DNA of 64,000 nucleotides from positions 1 to 64,000 of the forward strand of contig NZ_AUMM01000008.1 in NCBI RefSeq assembly GCF_000430685.1, read 5' to 3'. This DNA comes from Tuberibacillus calidus DSM 17572. GTDB taxonomy: Bacteria > Bacillota > Bacilli > Bacillales > Sporolactobacillaceae. The notes beneath the pieces are model-generated. The model saw only the letters and a list, made by a program, of their open reading frames with translations. It did not search any database and was not told the origin of the DNA. The translations under genes and the position numbers were made by a program. Shown one piece after another: positions 1 to 64,000 of the stretch. Each line of letters opens with the position of its first letter. Within the stretch, counting starts at the first letter, position 1.

Positions 1-173
1 AACATCAGAGGAGAAGCGCAAGGAAACACCGTGAAGTGAAGAGGGTCGTCAAAAAGGCTGAAATTCTCCATCAAAAGACGCGCCCTTCCATTGGTGTGAA
101 GCATGGGCGTATCCCGTTGAACGGCCCAAGTTCATCCGCTTTGGGACAGCTTATCAAAGGGTTCAAGTATTAA
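1..173 (+). CDS. C-terminal fragment of an unidentified gene
   Basis: An open frame enters the window at base 3 and stops at the TAA at 171-173, giving 56 residues of a very basic protein end (many Lys, Arg and His) that finishes in LGQLIKGFKY. No ribosome binding site or start is visible, so the gene begins upstream of the window. I do not recognise the family. The strand agrees with the operon that follows, but a 270-bp gap with a hairpin and a promoter-like sequence separates them, so co-transcription is unlikely. The main doubt is whether this is coding at all. Confidence 0.45.
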   Translation, partial: HQRRSARKHREVKRVVKKAEILHQKTRPSIGVKHGRIPLNGPSSSALGQLIKGFKY

Positions 174-186
174 CCCAAAATATCAA

Positions 187-232
187 CCTGTGTGATTTTG
201 ATTCATTCTTTGAATGAACGAAATCACACAGG
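187..232. repeat. 46-bp inverted repeat, possible terminator or operator
   Basis: CCTGTGTGATTT at 187-198 pairs perfectly with AAATCACACAGG at 221-232, and ATTCATTC/GAATGAA pair inside it around a TTT loop. The result is an almost continuous hairpin. No run of T follows on either strand, so a classical intrinsic terminator is not supported. It sits 14 bp after the stop codon of the partial first gene. Confidence 0.6.
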
Positions 233-341
233 ATACCAAGCGATAGCGCGGTAGGGTAGGCGTACAAAATTAGGGTGCCGGAGATATTGATCTATAAAGG
301 TTGTCGAGAAAATCTTGACACATACGCGACAAAACGACGGA

Positions 342-371
342 TTGAAGCAATTGTATGAATTATGGTATCAT
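342..371 (+). promoter_or_regulatory. candidate sigma-A promoter of the amino-acid catabolic operon
   Basis: TTGAAG at 342-347 is followed after 18 bp by TATCAT at 366-371, about 75 bp before the thioesterase start. No sigma-54 type -24/-12 motif (GG and GC with the right spacing) was seen here, although bkd-type operons of Bacillus can use one. The call rests on two hexamers only. Confidence 0.4.
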
Positions 372-447
372 TATAACGAAAAATCAACGGCGAACGAAAT
401 ACTGTAATGCTTTTAAGCTTTTATTCGCTAAAGTGCGAGGTGATTCT

Positions 448-852
448 ATGAAACCAGGGATGGCAATTGGTCAAAAGGCGGAGATTTCACTGACCGTGAC
501 ACCAGACATGTTTGCCCGCTTTGAGGGAAACACTGTTCATCCCGCCTACTCAACAGTATCCTTGGTCTACCATATGGAGTGGGCATCTCGGCAAATCATT
601 TTGCCGTATCTTGAGCCGCATGAAGAAGGCATTGGCGGTGCAGTTTGTGTCAAGCATCTCGCACCGGCGGCTGAGGGAGAAAAGGTGACGGTTACGGCAA
701 CATTAACAGAGTTGAAGGGAAGAGCAGTCGTCACCGATGTAGAAGCTAAGACGCAACGTGCCGTCATCGGGCGCGGTCAAGTCACGCAATTTATCCTTGG
801 CAAAGAAGAAATCCAACAGAAACTGAAACGCACCGAAACGGGAATGGCCTAA
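448..852 (+). CDS. FlK-like hotdog acyl-CoA thioesterase
   Basis: This 134-residue protein is a single-domain hotdog thioesterase that resembles fluoroacetyl-CoA thioesterase FlK. The triad known for FlK (Thr42, Glu50, His76) is matched in both residue type and spacing by Thr36, Glu44 (in MEWAS) and His70 (in CVKHLAP); the shared YLEP segment follows the Glu. The ATG at 448 is preferred over an upstream in-frame start at 355 because GCGAGGTG lies just before it and family similarity begins there. It is the first gene of the operon with the amino-acid dehydrogenase and 2-oxoacid dehydrogenase genes. By context it probably hydrolyses an acyl-CoA made by that complex, such as phenylacetyl-CoA or a branched-chain acyl-CoA. 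The substrate is inferred, not shown. Confidence 0.82.
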   Translation: MKPGMAIGQKAEISLTVTPDMFARFEGNTVHPAYSTVSLVYHMEWASRQIILPYLEPHEEGIGGAVCVKHLAPAAEGEKVTVTATLTELKGRAVVTDVEAKTQRAVIGRGQVTQFILGKEEIQQKLKRTETGMA

Positions 853-869
853 TTTTTTTAATAAAATAA

Positions 870-883
870 TGTAAGCGCTTACC
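870..883. promoter_or_regulatory. cre-like catabolite repression site
   Basis: TGTAAGCGCTTACC contains the perfect 12-bp palindrome GTAAGCGCTTAC and fits the CcpA cre consensus TGWAANCGNTNWCA except at its last base. It lies between the thioesterase and dehydrogenase genes, 26 bp before the GTG of the latter. A cre inside an operon can act as a roadblock, or it may mark a second promoter. CcpA binding is inferred from the motif. Confidence 0.65.
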
Positions 884-909
884 AATAAAAATGATAGAGG
901 GGATTCGCA

Positions 910-2022
910 GTGTTAGAGTTTGAACGAATCAAAGACTATGAACAAGTGATGTTTTGCAATGACCCTGCAAGCGGCCTGAAAGCGATTATCGTCATTCATA
1001 ATACGACACTTGGCCCCGCACTTGGAGGTTGCCGCATGCGTCCTTATGCCTCAACGGATGAAGCGCTGGAAGATGCGCTTCGCCTCGCCAAAGGCATGAC
1101 TTATAAATGCGCGGCATGTGATGTGGATTTTGGCGGCGGTAAAGCGGTGATCATCGGCGATCCTTTGAAAGATAAAAGCCCAGAGATGTTTCGCGCCTTT
1201 GGACAGTTTGTCGATTCATTAAATGGACGGTTTTATACCGGTACTGATATGGGCACAACCCCTGAAGATTTTGTCCACAGTTTAAAAGAAACCCCGAACA
1301 TTGTTGGGGTGCCGGAAACGTACGGTGGTCACGGCGATTCGTCTATTCCAACGGCCCAAGGTGTCATCTATGGCATTAAAGCGGTATTGCGCCGTTTATG
1401 GCAAGATGAAACGCTCGGCGATAAAACGTATGCCATCCAAGGGCTTGGCAAAGTAGGCTTCAAAGTAGCGAAAGCGCTGCTTGACGCGGGTGCGGAGTTG
1501 TATGTGACCGATATTAATGGGAGTGCCGTCAAGGATCTCCTCGCATATTCCGAACAAACAAGCGGGAAAGTACACGTCTTGGAGGGTGATGCGATTTATG
1601 ACGCTCCGGCTGATATTTTTGTTCCTTGCGCGCTTGGTGCCGTGATTAATGATGAAACGGTTGAACGTCTGAAAGTGAAGGCTGTGGCTGGCTCTGCCAA
1701 TAACCAATTGTTAGAGGACCGTCATGGCGACGCCCTGCGTGAAAGAGGGATTCTTTATGCCCCGGATTATATCGTCAATGCCGGCGGTTTAATCCAAGTG
1801 GCCGATGAATTAAGCCAACCGAATAAAGAACGCGTTTTACAAAAAACCAAAGCCATTTATGATACCTTAAACGAAATTTTTGACACAGCCGCCCGAGAAA
1901 ATATTTCTACAACCCTCGCCGCCAATCGCTTCTGCGAGGAAAGAATCGCCAAACGAAAAGAACGTAACAGCTTCTTTACGGCGAAACAACCGCCCAAGTG
2001 GCAAATCCGCCAACATTTTTAG
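910..2022 (+). CDS. pdh: phenylalanine dehydrogenase (Leu/Phe/Val dehydrogenase family)
   Basis: The 370-residue enzyme carries out NAD-dependent oxidative deamination of an L-amino acid to its 2-oxo acid. Catalytic Lys66 and Lys78 (in [11 protein letters not shown]) and Asp113 are present, and GLGKVG at about 178-183 is the NAD-binding loop. Two positions that separate phenylalanine from leucine dehydrogenases are of the phenylalanine type: Gly111 in YTGTDMGTT (Ala in leucine dehydrogenase) and Leu294 in [11 protein letters not shown] (Val in leucine dehydrogenase). The ending RNSFF..PKW also recalls Bacillaceae phenylalanine dehydrogenases. Translation starts at GTG 910 behind AGAGGGG. The gene lies upstream of E1/E2 genes able to decarboxylate the 2-oxo acid. 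Leucine dehydrogenase is the alternative, and mixed specificity is possible. Confidence 0.8.
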
Positions 2023-2033
2023 GAGGGATTCGC

Positions 2034-3095
2034 TTGACCGACTATCCGATGAGGCAAATCATAGACGGGGACGGGGCGCTGGTCGATGATCGTTATAAAG
2101 ACCAATTGACTCCGGAACTGGTCGTTGAGATGTATAAAAAGATGGTGTTCGCCCGTTTGTTTGACCGTAAGTGTGTGAACTTGCAAAGACAGGGACGAAT
2201 CGGCACCTATGTTCCTTTTGAAGGACAAGAAGCATCACAAGTTGGCAGTGCCCTTGCTATGAGGGAAGACGATTGGATGTTTCCCACTTACCGGGATCAC
2301 GGGGCGACACTCACCTTTGGTCACTCGCTTAAAAATATTTTAATGTACTGGAATGGGCGTTATGAAGGGGCTGTTCCGCCGGAAGGAAAACGCATTTTCC
2401 CACCAGCCGTGCCGATTGCTTCCCAGCTCTTACATGCGACGGGAGCGGCATGGGCGGAAAAGAAAAAGGGCACTGACCGCATTGCCATCGTCTATTTTGG
2501 TGACGGGGCTACTTCGGAAGGTGATTTTCATGAAGGGCTTAATTTTGCAAGCGTTTTCCAGATACCAGTCATCTTTTTTAATCAAAACAACGGCTATGCC
2601 ATCAGTGTTCCGACCACAAGACAAATGCACTCCAGAACCATTGCCCAAAAAGCCGTAGCGTATGATATGGAAGGGATTCGTGTGGACGGAAACGATGTGT
2701 GCGCAGTGTACTTTGCAGTGAAGGAAGCCGCGGAAAAAGCACGGCGAGGTGAGGGGCCCACGCTGATAGAGGCTGTCACGTGGCGTTACGGCGCCCATAC
2801 CACTTCCGACGATCCATCAAAATATCGGGATCAGTCCGAAAATGAGTTGAGAAGAAAAACGGCGGATCCCGTCGGGCGGATGGAGAAATTTTTAAAACGG
2901 TACGGATATTGGGATGAGCACCTCAAAGCCTATGAAACCGAAGCGACAGCGGAAATTGAGACGGCGGTCAAAGCGATGGAAAGTGAGCCAGCCGCCGACA
3001 TCAGCCATTTATTTGATTATGTATTTGCTGCGAGCCCTTGGCCAATCGAAGACCAAAAAGCGGATTATCATCGGCTTAAGGGAGGGGTGCGGTGA
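2034..3095 (+). CDS. bkdAA: 2-oxoacid dehydrogenase E1 component, alpha subunit
   Basis: This 353-residue subunit binds thiamine diphosphate and, with the beta subunit, decarboxylates 2-oxo acids. The ThDP motif runs from GDG at about 156-158 to NN at about 186-187, and the phosphorylation-loop-like region YGAHTTSDDPSKYR follows. The TTG at 2034 is chosen because AGGAGGG (2021-2027) lies at ideal distance; the upstream ATG at 1998 overlaps the dehydrogenase gene and has no site. Its stop overlaps the start of the beta subunit. The sequence resembles branched-chain more than pyruvate E1-alpha, but with a phenylalanine-type dehydrogenase beside it an aryl-pyruvate substrate is also plausible. 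Confidence 0.9.
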   Translation: MTDYPMRQIIDGDGALVDDRYKDQLTPELVVEMYKKMVFARLFDRKCVNLQRQGRIGTYVPFEGQEASQVGSALAMREDDWMFPTYRDHGATLTFGHSLKNILMYWNGRYEGAVPPEGKRIFPPAVPIASQLLHATGAAWAEKKKGTDRIAIVYFGDGATSEGDFHEGLNFASVFQIPVIFFNQNNGYAISVPTTRQMHSRTIAQKAVAYDMEGIRVDGNDVCAVYFAVKEAAEKARRGEGPTLIEAVTWRYGAHTTSDDPSKYRDQSENELRRKTADPVGRMEKFLKRYGYWDEHLKAYETEATAEIETAVKAMESEPAADISHLFDYVFAASPWPIEDQKADYHRLKGGVR

Positions 3096-4096
3096 TGAAG
3101 ACCGCCGTGAAAACACGGGAAATAACCCTTATACAAGCGATAACGGAAGCCATGGACACGATGCTTGAACGGGACCCAAGTGTCCTCGTCTTAGGTGAAG
3201 ATGTCGGCGTCAACGGTGGCGTTTTCCGCGCAACAGATGGGTTATATGAAAAATATGGCGAAGACCGCATTATCGATACACCGCTCGCCGAATCTGGCAT
3301 TATCGGGACATCGATCGGTTTAGCGATGAACGGCTTTAAACCGATCGCGGAAATTCAGTTTTTCGGCTTTATTTATCCAGCTTTTAACCAAATTGTCACC
3401 CATGCGACACGCATTAGAGGACGTACCCTTGGTCGTTTTACGGTGCCAATGGTCATTCGCGCTCCCTACGGTGCAGGAGTGCGCGCACCGGAAATCCACT
3501 CTGACAGCATGGAAGCCCTTTTTACCCATATGCCAGGGATAAAAGTGGTCGTGCCGTCCAATCCGTATGATGCGAAAGGGTTGTTAATTGCGAGCATCGA
3601 AGATCCGGATCCTGTTTTATTTTTGGAACCGATGAAACTGTACCGAGCTGGGAGGAAAGAAGTACCTGAAGGTTATTACAAGGTGCCGATCGGAAAAGCC
3701 GCAATAGTGAAAGAGGGCACGGATATCACGATCCTTTCTTACGGGGCGATGATGCCCATTGTGCTTAAGGCGGCGGAGAAAGCGGAAAAAGACGGCATTC
3801 GTTCCGAAGTGATCGATTTGCGGACGCTGTTCCCGCTGGATCGCGAGCTGATCCAGTCTTCTGTGGAAAAAACAGGTAAGGTCATCATTGTCCATGAGGG
3901 GCATCGCACGAATGGTTTAGCAGCAGAAATTACGGCACTGATTAACGATACGGAAACCGCCTTTTTATCCTTGAAAGCCCCGATCCAACGCGTCACGGGC
4001 TTCGATGTACCGGTACCGATGTTTTCTCTGGAAGAGGCGTATTTGCCGAGTATAGAGGCGGTTTACGACAAAATTCGCTTTCTAGCTGAATATTGA
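3095..4096 (+). CDS. bkdAB: 2-oxoacid dehydrogenase E1 component, beta subunit
   Basis: The 333-residue protein is the transketolase-like beta subunit of E1. Typical family segments are VLGEDVGVNGGVFRAT near the N-terminus, DTPLAESGIIG, the FFGFIYPAFNQI stretch and GAGVRAPEIHSDS. GGGAGGGG at about 3080-3087 places the start at ATG 3095, which shares one base with the alpha-subunit stop; GTG 3092 is a weaker alternative. The E2 gene follows after 13 bp with its own GGGGAGGGG site. Translational coupling of alpha and beta suits an alpha2-beta2 enzyme. Confidence 0.93.
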   Translation: MKTAVKTREITLIQAITEAMDTMLERDPSVLVLGEDVGVNGGVFRATDGLYEKYGEDRIIDTPLAESGIIGTSIGLAMNGFKPIAEIQFFGFIYPAFNQIVTHATRIRGRTLGRFTVPMVIRAPYGAGVRAPEIHSDSMEALFTHMPGIKVVVPSNPYDAKGLLIASIEDPDPVLFLEPMKLYRAGRKEVPEGYYKVPIGKAAIVKEGTDITILSYGAMMPIVLKAAEKAEKDGIRSEVIDLRTLFPLDRELIQSSVEKTGKVIIVHEGHRTNGLAAEITALINDTETAFLSLKAPIQRVTGFDVPVPMFSLEEAYLPSIEAVYDKIRFLAEY

Positions 4097-4109
4097 GGGG
4101 AGGGGCACT

Positions 4110-5342
4110 ATGGTTGAAGTCAAACTGCATGACATCGGAGAAGGTATGACGGAAGGGGAAATCGTTCGCCTTCTTGTCAAGGAAGGTGATCACGTTACGG
4201 TCGACCAGCCGCTTTTAGAAGTGCAGACAGATAAAATGACGGCCGAACTCCCGTCCCCTGCGCAAGGAAAAGTGCATAAAGTGCTCGTGGATGAAGGAGA
4301 TGTCATCGAGGTCGGAACAACGCTGCTTTTAATTGCTGAACCCGGCCATAACGCTGTTGAAGCGGAGAAAGAGGCCGCACCAACTTTGGAAATGGAAACC
4401 GTCCAAACGTCGAGGCACGAGATAAAACCGCCTCAACCGAAAGGCCCGGCGCGGATTCTTGCCAGCCCACATACGCGGAAATTGGCGAGGGAATTGAATG
4501 TCAAACTTGAGATGATTAAAGGGTCAGGACGATTGGGCCGCATTACCGATGATGATGTTTACGCCCATGCCAGGGGGATGGTAGAAGATCCGGCACCTTC
4601 GCCCACGGTTGAAACTAGGGAGCAGGTAACGAATGGCGTGGAAATTCCGTTTAGTGGCCGCCGGAAAATCATTGCCGACCGCATGGTTCGTTCCTTATTT
4701 ACAATTCCTCATGTTTCTCATTTTGACGAAATCGATGTGACGAATTTGCTTCGTTTAAAAGATGGGTTGAAAAAACAAGAGGCAAGTACGGGCCGAATGC
4801 TCGATGTATCCATGGCTGCTTTCTTTATAAAAGCGATCGCCCTCGCTCTAAAAGCGTTTCCGATTTTTAACGCGAAGTTGGATGAGGAAAAAGGCGTCAT
4901 TCGACTGGAGAGTGCCGTGCATATTGGACTGGCGACGGATACCGAGGAAGGGTTGATTGTCCCGGTTATCAAAAATGTACAAGACAAATCCATCCGAATG
5001 ATCCATCTTGAGATGAAGGAATTGATGCGGAAGGCCAAGGAAAACCGCCTGCGCCATCATGAATTAACGGGGTCTACGTTTACGATCAGCAATGTCGGAC
5101 CACTTGGAAGCACTGGAGCGACGCCGATCATCAATTACCCTGAAGTGGCGCTCATGGCCTTTCACAAAACGAAAAAACGGCCTGTTGTCGATGATTCGGA
5201 CAATATCGTGGTCCGCTCCATGATGAATATCTCATTATCGTTTGATCATCGCGTGGCCGATGGTGCCAAAGCGGTTGCTTTTACGAATAAAGTTGCCGAA
5301 TACCTGGAAAATCCCGAAATCATGCTTTTGGAATTAAAATAA
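4110..5342 (+). CDS. bkdB: dihydrolipoamide acyltransferase (E2)
   Basis: This 410-residue core enzyme transfers the acyl group from E1 to CoA. It has one lipoyl domain with Lys42 in VQTDKMTAELP, a peripheral subunit-binding domain at about 113-155 (ILASPHTRKLAREL through GRLGRITDDDV) and a catalytic domain with His380 and Asp384 in FDHRVADG. The subunit-binding domain means an E3 is needed, yet no dihydrolipoamide dehydrogenase follows; a strong terminator closes the operon 7 bp after the stop. E3 must come from elsewhere, perhaps the pyruvate dehydrogenase lpd. A branched-chain or aryl acyl group is more likely than acetyl. Confidence 0.93.
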   Translation: MVEVKLHDIGEGMTEGEIVRLLVKEGDHVTVDQPLLEVQTDKMTAELPSPAQGKVHKVLVDEGDVIEVGTTLLLIAEPGHNAVEAEKEAAPTLEMETVQTSRHEIKPPQPKGPARILASPHTRKLARELNVKLEMIKGSGRLGRITDDDVYAHARGMVEDPAPSPTVETREQVTNGVEIPFSGRRKIIADRMVRSLFTIPHVSHFDEIDVTNLLRLKDGLKKQEASTGRMLDVSMAAFFIKAIALALKAFPIFNAKLDEEKGVIRLESAVHIGLATDTEEGLIVPVIKNVQDKSIRMIHLEMKELMRKAKENRLRHHELTGSTFTISNVGPLGSTGATPIINYPEVALMAFHKTKKRPVVDDSDNIVVRSMMNISLSFDHRVADGAKAVAFTNKVAEYLENPEIMLLELK

Positions 5343-5348
5343 GCGGAA

Positions 5349-5383
5349 GGGGTCTGCAAGTATTTAAGGCAGACCCCTTTTTT
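5349..5383 (+). terminator. intrinsic terminator of the dehydrogenase operon
   Basis: GGGGTCTGC at 5349-5357 pairs perfectly with GCAGACCCC at 5369-5377 across an 11-nt loop, and six T follow. Confidence 0.93.
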
Positions 5384-5386
5384 ATA

Positions 5387-5486
5387 CGGGTAAGAAAGGT
5401 TTTATTTATCAGGCAGGCATAAGGGCAACGAAGGTGCAGCCATCGCCTAAAGGCTTGAGAGAGCCGAGTTACTTTAGCGAAGCCAT
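5387..5486. repeat. dispersed ~100-bp post-terminator repeat, copy 1
   Basis: The stretch begins GGTAAGAAAGG, continues with TAAGGGCAACGAAGGT and ends with an AGCCGAGTT...TTTAGCGAAGCC block. The same order of blocks recurs at 13142-13222 and 15591-15696. All three copies begin within a few bases after an intrinsic terminator. No reading frame is shared between copies. Confidence 0.5.
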
Positions 5487-5494
5487 TTTTTCCT

Positions 5495-5764
5495 TTAATT
5501 AATTTGAATCGGCCATGAGATGGGCGGGGCTGCTGCGGGATGCGGCACGACGATGCCTTCCCTGTTAAAAATGGTAGGAAACCCGCATTTCGCGCAAAAA
5601 GCGGCATCCGGCGGATTCACAAAGGAACAACCCTTGTGTATGCGCCCGGGTTCGTCGGCGCATTTATTTAACAGCGGCGCACCGCATTTTATGCAATAGA
5701 CGTGACTTTTATCATTGACATACCCACACCGAGCACAGGGACGCGGGTCATCTTTATCGGCCAT
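5495..5764 (-). CDS. double zinc-ribbon protein
   Basis: This 89-residue protein consists of two short zinc ribbons. The first uses Cys10, Cys13, Cys24 and Cys27 (CARCG...YCIKCG). The second has His43, Cys46, Cys57 and Cys60 (HKGC...FCAKCG), so one CxxC cysteine is replaced by histidine. The tail is rich in Pro, Ala and Ile. AGAGGTG lies six bases before the ATG at 5764; the ATG at 5773 overlaps this site and is rejected. It is divergent from the spore-type genes at 5893. Its function is not known; zinc or nucleic-acid binding is a guess from the fold. Confidence 0.72.
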   Translation of the reverse strand: MADKDDPRPCARCGYVNDKSHVYCIKCGAPLLNKCADEPGRIHKGCSFVNPPDAAFCAKCGFPTIFNREGIVVPHPAAAPPISWPIQIN

Positions 5765-5831
5765 TTGAATCACCTCTATTAAATTTTATGTGGTGCGTTC
5801 TTCTTTTGTCATCGTCCGAAAGAAATTCTTC

Positions 5832-5860
5832 ACCACTTATGGGGTCTTTTCCATATGATA
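5832..5860 (+). promoter_or_regulatory. candidate sigma-K (mother-cell) promoter
   Basis: CATATGATA at 5852-5860 matches the sigma-K -10 consensus CATANNNTA, and an AC dinucleotide (5835-5836) lies 15 bp upstream as in the -35 element. The promoter precedes the two repeat-domain genes at 5893 and 6149. Sigma-E uses a similar -10, so the exact mother-cell factor is open. Confidence 0.5.
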
Positions 5861-5892
5861 AAAGAGAGGTAAAAAAGGCGGGAGGTTATTTC

Positions 5893-6138
5893 ATGGCGAT
5901 TGCCATTAACTTTGCTGCTATCAATATTAATGCCATGAACCGCGATGCCGCTGTTGCCATTGGAGAAAACAACCAGCCCGGTTGGACAGCGCATAATAAA
6001 GCTAATTTTGGTCTCGGCTTACAATTCGGAATAAGTTTTACGGCTAATCAATTCAATGTGATTGCTGATAATGATGTCATTGATGCCCCGATTAACGATC
6101 AAGACGGCATTCCCGGCAACCAAAATCAAACATTGTAG
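5893..6138 (+). CDS. single-copy repeat-domain protein, probable spore protein
   Basis: The 81-residue protein contains one copy of a domain of about 60 residues: INFAAININAMN, an AVAIGENN segment, WTAHNKAN, a Gly-rich turn, then NVIADNDVIDAPIND. The next gene has two more copies. The composition is low in charge and rich in Asn and Ile, with no signal peptide. GGAGG lies before the ATG at 5893; earlier in-frame starts lack a site. The sigma-K-like promoter upstream and the general style (small, Asn/Ile/Gly rich) suggest a spore coat or germination role like the GerP group, but I cannot name the family. Confidence 0.7.
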   Translation: MAIAINFAAININAMNRDAAVAIGENNQPGWTAHNKANFGLGLQFGISFTANQFNVIADNDVIDAPINDQDGIPGNQNQTL

Positions 6139-6148
6139 GGGGGATACG

Positions 6149-6646
6149 ATGACCAGTGAGGATGCGATCGTACAATTCCAGAATATCAACGTCAACCGGC
6201 TTGATGAAGCGGCGGGGGTTTTTATCGGTAATAATCGCGCAAATTACTGGCGTTCAATGACAAAAAACAACACAGGTTTCGGCAACGTCAGCGGGTCGGT
6301 CATAACGAAAACCCTCTCTATCGTTGTCGATAATGATGCCGTCGATACGGTGATTTGCGATACCGGTCGGACTTCTGGGCAGAATGTCGATCACGAAGCC
6401 CCGTCCAACCAACTCATCAATTTTGAAGCCTTAAATATTAATGCATTAAATACGAATTCAGCCGTTGTGATGGGGAATAATCGCTTAAACGATTGGCGCG
6501 CGCATCACAAGGAGAATAAAGGATTCGGTAATGGAACGGGAGTGAGCATTATCACGGATACCGTCAATGCTATTGATGACCGTGATATCATTGATACACC
6601 GATTAGTGATGTGAAAGCTTTCAATATTGATCCGGATAATAAATGA
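6149..6646 (+). CDS. two-copy repeat-domain protein, probable spore protein
   Basis: The 165-residue protein is a tandem duplication of the domain in the preceding gene. Copy 1 covers about 7-62 (FQNINVNRLD, GNNRANYW, GFGNVSG, VVDNDAVDT) and copy 2 about 90-152 (INFEALNINALN, GNNRLNDWRAHHKEN, DDRDIIDTPISD). Copy 2 is closer to the single copy of the first gene than copy 1 is. It starts at ATG 6149 behind GGGGGG, ten bases after the upstream stop, so the two genes form one operon. The 3' end overlaps the convergent regulator gene by 26 bp with no terminator between. Function unknown. Confidence 0.7.
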   Translation: MTSEDAIVQFQNINVNRLDEAAGVFIGNNRANYWRSMTKNNTGFGNVSGSVITKTLSIVVDNDAVDTVICDTGRTSGQNVDHEAPSNQLINFEALNINALNTNSAVVMGNNRLNDWRAHHKENKGFGNGTGVSIITDTVNAIDDRDIIDTPISDVKAFNIDPDNK

Positions 6647-7187
6647 CCATTATGATTTCAGCTTGTTTCTTTCCTTCATTAACGTAACGATGCGGTTGAT
6701 CTGCGGAAAACCGCAGGCCTTCATTTCTGAATAAGGCATATCGGCGCTGATTGACTTCGATTGTCACTGCGCCGTCCAACACCCAAATAAATTCTACCGC
6801 ATGGTGCGGATGAGAATTGGCGAGGTAATCGCAGCCAGGGAGGAGACTGACGGTATAGATTTCAAACGGCCGACCGTTTGCTGCTGGAAAGACGGAATAC
6901 ACTTCATAAAGGTCATTCGCCTCTTTAAAAGGGGTGATGGCGTCTTTTCGGACAAGTTTCACGGATTCTTCTTTTTCCTCAATAAAAGCGGTAAAGGGCA
7001 CGTTCAATCCTTCGGCAATTTTCCATAATGTGCTGACCGTCGGATTGGACAACGCCCGCTCAATCTGAGTAAGCATCGGTTTACTGACACCGGTTAATTC
7101 AGAAACCGCTTCCAAACTTAAGCCTTTTTTCAAGCGAATCCGCTTTAACCGCTCCCCGATCATCCGATTCAAATCGCGTTTATCCAT
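6621..7187 (-). CDS. HTH-cupin transcriptional regulator next to azlCD
   Basis: The 188-residue regulator has an XRE helix-turn-helix at about 8-62 (IGERLKRIRLKKGLSLEAVS...LTGVSKPMLTQIERA) and a C-terminal cupin barrel at about 105-180 (HPHHAVEFIWVLDG, then ADQPHRYVN). The ATG at 7187 is behind AGGGGG; a longer frame to 7235 lacks a site. It is divergent from azlC, a common arrangement for regulators of AzlCD-type amino-acid exporters. The cupin probably senses a small ligand such as a branched-chain amino acid. Two inverted repeats in the shared intergenic region are candidate operators. Confidence 0.88.
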   Translation of the reverse strand: MDKRDLNRMIGERLKRIRLKKGLSLEAVSELTGVSKPMLTQIERALSNPTVSTLWKIAEGLNVPFTAFIEEKEESVKLVRKDAITPFKEANDLYEVYSVFPAANGRPFEIYTVSLLPGCDYLANSHPHHAVEFIWVLDGAVTIEVNQRRYALFRNEGLRFSADQPHRYVNEGKKQAEIIMVIYYPDQY

Positions 7188-7265
7188 CGCGTTTCCCCCT
7201 CGTATAATAGGTTCCAAATCCATGGTTGATGTCAATTTCCAGTTCTTTTTTGCAAATTGACTAGT

Positions 7266-7284
7266 GAATATAGGTTTTATATTC
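7266..7284. promoter_or_regulatory. candidate operator, inverted repeat
   Basis: GAATATA at 7266-7272 is mirrored by TATATTC at 7278-7284 with a 5-bp spacer. It lies about 80 bp upstream of the regulator start and so could serve autoregulation. The half-site differs from the palindrome at 7364, so binding by the same protein is uncertain. Confidence 0.35.
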
Positions 7285-7334
7285 CGGGCGGGCTAGGAAT
7301 ACAAATTTCAGACTCAAAACATGTAAAAAAGAAA

Positions 7335-7363
7335 TTGAAAAAAAGTTCAACATAACATACAAT
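7335..7363 (+). promoter_or_regulatory. sigma-A promoter of azlCD
   Basis: TTGAAA at 7335-7340 and TACAAT at 7358-7363 are separated by exactly 17 bp. The position, about 50 bp before the azlC start, fits a transcription start inside or next to the palindrome at 7364-7383. Confidence 0.65.
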
Positions 7364-7383
7364 ATTTATAATATATTATAAAT
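7364..7383. promoter_or_regulatory. perfect 20-bp palindrome at the azlC transcription start
   Basis: The 20 bases from 7364 to 7383 (ATTTATAATA and its reverse complement) form a perfect palindrome immediately after the -10 box. A repressor bound here would block initiation. The divergent HTH-cupin regulator is the natural candidate. The AT-only composition means chance is a real alternative. Confidence 0.5.
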
Positions 7384-7415
7384 GTTTCGACGACGTTGCG
7401 AAAGAGGTGGATCCT

Positions 7416-8144
7416 TTGTTATCGTATCAAACGCCCGTCAAAAAGTCTGCTCGAATTTTTACGGATGGGGTAAAAGCGGGAATCCCGATTGCGATCGGTT
7501 ACATGCCGATTGCTTTGACTTTTGGTTTAATTGCCCGGACGACAGGTTTGACATTCATGGATGCCGTGGGCATGAGTGTGTTCGTCTATGCCGGAGCCTC
7601 TCAGTTTATGGCGCTTCAAATGCTTGCAGCTGAAACCGGCGCCATTGAAATCATTATTGCAACTTTCATCGTCAACATTCGGCATTTCTTAATGAGTGCC
7701 TCGATCAACGAACGGACCGTCGAGCGCTCCCGGTGGAAAAAGGCGGCGATGGCTTTTGGCATTACAGACGAGACGTTTTCTGTCGCGTCTTTAAACCGGG
7801 ATAAAATTGAGGCGGCGTTTATGGGCGGGTTAATTTTGATGTCCTACGGCAGCTGGGTCGTTTTTTCGGGGCTTGGTTATGTCATCGGTGCTAGCCTTCC
7901 TGAAGTTTTACAAAAAAGCATGAGCATTGCGCTATATGCGATGTTTATCGGTTTGGTAGTGCCGTCTCTAAAGAAAGAGCGTAAGGCGCTGGCTTTGTTT
8001 ATTTTATCTGCCATCCTCTGCTCGGTGTTCTCGCTTTTCATCCCCTTTGGCTGGGCGATTGTTGCGGCAACGCTCATTAGTTCTGTCACGATTGAATGGG
8101 CTTACGGGCTGTTGATGAAGAAGGAAGGTGAGGCACATGTTTAG
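7416..8144 (+). CDS. azlC: AzlC-type branched-chain amino acid exporter, large subunit
   Basis: The protein of about 242 residues has the AzlC family pattern: GIPIAIGYMPIALTFGLIA, then VYAGASQFMALQMLA, NIRHFLMSAS and several hydrophobic spans. With AzlD it exports branched-chain amino acids or analogues across the cytoplasmic membrane. AGAGGTGG at 7403-7410 points to TTG 7416 as start; GTG 7407 lies within that site. The AzlD gene overlaps its end. Export relieves an excess of amino acids, consistent with control by the ligand-binding regulator next door. Confidence 0.92.
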   Translation: MLSYQTPVKKSARIFTDGVKAGIPIAIGYMPIALTFGLIARTTGLTFMDAVGMSVFVYAGASQFMALQMLAAETGAIEIIIATFIVNIRHFLMSASINERTVERSRWKKAAMAFGITDETFSVASLNRDKIEAAFMGGLILMSYGSWVVFSGLGYVIGASLPEVLQKSMSIALYAMFIGLVVPSLKKERKALALFILSAILCSVFSLFIPFGWAIVAATLISSVTIEWAYGLLMKKEGEAHV

Positions 8145-8469
8145 CTCCGTCATATGGGTGATCCTAGGTATGGGCGTTGTGACGTACGTTCCGAGAATGT
8201 TGCCGCTAGTGGCCATCAAAGCAGAAGGCGTGCCGCCTTTTTTACAAGGTGTCTTGAAAAACGTGCCGTTTGCGGTTCTCGGCGCCCTCATCTTTCCGGC
8301 GATCTTCACCATCCAATCGGGAAGCTTATTACACATAACTTGGGATGATTTTTTCTTTGGTCTGATTGGCGGTGCGATGGCTTTTATTGCCAGTTACTTG
8401 GAATGGAACATCATTTTTGTGGTCTTATCCGCCATCTTCGTTTTAACCGTTTATTCCCTCATTCTCTAG
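8137..8469 (+). CDS. azlD: AzlD-type small exporter subunit
   Basis: The 110-residue membrane protein shows the AzlD features VTYVPRMLPLV near the start, a conserved FLQGVLKNVPFAVLGAL segment and three to four membrane spans. It starts at ATG 8137 inside the azlC end (8-bp overlap) behind AAGGAAGGTGAGG, so translation is coupled to azlC. It forms the exporter with AzlC. Confidence 0.92.
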   Translation: MFSSVIWVILGMGVVTYVPRMLPLVAIKAEGVPPFLQGVLKNVPFAVLGALIFPAIFTIQSGSLLHITWDDFFFGLIGGAMAFIASYLEWNIIFVVLSAIFVLTVYSLIL

Positions 8470-8500
8470 GCGGCTTGCCCCTTTTCCTGCTTCGCGCGAC

Positions 8501-8698
8501 ATGATTGTGATGGCGGTGAATATAATTGAAATTAACGAATCGGAAAAGGGGTGGCGTGATGTGTGGCTTCGCTGGCTGACATTGGCCGGATCCGTCTTTT
8601 TATTAATCACCGCGAGCCTGCTCATAACTTTTCAGGGGATTGAATTCTGGAAAGCTTTCATTCAGCTCTTAAATGATTATTTTAATCATAAAACCTAG
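8501..8698 (+). CDS. small single-span membrane protein
   Basis: A reading frame of up to 65 residues has a charged N-terminal half (INESEKGWRDVWLRW) followed by one strongly hydrophobic span (LAGSVFLLITASLLITF) and an aromatic tail. A terminator starts a few bases after its stop, as expected for the end of a transcription unit containing azlCD. The weak point is the start: ATG 8501, ATG 8510 and GTG 8516 are possible and none has a good ribosome binding site. I do not recognise the family. Confidence 0.42.
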   Translation: MIVMAVNIIEINESEKGWRDVWLRWLTLAGSVFLLITASLLITFQGIEFWKAFIQLLNDYFNHKT

Positions 8699-8703
8699 TT
8701 TGC

Positions 8704-8727
8704 GGGGCTCCATCTCGGAGCTCTTTT
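8704..8727 (+). terminator. intrinsic terminator after azlCD and the small membrane gene
   Basis: GGGGCTCC at 8704-8711 pairs with GGAGCTC at 8717-8723 (one G-U pair), and four T follow. Confidence 0.7.
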
Positions 8728-8900
8728 CATTTGGCTGAAAACGGTCGATTTCGGATTATGTTAAAAAAATCAAAGCTTTTCTAAACTACGTCAACTCGTC
8801 CGGTCTTTGTCGGACGGCAAAGGTTCTAATTTTTTGGACAAACGATTAAACTGTTAGTAAGGCAAGGTGTCTTGAGAAATATACAAAAATGGGGGATTCG

Positions 8901-10157
8901 ATGAAAAAACTGGCATGGTGGTTTTTGGCTTTTTACACCGTTTACATCATCCTCATGGCATGTTATTTGTTTCTTTGGTCCGGCTGGAACGTACCGCCTT
9001 CATATAAGGGAACGGCGGCGGATCCCGAATTATTCATGACGCAAAAACAATTAACCATGAGCACGCATTACTCTCAAATTGAGTACTGGTTATCGTTCAT
9101 CAGTATACCGCTCGATTGGGGCATTTATCTGTTTGTGTTGGCCTTTGGCTTTTCGAAGTGGCTTGAAAAAAGGTCACGGGAAATCACGCGCTTTTCGATC
9201 GTTCATACGGCCATTTACTTTTTGGCGTTATCCGTTTTAACATGGCTCATCGCCTTTCCCATCGATTATGCCGCCCATCTTGTTTCCCTTCATTATGGGG
9301 TGTCGGTGCAGCCTTTTCATGATTGGCTCAGAGATCATATCATTTCGTTTTGGGTTAATTGGCTGATTACCTTTTTAATTGTCCTTGTCATTTATTTTTT
9401 TATTCGGAAATACCGGCGGTGGTGGCTGCCCGTTTGGCTCCTATCCATTCCGTTTACCGTATTTCTGATGTATATCCAACCTGTTGTGATCGACCCGTTA
9501 TACAACCATTTTAAACCGCTTCAAGACAACGAACTTAAACAAGAAATATTAGATTTGGCCGCCAAAGCCAACATACCGGCTGACGATGTTTATGAGGTCG
9601 ACATGTCGAAAAAAACGAATGCGATGAATGCCTATGTAAACGGGATCGGGTCTAACTTGCGCATCGTTTTGTGGGATACCACTTTACATAAATTAAAAGA
9701 TGATGAGGTATTGTTTATCATGGCTCACGAGATGGGGCACTATGTCAAACATCATCTATTTTGGAGTCTAATCGGTGCGATTTTCGCGACTTTAGTGGGG
9801 CTCCTCATCACTCGCCATTTGTATCATGGGGCAGTTCGTAAATGGGGCGGGCAGATCGGCGTTACTTCTCCATGTGACTTAGCGTGCGTGCCGATTCTCC
9901 TGTTAATTATCTCTGTGTTATCATTTGCGGCCTCACCTATAGAAAATGCCGTTTCCCGCTACGCGGAACATTCGGCCGATGTTTACGCGATTCAATTAAC
10001 GCATGATAAAGAAGCTGGCATCGATTCTTTTCAAAAACTGACAACTTCCGGACTCGGGGAAGTCAATCCGCCAGCCCTTGTGAAGTTCTTTATGTATGAT
10101 CACCCGACGATGATGGAGCGCATTCATTTTCTTGAAACCTATCCGATAAAAAAATAG
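8901..10157 (+). CDS. M48 family (Ste24/CAAX prenyl protease 1-like) metalloprotease
   Basis: The 418-residue membrane zinc protease has HEMGH at 276-280 (His276, Glu277, His280), and the later segment SRYAEHSADVYA supplies the third zinc ligand region. Four to six hydrophobic spans lie N-terminal to the active site, as in the Ste24 group; the NAYVNGIG stretch before the HExxH is also typical. GGGGGATTCG precedes ATG 8901, so the ATG at 8889 is rejected. Bacterial members act in membrane protein quality control rather than in prenyl processing. It seems to be a single-gene unit; the substrate is unknown. Confidence 0.9.
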   Translation: MKKLAWWFLAFYTVYIILMACYLFLWSGWNVPPSYKGTAADPELFMTQKQLTMSTHYSQIEYWLSFISIPLDWGIYLFVLAFGFSKWLEKRSREITRFSIVHTAIYFLALSVLTWLIAFPIDYAAHLVSLHYGVSVQPFHDWLRDHIISFWVNWLITFLIVLVIYFFIRKYRRWWLPVWLLSIPFTVFLMYIQPVVIDPLYNHFKPLQDNELKQEILDLAAKANIPADDVYEVDMSKKTNAMNAYVNGIGSNLRIVLWDTTLHKLKDDEVLFIMAHEMGHYVKHHLFWSLIGAIFATLVGLLITRHLYHGAVRKWGGQIGVTSPCDLACVPILLLIISVLSFAASPIENAVSRYAEHSADVYAIQLTHDKEAGIDSFQKLTTSGLGEVNPPALVKFFMYDHPTMMERIHFLETYPIKK

Positions 10158-10208
10158 CTAGCTTTTGAGTTCGTGCCGTATGAGTCAATGATTTCTTAAG
10201 GGAAAATA

Positions 10209-10269
10209 GAGAAGGCGCTCTTTATCAATGTATGAGATCAAGAAAATACATTGGGTAAGAGGCCTTCTC
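10209..10269. repeat. 61-bp imperfect inverted repeat
   Basis: Paired blocks are GAGAAGGC/GCCTTCTC (10209-10216 with 10262-10269), CTCTT/AAGAG and CAATGTAT/ATACATTG, around a loop of about 11 nt. The hairpin follows the protease stop by about 50 bp. No T-run follows on the plus strand, so it is not an ordinary terminator. It marks the left side of the AT-richer ABC transporter segment. Confidence 0.7.
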
Positions 10270-10750
10270 AACCAGGTGATGAGTCAGTCTTATCGTAATT
10301 ATTGTGTCGGCAATAGACACGCAAAGCGATCATTATCATAATTCGGAAATGAATGGAATGAACATTCAAGAACGCATTGATAATGTTGTAAACTTATACC
10401 ATGCCGAAGTAAGGTCCGAGAGAGCACTGTGGAACTTTTTATATTGAGAAAGTACTTTTGACGAATTTAAAATGGTAAATTAGTCCTGCAAAAATAAAAA
10501 TTAGGCCTTTTTACCCATCTCAAATAATACATAATTTTGGTACATTTTAGGTGTAATTCCTGTAGACCTTTAAACAAGATGAATATATCCATATTTGCAA
10601 TTGCGTGATCATCTCTAAGGACTAACATGCCTCTTGGAATAATTATTATATTAAACCTTCTCCACCTGAAAACTAACACGTTATTTAGACCCTTCGTAAA
10701 AATCATTCATTATTTTGTTTTAAAAGAGTTCAGAACAGGAGATATGAAGG
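10270..10750. other. gene-free AT-rich stretch before the ABC exporter
   Basis: No convincing gene is seen in these 480 bases. A plus-strand frame at 10283-10447 lacks a usable start, and a 79-residue minus-strand frame at 10467-10706 lacks a ribosome binding site and family resemblance. The base composition becomes clearly richer in A and T here and stays so through about 12430, which hints at acquired DNA. Confidence 0.5.
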
Positions 10751-11671
10751 ATGAAGCCGTTTATAGAGCTTAAGAATGTAGAAAAATCCTATGATAAAAA
10801 GAAGGTATTAAACAACATCAGTTTCAAAGTCAACAAACCTGGCGTTTATCTTATCGCCGGGCCTAACGGGTGCGGCAAAACGACACTGCTGGAGTCAATG
10901 GTCGGACTGAGACAAATTGATAATGGAGAAATTTTCGTTAGTGGAGCAAACAACCATAAAGACCTTCATCACCATGTCGGTTTTTTACTTCAAGGAACGG
11001 GTTTAAGAAAAAATTTGACCGTTAAAGAAGAAATGCAGTTAATCAAAGATTTATTTCAATTAGAAATAGATGATCTAAGTTATTTAAAATCTTTCAACCT
11101 AGACCAATATTACTTAACTAAAACACAAAAGCTTTCCGGTGGGACAAAAAGAAGAATCATGCTGGTGCTGCTTTTTATGCCTGACTACCAAGTCTTAATA
11201 TTAGATGAACCGGCATCAGGACTTGACACGCAAAGTCGCTCCATAATATGGAATACTATCAAAAAGTTTTCTAAGCAAAAAATCATTTTTGTTTCAGATC
11301 ATTACTTAAATCAGGCGGCTCAATTCTGCGATTATGTTTTTTTGATGAATAAGGGGGAAATCGTTAGCAGTGGTTCAAAGGAAGAGGTTTTGAATCAATT
11401 GGATAAAACACACGTCCTAAACATACAAGCCAATGAATTCCGTCATCTTTCGAAAAGCTTGTCCATGATCGATGAACATTTTGTAACCCTTCATTTCGAT
11501 GGAGTCACTTATGTTTTTATAAAACTTCCTAAGGAAAAAAACATTCAACATGTGTGGGAAACCATAAGCAATCCTCATGCAGTTCTTGATTTTCATGCCA
11601 TTGATTTTGAAGATATTTACTTTTATCTGACAGGAAATTTTACGATTTATGATGAGGAAGAATGCGTATGA
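10751..11671 (+). CDS. ABC exporter ATP-binding protein
   Basis: The 306-residue ATPase has Walker A GPNGCGKTT at 37-45, the signature LSGGTKRR, Walker B VLILDEPASGLD and the switch histidine in FVSDHY. A C-terminal extension of about 90 residues follows the nucleotide-binding domain, as in drug or bacteriocin-immunity exporters of the ABC-2 class. ACAGGAGATATGAAGG precedes ATG 10751. It overlaps the permease gene by four bases (ATGA), so the two form a coupled pair. Codons are AT-richer than in neighbouring genes. The substrate cannot be told. Confidence 0.9.
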   Translation: MKPFIELKNVEKSYDKKKVLNNISFKVNKPGVYLIAGPNGCGKTTLLESMVGLRQIDNGEIFVSGANNHKDLHHHVGFLLQGTGLRKNLTVKEEMQLIKDLFQLEIDDLSYLKSFNLDQYYLTKTQKLSGGTKRRIMLVLLFMPDYQVLILDEPASGLDTQSRSIIWNTIKKFSKQKIIFVSDHYLNQAAQFCDYVFLMNKGEIVSSGSKEEVLNQLDKTHVLNIQANEFRHLSKSLSMIDEHFVTLHFDGVTYVFIKLPKEKNIQHVWETISNPHAVLDFHAIDFEDIYFYLTGNFTIYDEEECV

Positions 11672-12426
11672 TTGCTGTAAAAGCTTTCTTTAAAGTAGAA
11701 TTAAAAGCTTTATTTCGGGAACCTGTGACCATATTCTTTATGATCATTCTGCCAATTATTTTAACAATTGTTTTCGGAAGCACTTTTGGAGATTCACCGA
11801 TTAAGGAAGGGTCAAAAGTTTTAGGGATTGACTTGGTTGTTCCTAATAATATTGTTTTTTTGCTAGCAAATGCTGGTTTAATGGGGATACCGATTACCAT
11901 CAGCGAAGTGAGAAGCCAAATGGCTTTGAAAAGATATTTTACCTTACCTGTCACATATCTTGGTTATTTTTTCTCGCTCGGTTTGACATTTGCTTTTGTC
12001 AGTTTTGCATCCGTTCTCCTATTCGGAGCGATTAGCTTTATTTTCTATGATGCCTCTTTCTGGATGAATGGGGCGAACACTGTCATTTTTCTCATCACAT
12101 GTTTACTAATACTCTACGATTTCTTTATCGCCGGATATTTCATTGCCATAAATATCAAAAATCCCCGGACAACCAATATTGTTTCAACAATCAGCTTTTT
12201 GGCTATGGTATTTACATCCGGCGTAGCCATACCGCTGGATTCAATGCCGAAGTACCTTCAGCATGCCGTTGATATACTGCCTATGTCTCATTCTATAAAA
12301 ATATTACAAGACTTATGGATAAACCAAATCCACTATCACGACCGTTTCGGGGACTATTTATATTTGGTGCTGATGGCCCTTTTGTTTACATTCCTCGTTA
12401 AATGGAGGCGGTTAAGATGGGATTAA
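11668..12426 (+). CDS. ABC-2 type exporter permease
   Basis: The 252-residue protein has six predicted hydrophobic spans: the first at about 18-38 (TIFFMIILPIILTIVFG) and the last before the basic end KWRRLRWD. The segment SGVAIPLDSMPKYLQ and the DILPMSHSIKILQDLW motif are typical ABC-2 permease landmarks. GAGGAAG at 11654-11660 favours ATG 11668 over ATG 11662. Together with the upstream ATPase it forms an exporter, possibly for a lipid, drug or peptide. No terminator is obvious after it. Confidence 0.87.
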   Translation: MIAVKAFFKVELKALFREPVTIFFMIILPIILTIVFGSTFGDSPIKEGSKVLGIDLVVPNNIVFLLANAGLMGIPITISEVRSQMALKRYFTLPVTYLGYFFSLGLTFAFVSFASVLLFGAISFIFYDASFWMNGANTVIFLITCLLILYDFFIAGYFIAINIKNPRTTNIVSTISFLAMVFTSGVAIPLDSMPKYLQHAVDILPMSHSIKILQDLWINQIHYHDRFGDYLYLVLMALLFTFLVKWRRLRWD

Positions 12427-12567
12427 CGGATAAACGGCGCCTGACCGTGAAAAATGTATTTGACGATAGTCAAGTTAATTCCGTACGTGGTATTATAATT
12501 TTTAAAAAGTATGATAATTACTAGAAATCATAGAATGAAAAATCGAGTTGGGAAAGGATGGGCCGTT

Positions 12568-13074
12568 GTGAACGTGATGGAGGAAAACGCTAAAATCCGG
12601 GCTGAGGTTTTACAAAGCTTGGAAGGGTTAAGCGATGATGAACTCAATAAAAAAATCACTGATGAAAATTGGACCATCGGCCAAGTGCTAGAACATTTAT
12701 ATTTATTAGAGGAAGCCGTCGTCAAGTCGGTAAGCCATGCCCTGAAAAATGGGAGTGATGGGCCAGTCGAAACAAAGCCTGTCTATTTGGCTGCGGACCG
12801 AAGCCAAAAGCGCAAGGCACCGGCGTATCTTGTGCCGGACAACGAATTTAAAACCTTAAAAGAAATGAAAGAAAAGCTCAGCCGTTCCCGCGAAAAACTT
12901 TTATCTGTTATAGCGGAAGCGGGGGAAGAGGCATTGGAAAAGAAGTCGCTTCCACATCCCGTTTTTGGACCGCTGAATTTAAAGCAATGGGTGGAATTTG
13001 TCGGACAACACGAAAAAAGACATCTTGCCCAAATCGAGGAAATCAAAGAGCAGTTGCGCTCAAGTAAAAATTAA
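12568..13074 (+). CDS. DinB/YfiT-like putative metal-dependent hydrolase
   Basis: The protein of about 168 residues is a four-helix DinB-fold protein. The family metal site is suggested by His in IGQVLEHLYLLEE and the pair in VGQHEKRHLAQIEEI. Such proteins are metal-binding, some act as thiol transferases, and most are uncharacterised. GGAAAGGATGGG supports GTG 12568; ATG 12577 is possible and an upstream ATG at 12511 is unlikely. A TATAAT at 12494-12499 may be part of its promoter, but no good -35 is placed 17 bp before it. Confidence 0.8.
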   Translation: MNVMEENAKIRAEVLQSLEGLSDDELNKKITDENWTIGQVLEHLYLLEEAVVKSVSHALKNGSDGPVETKPVYLAADRSQKRKAPAYLVPDNEFKTLKEMKEKLSRSREKLLSVIAEAGEEALEKKSLPHPVFGPLNLKQWVEFVGQHEKRHLAQIEEIKEQLRSSKN

Positions 13075-13111
13075 AAAGACGGCACTCACAAAGAACTTGT
13101 TCACTTAATTT

Positions 13112-13137
13112 CGGCAATGTGTCATTGCCGTTTTTTT
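13112..13137 (+). terminator. intrinsic terminator after the DinB-like gene
   Basis: CGGCAATG at 13112-13119 pairs with CATTGCCG at 13123-13130 around TGT, followed by seven T. Confidence 0.92.
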
Positions 13138-13141
13138 GTTT

Positions 13142-13222
13142 TGGTAAGAAACGGTCCTATTTCGGGTTGATATAAGGGCAACTAGGTTCAAAGGCTAGGC
13201 GGAGCTAAGTTTTCTTTATGGG
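13142..13222. repeat. dispersed ~100-bp post-terminator repeat, copy 2
   Basis: It begins GGTAAGAAACGG only four bases after the T-run of the terminator, continues ATAAGGGCAACTAGGTTC and ends AAGGCTAGGCGGAGCTAAGTT. Block order is the same as at 5387 and 15591, with about 20 bases missing in the middle compared with copy 1. Confidence 0.45.
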
Positions 13223-13358
13223 TCATGTAGACACCTCCACTAATATTTTGCGCGCTGTCATGTATAGAGTGTAGACAGAGCTCTTTTTTTAAAAGACAAA
13301 AATCGATAAAATATTTTTGGTAATAGATTATTATTTAACAGACAAAAGGAGAAGAACG

Positions 13359-14045
13359 ATGGATCAAACTGCTGAAAAAAAGCTAGTCGGTGAAGCTGCG
13401 GCGGCTTATGTAGAGGATGGAATGATAGTCGGTCTCGGGACAGGCTCAACGGTCTACTTTACAATACTCAAATTAGCTGAGCGGGTTCAAAAAGAAAAAT
13501 TAACGATACAAGCGGTGTCAACGTCGAAAAGAACGACAGAACTCGCTGAAGCAAACGGCATCAAAATTTATGATTTGAATGACGTGCCAAAGGTGGATTT
13601 AACGATTGACGGTTGCGATGAATTCGACCCCCAGCTTTCGGGGATTAAAGGCGGCGGCGGCGCGCTTTTATTTGAAAAAATTGTCGCAACCGCATCTGAT
13701 AAAAATATATGGGTGGCAGACAGCTCCAAAGCTGTCGAGCAGCTTGGGCGCTTTCCGCTTCCAGTGGAGGTTTTACCGTTTGGTGCCCAACATCTTTTCC
13801 GTCTTTTTGAGAAAGAAGGCCTCAAACCGGTTTTCCGTACGAATCCTGACGGCTCACCGTATATGACGGACAGCGGAAATTGGATCATTGACCTTCATCT
13901 CGGGCGTATTGATGATCCTGAGACGCTTTCGTCATGGTTGAACGGACAACCTGGTGTCATCGAAAATGGTTTGTTTTTAAATATTGCCGATTGCGTGATT
14001 CTCGCAAACGGCGAGAATGTCAAGACGTTAAAGCGGGATGTTTAA
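13359..14045 (+). CDS. rpiA: ribose-5-phosphate isomerase A
   Basis: The 228-residue enzyme interconverts ribose 5-phosphate and ribulose 5-phosphate in the non-oxidative pentose phosphate pathway. Family motifs are GLGTGSTVYF near residue 30, DGCDEFDP with the active-site acids near 85-90, and KGGGGALLFEKIVA. The start ATG 13359 has AAAGGAGAAG before it; upstream in-frame codons lack a site. It appears to be transcribed alone; about 200 bases of unremarkable sequence separate its stop from a strong terminator. Confidence 0.97.
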   Translation: MDQTAEKKLVGEAAAAYVEDGMIVGLGTGSTVYFTILKLAERVQKEKLTIQAVSTSKRTTELAEANGIKIYDLNDVPKVDLTIDGCDEFDPQLSGIKGGGGALLFEKIVATASDKNIWVADSSKAVEQLGRFPLPVEVLPFGAQHLFRLFEKEGLKPVFRTNPDGSPYMTDSGNWIIDLHLGRIDDPETLSSWLNGQPGVIENGLFLNIADCVILANGENVKTLKRDV

Positions 14046-14243
14046 CTTTTCCTTAAAAAAATCGTTTACCGCGGCATTAAGTGGTATACCTATTTTTCAA
14101 ACTTTTCCACGTTTGTCTTTTACGAAGAAACACCAAGTGAATATTCTATAGTGGACATGATTAAAACCGCCGTCAAATCATGTCTGACCCATACCTCCTC
14201 GCTGTTTATGGACATTGTTATACCATGTCATGCCTCCTGAAAA

Positions 14244-14276
14244 AGGACAGTCCGAACGTGGGCTGTCCTCTTTTTT
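14244..14276 (+). terminator. intrinsic terminator downstream of rpiA
   Basis: AGGACAGTCC at 14244-14253 pairs with GGGCTGTCCT at 14260-14269, and TTTTTT ends at 14276. The 200 bases between rpiA and this hairpin contain no supported gene. Confidence 0.88.
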
Positions 14277-14299
14277 ATCCTCGTAAGGAAGTAAAAATG

Positions 14300-14945
14300 G
14301 CCTAAGAAATTTTTGGCTTGGGTTGCTATATTAAGTTTTATCAGCCATTATGAACTGTAAATTTAGTTGAAATGGCATTTAGTTTGAAATTATTGGTAAA
14401 ACGAGGCTGATTTGAGGAGTGTTTTGCCAATATCTGTATTCAAAAAGCCGTTTTGGAATAGAAAGCGAACCAAAATGGCCTTTAGCGTGGCTCTATCTGC
14501 CATTTTGGACTGAGAATTTTTTTGAAATGGCATTTAGCTTGAAGTTAATGGAAAAATGAGCCCAATTCGAGGAAGGTTTTACCAATATCTGTATTCAAAA
14601 AGCCATTTTGGAATAGAAAGCAAACCAAAATGGTATTTAGCGCAGCTCTATCTACCATTTTGAGCTTAAAAATTTTTTGAAATGACCTTTAGCTTGAATT
14701 TACTGGAAAAATAAGCGTGATTTGAGGATGGTTTTACCAATATCTGTATTCAAAAAGCCGTTTTGGAATAGAAAGCAAACCAAAATGGTATTTAGCGTGG
14801 CTCTATCAGCCATTTTGAGCTTGAAAATTTTTTGAAATGACCTTTAGCTTGAATTTATTGTAAAAATAGAGCTAAATTAGAGCCGTTTTCCAATATCTGT
14901 ATCAAAAAGGCCGTTTTGGAGTGATGATGACGCCATTATGGTCTT
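14300..14945 (+). repeat. 155-bp tandem repeat array 1
   Basis: The landmark GAAATGNC(N)TTTAG recurs at 14369, 14524, 14679 and 14834, so three successive steps are exactly 155 bp. A partial unit precedes 14369 and the last unit degenerates from about 14900. Within a unit come CCAATATCTGTATTCAAAA, then GCCGTTTTGG or GCCATTTTGG, a 13-nt spacer, CCAAAATGG, and a second copy of GCCATTTTG. Units differ at roughly one base in five, yet length is conserved. No frame stays open across units. Related arrays lie at 32985 and 49205 on the same strand. Confidence 0.92.
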
Positions 14946-14975
14946 ATGAATTGGCCCAACAAGCACTAATCCGGA

Positions 14976-14999
14976 AGACCGGGCGGGTGCCCGGTTTCG
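14976..14999. terminator. hairpin closing array 1, possible bidirectional terminator
   Basis: ACCGGGC at 14978-14984 pairs with GCCCGGT at 14989-14995 around a 4-nt loop; TTTCGT follows on the plus strand. On the minus strand it could end transcription of the DUF1657 gene, although the T-run there is weak (CTTCC). Confidence 0.5.
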
Positions 15000-15051
15000 T
15001 ATAAAGCTAAAATCAGCTGGCATTGAGCACCAGCGAAATATCTTGCAATGG

Positions 15052-15255
15052 TTATTGATTGTATTGTGGTTCTTCGCTTTGGATATATTGCAGCCGTTGG
15101 TTCAGCTGTTCCAGTATCGTCCTTTGTTGTTGGGCCAAATTTTTAAACATGGCTTTGGCTGCTTGGTCTTGCGTTTCCAAGGCAAAGCTGTCTAAGTTTG
15201 CCAAGGTCGCCTCACAGCTTGCAATCGTTTGTTGCATCTTGGTCCCGATCGTCAT
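15052..15255 (-). CDS. DUF1657 family protein, probable forespore-expressed
   Basis: This 67-residue helical protein matches the DUF1657 pattern: MTIGTKMQQT start, LANLDSFALETQDQAAKAMF, then a Gln-rich helix and a tail ending EEPQYNQ. Family members are common in spore formers, often beside spoVA-type genes, and their role is not established. GGAGGTGAG is seven bases before ATG 15255; a GTG at 15261 is less likely. A sigma-G-like promoter lies directly upstream, agreeing with a spore role. Confidence 0.9.
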   Translation of the reverse strand: MTIGTKMQQTIASCEATLANLDSFALETQDQAAKAMFKNLAQQQRTILEQLNQRLQYIQSEEPQYNQ

Positions 15256-15276
15256 TAGCACTCACCTCCACATCCT

Positions 15277-15305
15277 TAATATGGGCGAACGCAAGCGGCC
15301 TATGC
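15277..15305 (-). promoter_or_regulatory. candidate sigma-G (forespore) promoter
   Basis: Read on the minus strand, GCATA (15305-15301) is followed after 17 bp by CATATTA (15283-15277). This fits the sigma-G pattern GNATR-N17/18-CATNHTA. It ends 22 bp before the DUF1657 start codon. Confidence 0.6.
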
Positions 15306-15404
15306 CCGACGATATTTGGAAAATATAGAGGGGACTTTTTCCTGCATGAAATGCTTCCGGCCGCAAAAACTAATCGTGAAATCATTGAGAAGGTGGTGGG
15401 ATAC

Positions 15405-15566
15405 ATGCGTATGCGAATGCGAAAGGGAACGATGATGTCAATGCTTGCTGGGGCCGGCATCGGGGCAGCAGCCGTCGGTTTGATGCGCTTCAATCGCGGT
15501 GAAAAAGCTCAACTCAAGAAAATGGCCAATGAATATTTGGATCAAGCAACGGATCAACAGAGATAA
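15405..15566 (+). CDS. small membrane-associated protein (YrzQ/DUF3918-like)
   Basis: The 53-residue product begins with a basic stretch (MRMRMRKGT) followed by a Gly/Ala-rich hydrophobic segment (MLAGAGIGAAAVGLM) and an amphipathic, charged helix. This layout resembles the short YrzQ/DUF3918 proteins of Bacillales, but similarity is by composition and should be treated as weak. AAGGTGGTGGG precedes ATG 15405; a longer frame from 15198 overlaps the divergent DUF1657 gene and is rejected. A terminator overlaps its stop. Confidence 0.6.
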   Translation: MRMRMRKGTMMSMLAGAGIGAAAVGLMRFNRGEKAQLKKMANEYLDQATDQQR

Positions 15567-15587
15567 GCCATTGGCTTGTCTCTTTTT
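15559..15587 (+). terminator. intrinsic terminator overlapping a stop codon
   Basis: AGAGATAAGCC at 15559-15569 pairs with GGCTTGTCTCT at 15573-15583 (G-U allowed) around ATT, followed by TTTT. The stem includes the TAA of the small gene at 15405. Confidence 0.85.
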
Positions 15588-15590
15588 GCA

Positions 15591-15696
15591 CGGGTATGAA
15601 AGGATTTATTTTTTTGATCAGCGTAAGAAAACGAAGGTTCTGACCGCACTCAAAACGGCTTAGCTGAGCCAAGTTTTTATTAGCGGAGCCAAGTGC
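15591..15696. repeat. dispersed ~100-bp post-terminator repeat, copy 3
   Basis: It starts GGGTATGAAAGGATTTATTT four bases after the terminator, contains GTAAGAAAACGAAGGTTC and ends with AGCTGAGCCAAGTT and TTAGCGGAGCCAAG. It is about as long as copy 1 at 5387, with the terminal AGCC-AAGTT / TTAGCGRAGCC block best conserved. Confidence 0.5.
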
Positions 15697-15935
15697 GGCT
15701 TGTCTTCGGAGATATAAAAACCTTTTTGTGGTTTTTTACAATTGAAAATGGGACTTCATTTCCGGTGATTGAAATCAAGCTCATAAAGAGAGAAATTTTA
15801 CAAATCATGTATAGCGGGGCACAGAAACCAACAAATACGTGTTTACCATCGACTTGTAGCCCTAAATCGATGGGGCGAAACAAGTCATGCCATACAATGA
15901 AAAAGCTAGCGAAAGGTTTAGCAGTAAATAAAAAT
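15697..15935. other. stretch without a supported gene
   Basis: Both strands have a medium-length frame here (plus 15693-16157, minus 15680-15883). Neither has a ribosome binding site or recognisable motif, and the plus-strand one runs through a hairpin and into the aldehyde dehydrogenase gene in antisense. A decayed gene is possible but not demonstrable by eye. Confidence 0.4.
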
Positions 15936-15977
15936 GGCGCAAGATTTCTGACGGGGTCCTACAAAATCTTGCGCAAA
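15936..15977 (-). terminator. terminator of the aldehyde dehydrogenase gene
   Basis: GCGCAAGATTT at 15938-15948 region pairs with AAATCTTGCGC at 15964-15974. Read on the minus strand the stem is followed by CATTTTTATTT, adequate for termination about 45 bp after the stop codon. On the plus strand AAAAAA follows, so the direction is minus. Confidence 0.75.
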
Positions 15978-16020
15978 AAAGCTCAACGATCATCGATGTC
16001 TGTGTATGTGTGGTTTTTGG

Positions 16021-17454
16021 TTAATATTTTATTGCACATGTTTTCACGATGGAATAAAAGTCTAATGCTGCCTGTCCTTGTTCACGCGTATGGGAGCTGG
16101 ATTGTTTCATTCCACCAAACGGGGCTTGATATTCCACGCCGGCGGTTTCCAGATTGACCCGAACCATACCAATGTCTGCCTCATCAAGAAAACGCAAGGC
16201 ATGGCTGATATTGTTTGTAAAAACAGAACCGCTTAAACCGTATGGTGTTTGGTTTAAAAGGTGGATGGCTTCATCAAAGTTTTTCACCTTCATCACTGTG
16301 ACGACCGGGCCGAAAATCTCCTCTTGAAAAAGACGATGGTCGCTTGAAACCCCGGTGATAATCAATGGATGGATATAGTAGCCGTCGTAGCCGATCGCTT
16401 CTTGGTTTTCATAAATCACGTCGGCTTCAGACTTGGCAAGCTGTACATAATGTTGGACTTTTTCAAATTGTTCCTTTGAAGCGACTGGCCCGAGATAAGT
16501 TCCGTGTTCTAGGGCATGACCTAATTTAACCGCTTTCATGTTTTCGATGAATGATTCAATAAATGGTTCGAAAATCTCTTCCTCAACGATCACCCGGCTT
16601 GTGGCCGTGCATTTTTGTCCGGCGGAACGGAAAGCGCCGCTTATGATCGCGGGTAGAGTTGTTTCAAGGTCGGCATCATTTAAAACGATGGCAGCATTTT
16701 TACCGCCCATTTCCGTTTGATATTTGACATTTCGCCTTGCACACCCGGCAGCGACGGACAAGCCAGTGCCGGTGGACCCAGTAAAGGATAAGACATCAAT
16801 GGGGGCTTCTTCAGATAAGTAAGCGCCGACATCCTGGCCCCGGCCGATGACAAGGTTGACAACGCCTTCCGGAAGACCCGCTTCCATGAAAACTTCCATA
16901 AGTTTATAAGCGGATAATGAGGCGTTTTCCGCTGGCTTCCAAACGACTGTGTTCCCACAGATTAAAGCGGGAGCGAGTTTCCATATAGGGATAGCAACCG
17001 GAAAATTCCACGGCGTGATGAGAGCGGCAACCCCAAGCGGCACGCGTTTTGTATACTGTAAAACATTTTGGGCACTTGACGGAATGACATGCCCAACCGC
17101 GCGTACACCTTCTGCGGCATAGTATTTTAAAAGATTCACACCGCGGATCACTTCGCCCTTCATCTCTGCCAAAGGTTTCCCCATCTCTTGGCTTGCTAAT
17201 GTCGCTACCTCATCTAAATGCCTTTCTAGGGCTTCTCCCATGGCATAAAGATAACGGCCTCTTTCATCACCGGTCAGACGCCGCCATTTTGGAAAAGCAA
17301 CACGGGCCGCTTGTACGGCTTCTTGTGCGGTTTCTGGCGTTGAGAAAGTGACTTCCCCGACAATTTCCGAAAGGTCGGAAGGATTTTTTACAGTGATGGA
17401 ATCGCCAGCTCCTCCGAGAGATTTCCCATTCACGATGCTTACGGTATGCAACAT
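16021..17454 (-). CDS. aldehyde dehydrogenase, probably 2,5-dioxovalerate (alpha-ketoglutaric semialdehyde) type
   Basis: The 477-residue NAD(P)-dependent enzyme oxidises an aldehyde to its acid. ITPWNFPVAIPIWK is the substrate and cofactor entry motif, FTGSTGTG the nucleotide loop, EMGGKNAAIVL carries the general-base Glu and SAGQKCTATSR the catalytic Cys. The EIFGPV and GGMKQSS segments near the end are typical. Overall it resembles YcbD/GucD, the last aldehyde step of glucarate and pentose breakdown, more than betaine or succinate semialdehyde enzymes. AAGGAGG ten bases upstream supports ATG 17454. No sugar-acid genes lie nearby, so the substrate is open. Confidence 0.85.
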   Translation of the reverse strand: MLHTVSIVNGKSLGGAGDSITVKNPSDLSEIVGEVTFSTPETAQEAVQAARVAFPKWRRLTGDERGRYLYAMGEALERHLDEVATLASQEMGKPLAEMKGEVIRGVNLLKYYAAEGVRAVGHVIPSSAQNVLQYTKRVPLGVAALITPWNFPVAIPIWKLAPALICGNTVVWKPAENASLSAYKLMEVFMEAGLPEGVVNLVIGRGQDVGAYLSEEAPIDVLSFTGSTGTGLSVAAGCARRNVKYQTEMGGKNAAIVLNDADLETTLPAIISGAFRSAGQKCTATSRVIVEEEIFEPFIESFIENMKAVKLGHALEHGTYLGPVASKEQFEKVQHYVQLAKSEADVIYENQEAIGYDGYYIHPLIITGVSSDHRLFQEEIFGPVVTVMKVKNFDEAIHLLNQTPYGLSGSVFTNNISHALRFLDEADIGMVRVNLETAGVEYQAPFGGMKQSSSHTREQGQAALDFYSIVKTCAIKY

Positions 17455-17765
17455 GACACCATCGCCTCCTTCATTTATCCTTAAAGATGGAAAAAACAGG
17501 TTTAAAACGCTTTTTTCATTAATAATTCTTTTGTCATAAAACATATTCCTTCTTACCTAGCCCCATTAACGTTTTTTTCGTGTACATTATCGCGCTATCT
17601 TGAACAGTCCATGGAAAGTTGGCAGTTGCCAATTCGCCAATGAATGATCAAAAAAACGATGCGACTAAATAGTGTGATCGTATTGACAAAGCCCTTAAGC
17701 GAGTGGGAGGTGAACCACCGCTTTATGCAGGCGAAAAGTTCAATGGGATCATAGCTTATATCTGT

Positions 17766-17794
17766 TTGATTTTACGGTGGATTGTCTATATACT
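17766..17794 (+). promoter_or_regulatory. sigma-A promoter of the YkhA-like thioesterase
   Basis: TTGATT at 17766-17771 and TATACT at 17789-17794 are separated by 17 bp and end 23 bp before the start codon. The remaining sequence from 17455 to 17765 holds no supported gene; it carries the outgoing promoter region of the aldehyde dehydrogenase. Confidence 0.7.
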
Positions 17795-17817
17795 TGGTAC
17801 GGAAGGAAGTGTGATGT

Positions 17818-18333
17818 ATGCTTGAACCAAAGTATGTCAACGAATCCCGCGCCGTCAAATCGGCCCATGTCTTGCCGCAGGATACGAACCAATACAACAC
17901 GATGTTCGGCGGGAAATTGATGTCTTATATAGATGATATTGCGGCCATTTCTGCTGTTCGGCATGCCCGGAAACCGGTCGTGACCGCCTCGACTGATTCG
18001 GTGGACTTTTTACATCCCATTAAAGCAGGGACATCGGTCTGCTTGGAATCTTTTGTGACATGGACGCATAAAACATCGATGGAAATCTTCGTCAAAGTCA
18101 TCAGTGAAGATCTCCTGACGGGGAAAAGAGTATTGGCTGCCACTTCATTTCTCACCTTCGTTGCATTGGGAGAGGATGGTCGACCGACGGAAGTGCCGCC
18201 GGTCATTCCCGAAACCGATGAAGAGATTATGCTTCACGAAAGCGCACCGGCCCGCCATGAAATACGGAAGCTGCGGAAAGAAGACAGCCGCCGATTTGCA
18301 CAGATTTTTACGACGAAAAAACCGTGGGAATAA
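17818..18333 (+). CDS. acyl-CoA thioesterase, YkhA-like hotdog
   Basis: The 171-residue protein is a BACH-type acyl-CoA hydrolase. The hotdog helix is NTMFGGKLMSYIDDIAAISA, with the Asn and Asp of the active site in DTNQYNTMFGG and IDD. VDFLHPIKAGTSV and a long central strand region follow. Such enzymes cleave medium to long acyl-CoA in the cytoplasm. ATG 17818 is preceded by GGAAGGAAG. It is transcribed alone between a good promoter and a terminator and is unrelated in sequence to the FlK-like thioesterase at 448. Confidence 0.9.
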   Translation: MLEPKYVNESRAVKSAHVLPQDTNQYNTMFGGKLMSYIDDIAAISAVRHARKPVVTASTDSVDFLHPIKAGTSVCLESFVTWTHKTSMEIFVKVISEDLLTGKRVLAATSFLTFVALGEDGRPTEVPPVIPETDEEIMLHESAPARHEIRKLRKEDSRRFAQIFTTKKPWE

Positions 18334-18348
18334 ATCAGAACCTTTTCA

Positions 18349-18378
18349 AACACCTGGATCGTGCAGGTGTTTTTTTTT
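18349..18378 (+). terminator. intrinsic terminator of the YkhA-like gene
   Basis: AACACCTG at 18349-18356 pairs with CAGGTGTT at 18364-18371 and is followed by a run of T to 18378. Confidence 0.92.
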
Positions 18379-18475
18379 ACATGTAAGAAATAACGGAGGC
18401 CTTCTAGTTTCCAAACATGTCACTTAATGAGGCGCCTGGTGCGGACGCGGGCTGAGCGACCTTTCTTTTCCATAC

Positions 18476-18501
18476 AAAAACCGGGCGTTCGCCTGGTTTT
18501 T
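18476..18501. terminator. second, symmetric terminator-like hairpin
   Basis: AAAAACCGGGCG and CGCCTGGTTTTT flank a TT loop, with A-run and T-run on either side, so it could act in both directions. It stands between the YkhA-like gene and the CocE hydrolase without an obvious gene of its own to end. Confidence 0.65.
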
Positions 18502-18564
18502 CTTTTAATAAAGAGGAAAAGAGGTGCATATGGCGAAATAAACAAATAAAAAGGAGGCTGTAAC

Positions 18565-20235
18565 ATGACGGAAACAATGGACATCGCGATTTCCCGTAAC
18601 GTGCGCATCCCGCTTAGGGATGGCATCACCCTCAGTGCCGATCTTTATCGGCCGAAAAAAGAGGGAAGGTATCCGGCTATCGTCGTCCGCACGCCCTATT
18701 TAAAAAATACGACGGCACACCACGAGACGAGCTGTTATTTCGCCGAACACGGCTATGCTGTACTTGTCATCGACGTCCGCGGGAGAGGGGATTCCGAAGG
18801 GGAGTTCATTCCGTATCGCCAAGAAGCAGAAGACGGTTATGACTGCATTGAATGGGCAGCCGTTCAGCCGTGGTGTGATGGGCATGTCGGCACGATGGGA
18901 GGGTCTTATCTTGCCCGCATCCAGTGGTTAACGGCTTTGACGAAGCCGCCGCATTTAAAAACGATGATTGCTTCGGTTTCGCCATCGGATCCCTTTGTGG
19001 AATGGCCGACGGGAACGCCGACGCCGATGCACGTCTGTTGGCTTTATATGACAAGCGGTCGCGTCATGCAAAATACCGACGTCGTTCCATGGGAGGACGT
19101 GTACAAACACCTTCCGCTCATGACGATGGACGAGAAAACCGGTAAAGTTTTACCCATGTGGCGCGAGGAGTTGGAACATCCAAGACTCGACGACTGGTGG
19201 AAGAAAATTTGTTATCAACAACATTTCGACCAAATCGATCTCCCGGTCATGCACATCTCGGGTTGGTATGACGACGAACAAGTTGGCACACCGTTAAATT
19301 TTATCGGAATGACGAAACATGCACCATCGGAGAAGGCACGCCGCAATCAAAAACTTATCATGGGACCATGGATTCACCAGATTAATACGTCAACGCGCAT
19401 TGGTGATGTGGAATTCGGCCCGGATGCCATCATCGACTTGAAAGGTATTCAACTGAAATGGTTTGACCGCTGGCTGAAAAACATCCCGAACGGCATCGAT
19501 GAAGAAAAGCCGGTAAAAATCTTTATCATGGGCCGAAACGAGTGGGTCGAAGAAGACGCTTGGCCACTGCCGAATACGAGGTATACCCGCTTTTTTATTC
19601 ATAGCGGTCCCCTTGGAGCGAACAGCCGTTTCGGAGATGGGATGCTGAGCGTAAATCCGCCGCTTGAGTCGGAAAGGGCTTTCGATGAGTATGATTATGA
19701 CCCGAAAAACCCCGTCCCTTTTATCACCGATATGACGTCAAGCCAGATCGGCGGTGCAGATGATTACGCGGCCATCGAACGCCGTGATGATGTTTTAGTC
19801 TATACCACTGAAAAATTGGAGAAAGATACAGAGGTCACCGGTCCGATAAAAATGGAACTCTATGCCGCATCGAACGTCGTCGATACGGATTTTATGGTGA
19901 AATTGTTGGACGTTCATCCCAACGGATTTGTCCAACGATTAACCGATGGCATGGTACGCGCCCGCTTCCGCAATGGGATGGAAAATCCTGAGCTGATCGA
20001 GCCTGGTAAAATCTATAAATACGAGATTGACTGTTGGAACACATCCCATGTTTTTAAGAAAGGGCATTGCATCCGGATTGAGGTATCATCCAGCGCCTTT
20101 CCGAAATATGACGTCAATTTAAATACCGGCGCGCCGCTTGGCAAAACGACAGAGACGAAGTGCGCCCATCAAGTCATTTACCATGATCCGGAACACCCTT
20201 CTTGCATGATTCTTCCTATTATACCAGAAAGATGA
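18565..20235 (+). CDS. CocE/NonD family X-Pro-dipeptidyl-peptidase-like hydrolase
   Basis: The 556-residue alpha/beta hydrolase belongs to the S15/CocE group. The N-terminal half shows VRIPLRDGITLSADLYRP, the oxyanion segment RTPY and VIDVRGRGDSEGE, then the nucleophile Ser114 in GTMGGSYLA. The acid is likely Asp in SGWYDDE (about 230) and the base His in GPWIHQ (about 273). The C-terminal part is the jelly-roll domain (PIKMELYAAS... through KGHCIRIEVSSSAFP). Such enzymes cleave esters or acyl peptides; the substrate is unknown. AAAAGGAGG precedes ATG 18565. No signal peptide is seen. Confidence 0.9.
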   Translation: MTETMDIAISRNVRIPLRDGITLSADLYRPKKEGRYPAIVVRTPYLKNTTAHHETSCYFAEHGYAVLVIDVRGRGDSEGEFIPYRQEAEDGYDCIEWAAVQPWCDGHVGTMGGSYLARIQWLTALTKPPHLKTMIASVSPSDPFVEWPTGTPTPMHVCWLYMTSGRVMQNTDVVPWEDVYKHLPLMTMDEKTGKVLPMWREELEHPRLDDWWKKICYQQHFDQIDLPVMHISGWYDDEQVGTPLNFIGMTKHAPSEKARRNQKLIMGPWIHQINTSTRIGDVEFGPDAIIDLKGIQLKWFDRWLKNIPNGIDEEKPVKIFIMGRNEWVEEDAWPLPNTRYTRFFIHSGPLGANSRFGDGMLSVNPPLESERAFDEYDYDPKNPVPFITDMTSSQIGGADDYAAIERRDDVLVYTTEKLEKDTEVTGPIKMELYAASNVVDTDFMVKLLDVHPNGFVQRLTDGMVRARFRNGMENPELIEPGKIYKYEIDCWNTSHVFKKGHCIRIEVSSSAFPKYDVNLNTGAPLGKTTETKCAHQVIYHDPEHPSCMILPIIPER

Positions 20236-20365
20236 TGAGCGAAGCCGGTTGAAAAAGAGTTGTTGCGGAAATCCGCGTCCGTCCACACCATATCATCCAT
20301 CCAGCATAAGTTGTTATTGTGAGGTAAATGGCCTCAAAAACGTTGTTAAAGGAGCGATTGACGAT

Positions 20366-20467
20366 ATGGGTTATTTTGCTGGTGGGTACGGCTATGGCGC
20401 CGGCTTTGCGTTGATCGTTGTATTGTTTATTCTTTTGATCATTGTAGGTACGGCATACGTTTGGTAA
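20366..20467 (+). CDS. YjcZ family small spore protein
   Basis: This 33-residue peptide starts MGYFAGGYGYGAG and continues FALIVVLFILLIIVG and a TAYVW end. That is the YjcZ/SscA pattern: a Gly/Tyr head and one membrane span with FALIVVLFILLIIVG nearly invariant. Family members are made late in sporulation in the mother cell and SscA supports coat assembly. AAAGGAGCG precedes ATG 20366. A terminator follows directly. No convincing sigma-K -10 was found upstream. Confidence 0.88.
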   Translation: MGYFAGGYGYGAGFALIVVLFILLIIVGTAYVW

Positions 20468-20477
20468 GCCCCCAAGA

Positions 20478-20525
20478 GGCCGCTTCAAAAGTCCTGAAAA
20501 AGGACTTACGGGCGGCTTTTCTTTT
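20478..20525 (+). terminator. intrinsic terminator of the YjcZ peptide gene
   Basis: AAGTCCT and AGGACTT pair inside GCCGC (20479-20483) and GCGGC (20512-20516); TTTTCTTTTT follows. Confidence 0.85.
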
Positions 20526-20553
20526 TATACTGGAAAGAGTATAAAAAGAAAGC

Positions 20554-20591
20554 GGAGGATGTTCTCGGCATGAGAGTTGAGAACATCCTCC
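20554..20591 (-). terminator. intrinsic terminator of ribU
   Basis: A perfect 13-bp inverted repeat, GGAGGATGTTCTC at 20554-20566 and GAGAACATCCTCC at 20579-20591, has a 12-nt loop. On the minus strand GCTTTCTTTTT follows the stem, which suits the end of ribU. Confidence 0.8.
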
Positions 20592-20629
20592 AAAAGGGGG
20601 AAAAGGTGGTTTAGTAATTATTTTCGTTA

Positions 20630-21229
20630 TTATATGTTAAGGTTCATCCGAGGACGCACGCGGGCATAGATCGGAATGGCGATAATGGAAATAATGATGC
20701 ACTTAATAATGTTAAAGGGCAAAACCCCTAGGACGACTAAACTAAACAAGTCGTTAATGGAATGATTTGCAGCTTGTGCCATTTTTACCGCGGCGTCAAT
20801 CGGGAAACCAAGGAAATACGCATAGCTTGGAAAAATGACAAAATAATTGGCAATGCTCATGACTATGGCTGTCACGATCGTCCCGGCGACCATCCCGCTG
20901 ATGAGCGATGAGAAGGTTTTCCGTTTCCGGAACAGCCAAGTGCTAACTAAAATGTAAACCGTTCCGGTTAAAAAGTTCGCGAATTCGCCGATCGGAACCC
21001 CTGTCACTGAACCGCTTGTCAGCCAATGGAGCAGGTTCTTGATCGCTTCGATAATAATGCCTGCCGCCGGTCCATAGACAATCGCCCCTATGATCGCTGG
21101 TACATCGCTCAGATCAATCGTTAAGAATGTGGGGAATAATGGCAACGGAAACTGCAAAAACATGATGATAAAGGCGATGGCAGCAAGTAATGCGACCATA
21201 ATGTTTTTTCTTAAAGACGTTGATTTCAT
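20630..21229 (-). CDS. ribU: riboflavin transporter, ECF substrate-binding subunit
   Basis: The 199-residue membrane protein has about six hydrophobic spans and the RibU landmarks LQFPLPLFPTFLTIDLSDVPAI near the N-terminus, then EAIKNLLHWLTSGS and GVPIGEFANF. It captures riboflavin and works with the shared energising module EcfA1A2T, which is not in this window. GAGGTGATCTG precedes ATG 21229. An FMN riboswitch with a downstream terminator in the leader shows that it is shut off by flavin nucleotide. Confidence 0.95.
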   Translation of the reverse strand: MKSTSLRKNIMVALLAAIAFIIMFLQFPLPLFPTFLTIDLSDVPAIIGAIVYGPAAGIIIEAIKNLLHWLTSGSVTGVPIGEFANFLTGTVYILVSTWLFRKRKTFSSLISGMVAGTIVTAIVMSIANYFVIFPSYAYFLGFPIDAAVKMAQAANHSINDLFSLVVLGVLPFNIIKCIIISIIAIPIYARVRPRMNLNI

Positions 21230-21284
21230 CAGATCACCTCATTTGTTATTTTCTGCGGGGTCAGTCTGATGATGATCAAATCCA

Positions 21285-21318
21285 TAAAAAAGCCCAAGGG
21301 ACATTCCCTTGGGCTTTA
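21285..21318 (-). terminator. terminator of the FMN riboswitch expression platform
   Basis: On the minus strand AAAGCCCAAGGGA and TCCCTTGGGCTTT pair around ATG, with TTTTTT after the stem. Its position between the aptamer and ribU is that of the off-state terminator, formed when FMN is bound. Confidence 0.9.
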
Positions 21319-21365
21319 TGGTTATACGCAAGTTGGCGCAATAATTGTGCCAAATCATTGCAATC

Positions 21366-21502
21366 ATCATCCTTCTCCCATCCAGACTGTACTGTCGGTT
21401 CCGGATTCGCACCGGATCCTGCCGTATAAACGGCTCGCGGACTTAAAGAAAAATCTTATCACCGCCGGTCGGGAATTTCACCCTGCCCTGAAGGAACGTC
21501 TT
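21366..21502 (-). ncRNA. FMN riboswitch (RFN element)
   Basis: Read on the minus strand the element shows the conserved blocks TTCAGGGCAGGGTGAAATTC, CCCGACCGGCGGTGA, GTCCGCGAGC, GATCCGGTGCGAATCCGG and CAGTCTGGATGGGAGAAGGA in the right order. These are the invariant parts of the six-arm FMN aptamer. It controls ribU by premature termination. Confidence 0.97.
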
Positions 21503-21604
21503 TAATTCGAGATATATTATAGCTCATTCGGCGTATTGCGGCAATCATTTTGTATAAAGGGATTGGCTGAAAAAGTGCCATTTAGAAAAGGCAGGTGAAA
21601 GACC

Positions 21605-21748
21605 GTGGAAGCTAAGGTTCGTACCATTAACGAAAAGATAGGGGAAGCGGCTGCTCAGGTTAACCGTCTTTTTTTCATTCATCATAAAGTGATGTCTTTA
21701 CCTCAAAGCCATGGCGGTGCCAGGTTTCTTTTTATTAAATGTGTATAA
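21605..21748 (+). CDS. possible 47-residue small protein upstream of mntH
   Basis: A GTG at 21605 with GGCAGGTGAAAG eight bases upstream opens a frame to TAA 21748. The product starts VEAKVRTINEKIGEAAAQVN, which is helical and coding-like, then turns hydrophobic and basic. No promoter or homology is recognised, and the mntH promoter starts four bases after its stop. It may be a chance frame. Confidence 0.25.
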   Translation: MEAKVRTINEKIGEAAAQVNRLFFIHHKVMSLPQSHGGARFLFIKCV

Positions 21749-21751
21749 TTA

Positions 21752-21780
21752 TTGACATTTTTCAAATGAAGGCATATATT
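21752..21780 (+). promoter_or_regulatory. sigma-A promoter of mntH
   Basis: A consensus TTGACA at 21752-21757 and TATATT at 21775-21780 have the ideal 17-bp spacing. The predicted start, near 21787, gives a leader of about 115 bases to the mntH ATG. Confidence 0.85.
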
Positions 21781-21795
21781 GATGCTAAAGAAGAT

Positions 21796-21809
21796 TTTCC
21801 TTAAGGAAA
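21796..21809. promoter_or_regulatory. MntR-like operator
   Basis: TTTCCTTAAGGAAA is a perfect 14-bp palindrome and closely resembles MntR sites in Bacillus, which contain CCTTAAGGAAAC. It lies just after the predicted transcription start of mntH, where bound Mn-MntR would block initiation. Confidence 0.75.
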
Positions 21810-21902
21810 CATTTTTTTATATGTAAAATAATATGGCATCAGGCAATAAATCGTTCAATAGGGAATATACTAAGCACGGACCGTCTGATTGGAGAGAGAA
21901 CG

Positions 21903-23201
21903 ATGAATGAAAAAACGGTGTCAAATCCTTTAGTGAATAAAAAAAATAAAGTGGAGGCAGAGGCGGCTTATGCTGCTCTCCGCGGTGAGACAAAGGGGTT
22001 AAAACGGATTTTACCATTTTTGGGTCCCGCCTTTATTGCCGCTGTGGCCTACATTGACCCAGGGAACTTTGCAACGAACATCGCGGCAGGATCTAAATAC
22101 GGCTACCTTTTATTGTGGGTCATCGCCCTTTCAAATATCATGGCGATTCTCATTCAAACTTTATCGGCTAAGTTAGGGATCGCCACTGGACAAAACCTGC
22201 CGGAAGTAGCTGGCAATCATTACTCCAAGCCGGTAAACATCATCTTATGGTTACAAAGCGAACTGGTCGTAATGGCAACAGATCTAGCCGAATTTACCGG
22301 GGCGGCGCTCGGGTTTTACTTAATCTTTCACGTTCCCATGCTTGTTTCAGCTGTCATCGTCGCCATCCTCTCGTTTTTGATTCTGATGTTGCAGGCGCGC
22401 GGTGTTCGCAAACTCGAGGCCGGTATTACTGCTATGGTCATTGTCGTCGTCTTGGCTTTTGCCTTTCAGATTTTTTGGGCGGAACCGAACGGATACGACT
22501 TGGTAAAGGGACTGTTGATCCCCCAGTTTCAAGGGGTTGACAGCATTATGCTTGCTGCGGGGATACTTGGAGCAACCGTCATGCCCCACGCCATTTATTT
22601 ACATTCATCCCTGACGCAAAACCGAGTCGTTGGCATCAATGATTTAGAAAAGGAAAAGATTTTCCGTTTTGAATTCATCGACATCCTGATCGCAATGGTT
22701 GTCGCCGGACTCATCAACGGCAGCATGCTTGTAATGGCCAGTGCCCTGTTCCATCAAAACGGGCTCGCTATTGAAGATCTCGATGTGGCTTTTAAGGAAC
22801 TGGGGTCGTTAGTTGGGCCGGCCTCTGCCATCTTATTCGGCGTTGGACTACTTTCGGCGGGATTATCGAGTTCATCGGTCGGTACGATGTCGGGGGACAT
22901 CATGATGCGGGGATTTATTAAAAAGCACATCAACCTCTATGTTCGCCGCGTCATCACGATGTTGCCACCGCTTGCCGTCATTTTATCCGGCGTCAACCCG
23001 ACTTGGGCGCTTGTCATGAGCCAAGTCATTTTATCATTCGGCATCGCTTTCGCTTTAATTCCATTGATCGTCTTTACAAGTGATAGGAAATTGATGGGTG
23101 CTTTGGTAAATAAAAAGGTGACAACGATTGTGGCTTGGTGTGTCGCGGTGCTGATCATCGGATTGAATCTTTTCTTGTTGTATCAATTGATTTTTCATTA
23201 G
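21903..23201 (+). CDS. mntH: Nramp family manganese/proton symporter
   Basis: The 432-residue membrane protein imports Mn(II), and to a lesser extent other divalent metals, with protons. The metal site is formed by DPGN at 52-55 in helix 1 and MPHAIYLHSS in helix 6, both intact. About eleven hydrophobic spans follow the family plan. GGAGAGAG precedes ATG 21903. A consensus promoter and an MntR-like palindrome upstream indicate repression when manganese is plentiful. It is a single-gene unit convergent with menA. Confidence 0.96.
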   Translation: MNEKTVSNPLVNKKNKVEAEAAYAALRGETKGLKRILPFLGPAFIAAVAYIDPGNFATNIAAGSKYGYLLLWVIALSNIMAILIQTLSAKLGIATGQNLPEVAGNHYSKPVNIILWLQSELVVMATDLAEFTGAALGFYLIFHVPMLVSAVIVAILSFLILMLQARGVRKLEAGITAMVIVVVLAFAFQIFWAEPNGYDLVKGLLIPQFQGVDSIMLAAGILGATVMPHAIYLHSSLTQNRVVGINDLEKEKIFRFEFIDILIAMVVAGLINGSMLVMASALFHQNGLAIEDLDVAFKELGSLVGPASAILFGVGLLSAGLSSSSVGTMSGDIMMRGFIKKHINLYVRRVITMLPPLAVILSGVNPTWALVMSQVILSFGIAFALIPLIVFTSDRKLMGALVNKKVTTIVAWCVAVLIIGLNLFLLYQLIFH

Positions 23202-23344
23202 AGATCTGAAGAAGGAGTCATTTGAAAACTTTCCACCTCGATCATGTTTAGGGGGGAGAATTTGGGGACGCCCACCCGCAAAGCGGTAGGTTATTGAAAG
23301 TTCTCATAATCGGTATAGAGGGTTTATACGGTTCGATGGAATAA

Positions 23345-23442
23345 AAAAGGTTGACCGATGCATTCCGGTAAGCTTTGTCCTGTGGCGGTTAGAGCGCACG
23401 CCTAATGGGCAAAAAATGCTGGGAAGCAAGGGTCAACCTTTT
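23345..23442. other. long inverted repeat enclosing a 74-nt structured segment
   Basis: AAAAGGTTGACC at 23345-23356 and GGTCAACCTTTT at 23431-23442 are perfect 12-bp arms. The enclosed segment can add inner pairs: GCATT with AATGC and TTTGTCC with GGGCAAA, which would make a branched fold. A-run and T-run flank the arms, so it probably serves as a bidirectional terminator between convergent mntH and menA. The size of the insert is abnormal for that role. No frame of use is inside. Confidence 0.7.
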
Positions 23443-23476
23443 CTCTATTGTAATACTGTCTAAGGGAGTTGTGCCT

Positions 23477-24400
23477 TTAAACAAAGAGATAATCTAATAA
23501 GAGTCCTAGGGATAGTAAGAATCCGAACAACGTATTTAATTGAGCCGTCGCTTTCATGGCAGGCATGAGATGTAAGGATGATGTCCGGCCGCGAAATAGG
23601 CTGGCGGCTTGGATCGCTTTCGGTAAGCTAATAAAGACGAGTAACAGCCATAATGAGGCGACATGAAAGATCATCAACCCGATAATCCATAAATAGCTAA
23701 CGGCAAACATTCCAGATAAGAATAAAATGGCTTTCTTTCGGCCGAGAAGGATCGCTAACGTCCGGCGTCCTTTTTCTTTATCAGTGTCAAGGTCGCGGAT
23801 GTTATTGGCCATCATGATGCCGCCGACTAATACGGCAATAGGGATTGAAAGGAGCACACTTGTTTCGGTGATCGTCCCCGTTTCAACAAAGAAAGAAATT
23901 AAAACAAGAATAAGTCCCATAAAAAGTCCGGATACCAGTTCACCGAAAGGGGTATAAGCAATCGGATAAGGGCCGCCCGTATAAAAATATCCAGCCATCA
24001 TACAAATCGTGCCGATCAAAGCGAGCCACCAACTGCTCATGGCACAGATATAGACACCGATTAAAGTAGCGATGCCGCAAAAAGCATAGGCTAAATAAAG
24101 GACGGTTTCCGGCCGAACGCCGTCGCGGACAATCGTGCCGCCAATGCCTACGGACTCGGCGGTATCCAAGCCTCTTTTATAATCAAAATATTCATTGAAC
24201 ATGTTGGTTGCCGCTTGAATTAAAAGGGATGCGACTAACATGGCAATAAATATCGAAACTTTAATTTCAGATACGGAAAGGGCCATAGCTGTACCTAAAA
24301 TAACCGGAACAAAAGAGGCTGTTAGGGTATGTGGTCTAAGCAATTTCCACCAGATGCGCCAACCCGTATTTTTTTCCAAACGCTTCTGTTCAGTCATCAT
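23477..24400 (-). CDS. menA: 1,4-dihydroxy-2-naphthoate polyprenyltransferase
   Basis: The protein of about 307 residues attaches a polyprenyl chain to 1,4-dihydroxy-2-naphthoate in menaquinone synthesis. The UbiA-family motifs NMFNEYFDYKRGLDTAES and NNIRDLDTDKEKGRRTL carry the magnesium-binding Asp clusters, and there are eight to nine hydrophobic spans. AAAGGCG is nine bases before ATG 24400; the ATG at 24424 is an alternative. It is divergent from the menFDHBE operon, so the pathway genes flank one control region. A TTGACA-type promoter is present at 24473-24445. Confidence 0.95.
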   Translation of the reverse strand: MMTEQKRLEKNTGWRIWWKLLRPHTLTASFVPVILGTAMALSVSEIKVSIFIAMLVASLLIQAATNMFNEYFDYKRGLDTAESVGIGGTIVRDGVRPETVLYLAYAFCGIATLIGVYICAMSSWWLALIGTICMMAGYFYTGGPYPIAYTPFGELVSGLFMGLILVLISFFVETGTITETSVLLSIPIAVLVGGIMMANNIRDLDTDKEKGRRTLAILLGRKKAILFLSGMFAVSYLWIIGLMIFHVASLWLLLVFISLPKAIQAASLFRGRTSSLHLMPAMKATAQLNTLFGFLLSLGLLLDYLFV

Positions 24401-24444
24401 TGCCATTCGCCTTTCTTTCATCATCGTTCAGGTTATTCTATATA

Positions 24445-24473
24445 AGTTTAAGAGAATCCTGAATAAGTGTCAA
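24445..24473 (-). promoter_or_regulatory. sigma-A promoter of menA
   Basis: On the minus strand TTGACA (24473-24468) and TAAACT (24450-24445) are 17 bp apart, about 45 bp before the menA start. Confidence 0.65.
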
Positions 24474-24621
24474 CAAAGGTCGATCCAGCGAAACGAGACT
24501 TGATAAAGAGGAAGTCCACCAACGACGGAAAACGAAGGCTGCGAAGTTTAACCCCTTAGCAAGAGCTGTAAGCGATGATGAAAAACCCTGATGAAATGCC
24601 ATGTCAAACGGGCGCTTAAAA

Positions 24622-24651
24622 TTGACATCGAAAAATCCGTAGGTGTATGCT
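24622..24651 (+). promoter_or_regulatory. sigma-A promoter of menFDHB
   Basis: TTGACA at 24622-24627 and TATGCT at 24646-24651 are 18 bp apart, about 70 bp before the menF start. Between this and the menA promoter (24474-24621) nothing else is recognised. Confidence 0.65.
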
Positions 24652-24719
24652 TACATTGGTTTTCAGTGCGTTTGTTTTATTTAGATAAGTGGTTTCCTCC
24701 GGTCATGAGGAGGTTATAG

Positions 24720-26117
24720 GTGGTCACAATGGAAGAACAATACTTAACACTAGAATTAGAAAAAGCGGTCGAATGGATGGCTGGCTTTGCCGGAAGAGGC
24801 CTGGTCAGCTATATTATACCGATTCCGCCCGCTGATCTACTGAACGTCTTTGCAAACGGTTCGAAACTATCCGTTCACCGGCGCGCTTTTTGGTCGGAAG
24901 ATCGCGGGGTCACGTTCGTTGGTATTGGCGCCGCTTTGGAATATAACGCCCAAGGTGACAGGCGTTTTCAGGAAACTGAAGAATGGTACCAGCAAGTCAT
25001 CCATCATGCGGTGAAAAATAGAATAATTTATGGGACAGGCCCCTTAATGATCGGCGGGTTTTCGTTTTCCGACAAGGTTCAGTCCGTAGGGGAATGGCAG
25101 CATTTCCCCAGCGCTGGTTTCTTTATCCCGCGTTATCTTTTTACTGAAAAAGATGACCAAGCGTGGTTGACCATTAATATGCATCTTCGCTCTGGATTTT
25201 CTAAAGATGAAATGCTCAACCGCTTGAAAAATGATTTGCAAATCTTACTTTTTTCGCAGGAAAAACAGGACACGCCTGACTTGAAAATCTTGCAAAAGGT
25301 TTCAGATCATAGGGGGGATTGGCTCCAGGCGGCGCGCGAAATCATTGATCGCATTCGCGCGGGACACGTGGATAAGGTTGTTTTATCTCGGACATTAAAT
25401 ATAATATTGAACAAAATCTTGGAGCCCGCCATCCTTCTGGAAAAACTCTACGCCAATCGGACATATGGTTTCGTGTTTGCCATTGAACGCGAAGGTGATT
25501 GTTTCTTAGGGGCAACACCCGAGCGGCTGGTTAAGCGGGATGGGGAACATCTTTACGTCGATTGTTTGGCGGGAACTGACCGACGCGGAGAAACGGCTGC
25601 TGAAGATGAAGCGATCGGTCAAAGCTTGCTTCAAGACTCAAAAAACCTTGCGGAACACCGATTTGTCGTTGAAAGCATCATAGAGACGATGCAGGCGTTT
25701 TGTGAAACGATTTCTGCCCCTGGGTACCCGAGGCTGGTAAAAACAGAGAGCGTCCAGCATTTGTATACACCTGTTAGAGGGCAGATGAAAAAAACGGCAT
25801 CACTTTTTAAAGTCATTGGCTCCCTCCACCCAACTCCGGCTATGGGTGGGAGCCCTCGTGAGCGTGCCCTTGCCATGATCGGCGAATTAGAACCGCATGA
25901 GCGCGGTTGGTATGCTGCTCCTGTGGGGTGGACGGATGGTTTTCAATACGGAGATTTTGCCGTCGGGATACGCTCGGTGCTTCTCAGTGGCCAAAAACTC
26001 CGCCTTTTTGCCGGTTGCGGTATTGTCAAAGACTCCAAACCCGATCAAGAATATGAGGAAACGGAAATGAAATTTCGTCCCATACTCCGAGCGTTAGAAG
26101 GTGTCTTACATGTTTAA
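24720..26117 (+). CDS. menF: isochorismate synthase
   Basis: The 465-residue enzyme converts chorismate to isochorismate, the entry to menaquinone. The chorismate-binding core occupies the C-terminal two thirds, with FLGATPERLV, LAGTDRRG, the SVQHLYTPVRGQ region, LHPTPAMGGSPRERAL, and the final GCGIVKDSKPDQEYEETEMK. GAGGAGG six bases upstream selects GTG 24720 over ATG 24729. Its stop overlaps the menD start by eight bases. MenF rather than a DhbC or salicylate-type enzyme is supported by the operon. Confidence 0.95.
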   Translation: MVTMEEQYLTLELEKAVEWMAGFAGRGLVSYIIPIPPADLLNVFANGSKLSVHRRAFWSEDRGVTFVGIGAALEYNAQGDRRFQETEEWYQQVIHHAVKNRIIYGTGPLMIGGFSFSDKVQSVGEWQHFPSAGFFIPRYLFTEKDDQAWLTINMHLRSGFSKDEMLNRLKNDLQILLFSQEKQDTPDLKILQKVSDHRGDWLQAAREIIDRIRAGHVDKVVLSRTLNIILNKILEPAILLEKLYANRTYGFVFAIEREGDCFLGATPERLVKRDGEHLYVDCLAGTDRRGETAAEDEAIGQSLLQDSKNLAEHRFVVESIIETMQAFCETISAPGYPRLVKTESVQHLYTPVRGQMKKTASLFKVIGSLHPTPAMGGSPRERALAMIGELEPHERGWYAAPVGWTDGFQYGDFAVGIRSVLLSGQKLRLFAGCGIVKDSKPDQEYEETEMKFRPILRALEGVLHV

Positions 26118-27870
26118 TCAAACGGATCTAGGCGGCTATACCGCTTCTTTTGTTGACGGATTGTATCAAGCGGGTGTTCATAAGGTCGTTATTAGTCCGG
26201 GTTCGCGGTCAACCCCGTTGGCCATCACCTTTCATGCTCACCCGCAAATAGAAACATGGATCAATGTGGATGAGCGTTCCGCTGCATTTTTTGCGTTAGG
26301 GATGGCTAAAGCCTTACATGAGCCGGTCGTGCTTTTATGTTCTTCGGGAACGGCTGCGGCGAACTATTTTCCAGCGATCATTGAAGCGCGTTACAGCCGG
26401 GTCCCGCTCATCGTTTTAACAGCTGACCGCCCACATGAATTGCGGGAAGTTGGTGCACCGCAAACGATTGATCAAATCAAATTATATGGCAACCACGTTA
26501 AACATTATCAGGATATGCCGATACCGGACGGAAGCCCGGGTTTAAACCACTTTGTCAAAGCGAGTGCGATCCGCGCGTGCGGGGCGGCGATCGACGCGCC
26601 AAGCGGCCCAGTCCATTTAAACTTTCCGTTTCGCGAACCGCTCGTCCCGGAAATGAAACCAGAGTTGTTTCATACGGAATCACCTGCTTTCACTCAGTCC
26701 CTTACCCTAGGGTCACCGGCGGTCGATGAGGTGGTTTATACAGAATGGGCTCTTCTTTGGAAAAATGTTGAAAGACCGCTGATTTGTGTGGGACCGCAAA
26801 CAAATTCGAACTTGAGACCATACATTTTGGAGCTTGCGAACCTTTTAAATGCTCCGGTTATTGCCGATCCGCTCTCAGGGCTCCGCATAGGCGGTGATGA
26901 GGCATCACCGATCATCAGCGGGTATGATGCGTTTCTAAGGTCTGATCGTTTTACCACATCTGTTCAACCGGATGCTGTCATCCGCTTCGGGGCCATGCCC
27001 GTGTCAAAACCTTTTCTGAAATATTTAGAGAAATGTGCCCCGAAACATTACTGGGTGATTGATGAGGCGGCTGTCTTTCGGGAACCGACCCATTTAGCGA
27101 CACGATTCGTTAAAAGCAATGCGTCTTTGTTCTGTAAAAGTTTGGCGAAGGCGCTTGAAAAGGTGGGATACCGACCGACTCCCGATTGGCTTGGCCTATG
27201 GCAACGCATCGACAAGGTGACGGCATCCGAGATTCATCATTTCGTTGAAGATAGTCCTTGGTTTGAAGGCCAAGTGGTTGCCCATCTCTTGAAGCAGTTA
27301 GATGATCACGCAGTGCTTTTCGTCGGTAATAGCATGCCAATTCGAGATGTGGACACTTTTCTTCTTAAACGCAAGACACCGCTTGCCCTTTATGCCAATC
27401 GCGGGGCCAATGGCATCGACGGCGTTGTCTCTACAGCATTAGGGGTCAGCACGGTTCGAAAGCCAGTGACGCTTTTAATCGGTGATTTGTCCTTTTTCCA
27501 TGATATGAACGGCTTAATGGTTGCTAAACGCTACGCGTTAGATATCACTATTGTCGTCATTAATAATAACGGTGGAGGTATCTTTTCCTTTCTTTCCCAA
27601 GCGGAAGAAAAGAAAGAGACGTTCGAAACGCTATTTGGCACTCCGTTAGACATCGATATCGAAGCCGTCGCACGGCTATATGGGGCCAACTATAGTAAGG
27701 CCGTTGATTTGCCATCGTTTACCAAGGCTTTGGACGAAGGAAAAACGGTTAAAGGCTTGAAAATCATTGAGGCTGTAACGGTGCGTAAAGAAAATGCCGC
27801 GCTTCACCGTGACTTATGGAGCCGTGTGGTTCGGGCGGTGGATCATGCCATGGAGCGGAATCTCATATGA
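26110..27870 (+). CDS. menD: SEPHCHC synthase (2-succinyl-5-enolpyruvyl-6-hydroxy-3-cyclohexene-1-carboxylate synthase)
   Basis: The 586-residue ThDP enzyme joins isochorismate with the succinyl semialdehyde unit from 2-oxoglutarate. The N-terminal domain has VISPGSRSTPLAI and VDERSAAFFALGMAK, then CSSGTAAANYFPAI; the C-terminal ThDP domain has GDLSFFHDMNGL and VINNNGGGIFSFL. GAAGGTG precedes ATG 26110, which overlaps menF. menH begins within its last codons, so menF-D-H are translationally coupled. Confidence 0.97.
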   Translation: MFNQTDLGGYTASFVDGLYQAGVHKVVISPGSRSTPLAITFHAHPQIETWINVDERSAAFFALGMAKALHEPVVLLCSSGTAAANYFPAIIEARYSRVPLIVLTADRPHELREVGAPQTIDQIKLYGNHVKHYQDMPIPDGSPGLNHFVKASAIRACGAAIDAPSGPVHLNFPFREPLVPEMKPELFHTESPAFTQSLTLGSPAVDEVVYTEWALLWKNVERPLICVGPQTNSNLRPYILELANLLNAPVIADPLSGLRIGGDEASPIISGYDAFLRSDRFTTSVQPDAVIRFGAMPVSKPFLKYLEKCAPKHYWVIDEAAVFREPTHLATRFVKSNASLFCKSLAKALEKVGYRPTPDWLGLWQRIDKVTASEIHHFVEDSPWFEGQVVAHLLKQLDDHAVLFVGNSMPIRDVDTFLLKRKTPLALYANRGANGIDGVVSTALGVSTVRKPVTLLIGDLSFFHDMNGLMVAKRYALDITIVVINNNGGGIFSFLSQAEEKKETFETLFGTPLDIDIEAVARLYGANYSKAVDLPSFTKALDEGKTVKGLKIIEAVTVRKENAALHRDLWSRVVRAVDHAMERNLI

Positions 27871-28682
27871 AAACGATATTAAATGGTGTCCATTATGCCT
27901 TTGAAGTTGCCGGAAGCGGACCCTCGCTTCTTTTGCTTCACGGCTTTACGGGTTCGAAAGCGACTTGGAAACCGTTTATACCTTTATGGTCACAAAGATA
28001 CCAAACCATTGCTGTGGATATCATCGGGCATGGGGAAAGCGATTCCCCTGAACAGATTTCGCTATATTCTATGGAAGCTTTTTCAGACGCCTTAGAACTT
28101 TTGCTCCGGGACTTGGGCATCCAAAAGACCAACGTTTTAGGGTATTCCATGGGCGGCCGCATCGCCTTGTATCTGACCGTGAAAAAGCCCGAGCTCATCC
28201 GCGCCGTACTTTTAGAAAGCGCCTCTCCCGGACTCGAGACGAAAGCGGAAAGGCTGGATAGAATCCGGCAGGATGAAGCGCTTGCCGACTTCATTAAAGA
28301 AAATGGCCTTATCGCTTTTGTGAACAGATGGGAATCGCTGCCTTTATTTGCGAGCCAAAAGACGCTTCCGGAACATGTGAAGCATGCCATTCGGAAAGAA
28401 CGGCTCTCCCAAAATCCTATCGGTCTAGCCGCCAGTTTAAGAGGCATGGGGACGGGCCGACAACCTTCACTGTGGGAGGCACTTCCATATATCAAACAAC
28501 ACGTCATGCTTGTAACAGGACGCAAGGATGTGAAATTCGTCAAGATCGCTGAACGCATGAAAAAAAGTCTTCCAAATAGTGTACATGTGATCGTGGAAGG
28601 TTCTGGTCATGCCGTTCACGTGGAATCTCCCCAAACATTTGGTAAAATAGTATTTGATCGATTCTATCAATTCATGAACTGA
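27867..28682 (+). CDS. menH: SHCHC synthase
   Basis: The 271-residue alpha/beta hydrolase-fold enzyme eliminates pyruvate from [21 protein letters not shown] supplies the oxyanion region, the nucleophile Ser is in [11 protein letters not shown] and the His in [12 protein letters not shown] 27867 overlaps the menD stop as ATGA. Its place between menD and menB removes doubt about which alpha/beta hydrolase it is. Confidence 0.95.
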
Positions 28683-28695
28683 AAGGATGGCAGAA

Positions 28696-29514
28696 ATGAC
28701 GGTTGAATGGAAAACGGCTCATACATATGATGAGATTCTTTATGAGACAACAGACGGAATTGCGAAAATCACGATTAACCGCCCGCATGTGCATAATGCT
28801 TTTACCCCTAAAACCGTAATGGAAATGTATGATGCTTTCTCCCGCGCCAGGGATGATGCCAGTATCGGTGTCATTATTTTAACGGGTGCAGGCACCAAGG
28901 CGTTTTGCTCAGGTGGAGACCAAAAAGTGCGCGGCCATGGTGGCTATGTTGGTGAGGACAATATCCCACGGTTAAATGTTTTGGATTTACAGCGTTTAAT
29001 CCGGATGATTCCGAAACCAGTCATTGCGATGGTAGCGGGTTATGCGATTGGCGGGGGGCATGTCCTCCACATTCTATGTGATTTAACGATTGCGGCTGAC
29101 AATGCGATCTTTGGACAAACCGGACCAAAAGTCGGCAGCTTCGATGCAGGTTACGGTGCGGGTTACCTTGCCCGAATTGTCGGTCATAAAAAGGCGCGTG
29201 AGATCTGGTATCTCTGCCGTCAATACAATGCACAGGAAGCCTTGGAGATGGGGCTTGTCAATACCGTTGTGCCGCTTGAACAATTGGAAGAAGAAACGAT
29301 CAAATGGTGCCGCGAAATTCTTGAAAAAAGCCCGACAGCCATTCGCTTCCTAAAAGCCTCCTTTAACGCTGATACGGATGGACTGGCTGGCCTGCAACAA
29401 CTCGGCGGCGATGCCACACTCCTTTACTATACAACGGATGAAGCTAAAGAAGGACGGGATGCCTTTAAGGAGAAACGCAAGCCCGACTTCGGCAAGTTTC
29501 CAAGATTCCCGTGA
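28696..29514 (+). CDS. menB: 1,4-dihydroxy-2-naphthoyl-CoA synthase
   Basis: The 272-residue crotonase-fold enzyme cyclises O-succinylbenzoyl-CoA. Typical segments are [31 protein letters not shown] with the oxyanion glycines, and [23 protein letters not shown] with the active-site Asp and Tyr. ATG 28696 lies eight bases after AAAGGA; ATG 28687 is too close. Length equals that usual for MenB. A terminator separates it from menE. Confidence 0.97.
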
Positions 29515-29527
29515 TAGAATGTTTATA

Positions 29528-29571
29528 AGAGGTTGACTCGTGGAGGACTCCGCATGAGTTGACCTCTTTTT
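29528..29571 (+). terminator. terminator or attenuator between menB and menE
   Basis: AGAGGTTGACTC at 29528-29539 pairs with GAGTTGACCTCT at 29556-29567 through Watson-Crick and G-U pairs, with an inner GGAG/CTCC, then TTTT. Because menE follows on the same strand within 31 bp, readthrough or a separate menE promoter is needed. Confidence 0.75.
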
Positions 29572-29601
29572 CCAATTTAGTCGGAAGGAGTTTATACAAC
29601 G

Positions 29602-31092
29602 ATGACTGTAACAACGATGCCGAATTGGTTAAAGCAGAGGGCGGCGCTGTCACCACAGCGGATCGCCGTAGAAACAGCGGATGCCGCATGGACGTTTGCC
29701 GAACTTGACCAAATGGCGAGGTCACTGGCCGCTAAATTCTTTAGGTTAGGGATCAAGGAAGGAAAACGAGTAGCCATTTTGCAAACCAATTCCGTTACAA
29801 TGATTGGCACCTATCACGCCTTATCTTATTTAGGTGCAACCGCCGTACCGTTAAATATCCGACTCAGTGTTCCGGAATTACTGTGGCAAATTCGTGATTG
29901 TGAGGCGTTATGCCTTCTCTATGATGAAGGATGTCGGACTCAGGCGGAAGCGCTTGAAAAGGAAGGCATTAAGGCGTATCATATCCAGTCTCTGGATGAA
30001 TCAGATCTCGCTGAAAGCATCAACTTTAAAGATGAGTTGGCTTTAGACGAACCCCATACAATCATTTATACATCTGGAACAACCGGCCGACCAAAGGGGG
30101 TTATTTTGACATATGGAAACCATTGGTGGAGTGCGGTCGGCTCAGCCTTAAATCTCGGCCTTAACATGAATGATAAATGGCTGCTTTGTTTACCGATGTT
30201 CCATGTGAGCGGGCTATCCATCTTGATGAAAAACGTTATTTATGGTATGCCCATATACCTTCAGTCCAAATTTAATGCCTCAGAAGTCAATCAGGTGATC
30301 CGCGAGCGCGGGGTAACGATGATGTCAGCCGTCAGTGCGATGGTCACAAAACTTTTGGATGATTTAAAGGAAAAGGCATATCCTGAACATTTTCGCTGTC
30401 TACTTCTTGGTGGCGGTCCTGCCCCATTACCGATGTTAGAAGAATGCCGAGATAAAGGGATCCCAGTCTTTCAAACCTATGGGCTTAGTGAAACGGCATC
30501 ACAAATCGTGACGCTTTCACCAGAATATATGTTTGAAAAATTAGGGTCAGCAGGAAAACCGTTATTTCCGGCACAAATTCGAATCATTGACGAAGAAGGT
30601 TCGGAGCTTAACGCGATGGAAGAAGGAGAAATTATCGTTAAAGGACCGAATGTCACGCCGGGTTATTGGCATCGACCAAGCGAAACCAATTCAGTGTTGG
30701 CGAACGGATGGTTAAAAACCGGCGATATCGGTTACCTTGATCATGATGGCTTCCTTTATGTGCTTGACCGGCGTAAAGATATGTTCATATCCGGCGGAGA
30801 AAACGTTTATCCTGCCGAAGTGGAAGCAGCGCTTCTCGCCCATCCCGACATTGCTGAGGCCGGTGTGATTGGTGTTCATGACGATGAGTGGGGAAAGGTG
30901 CCAGCAGCTTTTATTCGGGTACGACCTTCTTCAGATATCACCGAATCCGATGTGCAGATGTTTTTACGCGATCATTTGGCTGGCTATAAAATTCCTAAAT
31001 ATGTGTTCTTTGTTGATGAATTGCCGAGAAATGCATCGGGCAAATTATTGCGGCGTTTACTTATTGAGCGCTTACCTGGGAATTTGAGATAA
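29602..31092 (+). CDS. menE: O-succinylbenzoate-CoA ligase
   Basis: The 496-residue adenylating enzyme activates O-succinylbenzoate to its CoA thioester. The P-loop is TIIYTSGTTGRPKGV at about 153-167; YGLSETAS, KTGDIGYLD and the hinge DRRKDMFISGGENVYPAE follow, and the C-terminal catalytic Lys is in RNASGKLLRR. AAGGAG is eleven bases before ATG 29602. menC (O-succinylbenzoate synthase), which often follows menE, is not here; a convergent small gene overlaps the menE end instead. Confidence 0.95.
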   Translation: MTVTTMPNWLKQRAALSPQRIAVETADAAWTFAELDQMARSLAAKFFRLGIKEGKRVAILQTNSVTMIGTYHALSYLGATAVPLNIRLSVPELLWQIRDCEALCLLYDEGCRTQAEALEKEGIKAYHIQSLDESDLAESINFKDELALDEPHTIIYTSGTTGRPKGVILTYGNHWWSAVGSALNLGLNMNDKWLLCLPMFHVSGLSILMKNVIYGMPIYLQSKFNASEVNQVIRERGVTMMSAVSAMVTKLLDDLKEKAYPEHFRCLLLGGGPAPLPMLEECRDKGIPVFQTYGLSETASQIVTLSPEYMFEKLGSAGKPLFPAQIRIIDEEGSELNAMEEGEIIVKGPNVTPGYWHRPSETNSVLANGWLKTGDIGYLDHDGFLYVLDRRKDMFISGGENVYPAEVEAALLAHPDIAEAGVIGVHDDEWGKVPAAFIRVRPSSDITESDVQMFLRDHLAGYKIPKYVFFVDELPRNASGKLLRRLLIERLPGNLR

Positions 31093-31329
31093 CTGGGATG
31101 GATCCTGGTTTGCGAAGATGTGATCGAGGATGTTTTTCAAGGAGAGCAGTTCTTCTTTCGTCAGGGTAATGCCGCGGCCCATCCGTTCTTTTTGCGGTGA
31201 CCAATTGCGGATGTCATATTTTGGCTCCCGGTCGTTCCAACTGACAATCGTCAGTTCCTTTTGCCAACCGCTTTCAGATTTGGAGAGAGCTCCGTAAGAT
31301 TTTAGGATTTCAAATTTAAAATCTGGCAT
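31072..31329 (-). CDS. YdbC/PC4-like single-stranded nucleic-acid binding protein
   Basis: The 85-residue protein has the YdbC layout: an FEILKSYGALS strand, SGWQKELTIVSWNDREPKYDIRNW, then a GITLTKEELLSLKNIL helix. YdbC proteins have the PC4 fold and bind single-stranded DNA. AAAGGAG lies before ATG 31329; a longer frame to 31374 has no site. Its 3' end overlaps menE by 21 bp in convergent orientation. Confidence 0.87.
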   Translation of the reverse strand: MPDFKFEILKSYGALSKSESGWQKELTIVSWNDREPKYDIRNWSPQKERMGRGITLTKEELLSLKNILDHIFANQDPSQLSQIPR

Positions 31330-31499
31330 TGAGATCACTCCTTTTTCAATAGGTTTTTTAAAATTATAGAACATCCGTTCGCATTTTTATTATATACAAT
31401 CGCCAGTACGATGACAAGCCATTTAAGCAAATTTCTCAAAAAAATTTTTTCTGCATGTTAGAATAAAACCCAATGACAACATGACAGAAGGCGACGGGA

Positions 31500-32690
31500 A
31501 TGAATTGGAAGCGAAGTGCGAGGATTTTATGGGTTTGTAACTTCATGATTTCCGCTGGAATGACAATGGTCATACCGTTTTTGGCGCTTTTTTTGTTGCA
31601 AATGGGCATTAAAGAACACCATGCGTTGAGCATGTGGACCGGGGCCATTTTTTCTGCGACCTTCCTTTCGGCGGCCGTGATGGCACCGATTTGGGGGGTT
31701 TTTGCCGATAAATACGGCCAGCGGGCTAACCTTATCCGCGCGGGGATTGGCATGGGGCTCATAACATTTTCCATGGCCTTTGCCCATACGCCGTTCATGC
31801 TCTTAATTCTGAGATTTGTCGTCGGCTTTTTTTCCGGGTTTATCACGGTCTCATTTTCATATTTATCGCGGATCACACCTAAACAAAACATTGGGGAGGC
31901 CCTCGGGACACTGCAAACCGGAAACATCGCCGGCGGTATTATCGGCCCTTTAATTGGCGGATTTTTATCCGACCTATTCGGTTTTCGCATGGTGTTTTCC
32001 ATAACGGGGATTTGTATCTTATTGACTCTCATTCCGGTCATATTTCTCTTAGAGAAGGATCCCGTCGTCAAACAAACGAAAGAAAATCATGGATCATATA
32101 AACAAGTCTTGACGAACCCCGTTCTGATCTCATTATTTGCGGCAACATTTCTCGTCCAGGTCTCGATTCAAGGGACGAATTCCATGATGACGATTTTTGT
32201 AAAAACCCTGGTGGGCAATGTGGGCAATTTAGCCTTCCTATCTGGCCTTGCCTCATCCTTAACGGGGATTGCAACCATCATTGGTGCGCCTTATATCGGG
32301 AAGTTGGGAGATAAACTTGGGCAAGCAAAAATATTACCAGTTGTGATGTTATTGAGCGGATTGTTGGCCTTACCGCAAATATGGACGAAGAACATTTATG
32401 AGCTGTATTTGTGGCGGTTCTTGCAAGGGTTGTTTATCGGCGGTATGTGGCCGGCCATCCAGTCGTTGATTCATAAACGAAGCCCGAAAATGGTTCAGGG
32501 ACGAGCCTTCGGTGTGACCGCTAGCAGCCGTTTTCTTGGAAATTTATCGGGACCGATAGTCGGGGGATATATTTCGGGAGCTTTGGCTACGAATTATGTT
32601 TTTCTTTTTTCAGGAGTGGTATTGATTATAGGAAGTTTCTTTGTCCGGTGGCGAGTGAAGCCTGAAGAGCGATCCACCTCAACAACTTAG
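31500..32690 (+). CDS. MFS multidrug efflux transporter
   Basis: The 396-residue protein has twelve predicted membrane spans. The motif-A loop between spans 2 and 3 is GVFADKYGQRANLI, and TGNIAGGIIGPLIGG in span 5 is the antiporter motif C that marks drug/proton exporters of the DHA1 group. A second motif-A-like loop, GKLGDKLGQAKI, follows in the second half. GAAGGCGACGGG precedes ATG 31500. It resembles NorA/YttB-like exporters; the substrate is unknown. Array 2 follows after a terminator. Confidence 0.88.
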   Translation: MNWKRSARILWVCNFMISAGMTMVIPFLALFLLQMGIKEHHALSMWTGAIFSATFLSAAVMAPIWGVFADKYGQRANLIRAGIGMGLITFSMAFAHTPFMLLILRFVVGFFSGFITVSFSYLSRITPKQNIGEALGTLQTGNIAGGIIGPLIGGFLSDLFGFRMVFSITGICILLTLIPVIFLLEKDPVVKQTKENHGSYKQVLTNPVLISLFAATFLVQVSIQGTNSMMTIFVKTLVGNVGNLAFLSGLASSLTGIATIIGAPYIGKLGDKLGQAKILPVVMLLSGLLALPQIWTKNIYELYLWRFLQGLFIGGMWPAIQSLIHKRSPKMVQGRAFGVTASSRFLGNLSGPIVGGYISGALATNYVFLFSGVVLIIGSFFVRWRVKPEERSTSTT

Positions 32691-32930
32691 AAACAACGGT
32701 TTTCGGACTTGAGACCTATGGCCATTCCGACTTTTAATCTAGTAAAAAACCATCCCAGCGCCGCTGTCTGTTTCTTAGCCGATCGTTTATGATTGTGCAT
32801 GTAAGAGGATGCTTGAGAGAAGTCTGGACTACTTCATTAAGGCTTTCGCCGTCACATTATTTGGAGCGCTTCATTATCATAAAGTAAAGGAAGTCGTCAA
32901 AGACTACCTGACCTCCCTAAATATTGCATG
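32691..32930. other. stretch between the MFS gene and its distal terminator
   Basis: No gene is supported. A frame from ATG 32809 encodes a plausible start (MLERSLDYFIKAF...) but runs through the terminator hairpin and into repeat array 2. It may be a remnant or chance. Confidence 0.4.
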
Positions 32931-32957
32931 GCCCGGTGACGAGCACCGGGCTTTTTT
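32931..32957 (+). terminator. intrinsic terminator at the left edge of array 2
   Basis: GCCCGGTG at 32931-32938 pairs with CACCGGGC at 32944-32951, and six T follow. Confidence 0.93.
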
Positions 32958-32984
32958 GTCGTTTAGGATGGCAATTAGTGCGGT

Positions 32985-33660
32985 TCCAAAAGTTATTTTA
33001 GGCTTAGAATTTTTTTGAAATGGCTTTTAGCTTGAATTTATTGGAAAAATGATCCTGATCTGATGGATGCTTTGCCAATATCTGTATTCAAAAAGCCATT
33101 TGGGAGCAGGAAGCCAACCAAAATGGTCTATAGCGCGGCTCTAAAAGCCGTTTTGGGCTGAGAAATTTTTTGAAATGGTCTTTAGCTTGAATTTACTGGA
33201 AAAACGAGCCTGATTTGAGGTCTGTTTTGCCAATATCTGTATTCAAAAAGCCATTTGGGAGCAGGAAGCCAACCAAAATGGTCTATAGCGCGGCTCTAAA
33301 AGCCGTTTTGGGCTGAGAAATTTTTTGAAATGGTCTTTAGCTTGAATTTACTGTAAAAACGAGCCTGATTTGAGAACTGTTTTGCCAATATCTGTATCCA
33401 AAAAACCATTTTGGAGTAGGATGCGAACCAAAATGGCATATAGCATGGCTCTAAAAGCCGTTTTGGGCTGAAAAATTTTTTAGAATGGCATTTAGCTTGA
33501 ATTTACTGGAAAAACGATACCGAATTGAAGACTGTTTTTCCAATATTTGTATCCAAAAAGCCATTTTGGAGTAGGAAGCGAACCAAAATAGCCTTTAGCC
33601 CGGTTCCAAAAGCCCTTTTGGATTAGGAAACGATCCAAAATGGCCTTTCAATTAGCACGC
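32985..33660 (+). repeat. 155-bp tandem repeat array 2
   Basis: The landmark (T)GAAATGGN(C/T)TTTAGCTTG recurs at 33017, 33172 and 33327, and in a variant form (AGAATGG) at 33482. All three steps are 155 bp. The units around 33070-33195 and 33225-33350 are almost identical, including the shortened GCCATTTGGG block, so they arose by recent duplication or conversion; the others are more diverged. Unit design and strand match arrays 1 and 3. No gene is encoded. Confidence 0.93.
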
Positions 33661-33674
33661 TCAACAGTATATCA

Positions 33675-33703
33675 CTAAAAAAAAGACCGGGCATATGCCC
33701 GGC
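33675..33703 (-). terminator. intrinsic terminator of the RND exporter gene
   Basis: The perfect palindrome CCGGGCATATGCCCGG at 33687-33702 is followed on the minus strand by TCTTTTTTTT. It marks the right edge of array 2. Confidence 0.9.
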
Positions 33704-33743
33704 ATTTCTTATATCAAAAGGAATTAACCCCGCTTTTGACGTG

Positions 33744-35975
33744 TCATTGGTCCGTTTCGAAACTGCCCTTGGACTCGGCAATCGTCGCGTCCGTTTTCCA
33801 CCATTTCCCCGGCCAAAACGCCCACCGGCCGAGAATGGCCGTAATGGAAGGAACGAGAAGCGGGCGAACGATGAACGTATCCAGTAAAACGCCGATGGCT
33901 GTCACGATGCCGAATTGAAGCAAGACCTCCATAGGCATGGTAGCTAAAACCGCAAAAGTCGCGGCAAGAATTAATCCGCATGACGTTATCACGCTACTCG
34001 TTTCCGTGACCCCTTTACGAATAGACTCCTTAATCGAGTGGGTTTTTCTATGTTTCCAAATGCTCGACATCATAAAAATGTTGTAATCTTCTCCGAGTGC
34101 AACAAGGAACACGAAAGCATATAGCGGAATGAGCCCTTGAAGTGCATTGGCCCCCATTAGATGATGGAGAATGACCCAGCCCAAGCCGAGAGCGGCAAAG
34201 TATGATAAAAGAACGCTCAGAATCAAGTAAACCATCGCGATAATCGATCGCAGATAAAGCAATAAAAGCAAGGCGATGATGGCGATGACTGTAGGCATGA
34301 TAACGGTTTGATCCCGTTGGGTAATTTGCTCTGTGTCATATAATTCGGATGTTTCACCGCCAATCCAATAATGATCTTTTGTTGTGATGCCGGCATCTTT
34401 CAACGCCAAGCGCACTTGATCTTTGATTTCCGGAATGGCGTTGACCATTTCTGTACTATATGGGTTTTGGTTTAAGACAACATCATAACGCACGAGGTTT
34501 TTATGATGCGTCCCGGATTGAGCCTCTGAAACACTTTCGATAAAAGGCAAATCTTTTAAGCGCTCGCTCACAGATAGCGTTTTTCCTTCCGTATCCACAA
34601 TGACTTGCACGGGTGCCAAATCACCAGATGCAAAGTGTTTTTCAATCATGCTATAACCGACGCGCGAAGGCATATCTTTCGGAAATGAATCCAATAATCC
34701 GTAAGTATATTTAATGTTTGGGGTCATCAATGCGAGGATGCCGAGAATGACCACCGATCCCACTAAAATCTGCCAGGGTCGGTTTGTGACCCATTCGCCG
34801 AGGTGCTGGCTGAAGGCACCATGAGCTTTTCGTTGTTTAATGGGCCGCTTTTTGGCTTCCGATAGCTTTTGCGTCATTTCCTTCGTCCTTGGTATAAAAG
34901 GCCAAAAGGCGCTACGCCCAAGTAAGGATAACACAGCCGGTAAAAAGGTTAACGCTGTCAGCCCCATAATCAAAACGGCCAAGCTGAACGGCACGGCAAA
35001 ATGGATATAGGATCCATAGCGGGCTAAAAGTAAAGTCAAAAGACCGAGGACGACGGTTAAAGCGCTCATGGCCACGGCACCGCCGGAATGCTTCAGCGCC
35101 TTTTGCAACGCCGTTATTTTATTTTCTTCATAAAGCAAATTCTCGCGGTATTTGGATACCAAAAATAAACAATAATCCGTCCCCGCCCCAAAAAGGAGCA
35201 CGGTCATGATGGAAACCGCTTGGGCGTCCACCGTAATCCAACCGTTTTTAGCCATGGCTCCGAGAATTGGGCCTGCCAATCCATAGGCAAAAACCACGGC
35301 AATGAGCGGGACAATCGCTAGAATAGGGGAACGGTAAAGCACAATCAGTAAGATTAATACGAGAAGAACGGTCGAGAACAATAATGTCAGGTCGGCTTTG
35401 CTAAAAAGGGAAACCGCATCGACTGAAATGCCCACGGGTCCGGTTAATCGGACATGAAGGCCTGGGGTGGATACATCTCCTTCCACCGTTTCCTTGTTGG
35501 TGAGTTGCTTAATTTTATCTTTGACCGCTTGGACATCTGCTTTAAGAACGTCTTGGTCTGCCCCGTTATGGATAAAAATCGGCGTGATGATCGCTTCCCC
35601 GTCTTTAGATGTACCTTTGGCCAAAGCTTGAATAGGGAGCTTCGAAAATGGCGGAAGATCTCCCATTTCCTTAAGGGGGTGTTTTGTTAATTCTACATAG
35701 AGCTGTTTAATCGTGTTATAATCATCCTTTTCCAAACCCCCAGAACGCTCCCAAACAATTAATAAAGGCATGCCATTTTCGTTAGGAAATTCTTCTTTGA
35801 TGATTTTTTGGGCCTTGACGCTCATGACTTGATCATCTAACAGCTGGGAAGAATTATCCTCAACAGAATTAACGTTAGGTAGCGTCATGGATAAAACCGC
35901 GGTGAGGACGACCCAGATGATGAGCGTTACCCATCGGCCGCGAATACTCGTCATTTGATCTATCAAACGGTTCAA
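33744..35975 (-). CDS. MMPL-type RND exporter
   Basis: The 743-residue membrane protein has twelve hydrophobic spans in two halves, each with a large extracytoplasmic loop. FGAGTDYCLFLVSKYRE and VALGEDYNIFMMSSIW are the paired MMPL motifs in spans 4 and 10; the Asp-Tyr pairs are thought to carry protons. Such proteins export lipids, surfactant-like compounds or drugs; B. subtilis YdfJ is a relative. AGGAGGT seven bases upstream selects TTG 35975 over the upstream ATG 36032. It is divergent from a TetR gene whose operator-like palindrome lies inside this promoter. Confidence 0.92.
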   Translation of the reverse strand: MNRLIDQMTSIRGRWVTLIIWVVLTAVLSMTLPNVNSVEDNSSQLLDDQVMSVKAQKIIKEEFPNENGMPLLIVWERSGGLEKDDYNTIKQLYVELTKHPLKEMGDLPPFSKLPIQALAKGTSKDGEAIITPIFIHNGADQDVLKADVQAVKDKIKQLTNKETVEGDVSTPGLHVRLTGPVGISVDAVSLFSKADLTLLFSTVLLVLILLIVLYRSPILAIVPLIAVVFAYGLAGPILGAMAKNGWITVDAQAVSIMTVLLFGAGTDYCLFLVSKYRENLLYEENKITALQKALKHSGGAVAMSALTVVLGLLTLLLARYGSYIHFAVPFSLAVLIMGLTALTFLPAVLSLLGRSAFWPFIPRTKEMTQKLSEAKKRPIKQRKAHGAFSQHLGEWVTNRPWQILVGSVVILGILALMTPNIKYTYGLLDSFPKDMPSRVGYSMIEKHFASGDLAPVQVIVDTEGKTLSVSERLKDLPFIESVSEAQSGTHHKNLVRYDVVLNQNPYSTEMVNAIPEIKDQVRLALKDAGITTKDHYWIGGETSELYDTEQITQRDQTVIMPTVIAIIALLLLLYLRSIIAMVYLILSVLLSYFAALGLGWVILHHLMGANALQGLIPLYAFVFLVALGEDYNIFMMSSIWKHRKTHSIKESIRKGVTETSSVITSCGLILAATFAVLATMPMEVLLQFGIVTAIGVLLDTFIVRPLLVPSITAILGRWAFWPGKWWKTDATIAESKGSFETDQ

Positions 35976-36002
35976 TGTTTCCACCTCCTGAATGTCATAA
36001 TA

Positions 36003-36032
36003 ATTATATATACTGGTTAGTATATTATTCAA
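36003..36032 (-). promoter_or_regulatory. promoter of the RND exporter
   Basis: On the minus strand TTGAAT (36032-36027) and TATAAT (36008-36003) are 18 bp apart and lie about 30 bp before the TTG start. Confidence 0.75.
36008..36025. promoter_or_regulatory. TetR-type operator
   Basis: ATATACT at 36008-36014 and AGTATAT at 36019-36025 form a perfect inverted repeat with a 4-bp centre. It fills the spacer between -35 and -10 of the exporter promoter, the usual place for TetR-family repression, and the TetR gene starts 130 bp away. Confidence 0.75.
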
Positions 36033-36092
36033 GAAAAAATGTTTTTCGTTCTCTTAACTTGCCACGCCTTAGCTGGTAAGGAGCCGGAAGGT

Positions 36093-36121
36093 ATTACAAA
36101 ACTTAAAACACAAGTTATAAT
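36093..36121 (+). promoter_or_regulatory. candidate promoter of the TetR gene
   Basis: ATTACA at 36093-36098 and a consensus TATAAT at 36116-36121 are 17 bp apart, 34 bp before the TetR start. Confidence 0.55.
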
Positions 36122-36154
36122 ACAAAAAGAAGATTGTTTAAGGGGCTTTGAAAG

Positions 36155-36775
36155 ATGAAAAAAACTGCCAAACGTCCGCCGGGACGCCCGCCATTGTCAG
36201 AAACGGATACACCGAAAGATCAAATGATACTAGACACCGCGACACGCTTGTTTATTGATCTTGGTTACAAAAACGTGTCCGTGGATGAGATCGCCGAAGC
36301 CTGCGGGGTGACAAAGGCGACGGTTTATTATTATTTTGAATCGAAGTCGAATTTGTTTACTGAAGCCATGGTTCGAATGATGAAGCATATTCTAGAAAAA
36401 ATGATTGCCATTTTGGCGCAAAAAAAACCGCTAAAAGAGCGGCTCTATGAAGTCATCTTGGCCCATTTAAAGGCGACCCAAACCATTGATATAGAAAGTT
36501 TTTTACGTGAGAGCGAAACAGCCTTGACGCCGGAAGAAAGGCAAAGAATGAAGAGGGCTGAGGACGAGCTTTATGAGGTCATTGGGAAAACGATTGCAGA
36601 GGAAATGCCCAGTCGGTTGACCGCCGGCATTCACCCGATGTTTGCTTCCCAAGCGTTGGTTTCGCTCCTTAAAGTGGGACATTATACTCGTCAAGACGGC
36701 AAGCGCCTTTTCCAATCACCGGAAGAGGCGGCACAGACCATTGTCGATTTTTATTGGAACGGCATGTGCCGTTGA
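36155..36775 (+). CDS. TetR family repressor of the RND exporter
   Basis: The 206-residue regulator has an N-terminal basic arm (KRPPGRPP), then the TetR helix-turn-helix at about 25-70 with VSVDEIAEACGVTKATVYYYFESKSNLF, and a ligand-binding helical domain. ATG 36155 is preceded by AAGGGGC. It is divergent from the exporter, and the palindrome between them is the probable binding site. Inducer release would raise exporter levels; the ligand is unknown. Confidence 0.92.
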   Translation: MKKTAKRPPGRPPLSETDTPKDQMILDTATRLFIDLGYKNVSVDEIAEACGVTKATVYYYFESKSNLFTEAMVRMMKHILEKMIAILAQKKPLKERLYEVILAHLKATQTIDIESFLRESETALTPEERQRMKRAEDELYEVIGKTIAEEMPSRLTAGIHPMFASQALVSLLKVGHYTRQDGKRLFQSPEEAAQTIVDFYWNGMCR

Positions 36776-36786
36776 CAAATTAACGA

Positions 36787-37692
36787 TCAAGCCGCCCCCC
36801 TGATCTTGCCGGATCGATTTTTCTTTTCTGAAAACAGATAAATAGTGATACCAATAAAGATCGTCAAGCTCCCGATGACTTGCAGGAAATGGAGTTTTTC
36901 ACCAAATATAAAATATGCAAGAATTGAAGAGCCAATCGGTTCGCCAAGAATGGTCATGGATAAGGTGTTGACGCCCACCCATTTGACCGACCAATTGTAG
37001 ATGGAATGCCCTAATAGATTCGGAAAAATCGCTAAGAGAACGAACATGAGCCAGTCATTTGCCTCATAAGTAAAAAAAGACTGCCCGTTCAGTAAAACAT
37101 AAAGAAACAAGGTTAGCGTTGAGATCCCGTAGACCACAAAGGTATAAGCAAAAACGGGGACATCTTTTCGCACAACTTGACCAGCCATGAGATACACCGT
37201 GATCAAAAAGCAGGCAAGAAGCGCAAGCAGATCCCCAAACAACGCTTTTGTGCTAATGCCTAGGTCTCCCCAGCCAATCAGAACGCTCCCGCCAATCGCA
37301 CATAAGGCACCGATGAACGCCCCGACATGTGGCCGTATTTTAAAGAGCAGCATCGACCCGATAAAGGCAAATAGTGGTTGCAACGTCACTAGAACGACGG
37401 AGCTGGCTACCGACGTATAGTCAAGAGAGCGAAACCAGAGGATAAAGTGAAACGCTAAAAAGATGCCGGCAACTAAACAGCTCCAGACGTGCTTCTTTTT
37501 AATCATTTTAAATTCATGCTGATGTTTATAGATTAAAGGGCACATCAGGACGACCGAAAAAAAGAGCCGATAAAAGGCCGTCACACCGGCAGGAGCATCG
37601 GAAAGCCTTACCCAAATGGCCGATGTTGAAATAGAGAATGTAGCAAAAAGAACAGCAATGTAAGGGTTGATGAACGCATTTGATTTCTGCAA
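36787..37692 (-). CDS. EamA/DMT family permease
   Basis: The 301-residue protein has ten hydrophobic spans in two EamA repeats; the first repeat contains WVRLSDAPAGVTAFYRLFFS and the second ends with GEKLHFLQVIGSLTIFIGI. DMT permeases export amino acids or other metabolites. AGGGGAAG precedes TTG 37692. It is convergent with the TetR gene with only about ten bases between the stops. The substrate is unknown. Confidence 0.88.
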   Translation of the reverse strand: MQKSNAFINPYIAVLFATFSISTSAIWVRLSDAPAGVTAFYRLFFSVVLMCPLIYKHQHEFKMIKKKHVWSCLVAGIFLAFHFILWFRSLDYTSVASSVVLVTLQPLFAFIGSMLLFKIRPHVGAFIGALCAIGGSVLIGWGDLGISTKALFGDLLALLACFLITVYLMAGQVVRKDVPVFAYTFVVYGISTLTLFLYVLLNGQSFFTYEANDWLMFVLLAIFPNLLGHSIYNWSVKWVGVNTLSMTILGEPIGSSILAYFIFGEKLHFLQVIGSLTIFIGITIYLFSEKKNRSGKIRGAA

Positions 37693-37831
37693 TGGACTTC
37701 CCCTATTCCGATAAAAACTTTCTATCTATTATACTTCAAAAATTTTATATTGTGGTAATGGTACCAAATCATTTTATTGTTTACGGCCGTTAACTGGTTT
37801 TATAATGGAGGTAAGTAAGGGGGTGGAGGCT

Positions 37832-39142
37832 ATGGAGCTCCGTCAAGTCCAACAGCAATCTTTGAAACTCAAAATGACAGCGGAATTAAAACAGGCGATT
37901 TCCATGCTCAGGTTTTCCACTCAAGAACTGAGGGATTTTCTTTATGAACAAGTCGCTGAAAATCCTCTTATCGATATTAAAGAATCGGTCGATGATGTCG
38001 GCCACTTCCACATAAGACCGCACGGGCATGGCGAAAGAAAAACGGATGTCTTGAACCTGATTCCTACTGATGCCCCCGACTTTCGCGAAGATCTCATGCA
38101 ACAAGCGCGGCTTACGATCACCGATCCCAGCTTACTCAAGATCGTGTCCTATTTCATTTCACTGTTGGATGATGATGGCTATTTCCGCGAAGACATCATC
38201 GATGTTTCTGACCAACTCGACGTCCCTTTTTCTGTCGCGATGAAAGCGCTTGAATGCTTACAGGCATTGGACCCACCTGGAATCGGCGCGAGGAGTGTAA
38301 AAGAATGCCTGTTGCTTCAAATCGATCGGATGAAGCCCCATCGATCATTAGCTAAAGAAATCATTGAAAACCATTTGGAAGAGCTCGCATCCGGCGACTT
38401 GATGGCGTTATCCGAACGCCTCGGCACCTCCTTGGAAGCCGTTCAAGAGGCGGTTTCTGACATTCGAGCTTTAAACCCGAAACCCGTGCGTTTTGAACCT
38501 TCGAAGCGGACGCCATATATTCGGCCGGATTTGATCGTTGAAAAAAGAGACGGCCAATACGACATTGCGCTCGTCGAACCATTGCCGAAAATCTATTTTA
38601 ACCATCATTATGATGAATGGCTAAAACGTCCGGCACGCAGTGAGGCGGAAATGTTTATTCATCAAAAATACCGGCACTACACGTGGTTGGTGAAAAGCAT
38701 CGAACAGCGGAGAAAAACCGTCCTGAACGTCACTCGGGCGATTATGGAGCGGCAAGGCCGTTTCTTGGAATGGGGGCCGAAAGCCTTGGCACCTCTTACC
38801 CTGAAGGATATTGCCCATGACTTGAATATTCATGAATCAACGGTTAGCCGGGCGGCCCGTGAAAAATATGTGCAAACACCACATGGCATCTTTGAACTTC
38901 GCCGCTTTTTCTCTTCCGAAGTTAAAACACATGGCTCAAGGGGGATTTCCGCTACAAGTGTCAAAATCCTCATTCGGGAACTCGTCGAGACCGAAGACCG
39001 GAGGCAGCCGTTATCGGATCAAGCGATTGCCAACGCATTAAAATGGAATCAAGGGATTGTCATTTCTCGGCGGGCCGTCGCCAAGTATCGCAGCGAATTA
39101 AACATTCCATCCTCATCTAGGAGAAAACAGGTATCAATGTAG
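37832..39142 (+). CDS. sigL: RNA polymerase sigma-54 factor
   Basis: The 436-residue factor has the Gln/Leu-rich activator-interaction region at 1-50 (LKLKMTAELKQAISML), a core-binding domain, the HTH (TLKDIAHDLNIHESTVSRAARE) and the RpoN box RRAVAKYRSEL near the end, where the usual Thr is Ala. Sigma-54 needs AAA+ activators; none is encoded in this window. In B. subtilis it drives bkd, ace/aco, lev and roc genes. ATG 37832 behind GGGGGTGG is preferred to ATG 37805. Confidence 0.96.
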   Translation: MELRQVQQQSLKLKMTAELKQAISMLRFSTQELRDFLYEQVAENPLIDIKESVDDVGHFHIRPHGHGERKTDVLNLIPTDAPDFREDLMQQARLTITDPSLLKIVSYFISLLDDDGYFREDIIDVSDQLDVPFSVAMKALECLQALDPPGIGARSVKECLLLQIDRMKPHRSLAKEIIENHLEELASGDLMALSERLGTSLEAVQEAVSDIRALNPKPVRFEPSKRTPYIRPDLIVEKRDGQYDIALVEPLPKIYFNHHYDEWLKRPARSEAEMFIHQKYRHYTWLVKSIEQRRKTVLNVTRAIMERQGRFLEWGPKALAPLTLKDIAHDLNIHESTVSRAAREKYVQTPHGIFELRRFFSSEVKTHGSRGISATSVKILIRELVETEDRRQPLSDQAIANALKWNQGIVISRRAVAKYRSELNIPSSSRRKQVSM

Positions 39143-39244
39143 TCGCTACCAAACTTGTGGCGTCAACATCAATGCGGTCGTTTCTTGACACAACAATGAG
39201 GAAAAGAATAGAATTTTTATACAAAAAGAATTGGAGGGACGTAT

Positions 39245-39451
39245 ATGTCAGACATGCCAACGATTAAAGTGCGTGATAATGGCCCATATGTGGTTTCCGG
39301 CCCGGTAAAGTTAATTGATGCGGAAGGAAATGAATTTGAAACAAAGGCAACGTTTTCGCTTTGCCGCTGTGGCCAATCTTCTAATAAACCTTTTTGTGAC
39401 GGCACGCATAAAACCTTCTTCGAATCGGTCGTCCGCGCGAATCAAAAATAA
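39245..39451 (+). CDS. CDGSH iron-sulfur domain protein
   Basis: The 68-residue protein carries one CDGSH-type 2Fe-2S site: Cys40, Cys42, Cys51 and His55 in CRCGQSSNKPFCDGTH. The preceding part (IKVRDNGPYVVSGPVKLID) is the usual beta segment of bacterial members, possibly a redox or cluster-transfer protein. GGAGGG precedes ATG 39245. Confidence 0.93.
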   Translation: MSDMPTIKVRDNGPYVVSGPVKLIDAEGNEFETKATFSLCRCGQSSNKPFCDGTHKTFFESVVRANQK

Positions 39452-39808
39452 TAAAGCCACGGTGGCGGTTCTCGCCCGTACTGTATTTAGAGAAGGATAC
39501 TGAAAACCATCTATTCATCCCTATTGAATAAAAAATGGGGATGAATAGATTATAGTTAGAGCGCCGAACCCCCATGATTTTTGCAAGTTCTTTATACCTC
39601 TTTTCCAAATCCCCTTGGATTTCATGGGCATTTCCTTGATCTTCTCCGCATATTCCTTTTTTCTCATTCGGACTCAGTTTAATATTAAGGCAAAAACGAA
39701 ACGGCCTTAGCCCAATGGAATATGGAACTAAGGCACCTAATCTCTTGGATGACTTCCACTATCTATTTAAATGGGAACCGTTCAAATCCCTTAGAGTTAT
39801 TTTAGAAT
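39452..39808. other. intergenic stretch with an inverted repeat and a startless frame
   Basis: A perfect 13-bp inverted repeat, ATCTATTCATCCC at 39509-39521 and GGGATGAATAGAT at 39538-39550, is present without a T-run. On the minus strand a frame stays open from 39758 to 39381 (125 codons) but has no ATG with a ribosome binding site until TTG 39608, and it ends in antisense to the CDGSH gene. Its segment QGDLEKRYKELAKIMG looks protein-like, so a decayed gene is possible. Confidence 0.4.
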
Positions 39809-40852
39809 TTAAGAACGGGAACGGATTTCCTGGCGCAAGAATAAAAGATACGATAAGCCGAAACAAACGATGGTGGCGGCGATCAGACCGGTCAGTTGGG
39901 GCCAGACGAGCAAGACGCTTTGCCCGAGGGAAAGCGGGTTGGGCACGGCTCCGTAGACTTGGCTCATCGTCAATGGCCCAAGCGTGCGAATGGATGGTGT
40001 CAAAAGGGTCGATGTCGCTTCACTAAATAATTCATTCGGTGAAAAATTCGACAACCCGTGCATGAATTTAGAATAACTGAGCAAATCCTCGACCGGTGCC
40101 GTTTGACTCGGGGCAAGCGCAGAACCAATCAAACTGATGAGCATGCCGAAAAACACGCTGAAGAAAATCCAAATGGCGATGCAGGATAAGGCTGAAGTGG
40201 CCGCCTGTTTAAAGCGCACGGAAAAGAGTATGGCCAGATTCAACCAAAAGGCGACATAAACAATGCTGATCATAATGAAAAAGATGATGCGCCAAAACTC
40301 TTCCGCAGTTGGTGGAATACCAATGACGAGTAACCCTATACCCATGACCAAGAAGCCGAGAGCGAAGAATAAAAAACTGATGACGGAAAGTGCACCGACA
40401 AATTTTGCATTAATAATATAGTCACGGGGAATCGGTTGACTCATCAGCCGGCTAAGCGTCCCTTTATTCCGCTCCGAATTGATGGCATCAAACCCTAATG
40501 AAATGCCAAGGAGCGGCCCCAGAAAACCGATAAACGTGATATACGGCGGGATCGGATCTTTATACATCGTAAAAAGCATAAGGAATAGATTGTCACGGCT
40601 TAAATCACTTGGGTCTTTGTCTTTTATTCCCGAAACTGCAGTATAAAGCGAAGCAAGGCACGTTAAAACAATAATTGCAAAAAGAATGATCGATCGTAAG
40701 CTGCGAATATGATCACTGATTTCCTTTTGCACGAGCACCCAGAACGGCCCGGATTGAACGGTTCTTTTTTTCTTAAGTGGCGTTAGGAAGGGGATTTTTA
40801 ATGTGCCTAATTCGATAGAGCTTTCATTTAACTTTTGAAAGGGGCTTCTCAT
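39809..40852 (-). CDS. ABC-2 type exporter permease
   Basis: The 347-residue membrane protein has about six hydrophobic spans and a large loop after the first one. The stretch [24 protein letters not shown] is the conserved cytoplasmic segment of the ABC-2/NosY-like class. GAGGGAGGTGA precedes ATG 40852, which lies inside the end of the ATPase gene (29-bp overlap). It is the last gene of a three-gene unit with an ATPase and a NEW3-domain membrane protein. Confidence 0.87.
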
Positions 40853-41795
40853 GCCTGTCACCTCCCTCAAAGTAGCGGTGGTATATTTCATCCAACCCGT
40901 AATGCTTTTTTGTTAACTCTTGTAAATCGTACCCTTCGCGAACGATTTTCCGAGCGATTTCCGATGTGATGTCTCGAGTGCAGTGCAATTCAAAGCGCGA
41001 TTCGTCGAGTTTTTTTATTTTATGGACATCTTCCATATTCTCGAGCACATGCTGAAGGCGGTCGTCAGCCGAGCGTAACTGGATGCGAATAATAATTGGA
41101 TCCTTTTCAAATAATGCCTTCGCGAGTTCATCGATGTTTCCCGTTGCAAGTAGCCGTCCACTTACAAACAAACCGACGCGGTCGCAGATTTGTTGGACTT
41201 GATGCAAATGGTGTGAGGAAAGGAGAACCGTCAGCCCTTCGTCACGGCTAAGAGTGCGGATTAACCTAAGAAATTCCCGAACACCCTCTGGGTCAATGCC
41301 GAGCGTCGGTTCGTCAAGAATGATGATATCGGGGTTTTTGATCAAAACATCTGCCAGCCCAAGCCGCTGGCGCATGCCGCGGGAGTAAGTGCCCACTTTC
41401 TTGTCGCCGGCTTGTTCGAGGCCGACTCTTTTTAAAAGCGTTTGTGCGCGATCAAGCGCCTCATCTTGTGCAACCCCGTTTAATTGTGCCGTTAAAACAA
41501 GGTTTTCAACTCCCGTGCGATCTTCGTAAAAGCCGACGTCATCCGGCAAATAACCAACTATTTGTTTGACCCGAATCGGGTAACGGGTGGCATCCACGCC
41601 GTTCACATGGACCGACCCGCTCGTTGGCTCCGTTAGCCCAAGCAACATTAATATGGTTGTGGACTTACCGGCGCCGTTTGGTCCGAGCAAGCCAAAAATT
41701 TCCCCGCGTAGGATATCCAGTGTCAAATTGTCAACAGCCGTGATGTCTTCATATTTTTTTGTCAGTCCGCGGAGTTGAATCATCACCTCCGTCAC
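40824..41795 (-). CDS. ABC exporter ATP-binding protein
   Basis: The 323-residue ATPase has Walker [13 protein letters not shown] at about 36-47, the signature [12 protein letters not shown], Walker [14 protein letters not shown] and the switch His in LSSHHL. A C-terminal extension of about 100 residues (from [11 protein letters not shown]) resembles that of Nos/Yhc-type exporters. GGGAGGAG six bases before GTG 41795 sets the start, three bases after the stop region of the NEW3 gene. It is unlike the AT-rich ABC pair at 10.7 kb. Confidence 0.92.
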
Positions 41796-41797
41796 GA

Positions 41798-42949
41798 CTA
41801 TCTCCTCCCGTACTTTTTAATCAGATAGTAGATACCAGCTGCGACGGCGATGATGATAATGACACCGATCCATCCCCAAAGCCAGGACGTTTTGACCGTC
41901 ACGCGCAAATCGGCTTCGGCTGATGTGTCGTCGGATTGTGCACTGATATTGACCATATAGTCGCCGGCAATCGCTTTATCAGAAGCATGGATGGTCGCCT
42001 TGACTTTAGATGTTTTCCCCGGTGCAATCGTTTTTAAGCTTTCGGGGTCGAAGTCTACTTTCCAGTCATCGGGCGTTGTCGCACTTAATTGGACATTCCG
42101 GAGCGTGCCGGACCCGGTATTTTTGACGAGAATCGTAATGGTTTTCGCGTGTCCAGCCGTGACATCGGTATTTAAATTTTGATCGGATGTCGTGACTTCC
42201 ATCTGATACGTACCGGTAATGACGACATCAAGCGTCGCCTTGGCTTCGGTTGACCCAGACGTTGCTTTAATGGGAATCTCGTATGTGCCAGCTTTGACGT
42301 TTTTCGGCGGCTCGACATGAACGGTAATGTCTTTGGTCGTGTTGGGGTCAAGTTCTACCGAGGTGACGCCTTTTCCATCGACTTGGAATTGGACATCCCA
42401 ACCGGACTCAGCGCTCGATGTGAGCGCATAACGCTGTGCTCTTGCCGTATGGTTTTGCAAAGTGGCGGTGAAATCGAAGGTGGAACTGTCGGTGCCTTCC
42501 ATGTTGGATTGGTCGACTTTAAAATCCGATTCATAAGTCCCGCTTTGACTAGCCGTAATGCTCAGCGGCAGCGTGGCACTAGTTCCTTCGCCATCGGCAA
42601 CAATGCTGAAGTGATACGTTCCCTTTTCAATTTTCAAAGGAACGTTCACTTCGACTGACATTTGTTCTGATTTTCCAGGTTGAACCGACAGTTGATGGAC
42701 TTCCCAACTTCCGGCTGTCAGTTTGGCTGTAAAGCCTTTCGGTAAACCTTTAACCGAAAATTTTACATTTTGAATGCTTCCCGTATGGTTAATGACATCG
42801 ACATCATAAGTGACACTGTCTCCTGGCGTCACGGAAATGCCGGTATAAGGCGTGTAGAGTTCAATGCCGCCTGCCGCATGTGTGATGTGGGTGCTACTAG
42901 TAAAAAGCAGCAATATAAGCGTTAAGATGGCGCTAAGTTTTTTCAACAT
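41798..42949 (-). CDS. secreted, membrane-anchored protein with NEW3-type repeats
   Basis: The protein of about 383 residues has a signal peptide ([25 protein letters not shown]), three to four Ig-like beta domains, and a C-terminal membrane anchor ([26 protein letters not shown]). The domains carry NEW3 hallmarks: [38 protein letters not shown] and a repeat of these near [23 protein letters not shown] eight bases before ATG 42949 favours it over ATG 42955. It heads the ABC operon and may present a substrate outside the cell or assist the exporter; this is inference from gene order. Confidence 0.85.
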
Positions 42950-43323
42950 CGACATTTCCCCCTTAAATAAATAGATTCATACGGTATACGCACGATCGGG
43001 AAAAATCGATTTATCAAAATAAGAATTTATTAAAAACCGATGTTAATCCGTCCTTGGGTGATGAGTAAGCTCGGCATGTCTATTCGGTAAAAAGTGGATT
43101 GAAGGCAATTTGTAAACGCAGTCTTATGATGCGGTCGGGGGCGAAAGGTATTGGAAGAGGCACAATGCGTAAGCCGACCTATTGAAAGTGAGTCATGAGA
43201 AATTATTTAAAAAACAAATTTTCCGCAACCGACTGCCAAATGCCTTTTACGGCTAACCGGGTTGCGATTTCTTATGACCTTCCCGATAATAAAAAAAAAG
43301 TGAAAAGAAAAGGGGTGGGTAAA
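42950..43323. other. divergent promoter region of the ABC and sigma-factor units
   Basis: No gene is supported, although the sigma-factor frame stays open back to 43195. A motif AACCGGGTTGCG near 43255 recalls ECF -35 elements (AAC core), but no matching -10 could be placed with confidence. Confidence 0.4.
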
Positions 43324-43908
43324 GTGGCGTATACCGATGACCGACCGGAACGGCTTTTAGCCGAAATGCGGTCAGGGTCTATGGAAGCTTTCGACCTTTT
43401 CTATGAAACACATGTCGGATTTGTCTATCAGATTGCTCTTAAAATGACGAATAACCGCTCTGAGGCGGAAGATTTGTGCCATGATGTGTTCGTCGAAGTG
43501 TTCAGGCATCCTGAACAATTTGATTCTACCCGAGGTAGTGTCAAAGCTTGGCTGGCCGTCAAAACCAAAAGCCGCTATCTTGATCGGCTGCGAAAGAAAA
43601 AGCGGATCATCGTCGGCATTCGCCAGAGCAAGGAACAAGCCCCCGCTGCAGAAGAAGTGGTCGCAAACAAATTGGAACGGGAACGGCTGCTTTCTGCACT
43701 TGAACTTTTACCAGCATCGCAGAAGGAAGCCGTTTTTCAAAAATACTTCGGTTACCAGACGCAAGAGGAAATTGCTGCCATGATGAAAAAACCGATTGGC
43801 ACGGTGAAATCATTGATTCGGTACGGCTTGAAAAACCTACGCAAGCAATTTGCTGAAAATGAAAGCCGGGCATACGGAGGTGACAATCGCCATGAGCATA
43901 AAATGTGA
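43324..43908 (+). CDS. ECF RNA polymerase sigma factor
   Basis: The 194-residue factor has region 2 (FDLFYETHVGFVYQIALKM... EAEDLCHDVFVEVFRHPEQF) and region 4 (LPASQKEAVFQKYFGYQTQEEIA... GTVKSLIRYGLKNLRK). AAAGGGGTGGG supports GTG 43324. Its end overlaps the anti-sigma gene by 17 bp, so the two are translationally coupled. This type of pair, with an RskA-like partner, commonly answers oxidative or envelope stress; sodC follows the pair, which agrees with an extracellular redox role. Confidence 0.93.
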   Translation: MAYTDDRPERLLAEMRSGSMEAFDLFYETHVGFVYQIALKMTNNRSEAEDLCHDVFVEVFRHPEQFDSTRGSVKAWLAVKTKSRYLDRLRKKKRIIVGIRQSKEQAPAAEEVVANKLERERLLSALELLPASQKEAVFQKYFGYQTQEEIAAMMKKPIGTVKSLIRYGLKNLRKQFAENESRAYGGDNRHEHKM

Positions 43909-44596
43909 GTGGACCGAACAAGACATCATTGATGATCTGTTAGGTCATATCAAGGATGAAAACACCAAACGACAACTACATAACCATTTAACCTATTGCG
44001 CGCATTGCCAAAAACTTCATGAAGAGTGGTCAAAGATACTCCCAAGCGTTGCCTCACTTCCACCAAAACCCGGCGAATATGTGAAGAAGAGAATCTATCA
44101 TACCATCGGCAAAAAAGAGAGAAGCTTTCGCTTGAATAAAAGATTGCTCACTGCGTGCTGCATGGCATTTTTGTTATTAGGTGTCGGTTTTGTGGCAGGG
44201 CGTTGGTCCATGCAGCCAGACGGTCATCAACTAGGGCACAGTATTTCTAACGTAAAAACGGGCGTCATCCCACACCAAACCCATGCCTATCGGGTTGTGC
44301 CGGTCCATGCCCGAAATATGGACGGCTATGTTTGGGTCAATGCGAGTACGAATGATATCATGTTGTTTTTAGATGGCCTGAAACCGATTCAAGGTCGGGA
44401 TTATCAAGCGTGGCTTATTTCAAATAATAATAAAGAAAATGCCGGCATCTTGCAGATCGACCAAAATTTTGCTCATGTCATTGTGCACCACCCCGATATT
44501 CCAAAGGTTGAACGGATCGTCATCAGCATCGAGCCACAAGGGGGAAGTGCCGTCCAAACCGGGCCCAATGCTATAGATCTCGATTTGCGGGAGTAA
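43892..44596 (+). CDS. membrane anti-sigma factor (zinc-finger, RskA-like)
   Basis: The 234-residue protein has a ZAS anti-sigma domain with His32, Cys36 and Cys39 (HLTYCAHC), a single membrane span at about 85-104 (LLTACCMAFLLLGVGFVAG) and an outer domain with the RskA-type segment DYQAWLI...NAGILQID and VISIEPQGGS. GGAGGTGA precedes ATG 43892. It should hold the ECF factor at the membrane until a signal, through redox of the zinc site or proteolysis, releases it. Confidence 0.92.
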   Translation: MSIKCEWTEQDIIDDLLGHIKDENTKRQLHNHLTYCAHCQKLHEEWSKILPSVASLPPKPGEYVKKRIYHTIGKKERSFRLNKRLLTACCMAFLLLGVGFVAGRWSMQPDGHQLGHSISNVKTGVIPHQTHAYRVVPVHARNMDGYVWVNASTNDIMLFLDGLKPIQGRDYQAWLISNNNKENAGILQIDQNFAHVIVHHPDIPKVERIVISIEPQGGSAVQTGPNAIDLDLRE

Positions 44597-44771
44597 ACGG
44601 AACCAATAAAAAAATTCAATTGCATCAACAACCGATAGGTACGAAAACTTTCCTCCAAGACTCAAAATCGGTGGCTTTTCCATAAAAAACATTCCGCTTC
44701 TTTGGCAGTTATAGGATGTTTTAATATGGACCAAGATAAGAATGTAAACCTTTAGGTATGGAGGAATGCTT

Positions 44772-45323
44772 TTGAAAACTTTAGTCATCTCTGTCACTAG
44801 CTTTATTATGGCATTAGCTCCTCTCGCGATGACTGGGTCTTATGCATCAGCCAAAGAAAAAGTGGAGAAGACACCGGCTTCTTATGCTGTTGTGTTAAAA
44901 AACACCAAGGGTGACGTCGTTGGGCAAGCTTTGCTCAGCCAATCGGAAGGCGGGGTCGTTGTCCAGCTGACGGTGCAAGGGCTCAAGCCGGGATTACACG
45001 GCATCCATTTTCATGAAAAAGGGGTATGCCAACCGGCTGATTTTGTAAGCGCCGGAGATCATTTTAATCCATACGGCAAAAAGCATGGTTTGCAAAACCC
45101 CAAAGGTCCGCATGCTGGTGATTTAGAAAATCTTTTTGCCGACCAAAATGGCCATGCCCAAACATCGTTTATCACATCACGCGTGACTTTAGAAAAAGGA
45201 AAGAAAAATTCGCTCAGGGACGAGGATGGCTCAGCCCTCATCATTCACGCGGATGAAGATGACCAAATGACGGACCCATCTGGTAACTCTGGAGCGCGGA
45301 TTGTTTGCGGAGAGATTAAATAG
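44772..45323 (+). CDS. sodC: Cu/Zn superoxide dismutase, exported
   Basis: The 183-residue protein starts with a signal sequence (about 1-27, ending SYASAK) without a lipobox Cys. The copper ligands His79, His81, His97 and His159 are all present, as are zinc ligands His97, His105 or His114 and Asp117, and the Cys86-Cys179 disulfide pair. This is a complete site, unlike the degenerate YojM of B. subtilis. GGAGG seven bases before TTG 44772 suggests that start; ATG 44766 is nearly adjacent to the site. It follows the ECF pair after 175 bases that may hold a weak hairpin. Confidence 0.93.
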   Translation: MKTLVISVTSFIMALAPLAMTGSYASAKEKVEKTPASYAVVLKNTKGDVVGQALLSQSEGGVVVQLTVQGLKPGLHGIHFHEKGVCQPADFVSAGDHFNPYGKKHGLQNPKGPHAGDLENLFADQNGHAQTSFITSRVTLEKGKKNSLRDEDGSALIIHADEDDQMTDPSGNSGARIVCGEIK

Positions 45324-45360
45324 CCACAAAAACTTTCATAAATGGATGTAAAGGTGAAAT

Positions 45361-45423
45361 GGCCGGCAACTTATCATTGATGGAAAACCTAGGTCCATCA
45401 TCGATATCTGTCCGGCCGTTTTT
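45361..45423 (+). terminator. extended terminator after sodC
   Basis: GGCCGG at 45361-45366 pairs with CCGGCC at 45412-45417, and an inner stem (GATGGA/TCCATC) fills most of the 45-nt loop; GTTTTTG follows. Confidence 0.75.
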
Positions 45424-45525
45424 GCTTGTGGTTAACCCATTTTAAAAATCTTGAGCGCCTGACTGAAACTCTCCCTCGTCATATGGTATTCTAAAAAAGG
45501 AATGATCATATGAATAAGGGGTAGT

Positions 45526-45780
45526 ATGGTGAGCGATTTAGAAAGATTACAAGTCCTCACAGAGATTGTGAGTGAATTTCGTTTTGCGATATTAAATGAT
45601 AATGAGCCTGAAAAAATGGGGCAGCTTGTCTTGGAAGTCGTGCAAGAAACAGGTGATGGCAAGCTGCAGGACATGGTCCTAAATGCTTATTTAAAATTGA
45701 CGGATCGTGAAACCGCCATCCGCTATCTCAATGAGGCGCGGGACTATTTATATGAAAAAATCGATGTCTTGCTCAATTAA
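45526..45780 (+). CDS. small conserved-looking helical protein, function unknown
   Basis: The 84-residue acidic protein is predicted all-helical: LERLQVLTEIVSEFRFAILND, then MGQLVLEVVQETG and RETAIRYLNEARDYLYEKIDVLL. No signal peptide or membrane span. AAGGGG lies before ATG 45526 and GTG 45529; either may be the start. The codon pattern and a good ribosome binding site support a real gene, but I do not recognise the family. It precedes the pterin dehydratase gene by 41 bases and may be co-transcribed. Confidence 0.7.
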   Translation: MVSDLERLQVLTEIVSEFRFAILNDNEPEKMGQLVLEVVQETGDGKLQDMVLNAYLKLTDRETAIRYLNEARDYLYEKIDVLLN

Positions 45781-45821
45781 AGCGCTGAGGGACGAGTCAA
45801 TTTTAGAAAGGGGAGGGCAAA

Positions 45822-46136
45822 GTGCGACGGGTCAGTGATGAGGAAGTGGCCAACGTCTTAAACGAATTGGACGGCTGGACGGTCGAAGAGGAAAAATGGC
45901 TGCGCAAACGGTATCGCTTTCCGGAATTTTTGAAAGGCATTGCTTTTGTCAATGACATTGCGAAACTTTCAGAGGAAGTCAAGCATCATCCGTTTATTTC
46001 CATTGATTATAAGGTTGTCACGTTAAAATTAACTTCGTGGCGGATGAAAGGCATCACAGACTTGGATTTGGAACTTATACAAAAATATGATGATTTGTAT
46101 CGAAAACAGCTAGGCTCTGATGCCAAAGAAGGTTGA
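45822..46136 (+). CDS. phhB: pterin-4a-carbinolamine dehydratase-like protein
   Basis: The 104-residue protein has the DCoH/PCD signature EVKHHPFISIDYKVV with the two adjacent His, followed by TLKLTSWRMKGITDLDLELIQKYD, in which the usual catalytic third His is replaced by a hydrophobic or Lys-Gly context (GIT instead of GLT with upstream THxxGG missing). The enzyme recycles pterin after aromatic amino-acid hydroxylation, and some homologues act as transcription cofactors or in molybdopterin metabolism. GGGGAGGG precedes GTG 45822. No phenylalanine hydroxylase is in the window. Confidence 0.82.
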   Translation: MRRVSDEEVANVLNELDGWTVEEEKWLRKRYRFPEFLKGIAFVNDIAKLSEEVKHHPFISIDYKVVTLKLTSWRMKGITDLDLELIQKYDDLYRKQLGSDAKEG

Positions 46137-46202
46137 CCGCATTGCACTTTGCTAGGTAGAGCGAGAAAATATTTGCCGCCTTTCCATAAGCCAATTGACT
46201 AA

Positions 46203-46233
46203 AAAAAGGATGACGCATAGTGCGCCATCCTTT

Positions 46234-46235
<2 letters not shown>
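46203..46235. terminator. bidirectional terminator between phhB-like and fabL
   Basis: AAAAAGGATG..CGCA (46203-46217) pairs with TGCG.CATCCTTTTT (46221-46235), with A-run and T-run symmetric, suiting the convergent genes. Confidence 0.88.
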
Positions 46236-47016
<781 letters not shown>

Positions 47017-47040
47017 TCACAGTAGATAATTATATCATAT

Positions 47041-48171
47041 TTAATGTAACCCTGACATCACTCCCAAATAACTGCTGATGAGGTAGCCGACCGAGCAGAC
47101 GACCGCGATGAATGCTGATCTTTTTTTCATAATGACGATGGCGGTCATCACTAGGAAAAGGACGGCGATGAGAAAAAAGATCGCGGTCATATATGTCATC
47201 GAAAAATGAAGGACGGTGTCGCTTTTAACGGTTCCGCTGTAAAGCGCGGCAAAGAGGGGGCTCGTCTCACCCGATAAAATGGATTGCGCGACATCATGCG
47301 GCGGCTTCTGTTGCCCCATAAAGGCCGTGGCCGCAAAGATAAAGAATAGGATGATGCTTTCCACCCGCGCCCATTTGATAAAGGCATACGGCGAGCGCTT
47401 GGCAAAACGCAGGCGATGTTTCGCATAAAAGCCGTTAAACGCCGCACACAAAATCAGCGGAATGAGTAAAAGATGCTTGATGATAAGTGCTTCGCCGTAG
47501 TTCATGATTAAGCCTTGCTTGTATTGATAGGCTGTTGCGGAAAGCGAATGGTCAAGAGGCTTAGCAATATCGATCATCATCGTTCCGAAACCCGATGCCA
47601 ATGCGGCGAGAATACAAACGATTGAAAAAGGCGTAAACCACCGCAGGAAGTTTGGCCAACGTTCGGTGCTTTGGCTAAACCAGGCGGCTGTTATTAAACC
47701 TCCCGTCCATAAAGAAACCGCTAATAAATGAAAAAAATGCGCGGTAAATCCCCATGTCGGTGAGAGGCTTGCGGCATGCCCGGCTTTCGCATACGTCACG
47801 AGTATTCCGATAAAAAGGATCAGCCCGAGCTTTGAAAGAATGTGATCTCTTTCCAAATCATTAAAATAGATAAGCCCTGCAAGCAAAATCACCAAAACAA
47901 GCGTTACCATCCACGCTTTTCCGATCTGGAAAGTAAACAGGACGCCGGTTAAGGCTTGCCAATACCCCGTATCTTGACCAAGCAGGATGATCGTATAAAG
48001 AATGGGGGCAAAGGAAAGCACCCCTGCGGCTAAAGTAGCATATAGCAACCACTGTTTTTTCATGCGGACATCCGGCCGCTTTTCTTCATCTAGACTATAA
48101 AAAGTGAGGGTTCCGCCGAGGAGCGCAAAACAAAAATAAAGCAGAACTTCCGTTACCGTTACATAAATCAC
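47041..48171 (-). CDS. copD: CopD-type copper transport membrane protein
   Basis: The 376-residue protein has eight to nine hydrophobic spans. The C-terminal CopD domain begins near FTAHFFHLLAVSLWTGGLI and includes FGTMMIDIAKPLDHS and LIIKHLLLIPLILCAAFNGFYAKHRL, with several His in spans that may bind copper. It starts 15 bases after the copC stop and forms one unit with it, equivalent to the two halves of B. subtilis YcnJ split into separate genes. Copper import is the likely role. Confidence 0.87.
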   Translation of the reverse strand: MIYVTVTEVLLYFCFALLGGTLTFYSLDEEKRPDVRMKKQWLLYATLAAGVLSFAPILYTIILLGQDTGYWQALTGVLFTFQIGKAWMVTLVLVILLAGLIYFNDLERDHILSKLGLILFIGILVTYAKAGHAASLSPTWGFTAHFFHLLAVSLWTGGLITAAWFSQSTERWPNFLRWFTPFSIVCILAALASGFGTMMIDIAKPLDHSLSATAYQYKQGLIMNYGEALIIKHLLLIPLILCAAFNGFYAKHRLRFAKRSPYAFIKWARVESIILFFIFAATAFMGQQKPPHDVAQSILSGETSPLFAALYSGTVKSDTVLHFSMTYMTAIFFLIAVLFLVMTAIVIMKKRSAFIAVVCSVGYLISSYLGVMSGLH

Positions 48172-48186
48172 ACGGCTTCCCCCTTA

Positions 48187-48681
48187 TTAGTCTTTCTTTT
48201 TAAGGAGCGCCAAAAATGCGACGATTATGATGATCCCAAGTAGAATGGCTGCACCGGTGTATAACGTTGTATGATCTGTTTTTTCTATCGGCTTTTCGAT
48301 AGGCGTCTTTTTTGGAGATGGTGTTTGTTGTTTTTCCTCGCCGACGGTAAAGGTTAACTGCCCTTTGCTTTGGTGGCCGTCTGCGGCGACAATTTCCCAT
48401 TTTGCTATGTAATTTCCGTCGGCAAGCGGTTTTTGGAGGTTAACCGTCACCTTTTTTCCCGAAACAGACGGTGTTACGGCCGGAACAGCTTTGCCATTTT
48501 CATCCGTTAAAGAAAAGTTTTTAAAGGCTTTGACTTCTTCACTAAAGTCCAATGTCAGCGCATCCACGGCTTGTTTGACGGTTTCGCCTTGTTTCGGTTG
48601 GCTGTCAACCAATTCGGCGTGCGCGGAGGCCATATTCGGGATGAGTAGAAAAAGACAGAGGATCGCGACAAACTTTTTCAT
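48187..48681 (-). CDS. copC: CopC copper-binding protein, membrane anchored
   Basis: The 164-residue protein has a signal peptide (MKKFVAILCLFLLIPNMASA) whose cleavage would expose an N-terminal His (AHAELVDSQP), the usual Cu(II) ligand. The beta barrel continues LDFSEEVKAFKNFSL and WEIVAADGHQSKG, the Asp/His there completing the site. A Lys/Pro/Thr linker and a C-terminal anchor (TGAAILLGIIIIVAFLALLKKKD) follow. GGGTGTTAC precedes ATG 48681. It passes copper to CopD. Confidence 0.92.
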   Translation of the reverse strand: MKKFVAILCLFLLIPNMASAHAELVDSQPKQGETVKQAVDALTLDFSEEVKAFKNFSLTDENGKAVPAVTPSVSGKKVTVNLQKPLADGNYIAKWEIVAADGHQSKGQLTFTVGEEKQQTPSPKKTPIEKPIEKTDHTTLYTGAAILLGIIIIVAFLALLKKKD

Positions 48682-48773
48682 TAGAGTAACACCCTTTCCA
48701 TTCTATTAACCTTTTACTAGCTTACCAAATCATCATTATTTTTAAAATATCATCACGCGAGTAGGCGGCCCTG

Positions 48774-48801
48774 TCACCTTTCGAACTTTATACATAGAAT
48801 A
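48774..48801 (+). promoter_or_regulatory. candidate sigma-K promoter
   Basis: CATAGAATA at 48793-48801 matches CATANNNTA, and CACC at 48775-48778 fits the AC-containing -35 about 15 bp upstream. It ends 28 bp before the start of the Pro/Gly/Tyr-rich protein. Confidence 0.6.
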
Positions 48802-48829
48802 AAAGGAGCCCGTCGAAGGGGGTAGATGT

Positions 48830-49126
48830 GTGGATATAGAAACACGACAAGCTAGACAAAGAGAATTTACCATCATTTTGGTTTTGTTTATTTTACTAGT
48901 GATTGTCGGTGCGGTCGGCTATCAGTTACCGCAGAACGTTTATTATTATGGCGGTTTGTCCCCAGGGCCTTATGGTTTCGGCGGTTGGGGCGGGTATTAT
49001 GGCCCTCTTCCGCCACCTTATTGGGCAACACCTACCCCAACGAGCATGGCACCATTACCCTATGGTCCATATGGTGCACCAATCCCGCCGGCTTACGGTC
49101 CGCCTCAATTGCCCGCATGGTGGTAA
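48830..49126 (+). CDS. YjcZ-like membrane segment fused to a Pro/Gly/Tyr-rich tail, probable spore protein
   Basis: The 98-residue protein has a polar head (MDIETRQARQREF), a single span TIILVLFILLVIVGAVGYQL that closely resembles the YjcZ membrane segment (FALIVVLFILLIIVG), and a 60-residue tail dominated by Pro, Gly and Tyr (GGLSPGPYGFGGWGGYYG, then PYGPYGAPIPPAYGPP). Relative to YjcZ peptides the Gly/Tyr part is moved to the C-terminal side. AAGGGGGTAG precedes GTG 48830. The sigma-K-like promoter and the style of the tail suggest a coat or outer-layer protein; no named family. Confidence 0.75.
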   Translation: MDIETRQARQREFTIILVLFILLVIVGAVGYQLPQNVYYYGGLSPGPYGFGGWGGYYGPLPPPYWATPTPTSMAPLPYGPYGAPIPPAYGPPQLPAWW

Positions 49127-49131
49127 GCGGT

Positions 49132-49173
49132 AACAGCTTCTCATTCGGTCAATCCGTGAGAAGCTGTTTTTTT
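49132..49173 (+). terminator. intrinsic terminator at the left edge of array 3
   Basis: AACAGCTTCTCA at 49132-49143 pairs perfectly with TGAGAAGCTGTT at 49157-49168; T continues to 49173. Confidence 0.93.
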
Positions 49174-49204
49174 GAAGGGGATTCAAAGGGCTATTTGCAC
49201 GGTT

Positions 49205-49560
49205 CAAAAGAATAGATTGGGCTGAAAAACTTTTTGAAGTGGTATCTAGCTTGAATTTATTGGTAAAATATTGCGGACTCGCAATGTTTTACCAATATCT
49301 GTATCCCAAAAACCACTTTGAAGCAGGAAGCTGTCCAAAATGGCCTTTAGCGAGGCTCTATCTGCCATTTTGGGCTGAGAAATTTTTTGAAATGGCATTT
49401 AGCTTGAACTTATTGGAAAAAAAAGCCTGGCCCAAAGGTTGATTTCCCAACATCTGTATCCTCTAAACCATTTTGAGATAGAATTAGGATCAAAATGGCT
49501 TTTAGTATTATTCCATCGACCATCTCGAAAAGGAAGGCGAGCCAGATAGGCCTATAAATT
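49205..49560 (+). repeat. 155-bp type tandem repeat array 3 (two units)
   Basis: The landmark GAARTGGNATNTAGCTTGAA occurs at 49236 and 49389, a step of 153 bp. CCAATATCTGTATCC, CCAAAATGGCCTTTAGCG and CTCTATCTGCCATTTTGG are all present as in arrays 1 and 2. The right end degenerates from about 49450 (CATCTGTATCCTCTAAACC). This array stands between two genes on the same strand, before the nucleobase permease; 49561-49716 holds a partial ACCGGAC hairpin and the permease leader only. Confidence 0.88.
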
Positions 49561-49716
49561 AGAACGGCCCGCAATAGGTCTCTAATCATAAAAAAACCGG
49601 ACTTATGCTTTGGTAATCTTAAATGCACCAAGTGCTTTAAGCAAAGTTTCCGCATGAATGCATCACATTTGGTAAACTAAGGGCTGGATGATCGATATTA
49701 AGGAGTATTGCGACTT

Positions 49717-51003
49717 ATGGGAAAAACAACATTAGCTTCTTTTCAATGGATGGTTTTTATTCTAGCGGGAACGATCGTGGCCCCGGTTTCTGTCGCTTTC
49801 GCGTTTGGCTTCACGCATGCAGAGACCGCCGACTTACTACAACGGACGTTTTTTGTCGTAGGCATCACCACTTTATTGCAAGGGCTATTCGGCCATAAAC
49901 TGCCGCTCACCGAAGGGCCGGCAGGACTCTGGTGGGGCGTTTTTCTAGCATATGCCGCTCTCGCCGCACAATCCGGCTCTCCTGAGAAGGTGTTAAGCGG
50001 TTTGGAAATGGGGTTGGTTGCTTCGGGCGTGCTTTTTATATTGCTTTCGGCTTTCAATATGATCCGTTTTGTGCAAAAGTTGTTTACACCCGCTGTTATC
50101 GGCACTTATCTGATTTTGTTAATCATACAGCTCAGCGGTCCGTTCATCTCTGGGATATTAGGAGCAGATGTAGGGCGCGTCGACGGAAAGACGGCTTTAG
50201 CTTCGCTCATCACGCTCGCTTTATCCATCTTCTTATCACAATCGCGCATGGTTTTTCTAAAAAATTATTCTGTACTAATCAGCTTAATTTTCGGATGGGT
50301 ATTGTTCAGCATCTTAGGATTAACGGCTTCACAGTCTTCTGCCCAGCTGGATATCGTGACGGTGCCGAAATGGTTTGTCTGGGGAGTGCCAACTTTTGAT
50401 GCCGGGATCTTCATCACATCGCTTTTAACCGGTCTTCTGCTTTTGACCAATATGATTGCGAGCATTGAAGCGGTAAGACAAGTCGTCCAGCCAGAAAAAC
50501 CGGAAAGTATGCGGAAAACGAGTTTTGTCATGGGGATCAACCAAATGCTAGCCGGCATGTTTCCAACTGTCGGAGGTGTGCCCATCTCGGGTTCAGCGGG
50601 GTTTATCTTAACAACCCGCATTAAGGAAAGGCTACCTTTTCTCATAGGTGCCGCAATGATTCTCATCATGAGTTTTTTTCCAATGATCACGACCTTTTTT
50701 GCCGCACTACCGGCTCCTGTCGGTTATGCCACTTTATTTGTCTCCATGGCGGGAATTTTAGGTCTCGGCATGAACACGGTAAAACAGGATCTGCAAAACG
50801 TGCAAAAGGTACAGGTGATTTCGCTTTCCATCATGATTGGCGCAGGTGTCTTGTTCATTCCGGAGACTGTCCTTTCCTCATTGCCGAACGTCTTGCGTTC
50901 ATTATTACATAACGGCTTGGTCATCGGGGTATTGGCAGCCATTCTATTAGATCAAATGATGGCCCGAAAAACTTACCGAGCGCTTTCAGATGAATGTTCA
51001 TAA
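49717..51003 (+). CDS. NCS2 family nucleobase (uracil/xanthine-type) permease
   Basis: The 428-residue membrane protein has about twelve to fourteen spans and NCS2 motifs: LPLTEGPAGLWWGVFLAY near span 3, the QLSGPFISGILG region, and the signature-like TVGGVPISGSAGFILTTRI in the second half. Relatives transport purines or uracil with cations; the closest type by eye is YwdJ. AAGGAG eleven bases before ATG 49717 is the best site; TTG 49708 is nearly on it. The exact substrate is not predictable. Confidence 0.82.
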   Translation: MGKTTLASFQWMVFILAGTIVAPVSVAFAFGFTHAETADLLQRTFFVVGITTLLQGLFGHKLPLTEGPAGLWWGVFLAYAALAAQSGSPEKVLSGLEMGLVASGVLFILLSAFNMIRFVQKLFTPAVIGTYLILLIIQLSGPFISGILGADVGRVDGKTALASLITLALSIFLSQSRMVFLKNYSVLISLIFGWVLFSILGLTASQSSAQLDIVTVPKWFVWGVPTFDAGIFITSLLTGLLLLTNMIASIEAVRQVVQPEKPESMRKTSFVMGINQMLAGMFPTVGGVPISGSAGFILTTRIKERLPFLIGAAMILIMSFFPMITTFFAALPAPVGYATLFVSMAGILGLGMNTVKQDLQNVQKVQVISLSIMIGAGVLFIPETVLSSLPNVLRSLLHNGLVIGVLAAILLDQMMARKTYRALSDECS

Positions 51004-51056
51004 GTTTTTGATGGACGAGTAGAAAAGGGGCACAATAGAAAAGAAAGGAGGCAAAA

Positions 51057-51401
51057 ATGGTGATTATTGTCTGGTTAAGCCTTGCGCTTATGGGTATTGC
51101 TTTCATTTGGCTGATCGTTCATGCGGTTAAGGAAAGTCGCAACGTTAAAGATCAAGTGATTCGCTTAGGAAAATCGATAGAAATATTGAGGAAAAGAAGC
51201 GAGGCGATCGTTAAGCAAAAGGATAGGTTGTTGAAAACAGCGGACCAAATTGCCGGGAATTTCGAACAAAAAAAGAAAGAGGTCATGTTCCTTAAAGCGG
51301 AAAGTCTCGCCTTAGTGGATACATTAAGGGACTCCAAGGAGCAATTTGTAAAAGCGTATGAGCGGTTAATGAGGATGTCGGGGTCAGACATTCGACGCTA
51401 A
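51057..51401 (+). CDS. single-span membrane protein with coiled coil (DUF948-like layout)
   Basis: The 114-residue protein has an N-terminal span (VIIVWLSLALMGIAFIWLIVHAV) and a long charged helix likely to form a coiled coil (VKDQVIRLGKSIEILRKRSEAI... KDRLLKTADQIAGNF). AAAGGAGG precedes ATG 51057, 54 bases after the permease stop, so it may be co-transcribed. The layout resembles DUF948 proteins, though the second half has Lys-rich and not the usual Ser-rich character. Role unknown. Confidence 0.72.
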   Translation: MVIIVWLSLALMGIAFIWLIVHAVKESRNVKDQVIRLGKSIEILRKRSEAIVKQKDRLLKTADQIAGNFEQKKKEVMFLKAESLALVDTLRDSKEQFVKAYERLMRMSGSDIRR

Positions 51402-51430
51402 AAATGCGTCGTCTCCGGCCCCAAAAAATT

Positions 51431-51898
51431 TTACAGTGTCCCAACTGGGGCGTCACCCCGGATGACTGTCGGTTGAACGCTGATTTTCACACGCCCCTTT
51501 ACGGCATTACCAATCATGCATTTTTCCTCGGCCTTAAAGGCCGCTTTTTTTACGGCTTCTGCGATCTCATCGGAGGCTTCTTTCGTCAAATAAATAGAAG
51601 GATAATGCGTAATGGCTTCAAAATGCAAGCCACCTTCTTCACTGACGATGCCTTCCGAGCGAACTTTCATGGATGTATAAGGTAAACCTTTTTTCGTTAA
51701 AATGTTCGCGAGAGTTATCATGTAGCACGATTGTGTCGCTGCGATCAACAATTCATCGGGATTCGTACCGATGCCTGGGCCGTTCATGGACGTATCAACA
51801 GAAATTTTTGTTTCGAAGCCTTTCGAGCCGATGCTGCCGACAGCGTCCCTTGCGCCTTGCCACTCACCGTTTACAGTAAATGTATAGTTCAAAGTCAT
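51431..51898 (-). CDS. OsmC/Ohr family peroxide-reducing protein
   Basis: The 155-residue protein has the two reactive cysteines of the family: Cys58 in AATQSCYMITLAN and Cys127 in EEKCMIGNAV. NPDELLIAA before the first Cys and the GPGIGTNPDE stretch place it in the OsmC/YhfA side and not classic Ohr. It likely reduces organic hydroperoxides. AGGAGGAAG precedes ATG 51898. The plus-strand coiled-coil gene is convergent, with a hairpin (CGACGC/GCGTCG) between them. Confidence 0.88.
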   Translation of the reverse strand: MTLNYTFTVNGEWQGARDAVGSIGSKGFETKISVDTSMNGPGIGTNPDELLIAATQSCYMITLANILTKKGLPYTSMKVRSEGIVSEEGGLHFEAITHYPSIYLTKEASDEIAEAVKKAAFKAEEKCMIGNAVKGRVKISVQPTVIRGDAPVGTL

Positions 51899-52082
51899 CT
51901 TCCTCCTTTCGTTATACTTTTATTTTAACATAGGAGGCTTAGATCGGCGCATTTTGCGTCTTTGCCGGGTAGCGAAACTTTAATTGTTTTGGTTTCGTAT
52001 TTATAAAGGCAACCAAGGGGGATTATGCTATAATGTCAGCAGATGTCTTGATTTGTGTCAAATAAAGGAGTCGTTCTCGGGG

Positions 52083-52727
52083 ATGGGGCTATTACAAGAT
52101 ATAGAACAATTTTTTCATACATATGTCACCTTCGCTTCAATCGAGAAGCTGTTGGAAGGCTATCGCGGGTTTGGGCCATTTCTTGGCATTTTGCTACCGG
52201 GTCTTGAAGCGTTTCTCCCGTTTTTGCCTTTAATCGTCTTTGTCCTCGCCAACGCTGCTGCCTATGGTTTTGCGCTTGGTTTTTTGCTCTCATGGGTCGG
52301 GACTTGTCTTGGTTCCTTTATAGTCTTTATCGTCGTTCGGCGCATTGCTACCAAGCGGTTGAAACAGTCTTTGCAGCGCAGTCAAAAAATCCAATCCATG
52401 CTTCAATGGATTGAGCGTCACGGCTTTGGCCTCGTGTTTTTCGTGCTTTCGATTCCGTTTACGCCGTCTTCGCTCATCAATGTCGTTGCGGGGCTATCAA
52501 ACCTTAGCCTTCGCTCTTTTGCCTTGGCCGTGATGTTAGGAAAGATGGTGATGATTGGCATCATCACGTTTATCGGTACCGACTGGAAGAATATCGTGTC
52601 AGATCCGTCGCGCATCATCCCAGTCATCGTCGGCATCGTGGTTTTTTGGGGCGTCGGGAAATGGATCGAAAAGACATTAAATAAAAAAGCTGGCGAAAAA
52701 GAAAAACATCGGTCAGCCGATAAATAA
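52083..52727 (+). CDS. TVP38/TMEM64 (DedA superfamily) membrane protein
   Basis: The 214-residue protein has five to six spans with family landmarks: GILLPGLEAFLPFLPLIVFVLAN, the WVGTCLGSFIVFIVVRRI loop with paired Arg, and LSIPFTPSSLINVVAGLSNLS. Relatives include B. subtilis YtxB/YdjZ; the superfamily includes undecaprenyl phosphate and phospholipid flippases. AAAGGAG lies before ATG 52083 and GGGG closer to it. Its end overlaps ktrB by 15 bp convergently. Confidence 0.88.
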   Translation: MGLLQDIEQFFHTYVTFASIEKLLEGYRGFGPFLGILLPGLEAFLPFLPLIVFVLANAAAYGFALGFLLSWVGTCLGSFIVFIVVRRIATKRLKQSLQRSQKIQSMLQWIERHGFGLVFFVLSIPFTPSSLINVVAGLSNLSLRSFALAVMLGKMVMIGIITFIGTDWKNIVSDPSRIIPVIVGIVVFWGVGKWIEKTLNKKAGEKEKHRSADK

Positions 52728-54044
52728 TTTTCCGTGCGGATAACGAATGGCATCATTTTCGCGCTGAGCGACAGAAAATAAAAAGGTCAACGGGCCGAGT
52801 TTGCCAAAAATCATCATGAGTGAAAGAACGACTTGTCCCATTGGGCTAAGATGTGAGACAACACCGGCGGAAAGCCCCGTTGTCCCAAACGCCGAGACCG
52901 TTTCAAAAGCTATTTTTAAAAAGGACATGCCCGGCTGTTCGAAGAGTAATAACAGAAATAGGGCGGAAAAAATAACGCCAATAGAAAGCAACGTCACGGT
53001 TAAAGCCTTATAAATATCATATCGATGTATCGTTCGCCCCAGGATCACCGGAGCTTTTTTTCTTTTAATAAAGGCCGAAACCATCGCCATCAAACATAAA
53101 AAGGTCGTCAACTTGATGCCGCCGCCCGTCGATACGGACCCGGAACCGATAAACATGTACATGATCATAAAAAAGAGTGATGCCGGTTCAAGACTGCTAA
53201 TGTCAACAGTGTTAAATCCTGCTGACCGCGTCATCGCTTCCTGAAAGAAAGCCGCAAGCATTGCTTCTCCCATAGGAAGATTCCCGAGGGTTTTCGCATT
53301 GTCCCTTTCAATCAAGAAAATGACGACGGTTCCAATGACATTCAAAATAACTGTGCCGATGATCATAAGTTTGGTATGCAAACTGAATGCCCGCCATCTT
53401 TTTTTATCCCATATATCGTTCATGACAGTAAAACCGATGCCGCCGAGGATTACCAAAGCGCTGATAAGAATGTTTATTGTCACATCCCCAACATAATGGG
53501 ACAGGCTGTCTGGCCAAAACGTAATGCCCGCATTATTAAATGCGGAAACCGAGAGAAAGCCGGCATAAGATAGCCCTCGCCCCCATCCCCACTCAGGAAT
53601 CAATCGAATGGCAAGAAGTATGGCAAAAAAGCCTTCAAAAAAAGCCGAAAAAACAAAAAGGCGGCGAACGAGGCGCATAATGCCCGAAATGGAATGTTGA
53701 TTTAAAGCTTCTTGAATCATGAGCTTTTGGTGAATAGAAATGGGGATATTCAATGCCGAAAAAACAATGACGGCGATTGTCATAATGCCTAGCCCGCCGA
53801 GTTGGATGAGCAGTAGGATCACGATATGACCGGCTGGAGAAAACACATCGCCGTTAAAAACGGTCAGAAGCCCGGTGACGGTGGTCGCCGAAGTGGCCGT
53901 AAAAAAAGCGGTGAGCCAAGAGATCGGTTCTTTCAATGTGAAAGGGCATTTGAGCAAAATCGTCCCAATGAAAATCAAAAAAAGATAGGATAAGACCAAG
54001 ATTCGGGCAGGATTGTGCCACCCTTTATTATGAATCACTGCCAT
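52713..54044 (-). CDS. ktrB: KtrB/TrkH family potassium uptake channel subunit
   Basis: The 443-residue protein carries four pore loops in the TrkH/KtrB pattern: TATSATTVTGL, SVSAFNNAGIT, AMTRSAGFNTVD and TVSAFGTTGLSAG, each with the selectivity Gly or its usual substitute (first loop VTGL). Length fits KtrB/KtrD rather than the longer TrkH. GGGGGG six bases before ATG 54044 is the preferred start. The gating ring protein KtrA/C is not in the window. K+ entry is driven by membrane potential and possibly Na+. Confidence 0.92.
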   Translation of the reverse strand: MAVIHNKGWHNPARILVLSYLFLIFIGTILLKCPFTLKEPISWLTAFFTATSATTVTGLLTVFNGDVFSPAGHIVILLLIQLGGLGIMTIAVIVFSALNIPISIHQKLMIQEALNQHSISGIMRLVRRLFVFSAFFEGFFAILLAIRLIPEWGWGRGLSYAGFLSVSAFNNAGITFWPDSLSHYVGDVTINILISALVILGGIGFTVMNDIWDKKRWRAFSLHTKLMIIGTVILNVIGTVVIFLIERDNAKTLGNLPMGEAMLAAFFQEAMTRSAGFNTVDISSLEPASLFFMIMYMFIGSGSVSTGGGIKLTTFLCLMAMVSAFIKRKKAPVILGRTIHRYDIYKALTVTLLSIGVIFSALFLLLLFEQPGMSFLKIAFETVSAFGTTGLSAGVVSHLSPMGQVVLSLMMIFGKLGPLTFLFSVAQRENDAIRYPHGKLFIG

Positions 54045-54124
54045 TAGCCACCCCCCTTTAAGCATATTTTCCCCTGAATTTCGCAAGCTATGAGAAAGAG
54101 AGGATGAAAAAGGGGAGAATCACT

Positions 54125-55546
54125 GTGACTGTTGACCATTGGTGGTCCATTATTCCGTTTCTTGTCGTCATTCCCGTGGCCATGTTGACACATAAAGTGC
54201 TGCCTGCACTCATCATTGGTTTAATCGTCGGATCGTATATTTATAACCCGCATCCCATCGGGGGGATTCAGTCAGCGGTTCAGTTTGTTGTTAAGGCTTT
54301 GACCGATAAAAGCAATATCGAAATCATCTTATTCCTTTATATTTTTACCGGTTTGGTCGGCATGATGAAACATTCCGGAGGCATTAAAGGCTTCGTGAAA
54401 TGGTCGGCGGAGCATGTCCAAACAAAACGGCAAGCTTTGCTCCTAATTTGGGCCTCCACGATCGGCACATTCAGTTCACCAACATTCCGCATTGTCACCG
54501 TCGGCCCGATCATGCGCGCCTTGCTTGAAAAAATGAAGATGCGGGGAGAAGAATTGGGATACGTCATCGAGACGACGGGGACGGCTTTAATTGCTTTAAT
54601 TCCTGTGGCCACTGCCTTCGTTGGCTACATGACGTCGGTGATTGATGTGTCCTTGCAAAATGAACATCTTCAAGCCGACCCGTATGAACTATTTATACAA
54701 AGCATCCCGTTTAATTTTTTCTCGTTTGCGATTATACTTTTAGGCATTTACTTGAGTTTTTTCCATCGCGATAAAAATAAAGCCGTCAAGAAAACCGAAC
54801 AGCCGGAAAACCGGAAACAGGCAGAAGCCAAGGGGTGGGAAGATTGTCATCCGGTCGTGGCGCGAAATTTACCGGCAAAACCGATCAACTTAATCGTTCC
54901 TCTCTTTTTGGATATCGTTTTAACCCTTGTCCTCACATATCTGAGCGGGGTACATAATGGTTATCACGGGCTCCGCGCCTTTACAAAAGCCGACGTCTTG
55001 AGCGCCATGTTGGTCGCTTTGATCATCGCCATGTTAGTGACATTTATTTTTTATTTGTTCCAGAAGTTTACATTGGATGATCTTCTGCGGGAATTTATCA
55101 GCGGTGGCAATCAGTTGATGAATGTCGTCATTTTATTAAGCGTCGTTTGGGGTTTAACACTCGTCACGGATAAGCTTGGCTTTGCCGGGTTTGTCACCGA
55201 CCACATGGGCTGGATTCCGACGTCGATCATTCCCCCCGTTCTTTTTTTGGTTGGCTGCGTTATTTCTTATTTTATTGGTTCGTCATGGGGGACATGGGGA
55301 ATACTCATGCCTTTAGGTATCGCCCTCGCGCATTCTTCCGGGGCTGATTTAGCCGTTGTCGTCGGTGCGGTCTTTGCCAGCGGGGCCTTTGGGACGTTTT
55401 CCTCACCGCTCAGTGATGATACGAACACCATGGCCGGCGTCTTGGATCTTGAGGCGGTATCCTATGCGCGTTTTAAATTAAAAACCGCTTTGATTGCCGC
55501 AGCAGTTGCCACTGTTGGTTACATGATCACATCGTTTTTTATTTAG
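54125..55546 (+). CDS. NhaC-like Na+/H+ antiporter family protein
   Basis: The 473-residue membrane protein has about eleven spans. The two inverted-topology halves show TFSSPTFRIVTVGPIMRAL with VIETTGTALIALIPVATAFVGYM, and SSWGTWGILMPLGIAL with FGTFSSPLSDDTNTMAG, which are NhaC landmarks. GGGGAG seven bases before GTG 54125 favours it over ATG 54104. It is divergent from ktrB with about 80 bases between starts, and the pair together would manage Na+ and K+. Relatives also exchange malate or lactate with Na+ (MleN), so substrate is open. Confidence 0.85.
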   Translation: MTVDHWWSIIPFLVVIPVAMLTHKVLPALIIGLIVGSYIYNPHPIGGIQSAVQFVVKALTDKSNIEIILFLYIFTGLVGMMKHSGGIKGFVKWSAEHVQTKRQALLLIWASTIGTFSSPTFRIVTVGPIMRALLEKMKMRGEELGYVIETTGTALIALIPVATAFVGYMTSVIDVSLQNEHLQADPYELFIQSIPFNFFSFAIILLGIYLSFFHRDKNKAVKKTEQPENRKQAEAKGWEDCHPVVARNLPAKPINLIVPLFLDIVLTLVLTYLSGVHNGYHGLRAFTKADVLSAMLVALIIAMLVTFIFYLFQKFTLDDLLREFISGGNQLMNVVILLSVVWGLTLVTDKLGFAGFVTDHMGWIPTSIIPPVLFLVGCVISYFIGSSWGTWGILMPLGIALAHSSGADLAVVVGAVFASGAFGTFSSPLSDDTNTMAGVLDLEAVSYARFKLKTALIAAAVATVGYMITSFFI

Positions 55547-55555
55547 AGGCAAAGG

Positions 55556-55647
55556 AAAGGGCGGAATGGGGCTTGCCAAACGAGCACAACCGCTTGGAGG
55601 TGAAGGGTGCTGGGTGGTTCTGCAAGGTATAGAATGCCGCCCTTTTT
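55556..55647. terminator. terminator-like inverted repeat enclosing 72 nt
   Basis: AAAGGGCGG at 55556-55564 and CCGCCCTTT at 55637-55645 are perfect 9-bp arms, and T follows to 55647. The loop of 72 nt is far longer than usual and recalls the element at 23345. A short shared motif, TGCTGGG with GCAAGG soon after, lies near the right arm in both. Confidence 0.65.
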
Positions 55648-55682
55648 CCCAAATTACATAAATGAGAAAGGTGGATAAAAAC

Positions 55683-56132
55683 ATGGCGGATAAAAAACTG
55701 ATTAATTTTCTCAATCAAGAACTAGCCAATTTTAACGTGATGTATGTCAAACTTCACCGTTATCACTGGTTTATTCAAGGACGACATTTTTATACGTTGC
55801 ATAAGCTTTTTGAGGAGCTTTACAACGAGATGGCCGAGGATTTGGATGAACTTGCTGAGCGGATTTTGGCAATTGGAGGAAAACCGCTGGCCACAATGAG
55901 CAAGTATTTAGATGAGACGACGCTGAAGGAAGCGTCGGCTGATGATAAGGAAAACGAAGTCATGCGCCAATTGAACGAAGATTATAGGCAGATGATTAAA
56001 GAAATGAAGGAGACCGGTCTAACACTCGCTCAAGAAGCAAACGATGACGGTACAGAAGATATGTTGATCGGTTTCATTAAAAAATTTGAGAAACATTGCT
56101 GGATGTTTCGAGCGTTTTTGGCATATGAATAG
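55683..56132 (+). CDS. dps: Dps family DNA-binding ferritin-like protein
   Basis: The 149-residue four-helix protein oxidises and stores iron in a dodecamer and protects DNA. The inter-subunit ferroxidase site is visible as LHRYHWFIQGRHFYTLH followed by the DLDELAERILAIGG helix with the acidic ligands. AAAGGTGG precedes ATG 55683; ATG 55662 is less well placed. B. subtilis homologues are Dps and MrgA; promoter elements that would separate them (SigB or PerR) were not found. Confidence 0.94.
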   Translation: MADKKLINFLNQELANFNVMYVKLHRYHWFIQGRHFYTLHKLFEELYNEMAEDLDELAERILAIGGKPLATMSKYLDETTLKEASADDKENEVMRQLNEDYRQMIKEMKETGLTLAQEANDDGTEDMLIGFIKKFEKHCWMFRAFLAYE

Positions 56133-56150
56133 AATGAACAAAGGAATTGA

Positions 56151-56175
56151 AGCCTGGGCGTTGCCTGGGCTTTTT
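56151..56175 (+). terminator. intrinsic terminator of dps
   Basis: AGCCTGGGC at 56151-56159 pairs with GCCTGGGCT at 56163-56171 (with G-U pairs) around GTT, and five T follow. Confidence 0.85.
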
Positions 56176-56250
56176 GTTTGTTCATTGCCGGTAAAAAGGT
56201 GCACGCGGTTAGCCTAATAGGCTAGAATGAAAAAGAAAGGAGCGAACACC

Positions 56251-56691
56251 ATGAAAAAAGGTCTTATCAAAATGGAAAACGGCGAAGAAATACTCATTGA
56301 ATTCTTCCCAAATGAAGCCCCGAATACGGTAGCAAATTTTGAAAAACTGGCGAATTCCGGTTTCTACAACGGCGTTACCTTTCATCGCGTGATCCCCGGA
56401 TTTGTCAGCCAAGGCGGGGACCCCACGGGTACCGGCATGGGCGGTCCGGGTTATACGATAAAATGCGAAACAGAAGGCAACCCTCACAAACACGTGCAAG
56501 GGGCGGTGTCAATGGCTCATGCCGGAAAAGATACCGGTGGCAGTCAATTCTTTATTGTTCACCAACCCCAACCGCACTTGGATGGCGTCCATACCGTTTT
56601 CGGACAAGTGATAAGCGGCATGGAAACCGTCCTGAATATGAAAAACGGCGATGTGATGCAAGAAGTTAAAGTGTGGGACGAGGAAGAATAA
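56251..56691 (+). CDS. ppiB: cyclophilin-type peptidyl-prolyl cis-trans isomerase
   Basis: The 146-residue cytoplasmic cyclophilin has [19 protein letters not shown] with the catalytic Arg and Phe, [19 protein letters not shown] and [12 protein letters not shown]. This is the complete short bacterial form without signal peptide. GAAAGGAG precedes ATG 56251. It is a single-gene unit between terminators. Confidence 0.96.
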
Positions 56692-56705
56692 ACAAGACAG
56701 GCAAA

Positions 56706-56739
56706 AAGCTGACTCCGAATGAAACGGGGTCAGTTTTTT
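56706..56739 (+). terminator. intrinsic terminator of ppiB
   Basis: CTGACTCC at 56709-56716 pairs with GGGGTCAG at 56726-56733 (one G-U pair), followed by TTTTTT. Confidence 0.9.
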
Positions 56740-56928
56740 CGTCTTTTATCCAGGCGTTTTTCATTTTTAGTCCCGAAGCACATGCAACGACTGAGGTTGA
56801 GCGCTCATAGACAACGGCTGAGGGCCCTTGGCAGCTGCAATCACAGATTTATGATTTATTTAAAAACTCATTGCCACACTTAATATTCTTTGATAAAGTT
56901 TAAAATTAAATAAAAGGGGGGAGAGAGA

Positions 56929-57723
56929 ATGATTCGAAAGCTGACAGAAAATGACCGGGACGCCTGTTTTCAATTAGTCAAAAAGAAACCCGCGGAAAAT
57001 TTATTTATTATCGGTGACCTTGAAGCGTTTGGTTTTGAGCAGGACTTTCAGGAAATATGGGGTGATTTTACAGAAGACGGGGGCCTTCGCGCGGTCTTAT
57101 TGCGGTATAACATCAATTTTATCCCTTATGCCGAAGGCCCATTTGATGCCCAAGGATTCGCTGAAATCATCAACCATCATCCTGAGGTGAAGCAACTTTC
57201 AGGTTTGGAAGAAATCACCGAGTCCATCGTGCCATATCTTTCTAAGCCCGTGAAACAAAACCGATTGTGTTATTACGCAAAATGCGAAAACGGCGCGAAA
57301 CTTCCAACCGATCTGGATTTGACACCCGTTCGCAAAGCGACGATCGGTGATATTGATCGTTTGATTGCTTTGCAATCACAAATACCGGAATTTGCGACAT
57401 TCCCTCGCAATCCGGGAAGCATGAAACGATGCATGGAAAAGGGCATCGCCCGTTCATTTTTTATAGAAGAGGATGGACAAATCGTGTCAAGCGCGTCAAC
57501 GACGGCGGAAAATTCTTATGCCGCAATGGTTGTTGCTGTTTGCACGCTTCAAGAGTATAAGAGAAAGGGTTATGCGACGCGGTGTTTGACCCGTTTGGCG
57601 CAGGAAGTGTTACAAGAAGGAAAGGTCTTATGTTTATTTTACGATAACCCTGAAGCGGGCAAGATTTATAAGAGACTTGGTTATGTTGACATAGGAAAAT
57701 GGGCGGTCAGAGCATTACAATAG
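56929..57723 (+). CDS. GNAT acetyltransferase with an N-terminal extra domain
   Basis: The 264-residue protein has a C-terminal GNAT domain with the acetyl-CoA loop VAVCTLQEYKRKGYATRCLT at about 205-224 and CLFYDNPEAGKIYKRLGY near the end. The N-terminal 130 residues form a second, degenerate GNAT-like half (IRKLTENDRDACFQLV... FIIGDLEAFGF). This layout occurs in Bacillus proteins of unknown substrate. GGGGGGAGAGAGA precedes ATG 56929. The tag gene follows after 21 bases and is probably co-transcribed. Confidence 0.88.
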   Translation: MIRKLTENDRDACFQLVKKKPAENLFIIGDLEAFGFEQDFQEIWGDFTEDGGLRAVLLRYNINFIPYAEGPFDAQGFAEIINHHPEVKQLSGLEEITESIVPYLSKPVKQNRLCYYAKCENGAKLPTDLDLTPVRKATIGDIDRLIALQSQIPEFATFPRNPGSMKRCMEKGIARSFFIEEDGQIVSSASTTAENSYAAMVVAVCTLQEYKRKGYATRCLTRLAQEVLQEGKVLCLFYDNPEAGKIYKRLGYVDIGKWAVRALQ

Positions 57724-57744
57724 TTTTAGAAGTAGGTGTTTTTA

Positions 57745-58245
57745 ATGGTTGAAAGATGCAAGTGGTGTCAAGATGATCCGCTTCTCATTGCGTACCATGA
57801 TCACGAATGGGGCAGAGAAACGCATGATGACCAACTTTTATTTGAATATTTGACGCTTGAACTTTTCCAATCCGGTTTAAGCTGGAGGACAGTTTTACAT
57901 AAAAGAGAAGCCATGCGGGAAGCTTTTGCTGGCTTTGATTTTAATAAAGTAAAAGCTTTCGATCAGAAAAAGGTGGAAGCTCTGATGCAGCATCCCGGGA
58001 TCATTAAAAATCGCCGTAAAATTGAAGCGACGATTAAGAACGCCGGGGTTGTCGCTGAACTCGTCAAAAAGCACGGCTCGTTTGACCGATTTCTAGAAAC
58101 ACTGCCCGCTGACGTTGAAGAAAAGAAAAAAGCCCTCAGTAAGGTTTTTTACCATGTCGGCCCGACGGTCGCGGAAAGCTTCTTTCAAGCGGCAGGCATC
58201 ATTCCGGTCATTCATGATGAAACATGCTTTCTTTTAAAAAAATAA
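57745..58245 (+). CDS. tag: DNA-3-methyladenine glycosylase I
   Basis: The 166-residue enzyme excises 3-methyladenine from DNA. Zinc ligands Cys5, His18, His157 and Cys161 match those of E. coli Tag (Cys4, His17, His175, Cys179), and Glu39 in LTLELFQSGLSW corresponds to the catalytic Glu38. It is about 20 residues shorter than E. coli Tag, with the loss between the HhH region and the last zinc ligands. GTAGGTG precedes ATG 57745. Confidence 0.95.
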   Translation: MVERCKWCQDDPLLIAYHDHEWGRETHDDQLLFEYLTLELFQSGLSWRTVLHKREAMREAFAGFDFNKVKAFDQKKVEALMQHPGIIKNRRKIEATIKNAGVVAELVKKHGSFDRFLETLPADVEEKKKALSKVFYHVGPTVAESFFQAAGIIPVIHDETCFLLKK

Positions 58246-58337
58246 TTGACGTGAATTCTTACGGAAAAAAATCATGACAAGGAAGCGTCCTTCAAGTTAT
58301 ACTTACCGTAAAAGGGTATGACGGGAGTGAGGCGCAA

Positions 58338-59168
58338 GTGGATCAAATTGTGGAACTGGATTGGTTAGCGAATCGATTGGATGACCCTCTGCTCGTGATT
58401 GTCGACTGCCGCTTTAATCTGGCAGACCCAGCGGAAGGAAAGAAAAAATACTTTGAGTCGCATATACCAGGGGCGGTCTATTTTGATCTTGAAAAAGATT
58501 TATCTGGCCCCGTCGGGCGTCACGGCGGCCGTCACCCGCTTCCGGACCCGAAACGGTTTGCGGAACTGCTCGGAAATGCGGGCATTAACCAAACGAAAAC
58601 CGTCGTCGCTTATGATGACGAAAAAGGATCGAATGCGGCGCGGTTCTGGTGGCTGCTCCGCTATCACGGCCATCAAAACGTGGCTGTGCTAAACGAAGGG
58701 TTTTCCGCTTGGGTCAAACGGGGGTATCCGATCACGGCTGAAGTGGCAAAGCCAAAAACGGTGACCTTTATTCCTAATTTGCATCACGAGTGGGTCGTGC
58801 CGATGGCGGGTGTCAAATTCCGTCCGGATGGCGAACCGCTCATTGATTCACGCGCACCGGAGCGATACAGAGGCGAAGTCGAGCCGATTGATGCCAAAGC
58901 CGGTCATATACCAGGTGCGGAAAATTGGTTTTGGGAAGATAATTTAAGAGATGGCAAATGGCTGCCTACGGAAGAATTAAAAGAGCGTTTCCAACCATTG
59001 AAGAAAAAAGCGCAAGTTACCGTGTATTGTGGTTCAGGTGTCACGGCTTGTGCCAACATTTTGGCGATGACCCAAGCCGGGCTCAAAAATGTCCGCCTTT
59101 ACCCTGGCAGTTGGAGCGATTGGATCAGTTATCCTAATAATCCGATCGAAACAGGTGATACGCATTAA
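58338..59168 (+). CDS. two-domain sulfurtransferase (thiosulfate/3-mercaptopyruvate type)
   Basis: The 276-residue protein has an inactive N-terminal rhodanese domain (about 1-135) and an active C-terminal one with the nucleophile Cys231 in VYCGSGVTA. The CGSGVTA loop is of the 3-mercaptopyruvate sulfurtransferase type; rhodaneses usually have CRxGxT/R. Conserved HIPGAVYFDLEKDLSG and AGHIPGAENWFWEDNL support the fold. GGGAGTGAGG precedes GTG 58338. A symmetric terminator follows at once. Confidence 0.9.
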   Translation: MDQIVELDWLANRLDDPLLVIVDCRFNLADPAEGKKKYFESHIPGAVYFDLEKDLSGPVGRHGGRHPLPDPKRFAELLGNAGINQTKTVVAYDDEKGSNAARFWWLLRYHGHQNVAVLNEGFSAWVKRGYPITAEVAKPKTVTFIPNLHHEWVVPMAGVKFRPDGEPLIDSRAPERYRGEVEPIDAKAGHIPGAENWFWEDNLRDGKWLPTEELKERFQPLKKKAQVTVYCGSGVTACANILAMTQAGLKNVRLYPGSWSDWISYPNNPIETGDTH

Positions 59169-59196
59169 AGTGCCCTTTTTAAAGGGCACTTTTTTT
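59167..59196 (+). terminator. intrinsic terminator of the sulfurtransferase gene
   Basis: AAAGTGCCCTTT at 59167-59178 pairs with AAAGGGCACTTT at 59181-59192, and T follows to 59196. The 284 bases to addB contain only a small GAAATGG/CCATTTC hairpin near 59255. Confidence 0.93.
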
Positions 59197-59480
59197 AATA
59201 GTTTAGTAAGGGCATTGGTAAGGCTTTTCTAACGGCAATTTTTTTCGTTTCCAGAAATGGTATCGCCATTTCCTATGTATCCGTCACTTTCCCCCTAACA
59301 GCAAAGTAAAAAGACGCAATCCTTTGACTGAAGCTTTCCCTTTTTTAGGTATGGTCATAGGGTAAGCTATAAGTAAAAAATCTGGCGTGAATCTATTGTC
59401 TCTGCTGAGATCCGTTCATCTTCTCATGAGTCAAAATCCATGAGATAATAGGATCACAGAATAGGATCGGAGTGAAACAC

Positions 59481-62400
59481 ATGGCTTTAAGGTTGGTCAT
59501 CGGCCGTTCGGGAACCGGGAAGACGCATCTTTGTTTTAAAGAAGTAGAGGAAAAATTGATCAACGAACCGGATGGTGCGCCTTTAATCTATATCGTTCCG
59601 GATCAAATGACCTTTCATACAGAGTATGCGTTTGCCACATTGCCGAATCTTTCGGGCATGACGCGGCTTAATGTCTACAGTTTTTCACGGTTTTCGCTTC
59701 GCGTTTTGGAGCGCATGGGCGGCGTGACGAGAACGCATTTAACGACAGCCGGTTTAGCGATGATGTTGAGGAAAATTATCGAAAACCGTAAGTCCGAATT
59801 GAAAGTGTTTAAGAAAGCCGCCGACCAACGCGGTTTTTATACCCTTTTGCAACAAACCATTAGTGAATTTAAACGCTATTGCCTCACACCGGATGATATC
59901 GCCCGCCGCCAAAAACAATTGGCTGAAGACGGTCGGGAGGACGAAGCGATTTTAATTGACAAACTGCATGATTTGTATCTCATTTACAATGATTTTGAAA
60001 AAGCGCTACTCGGTAAATATGTTGACAGTGATGATTATCTTAACCTAGCTGCCTCAAAAATTCCGATGTGGGATGAATTAAAAAACGCCGAAGTGTACAT
60101 TGACGGCTTTGACAGTTTTACACCTCAGGAATTCACCGTCATTGCCGCCCTGTTGCAGACCGTAAAGCGCGTGACAGTCACCTTGACATTGGACCGCATT
60201 TATGAAGGACGGACACCGAACGATTTAACCCTCTTTCGCACAACAGCAAAAGCGTGTGTAAAATTACTCAATCTGGTCGAAGAAGAAGGCATTCTTTGCG
60301 AAGAGCCCGTCATATGTGAAGGCAACCGGAAGCTTAAGTTTGAAGGGCTGCGCGCGCTTGAAAAAAATTTTGAGAAGCGTCCGTATGTCATAGGCCCGGT
60401 GGACGGCTCAGTGAAGATCGTTGAAGCCGTCAATCGCCGGGAAGAAATTGAGGCATGCGCCCGGGAGATCCTACAACTTGTCCGCGATGAAGGGTATCGG
60501 TATCGCGATCTAGCCGTTTTAACCCGTGATTTATCTGGTTATCGGGAACTGGTTGAAACCATTTTCGTCGATTACGGCATCCCCCTTTTTATTGACCAAA
60601 AACGGGTCATGCACCACCATCCGCTCATTGAATTAATCCGCTCATCGTTGGATGCAATTGTGCAAAACTGGCGCTATGAAGCGGTTTTTCGGGCGTTTAA
60701 AACCGATTTGTTTTATCCGCTTGGCGATGATATCCAAAAATGGCGCGAAGATGTCGATTTGCTTGAGAACTACGTGCTCGCCTTCGGTATTCACGGTCAG
60801 CATTGGCGGACAAAAGAAGCCTGGATTTACCGGGAGTACCGCGGGCTCGATGAACGCGATGTGCCGCAGAGTAAACAGGAGAAGGCAAAGCAAAAAGAAC
60901 TGAACCGCATCCGTATGAGTCTTTCCGACCCGCTTCTCCAATTGGAACAAAAAATCAAACGGGCGCGAACCGTCAGGGATCAGGCCTTTGAACTGTATCG
61001 CTTTCTTGAGGGATTGAACATTCCCGAGAAAATGGAACGTTTAAGAGACCAGGCAGAAAAGGAAGGGCGTTTGGATGAAGCGCGCGAACATGACCAAGTT
61101 TGGAAGGCGGTCATCGATTTGCTCGATCAATTAGTCGAAGCGGCGGGGCGTGAAAGGATGTCTTTGGAACAGTTTACGCGCATCTTAGACACTGGCTTGG
61201 AAGAATTGCGTTTTGCACTCGTCCCGCCGGCTCTGGATCAAGTTTTAGTCGGGCAGATTGACCGCACCCGGACATCGGGTATCCGCGTGGCATTTATTCT
61301 TGGAGTGAATGAAGGCATTCTTCCGCAAAAACCGCACGAAGACGGTCTCTTATCCGATAATGACCGTGAACAGCTATCAGAACGACAAGTGGAATTGGCG
61401 CCGAATGCTCGCGAACAGCTGCTGCATGAAGAATATTTCATCTATAGAGCCTTTTCGACGCCGAGTGACTGCTTATATCTTTCTTACCCGCTTGCTTCCG
61501 AAGCCGGTGACAGCCTGATGCCTTCGCCGATCATTCATCGTTTGGAAAAGATGTTCCCTGGACTTATTCCGGTTTTTGTGTCGGGAGAGCCTTACGAGGT
61601 GCCAGAAGAAGAACAATGGCCGTTTGTCGTGCCATCAATGCGGACGATCAACCATACCGCAAGCCTTTTGCGCCGTTATCAAAAGGGCTACCCGCTTTCA
61701 GAACTTTGGTGGGGTGTCTATAATTGGTTCATTCAAACGCCGGAATGGCGAAAGCGGACGATGAAGGTGTTAAGCAGCCGCTTTTACGAAAATAAAGAAG
61801 AAAAACTTTCGCGCGAGCTCGCCGAGGCGCTTTACGGGCGGGAAATTCAAGCAAGCGTATCGAGGATGGAATTGTTTAACGGCTGTCCGTTTGCCCAATT
61901 TTCATCTTACGGTTTGCGCCTTAAAGAACGTGAAGTGTTTCGCCTGGAAGCTCCCGACATCGGTCAGCTTTTCCACGCGGCGTTAAGAAAGATGACGGAA
62001 ATCCTGACGAGCCAAAACCGATTGTGGGCCGATTTAACGAAAGCGGAATGCGAATCGCTGGCCTATGAAGTGATCGAACAATTGGCTCCGCGCTTGCAAA
62101 GAGAAATTTTACTGAGTTCTGCGCGCTTCCACTATTTAAAACGCAAACTGCGCAACACCGTGTCGCGTTCAGCCTGGGCGTTGACCCGGCAGGCGAAAGC
62201 GAGTGGCTTTTCCCCTGTAGCCCTAGAGGTGCCGTTTGGACCAGGCAAGGATTTGCCGCCGCTACAGTTTACATTACCTAATGGCGTAAAAATGGAAGTC
62301 GTCGGGCGGATTGACCGTGTGGATAAAGGGAAAACAAGCCAAGGCACTTTGCTTCGCATTATTGATTACAAATCAAGTGAAAAAGACATTAAGCTTTCTG

Positions 62401-63020
62401 ATGTTTACTACGGTCTTGCCTTGCAAATGCTTGCCTATTTGGATGTCGTGTTAACGCATTCGAAAACATGGCTTGGTGTAGACAGCGAACCGGCGGGTGT
62501 CCTCTATTTCCATGTTCATAATCCGATGTTATCGGTTTCCGAAGCGTTAACGGATGAGGACATTGAAAAGGAGCTTTTCAAAAAGTTTAAAATGAAAGGC
62601 TTGATCTTAAAAGACGAGGATGTCGTCCAGCTTATGGATCAAACCCTTGATAAGGGTGTTTCCTCAATGGTGATCCCCGCCGCTATTAAAAAGGATGGCA
62701 CGTTCAAGGCTAACTCCAAATTGGCGAGCCGGGAAGACTTTCAAATGCTTCGTCGCCATGTCCGGGATGTGATGACCCGGGCCGGCTCAGAGATTACCGA
62801 TGGCGTCGTCGATATTGCGCCGTACAAGATGGGGGAAGCTACCCCTTGTCGGTTTTGTGCGTTTAAACCGGTTTGCCAATTCGATCAATCCCTGGTAGAA
62901 AATCAATTCAGGGTGCTGAAAAAAGAGAATGACGAGGCGATTTATGAAAAAATGAGACAAAAACTGAGTGAAAAAATCGAGAAGAAAGGGGGCGAGGACG
63001 GTGACCGGAACGACCGCTAA
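59481..63020 (+). CDS. addB: ATP-dependent helicase/nuclease subunit B
   Basis: The 1179-residue subunit of the AddAB double-strand break repair complex has Walker A GRSGTGKT at 8-15, a non-canonical helicase core, and a C-terminal RecB-type nuclease (VVGRIDRVDK... LLRIIDYKSSEKDI). The 4Fe-4S cysteines are one in FNGCPFAQFSSYG (about 800) and three in TPCRFCAFKPVCQFD near 1125-1135. GGAGTGAAA precedes ATG 59481; GTG 59472 is a weaker alternative. addA starts within its last 20 bases. The pair recognises Chi and prepares ends for RecA. Confidence 0.97.
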   Translation: MALRLVIGRSGTGKTHLCFKEVEEKLINEPDGAPLIYIVPDQMTFHTEYAFATLPNLSGMTRLNVYSFSRFSLRVLERMGGVTRTHLTTAGLAMMLRKIIENRKSELKVFKKAADQRGFYTLLQQTISEFKRYCLTPDDIARRQKQLAEDGREDEAILIDKLHDLYLIYNDFEKALLGKYVDSDDYLNLAASKIPMWDELKNAEVYIDGFDSFTPQEFTVIAALLQTVKRVTVTLTLDRIYEGRTPNDLTLFRTTAKACVKLLNLVEEEGILCEEPVICEGNRKLKFEGLRALEKNFEKRPYVIGPVDGSVKIVEAVNRREEIEACAREILQLVRDEGYRYRDLAVLTRDLSGYRELVETIFVDYGIPLFIDQKRVMHHHPLIELIRSSLDAIVQNWRYEAVFRAFKTDLFYPLGDDIQKWREDVDLLENYVLAFGIHGQHWRTKEAWIYREYRGLDERDVPQSKQEKAKQKELNRIRMSLSDPLLQLEQKIKRARTVRDQAFELYRFLEGLNIPEKMERLRDQAEKEGRLDEAREHDQVWKAVIDLLDQLVEAAGRERMSLEQFTRILDTGLEELRFALVPPALDQVLVGQIDRTRTSGIRVAFILGVNEGILPQKPHEDGLLSDNDREQLSERQVELAPNAREQLLHEEYFIYRAFSTPSDCLYLSYPLASEAGDSLMPSPIIHRLEKMFPGLIPVFVSGEPYEVPEEEQWPFVVPSMRTINHTASLLRRYQKGYPLSELWWGVYNWFIQTPEWRKRTMKVLSSRFYENKEEKLSRELAEALYGREIQASVSRMELFNGCPFAQFSSYGLRLKEREVFRLEAPDIGQLFHAALRKMTEILTSQNRLWADLTKAECESLAYEVIEQLAPRLQREILLSSARFHYLKRKLRNTVSRSAWALTRQAKASGFSPVALEVPFGPGKDLPPLQFTLPNGVKMEVVGRIDRVDKGKTSQGTLLRIIDYKSSEKDIKLSDVYYGLALQMLAYLDVVLTHSKTWLGVDSEPAGVLYFHVHNPMLSVSEALTDEDIEKELFKKFKMKGLILKDEDVVQLMDQTLDKGVSSMVIPAAIKKDGTFKANSKLASREDFQMLRRHVRDVMTRAGSEITDGVVDIAPYKMGEATPCRFCAFKPVCQFDQSLVENQFRVLKKENDEAIYEKMRQKLSEKIEKKGGEDGDRNDR

Positions 63021-64000
63021 ACCAGCAGGGAGCCAATGGACGGATGATCAATGGCAGGCGATTGTCGAAAAGGGTGACAACATTCTCGTAGCCGCTGCTG
63101 CCGGTTCCGGGAAAACCGCGGTGCTTGTCGAAAGGATTATCAAACGCATCACCGACCCAAAGGATCCCGTTGATATTGATCGCTTGTTGGTCGTAACGTT
63201 TACAAACGCGGCAGCCGCAGAAATGCGCGTGCGCATCGGCCAAGCATTGGAGCGGGAACTCAATAAAGATCCTGGGAACTTAAGGCTGCGCGACCAATTA
63301 ACGCTGCTCAATAAAGCCAACATTACAACATTCCACGCTTTTTGCATGGCTGTTGTCCGCCGCTACTATTATCAACTTGATATTGACCCTGCCTTTCGCG
63401 TCATCGATGATGCGGAAAGCTTGCTTCTTAGAGAAGAAGTGCTGGAAGGATTATTGGAAGATCACTACCAGGCTGATGACAAAGAAAGCTTTTACAACCT
63501 CGTCGACCGGTATTCCAATGACCGAAGCGATACTCAACTCATGGCTTTAGTGCAAAAAATTTATGATTTCTCACGCAGCCATCCATGGCCGGATCATTGG
63601 TTGGATCAAGTGAAGGCTTTCTACCAGACGGAAGGGATCACGTCCGTCGATGAATTGCCATGGACGGCTGATGTGAAAAAGAGCGTTCGGGAAGAATGCC
63701 GGGGACTTTTGTCCATGGTTGATAACGGTGAGCAAATCGCCAATGAACCCGGTGGCCCTTACCCTTATATCGACAACTTTGCCCAAGACCGAGAACTCAT
63801 ATTGCAAATCATCGACGCTTCCATGGGGCCTTGGGAAGAGTTATATCATGTTTTTTCGGCGTTGTCTTTTTCAAAACTGAAACCATGTAAGGGTGACGAC
63901 TTTGATGAGGAACTGAAACAACGCGCCAGTGACATTCGAAAAAAGGTCAAAGATCGGTTGAATAAGCTGAAAGAAGAATTGTTCTCTCAAACACCAGAAC
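63001..64000 (+). CDS. addA: ATP-dependent helicase/nuclease subunit A, N-terminal part
   Basis: A frame starting at GTG 63001 is open to the window end (333 codons). The product begins VTGTTAKPAGSQWTDDQWQA, then Walker A AAAAGSGKTA at about 31-40, VVTFTNAAAAEMRVRIG (motif Ia) and ITTFHAFCMAVVRRYYYQLD (motif Ic/Id), all UvrD/Rep-type and typical of AddA. GGGGGCGAGG precedes the GTG, which overlaps addB by 20 bases, so translation is coupled. The rest of the protein, including the nuclease domain, lies beyond the window. Confidence 0.96.
   Translation, partial: MTGTTAKPAGSQWTDDQWQAIVEKGDNILVAAAAGSGKTAVLVERIIKRITDPKDPVDIDRLLVVTFTNAAAAEMRVRIGQALERELNKDPGNLRLRDQLTLLNKANITTFHAFCMAVVRRYYYQLDIDPAFRVIDDAESLLLREEVLEGLLEDHYQADDKESFYNLVDRYSNDRSDTQLMALVQKIYDFSRSHPWPDHWLDQVKAFYQTEGITSVDELPWTADVKKSVREECRGLLSMVDNGEQIANEPGGPYPYIDNFAQDRELILQIIDASMGPWEELYHVFSALSFSKLKPCKGDDFDEELKQRASDIRKKVKDRLNKLKEELFSQTPE

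Follow-up and report, generated by a model that had tools for sequence, protein, structure and literature searches.

The locus raised the question of why a non-coding tandem repeat should keep its length exactly while its sequence drifts, and whether such a repeat is an undescribed element, as the earlier note on this DNA had supposed. The retention of tandem repeats of fixed length and free sequence by some Firmicutes is a standing puzzle (PMC8161180), and the present genome makes it testable, since it contains many short diverged units in which the avoidance of insertions and deletions can be measured against control repeats. The window, i.e., the whole 64-kb stretch of DNA that was analysed, belongs to a draft assembly of 3.24 Mb in 81 contigs, the sole representative of its genus in the genome set, in which arrays may be collapsed in contigs. 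The ORFs were defined by a simple longest-ORF rule.

The 155-bp arrays in the window and in the genome

All three arrays of the window were located on the plus strand between ORFs, a common strand and an intergenic position having been stated in the earlier note. Array 1 directly follows the intrinsic terminator (14244–14275) of rpiA (ORF 13317–14045) and begins with a leading half-unit (14290–14359), recognised from the sequence as a degenerate copy of the small-hairpin module. It continues with units of 155 bp at 14360–14514, 14515–14669 and 14670–14824, a fourth unit diverging at its end (14825–14946) and a tail common to other arrays with the terminator-like hairpin GACCGGGCGGGTGCCCGGTTT (14947–15004). 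Array 2, placed directly behind the intrinsic terminator (32930–32957) of an MFS gene (ORF 31500–32690), is composed of a degenerate leading half-unit (32963–33007), four units of 155 bp (33008–33162, 33163–33317, 33318–33472 and 33473–33627) and the shared tail (33628–33714), at the end of which stands a bidirectional terminator hairpin (33680–33703). This hairpin, GACCGGGCGTATGCCCGGTTTTT, was also present at C18:21791–21824; it is dispersed in the genome and common to facing arrays. Array 3 is preceded by a terminator-like hairpin with a T-run (49134–49174), read from the sequence 3' of a small gene (ORF 48830–49126), and consists of a degenerate leading half-unit (49186–49226), a unit of 153 bp with a 2-nt deletion in the apical spacer (49227–49379), a unit of 155 bp (49380–49534) and a diverged version of the shared tail (49535–49622).

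The step of 155 bp was recovered by TRF both in array 1 (14339–14920, period 155, 3.8 copies, 85% matches, 1% indels) and in array 2 (32996–33621, period 155, 4.0 copies, 89% matches, 0% indels), and the step of 153 bp reported for array 3 corresponded to its units at 49227 and 49380. The landmark sequence on which the arrays had originally been registered occurred exactly at seven of its eight positions (14369, 14524, 14679, 14834, 33017, 33172 and 33327), the eighth, at 33482, reading AGAATGGC instead. A 23-nt core pattern matched 10 times in the window against 0.03 matches expected from shuffles. The unit contained no open frame, and its entire 155 bp were homologous among the copies, with no unrelated spacers, so that a CRISPR repeat-spacer layout was absent, in agreement with the first reading of the sequence. 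CRISPR-like arrays were observed in two relatives, G002 (L242, GTTTAGATCTTACCTATGAGGAATTGAAA) and G003 (L247, AGTCCAAACAAAGAGAAGAAGCAGTAATAAAGGGCAC).

A genome-wide count, proposed together with a test of strand bias, gave ~19 arrays of the 155-bp unit with 2–5 units each and a step of 155 in nearly all of them; the period was thus conserved beyond the window. The divergence of "roughly 20%" assumed at the beginning proved too low: the mean column identity of 39 tool-aligned units was 81%, and the pairwise identity among 48 units was 71% on average with a minimum of 52%. The units were more similar within an array (78% identity) than between arrays (71%).

Four array types and the constraint on their spacing

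The tail behind one of the 155-bp (type I) arrays gave the lead to further array types. Types II to IV were surveyed by TRF combined with profile/HMM searches in 1.213 Mb, corresponding to 37% of the genome, where a total of 56 loci, falling into four sequence types unrelated to each other, occupied ~16.7 kb: 15 loci of type I (155 bp), 11 of type II (146 bp), 20 of type III (143 bp) and 10 of type IV (145/146 bp). TRF alone detected 29 arrays with a period of 140–160 in the same 1.213 Mb. In all four types a motif of 8–11 bp alternated with its reverse complement in the order F-R-F-R, the arms being GCCATTTT in type I (10 bp), AACGTTGCGC in type II, AAAATGCGCA in type III and AAATGATACGC in type IV, with arm spacings of 78/25/27/25, 63/31/21/31, 60/32/23/28 and 63/30/22/29, respectively. 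This alternation makes the unit quasi-palindromic, which is why the reverse strand was matched by the covariance model as well, at an offset.

Self-comparison of the units revealed an internal pitch (best sub-lag) of 52 bp in types I, II and IV and of 51 bp in type III, and in a permutation test with positions shuffled within units 0 of 100 permutations reached the observed value in any type. The unit lengths can therefore be decomposed as 155 ~ 52+52+51, 146 ~ 52+52+42 and 143 ~ 51+51+41. The three sub-modules of a unit were only ~35–42% identical at the sub-lag, and two pairs of arms have disappeared from the long loop or given way to other sequence. At ~10.4 bp per turn, 52 bp would correspond to ~5 turns of the helix, 155 bp to ~15 and 146 bp to ~14, a correspondence which is suggestive only and into which 143 bp fits poorly. 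Hybrid loci were also present: a type II array is directly followed by a type I array at C10:78.08–78.91 kb, and types IV and I face each other across one terminator at C18:21.15–22.55 kb. At C5:4035–4289 a type III array is interrupted by a stretch of N, which probably represents a gap that the repeat produced in the assembly.

The preservation of length despite sequence drift, noticed already at the first inspection, reflected a real constraint. The number of indel events per substitution was 0.013 in type I, 0.015 in type II, 0.005 in type III and 0.019 in type IV, compared to 0.092 in family 2, another dispersed non-coding repeat of the same genome with 52 full copies at a divergence of 36%, and to 0.089 in the tails of the arrays. 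Indels per substitution were thus ~5 to 19 times rarer in the arrays than in these two controls, each of which is a single repeat family, and therefore the spacing within the arrays is under constraint. The apical spacer of type I was 46% diverged, its length being changed in only 4 of the 48 units.

Genomic place, folding and distribution

A terminator on the array strand was found just upstream in 18 of the 56 loci, compared to 10.6% of control windows. As the terminator of the upstream gene is often followed immediately by an array, the arrays are mostly outside of the preceding transcript, which favors a role as DNA. A dedicated downstream terminator for each array was also considered, and the strict scan gave it no support, with terminators following 9 of 56 loci on the plus and 10 of 56 on the minus strand, i.e., no excess. 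Convergent gaps with arrays outnumbered divergent ones (17 vs 5) at similar gap numbers.

The array orientation was set by the tail in types I, II and III and by one locus in type IV. In tandem gene contexts it followed the genes in a ratio of 27:7 (p = 0.0008), and it matched a leading-strand proxy in 43 of 52 loci (43:9, p = 2e-6), the proxy being the majority gene strand, with which the sign of the GC skew agreed on all contigs; the match persisted in 20 of 27 loci (p = 0.02) after removal of the co-oriented tandem cases. The family 2 control repeat was biased too, so that the arrays are not alone in this respect.

Searching Rfam produced no match for the unit at the gathering score, and at E up to 1 only weak matches with E of 0.04–0.9 were obtained, leaving the unit without a known family. 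A different element of the window, an FMN riboswitch (21366–21499, minus strand), did reach the gathering score. A structured RNA was initially suggested by early counts of G-U vs A-C, which favored plus-strand pairing in a single helix; the formal count of pairs gave no covariation. All five covariation measures for the pairing arms of type I were at the shuffle mean and the RNAalifold covariation term was about zero. The units folded slightly better than shuffles, with similar z-scores on both strands, and in types I and III the minus strand folded at least as well as the plus strand. No promoter-like sites above expectation were present near arrays 1 and 2. With covariation at chance and both strands folding alike, the evidence favors a role at the level of DNA over that of a structured RNA.

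Outside of the host genome the sequences were not recovered. Type I was absent from 25 genomes of the same family according to the covariance model, with a single unconvincing weak match (E 0.087), and HMMs of types I–IV had no match in 700 kb from seven relatives. Comparison of the four consensus units with 299 genomes of the order recovered the own genome only, a weak negative in that two candidates were scored per genome. Plasmid and phage blastn gave no match, and pattern scans of genome and viral contig collections yielded matches that were chance matches by profile score, four of them inspected in context. In one relative of the same family (G007), exact 52-bp tandem arrays of up to 16.6 copies with the arms GTTCAT/ATGAAC occurred at many loci, one of them directly behind a terminator, and another (G009) had one intergenic array in which a 52-bp repeat recurred at least 33 times up to the end of the examined stretch (L261). 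The pitch is therefore common to three genera, the sequence is not.

Two other kinds of repeats were encountered during the survey. Tandem arrays of 42 bp (2 x 21, TTTACCGCC core) were present in the own genome at C3:25195, C3:152372, C5:24892, C7:65694, C10:338 and C10:81270; together with 21-nt arrays of relative G020 they look like the published 20–21 class. A second dispersed element, TACTGGTAAGAAA...GCATAAGGGCAACTAAGGCTCTGCC...GGCAGAGCC-TTTT, had 90 matches in 1.213 Mb (for example, in L067 and L092), often adjoined the arrays and was weakly present in relative G007.

Possible roles and comparison with known systems

We give an even chance to the reading that the arrays are trimeric (3 x ~52 bp) versions of the 52-nt type of arrays acting as DNA with a fixed helical spacing of the arms. 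A putative protein, either dimeric or polymerising, would read the alternating arms as inverted binding sites placed at regular intervals, and the need for arms at fixed helical spacing would make substitutions between the sites tolerable and indels not. The number of units might change by in-register recombination or slippage, and units may move among loci as mosaics, with exchange between units and loci keeping the arms of one type alike. Against this reading stand the primary period of 155/146/143 rather than 52, the distance of 143 bp from whole turns at 10.4 bp per turn and the transcription of the 52-nt repeats in B. coagulans (PMC8625621). A more specific version, with four parallel array sets sharing one helically quantised layout (sub-modules of 5/4 turns, units of 15/14 turns) and differing in four arm motifs, appears distinctly speculative; if true, it would imply that proteins of several binding specificities form a system organising the chromosome, and that all arms of a unit changed together without loss of the pitch.

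Alternating arms in intergenic DNA would also suit selfish or neutral palindromic repeats comparable to REP/BIME or MITE elements, scattered into 3' intergenic places by a mobilising enzyme, expanded in tandem and constant in length only because recombination preserves the register. The species-restricted sequence, the hybrid arrays and the shared tails speak for such an origin, and so does the example of BIMEs, in which palindromes alternate and hybrids occur and which likewise occupy 3' intergenic places (PMC2817692, PMC3733652). However, neutral drift predicts indels at the rate of control repeats, and a single mobile element would not be expected to give four types of one pitch as well as the 52-bp arrays of other genera. 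Nor did the own genome contain a RAYT: the single Y1_Tnp match, a protein of 132 aa at C11:39468–39830 (L216), is an IS200/IS605-type TnpA which adjoins a TnpB-like ORF and lacks the NP(L/V)(R/K)xG RAYT motif, and as a cognate RAYT it was rejected. Such an origin is thus a serious, albeit doubtful, possibility.

The arrays could also be tandem structured non-coding RNAs, transcribed in the plus sense up to the tail terminator and serving as a small RNA or sponge. Their co-orientation with the genes, the terminator hairpin that several type I arrays carry in their conserved tail (terminator-like tails were discerned by eye in type III), the somewhat better folding than shuffles and the transcribed repeats of B. 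coagulans mentioned above are all compatible with this, yet the chance-level covariation, the equal or better folding of the minus strand, the lack of promoter-like excess near arrays 1 and 2 and of downstream terminator excess, and the negative Rfam result make it improbable. Still less credible, and in our opinion very improbable, is a back-up transcription termination between genes by runs of weak bidirectional hairpins: it would explain the position 3' of genes with the prevalence of convergent gaps and the nature of many arms as A/T-flanked GC hairpins, but an efficient terminator often already precedes the array, and a fixed pitch of 52 bp is not required for termination. The data favor a spacing constraint on DNA over RNA structure and point to clear binding experiments. 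The question of constant length is also made testable by the presence of four arm types within a single layout in this genome and of the plain 52-bp form in relatives.

Among known repeats, bcr1–bcr18 of the Bacillus cereus group resemble the arrays in being short, dispersed, non-coding elements of Bacillales, and bcr1 has a size of 147–167 bp (PMC2267715); they differ in that bcr1–bcr3 are described as MITE-like (PMC3446304). The REP/BIME elements share with the arrays the extragenic alternating palindromic arms, the 3' intergenic position, hybrid arrays and lineage-specific sequence. In contrast to them, the arrays have no RAYT in the genome, a unit far longer than the 20–40 bp of a REP and a strict pitch of 52 bp. 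Of the head motifs GTAG and CGTC, the former was present in linkers of the consensus units of types I and III, the latter in type II and neither in type IV, no consistent head being apparent.

The closest resemblance to the arrays concerns the repeats described in Bacillus by Subirana & Messeguer (2021) (PMC8161180), tandem arrays whose size is constant (52 or 20–21 nt) and whose sequence varies, so that the proposal of an undescribed element is not supported. The 52-nt class, found in Bacillus and other Firmicutes, is non-coding and species-specific. A genome contains several of its families, each repeat combines a short characteristic sequence with its reverse, and either a polymerising nucleoid protein or small RNAs have been proposed for it (PMC8161180). 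The arrays agree with it in being non-coding and tandemly repeated, in holding their size while varying in sequence, in the 52-nt pitch, in their species-specific sequence with several families (four types) per genome and in the F-R-F-R arms. They differ in failing the length criterion of 51–53 nt, their periods being 155/146/143/146 with 51/52 only as an internal pitch, and in their host, which belongs to another family of Bacillales. The main text of PMC8161180 contains no multiple of 52, no higher-order (trimeric) form and no four arm types. Because the homogeneous unit here is a trimer of the pitch and the strict length criterion fails, the arrays are a variant of the 52-nt kind and not plain members of it. 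Rather than a wholly new element, they are a higher-order trimeric form of a published kind of repeat.

Follow-up and report, generated by a model that had tools for sequence, protein, structure and literature searches.

Introduction

Proteobacteria provide the best-known cases of interspersed palindromic arrays, and it is there that transposase-driven spread and the binding of gyrase have been discussed. The REP and BIME elements are described as intergenic inverted repeats with a regularly spaced, alternating orientation and a location mostly downstream of genes (PMC2817692, PMC3733652), and the BIME-2 elements of E. coli as being enriched in gyrase sites (PMC6379681). The pneumococcal BOX elements are given there as 67–637 bp long, composed of boxA, boxB and boxC modules and provided with terminal inverted repeats and target duplications (PMC3049150). 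Among the Bacillus stem-loop families, Bcr1 is listed with a size of 147–167 bp and 12–31 copies and Bhal-1 with a size of 74 bp; the word 'tandem' is absent from that paper (PMC2267715).

The window considered here is a stretch of 64,000 nt of contig NZ_AUMM01000008.1 (positions 1 to 64,000, forward strand) of Tuberibacillus calidus DSM 17572. An earlier note on this DNA had pointed to alternating inverted blocks near 14.4 kb and proposed that they form a chain of exchangeable stems, with a hint of selection on the RNA or DNA fold. Going beyond that note, we report that the arrays containing these blocks are dispersed over the genome, that two of their hairpins form a 52-bp repeat nested within a 155-bp repeat, and that relatives exist in other families. 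The data speak for a repeat array that acts at the level of DNA rather than for an RNA that switches.

Results

The 155-bp unit and its arrays in the T. calidus genome

The 240 bp of blocks seen before lie inside a tandem array with a period of 155 bp (14339–14920). Tandem Repeats Finder (TRF) reports this period there (3.8 copies) and at 32996–33621 (4.0 copies). The window has 17 copies of the motif GCCRTTTTGG where 0.68 would be expected, a count reached in 0 of 100 shuffles, and these copies are mostly found in three arrays at about 14.4, 33.3 and 49.3 kb. The alternation of inverted blocks was borne out by the sequence at 14447–14531: in unit 1 the H1 hairpin consists of GCCGTTTTGG, 13 nt and CCAAAATGGC, and 19 nt after it the H2 hairpin begins with GCCATTTTGG at 14499 and finishes with GAAATGGC at 14531. 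The features of the window that matter here are the following.

13317–14045, plus strand: ribose-5-phosphate isomerase A gene (rpiA), upstream of array 1 and on the unit's strand (Pfam PF06026, E 5.7e-60)
14244–14277, plus strand: hairpin resembling an intrinsic terminator, located between rpiA and array 1
14339–14961, plus strand: array 1 (L001), about four copies of the 155-bp unit and a partial right end (TRF; profile matches to the right end)
14447–14479, plus strand: H1 of unit 1, 33 nt, arms of 9–10 bp and a loop of 13–15 nt (from the sequence)
14470–14508, plus strand: H12, the alternative pairing of the right H1 arm with the left H2 arm across the 19-nt linker
14499–14531, plus strand: H2 of unit 1, 33 nt, starting 52 bp beyond the H1 start (from the sequence)
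14551–14583, plus strand: H3 of unit 1, 33-nt inverted repeat whose arms differ in sequence; it lies 52 bp past H2, and the next H1 follows at 51 bp
14977–14994, plus strand: terminator-like hairpin on the right side of array 1, a near-copy of GACCGGGYNNATGCCCGG (alignment of right ends)
31500–32690, plus strand: MFS transporter gene upstream of array 2 (Pfam PF07690)
32970–33665, plus strand: array 2 (L002), about four units with partial ends (TRF 32996–33621; profile matches)
48830–49126, plus strand: gene of a YjcZ-like small protein upstream of array 3 (Pfam PF09680, E 2.3e-5)
49174–49562, plus strand: array 3 (L014), one full unit with partial ends, the outermost part weakly supported (BLAST match 49234–49505; profile matches)

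The whole genome (3.24 Mb, 81 contigs; the relatives searched include no other member of its genus group) contains 19 separate arrays according to BLAST, profile and covariance searches. They yielded 41 full units, 32 of them exactly 155 bp long within a range of 153–157 bp, and thus 82 H1/H2 hairpins, with those of partial units in addition. The unit profile was confined to one strand, since a two-strand iteration mixes the strands of such a near-palindromic unit. Most arrays start within the unit near an H2 hairpin and stop just past an H1 hairpin. A left module is common to a subset of the arrays and a right module, ending in a terminator-like hairpin, to a further subset; this hairpin, GACCGGGYNNATGCCCGG, is present in near-identical form at 12 places of the genome at no more than one mismatch, for example at 14977–14994 and 33685–33702 of the window.

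The dimensions of the hairpins are nearly constant: H1 is 33 nt long in 37 of the 41 units and H2 in 40, and the H1 and H2 starts are 52 bp apart in 37. The consensus 52-mers of H1 and H2 are identical at 30 of 52 positions, and 0 of 5000 shuffles did as well. H3 fills the remaining 51 bp of the unit and is also 33 nt long. It was nevertheless rejected as a recognisable third copy of the monomer, the length being right but the sequence not: we detected no similarity of H3 to H1, to H2 or to the Mesobacillus monomer described below (12–18 of 52 positions agree, a level reached by at least 872 of 5000 shuffles). The 155-bp unit is best described as a higher-order repeat in which two related monomers are combined with a further hairpin of the same length. 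A coding array was rejected because the period is not a multiple of three; the ORFs overlapping the arrays are short and not shared.

Conservation is higher in the arms than in the loops of H1 (0.887 versus 0.669) and H2 (0.898 versus 0.841), and the loop of H3 is also below the arms. Units are more alike within arrays (0.814) than between arrays (0.717), and alignment revealed half-unit blocks common to neighbouring units. Both of the latter observations speak for a neutral or selfish satellite, that is, for inverted repeats whose expansion between genes is driven by slippage and unequal crossing-over and serves no host function, the conservation of the arms coming from the amplification mechanism itself (arm-to-arm and unit-to-unit conversion).

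Another repeat dispersed in intergenic regions has GTAAGAAA at its ends and a hairpin built around GGCTCTGCCTTCGCCTAAAAGGCTTGGCAGAGCC; it occurs at more than 20 places in this genome, often beside the 155-bp arrays (window 13146–13210 and about 15620–15700; L013:107–203, L018:34–109, L012:2351–2456, L009:2689–2800).

A 52-bp monomer with relatives in other Bacillales families

The monomer is 52 bp long and comprises two inverted arms around a 15-nt loop, followed by a 19-nt linker; the arms are of the type GACATTTYG elsewhere and GCCATTTTG in this genome. A covariance model of the 155-bp unit found matches in 7 other genomes among 199 of the order (8 including its own), at loci made of tandem hairpins at 52-bp steps. 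A pattern scan of named genomes returned 58 stretches, mostly from Mesobacillus species and strains, and from Cytobacillus oceanisediminis 2691, Ureibacillus manganicus, Neobacillus citreus and one Clostridia MAG. With a looser pattern, 33 of 397 genomes of the order matched, and many copies were present only in this genome, in G088 and in the Mesobacillus genus group; the reversed control of this pattern gave single matches in six genomes of the listing. The model of the 52-bp monomer, built on 57 monomers from several families and gapless except for one column, had matches at E ≤ 0.01 in 30 of the 397 genomes. Tandem runs at 51–52-bp steps were seen in eight Bacillales families (f1, f2, f9, f11, f14, f21, f41 and f47; genomes G088, G104, G234, G195, G083, G078, G322 and G264 as well as Mesobacillus), and several single weak matches (e.g., L205, L206, L208–L210) had no array at the locus. 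When 398 genomes were drawn from the whole class, 7 matched at E ≤ 0.001, five from the same order with 2–14 matches and two others with one each.

In the reverse direction, a model of the named monomers, mainly from Mesobacillus, produced 109 hits at E ≤ 10 in the T. calidus genome versus 6 in its reversed sequence, and 91 of the 109 (best E 0.0007) fell on the H1 and H2 phases. The scores that suggest homology of the units in this genome to the other monomers are modest. BLAST of 58 genomes, its own included, gave matches in its own genome only, and an exact-pattern search with a stretch of the 155-bp unit found nothing in the other named genomes. The distribution is patchy, since no genome of the same family matches besides its own (25 searched by BLAST), and none is listed with a match to the monomer model. 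Such patchiness, with 30 of 397 genomes matching, is again a point for the neutral satellite. Of 252 steps shorter than 70 bp between ungapped monomers at the 58 named loci, 240 measure exactly 52 bp, which supports the DNA reading. Against the satellite, the spacing is kept across the eight families, and among the relatives the loops vary and diverge whereas the arms are conserved and the total length hardly changes.

Two records deserve a separate mention. An array of about five 52-bp units is located at L180:3492–3738 on a 15.8-kb contig of a viral collection. Records titled Chryseobacterium sp. ISL-80 (L105, L118, L141, L143, L158) carry Bacillales arrays; the title looks wrong, as the records match G213, a genome placed in the Mesobacillus genus group.

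Arrays are mostly found downstream of genes in one orientation

With ORFs called by a simple greedy script without a gene finder, the left gene was on the unit's strand in 16 of the 19 arrays of this genome (p 0.0044). When the upstream gene was supported by Pfam (E ≤ 0.001), the strand agreed in 12 of 13 cases, one of the 12, gerPA, being below the curated cut-off. In the named set the upstream gene was on the unit's strand in 36 of 42 arrays, or in 11 of 14 clusters of arrays grouped by upstream gene (p 0.057). Pooling gives 27 of 33 (p 0.0003), the sense strands of the two sets having been matched by linker similarity and gene position, so that these choices are not fully independent. The upstream genes have no common function. 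Slippage alone would hardly give the arrays a preferred orientation towards genes, which counts against the purely neutral satellite.

The same bias also speaks for an RNA element, with stems placed in the 3' UTR or in read-through RNA and acting in termination, in 3'-end stability or as exchangeable stems, the last being the idea of the earlier note. In one cluster of 7 the arrays begin 5–20 bp past the stop codon, which also suits this explanation, and arrays that close behind a stop codon may be transcribed as 3' UTR. Against it stands the terminator-like hairpin found between gene and array in 7 of the 19 cases here and in 5 of 11 sense clusters elsewhere.

Stem pairing without covariation inside the genome

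In the alignment of all 41 units (A1) the pairs of four stems were counted and the covariation score of each was compared with 500 shuffles. The suggestion that the middle block can pair with either neighbour holds in sequence terms: 82.1% of the cells are paired in H1 (shuffle mean 81.6), 85.5% in H12 and 90.2% in H2. The particular G-U case named before was found too, at A1 pair 32-60 (A-U in 29 of 41 units, G-U in 10, unpaired in 2). The further claim that substitutions keep the pairing by selection on the fold did not survive in this genome, where no stem covaries above shuffles over the 41 units. The observed covariation score was reached by 174 of 500 shuffles for H1, 442 for H2, 446 for H12 and 374 for the outer pairing of the near-palindrome (79.8% paired), and the paired fraction of H12 is below nearly all shuffles (496 of 500 at least as high). 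Sliding by 1–3 columns lowers the percentage paired in all four stems, which is true of any inverted repeat. The earlier note would have given up selection on the fold if neither compensatory changes nor stem conservation were found; the former are indeed absent within the genome, but the arms are conserved above the loops.

In most stems, H2 being the exception, G-U and A-C mismatches have similar frequencies. Cells with G-U and A-C number 27 and 31 in H1, 29 and 35 in H12, and 53 and 17 in H2; with one unit from each of 18 arrays they number 12 and 14, 14 and 15, and 21 and 7, respectively. The G-U lean of H2, a point for the RNA element, comes largely from one pair, 90-108, which is U-G in 28 of 41 units. 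In 298 unique named monomers, ten pairs gave 232 G-U versus 252 A-C (core pairs 22 versus 17), so G-U is not preferred over A-C in H1, in H12 or in the named monomers.

Folding, proposed before as a check, was no more favourable. A single unit folded as RNA has a z of −0.35 (67 of 200 shuffles as good), and two units have −1.34 on the plus and −1.16 on the minus strand (12 and 8 of 100 shuffles as good), so the folds of single and double units are not clearly more stable than those of shuffles. RNAalifold found H2 alone. At the gathering score, Rfam matched none of the arrays; elsewhere it matched a T-box in L156 and an FMN riboswitch in the window (21366–21499, minus strand, 118.4 bits). An LhrC-like sRNA on the minus strand was rejected, the best weak Rfam match having 25.6 bits versus a cut-off of 110 (E about 0.2).

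Aligning units for covariation, as the earlier note had advised, had a different outcome across clades: there the score of the 57 monomers was reached by 0 of 500 shuffles. Three pairs have changed on both sides between clades, namely 11-42 (A-U in 43, C-G in 13), 4-49 (C-G in 25, U-A in 24) and 6-47 (A-U in 23, C-G in 10). Since these are clade-level differences, the independent events are few. Such paired changes, which favour the RNA element as far as they go, appear to show a conserved dyad symmetry, and an inverted repeat in DNA would fit them as well as an RNA stem. Pair 16-34 behaves in the opposite way in the named set (L102–L159), being Watson-Crick in 76 of 314 hairpins against 147.6 expected (0 of 2000 shuffles as low); in its usual state one arm has C and the other T, i.e., anti-covariation, and this depletion counts against the RNA element. 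No support for exchangeable stems in a transcript was found in the covariation and folding analyses, and a selected chain of them was rejected, there being no covariation within the genome and no strand-specific wobble except for the G-U lean of H2. We consider the RNA element in general an unlikely explanation.

Presence and absence of arrays at the deoD site

All 21 genomes of the Mesobacillus genus group have a deoD match, and the 19 with a full-length gene were compared (G407 and G412, with damaged or distant matches, were left out). Behind deoD, 14 of the 19 carry an array of 1–9 units, two of these being a single weak unit, one of them partly masked, and five carry none. The arrays start 42–108 bp past the stop codon, and the sense score exceeds the antisense score in 13 of 14, the remaining one being a tie (109 versus 110 bits). 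In the 12 arrays with at least two usable units, identity within versus between arrays is 0.68 versus 0.43 for loops, 0.83 versus 0.78 for arms and 0.77 versus 0.67 for linkers. Because five of the 19 sites lack an array, its function there, if any, must be dispensable. The variation of the copy number from 0 to 9 at one site adds to the case for the neutral satellite, which we regard as a serious rival, possible although on balance doubtful.

Arrays and empty sites at the same place could also be left by a mobile element like REP/RAYT or MITE, itself non-autonomous and dependent on a transposase acting in trans, as could the dispersed copies and the end modules, left and right, common to a subset of the arrays in T. 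calidus. Against such an element, Y1_Tnp is absent from two array-rich genomes, G108 and G238, and a clean insertion boundary was not seen by eye at the empty deoD sites. In T. calidus, the only Y1 transposase gene found belongs to an IS605-like locus without the repeat (L059; a tnpA ORF of 132 aa and a shortened tnpB-like ORF). The other 13 of the 16 array genomes searched do have Y1_Tnp matches, with a general Y1_Tnp model that is not specific for RAYT. A REP driven by RAYT was rejected on the zero Y1_Tnp counts of G108 and G238 and the lone IS605-type gene here, and a mobile element of any of these kinds seems to us very improbable.

Discussion

What is observed in these arrays is exact spacing, conservation of the arms with variable loops, a 3' position in one orientation, and presence or absence as well as a change of copy number at an orthologous site. 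The reading that we prefer, and hold tentatively, is that the arrays form an interspersed Bacillales family built of tandem inverted repeats; they would be a phased DNA repeat of the BIME type that lacks a resident RAYT and has a candidate function. Inverted sites in double-stranded DNA fit better than an RNA stem because the length and the arms are fixed, the loops are free, the clade changes are symmetric and wobble pairs are not generally preferred on either strand. The excess of G-U in H2 (53 versus 17) is a point against the DNA reading, and the cross-clade covariation would also fit an RNA stem.

In mechanistic terms, the arrays may act as double-stranded DNA that presents phased inverted sites to a putative DNA-binding or topology-handling factor behind transcription units, perhaps much as the BIMEs do in enterobacteria. 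A step of 52 bp amounts to roughly five B-DNA turns, which would put equal arms on one face of the helix. In T. calidus two monomers and a third, different 33-nt hairpin compose the 155-bp higher-order unit. The arrays probably turn over by unequal recombination, which would be in line with the birth and loss of arrays at deoD. The 52-bp spacing could also be inherited rather than selected. In a bolder version of the DNA reading, the inverted-repeat arrays would make up a system that spans the Bacillales and has not been described so far, phased along the helix with five DNA turns to each monomer and read as DNA, behind transcription units, by a putative dedicated nucleoid or topology protein; orthologous arrays would hold on to arms and spacing as their loops turn over, and the three-hairpin higher-order repeat would have evolved here. 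This we think rather unlikely. With its exact spacing, conserved arms and free loops, its presence or absence at the same gene in close relatives and no obvious resident transposase, the 52-bp family offers a natural experiment, and a tractable one, for asking why bacteria retain palindromic arrays downstream of their genes.

We found no description of the 52-bp array family in the literature, which is weak evidence of absence, subscription journals and preprints being mostly outside the coverage. The closest systems share some of its traits. As intergenic stem-loop repeats in Bacillales the arrays resemble Bcr1 and the other Bacillus stem-loop families, and it is by description that they are set apart from Bcr1 and Bhal-1, namely by the listed sizes and copy numbers and by the absence of the word 'tandem' from that paper. 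With BOX they have in common a modular build, interspersed copies and a varying number of internal units, and some of the arrays here share left and right modules; sequence and unit size differ. The likeness to the REP and BIME of enterobacteria and pseudomonads extends to palindromes that are extragenic, regularly spaced and alternating in orientation within arrays, and to a location mostly downstream of coding regions (16 of 19 here, 11 of 14 elsewhere); the strict 52-bp spacing of the monomers and the Bacillales hosts are unlike them. REP and BIME typically number more than 100 copies in a genome; T. calidus has 82 H1/H2 hairpins in its full units, and further ones in partial units. No GTAG or CGTC tag was seen by eye beside the 33-nt hairpin in the consensus sequences and, with neither this tag nor, in T. 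calidus, G108 and G238, the RAYT association found, BIME-2 would be the nearest functional analogue of the arrays by analogy and not by membership.
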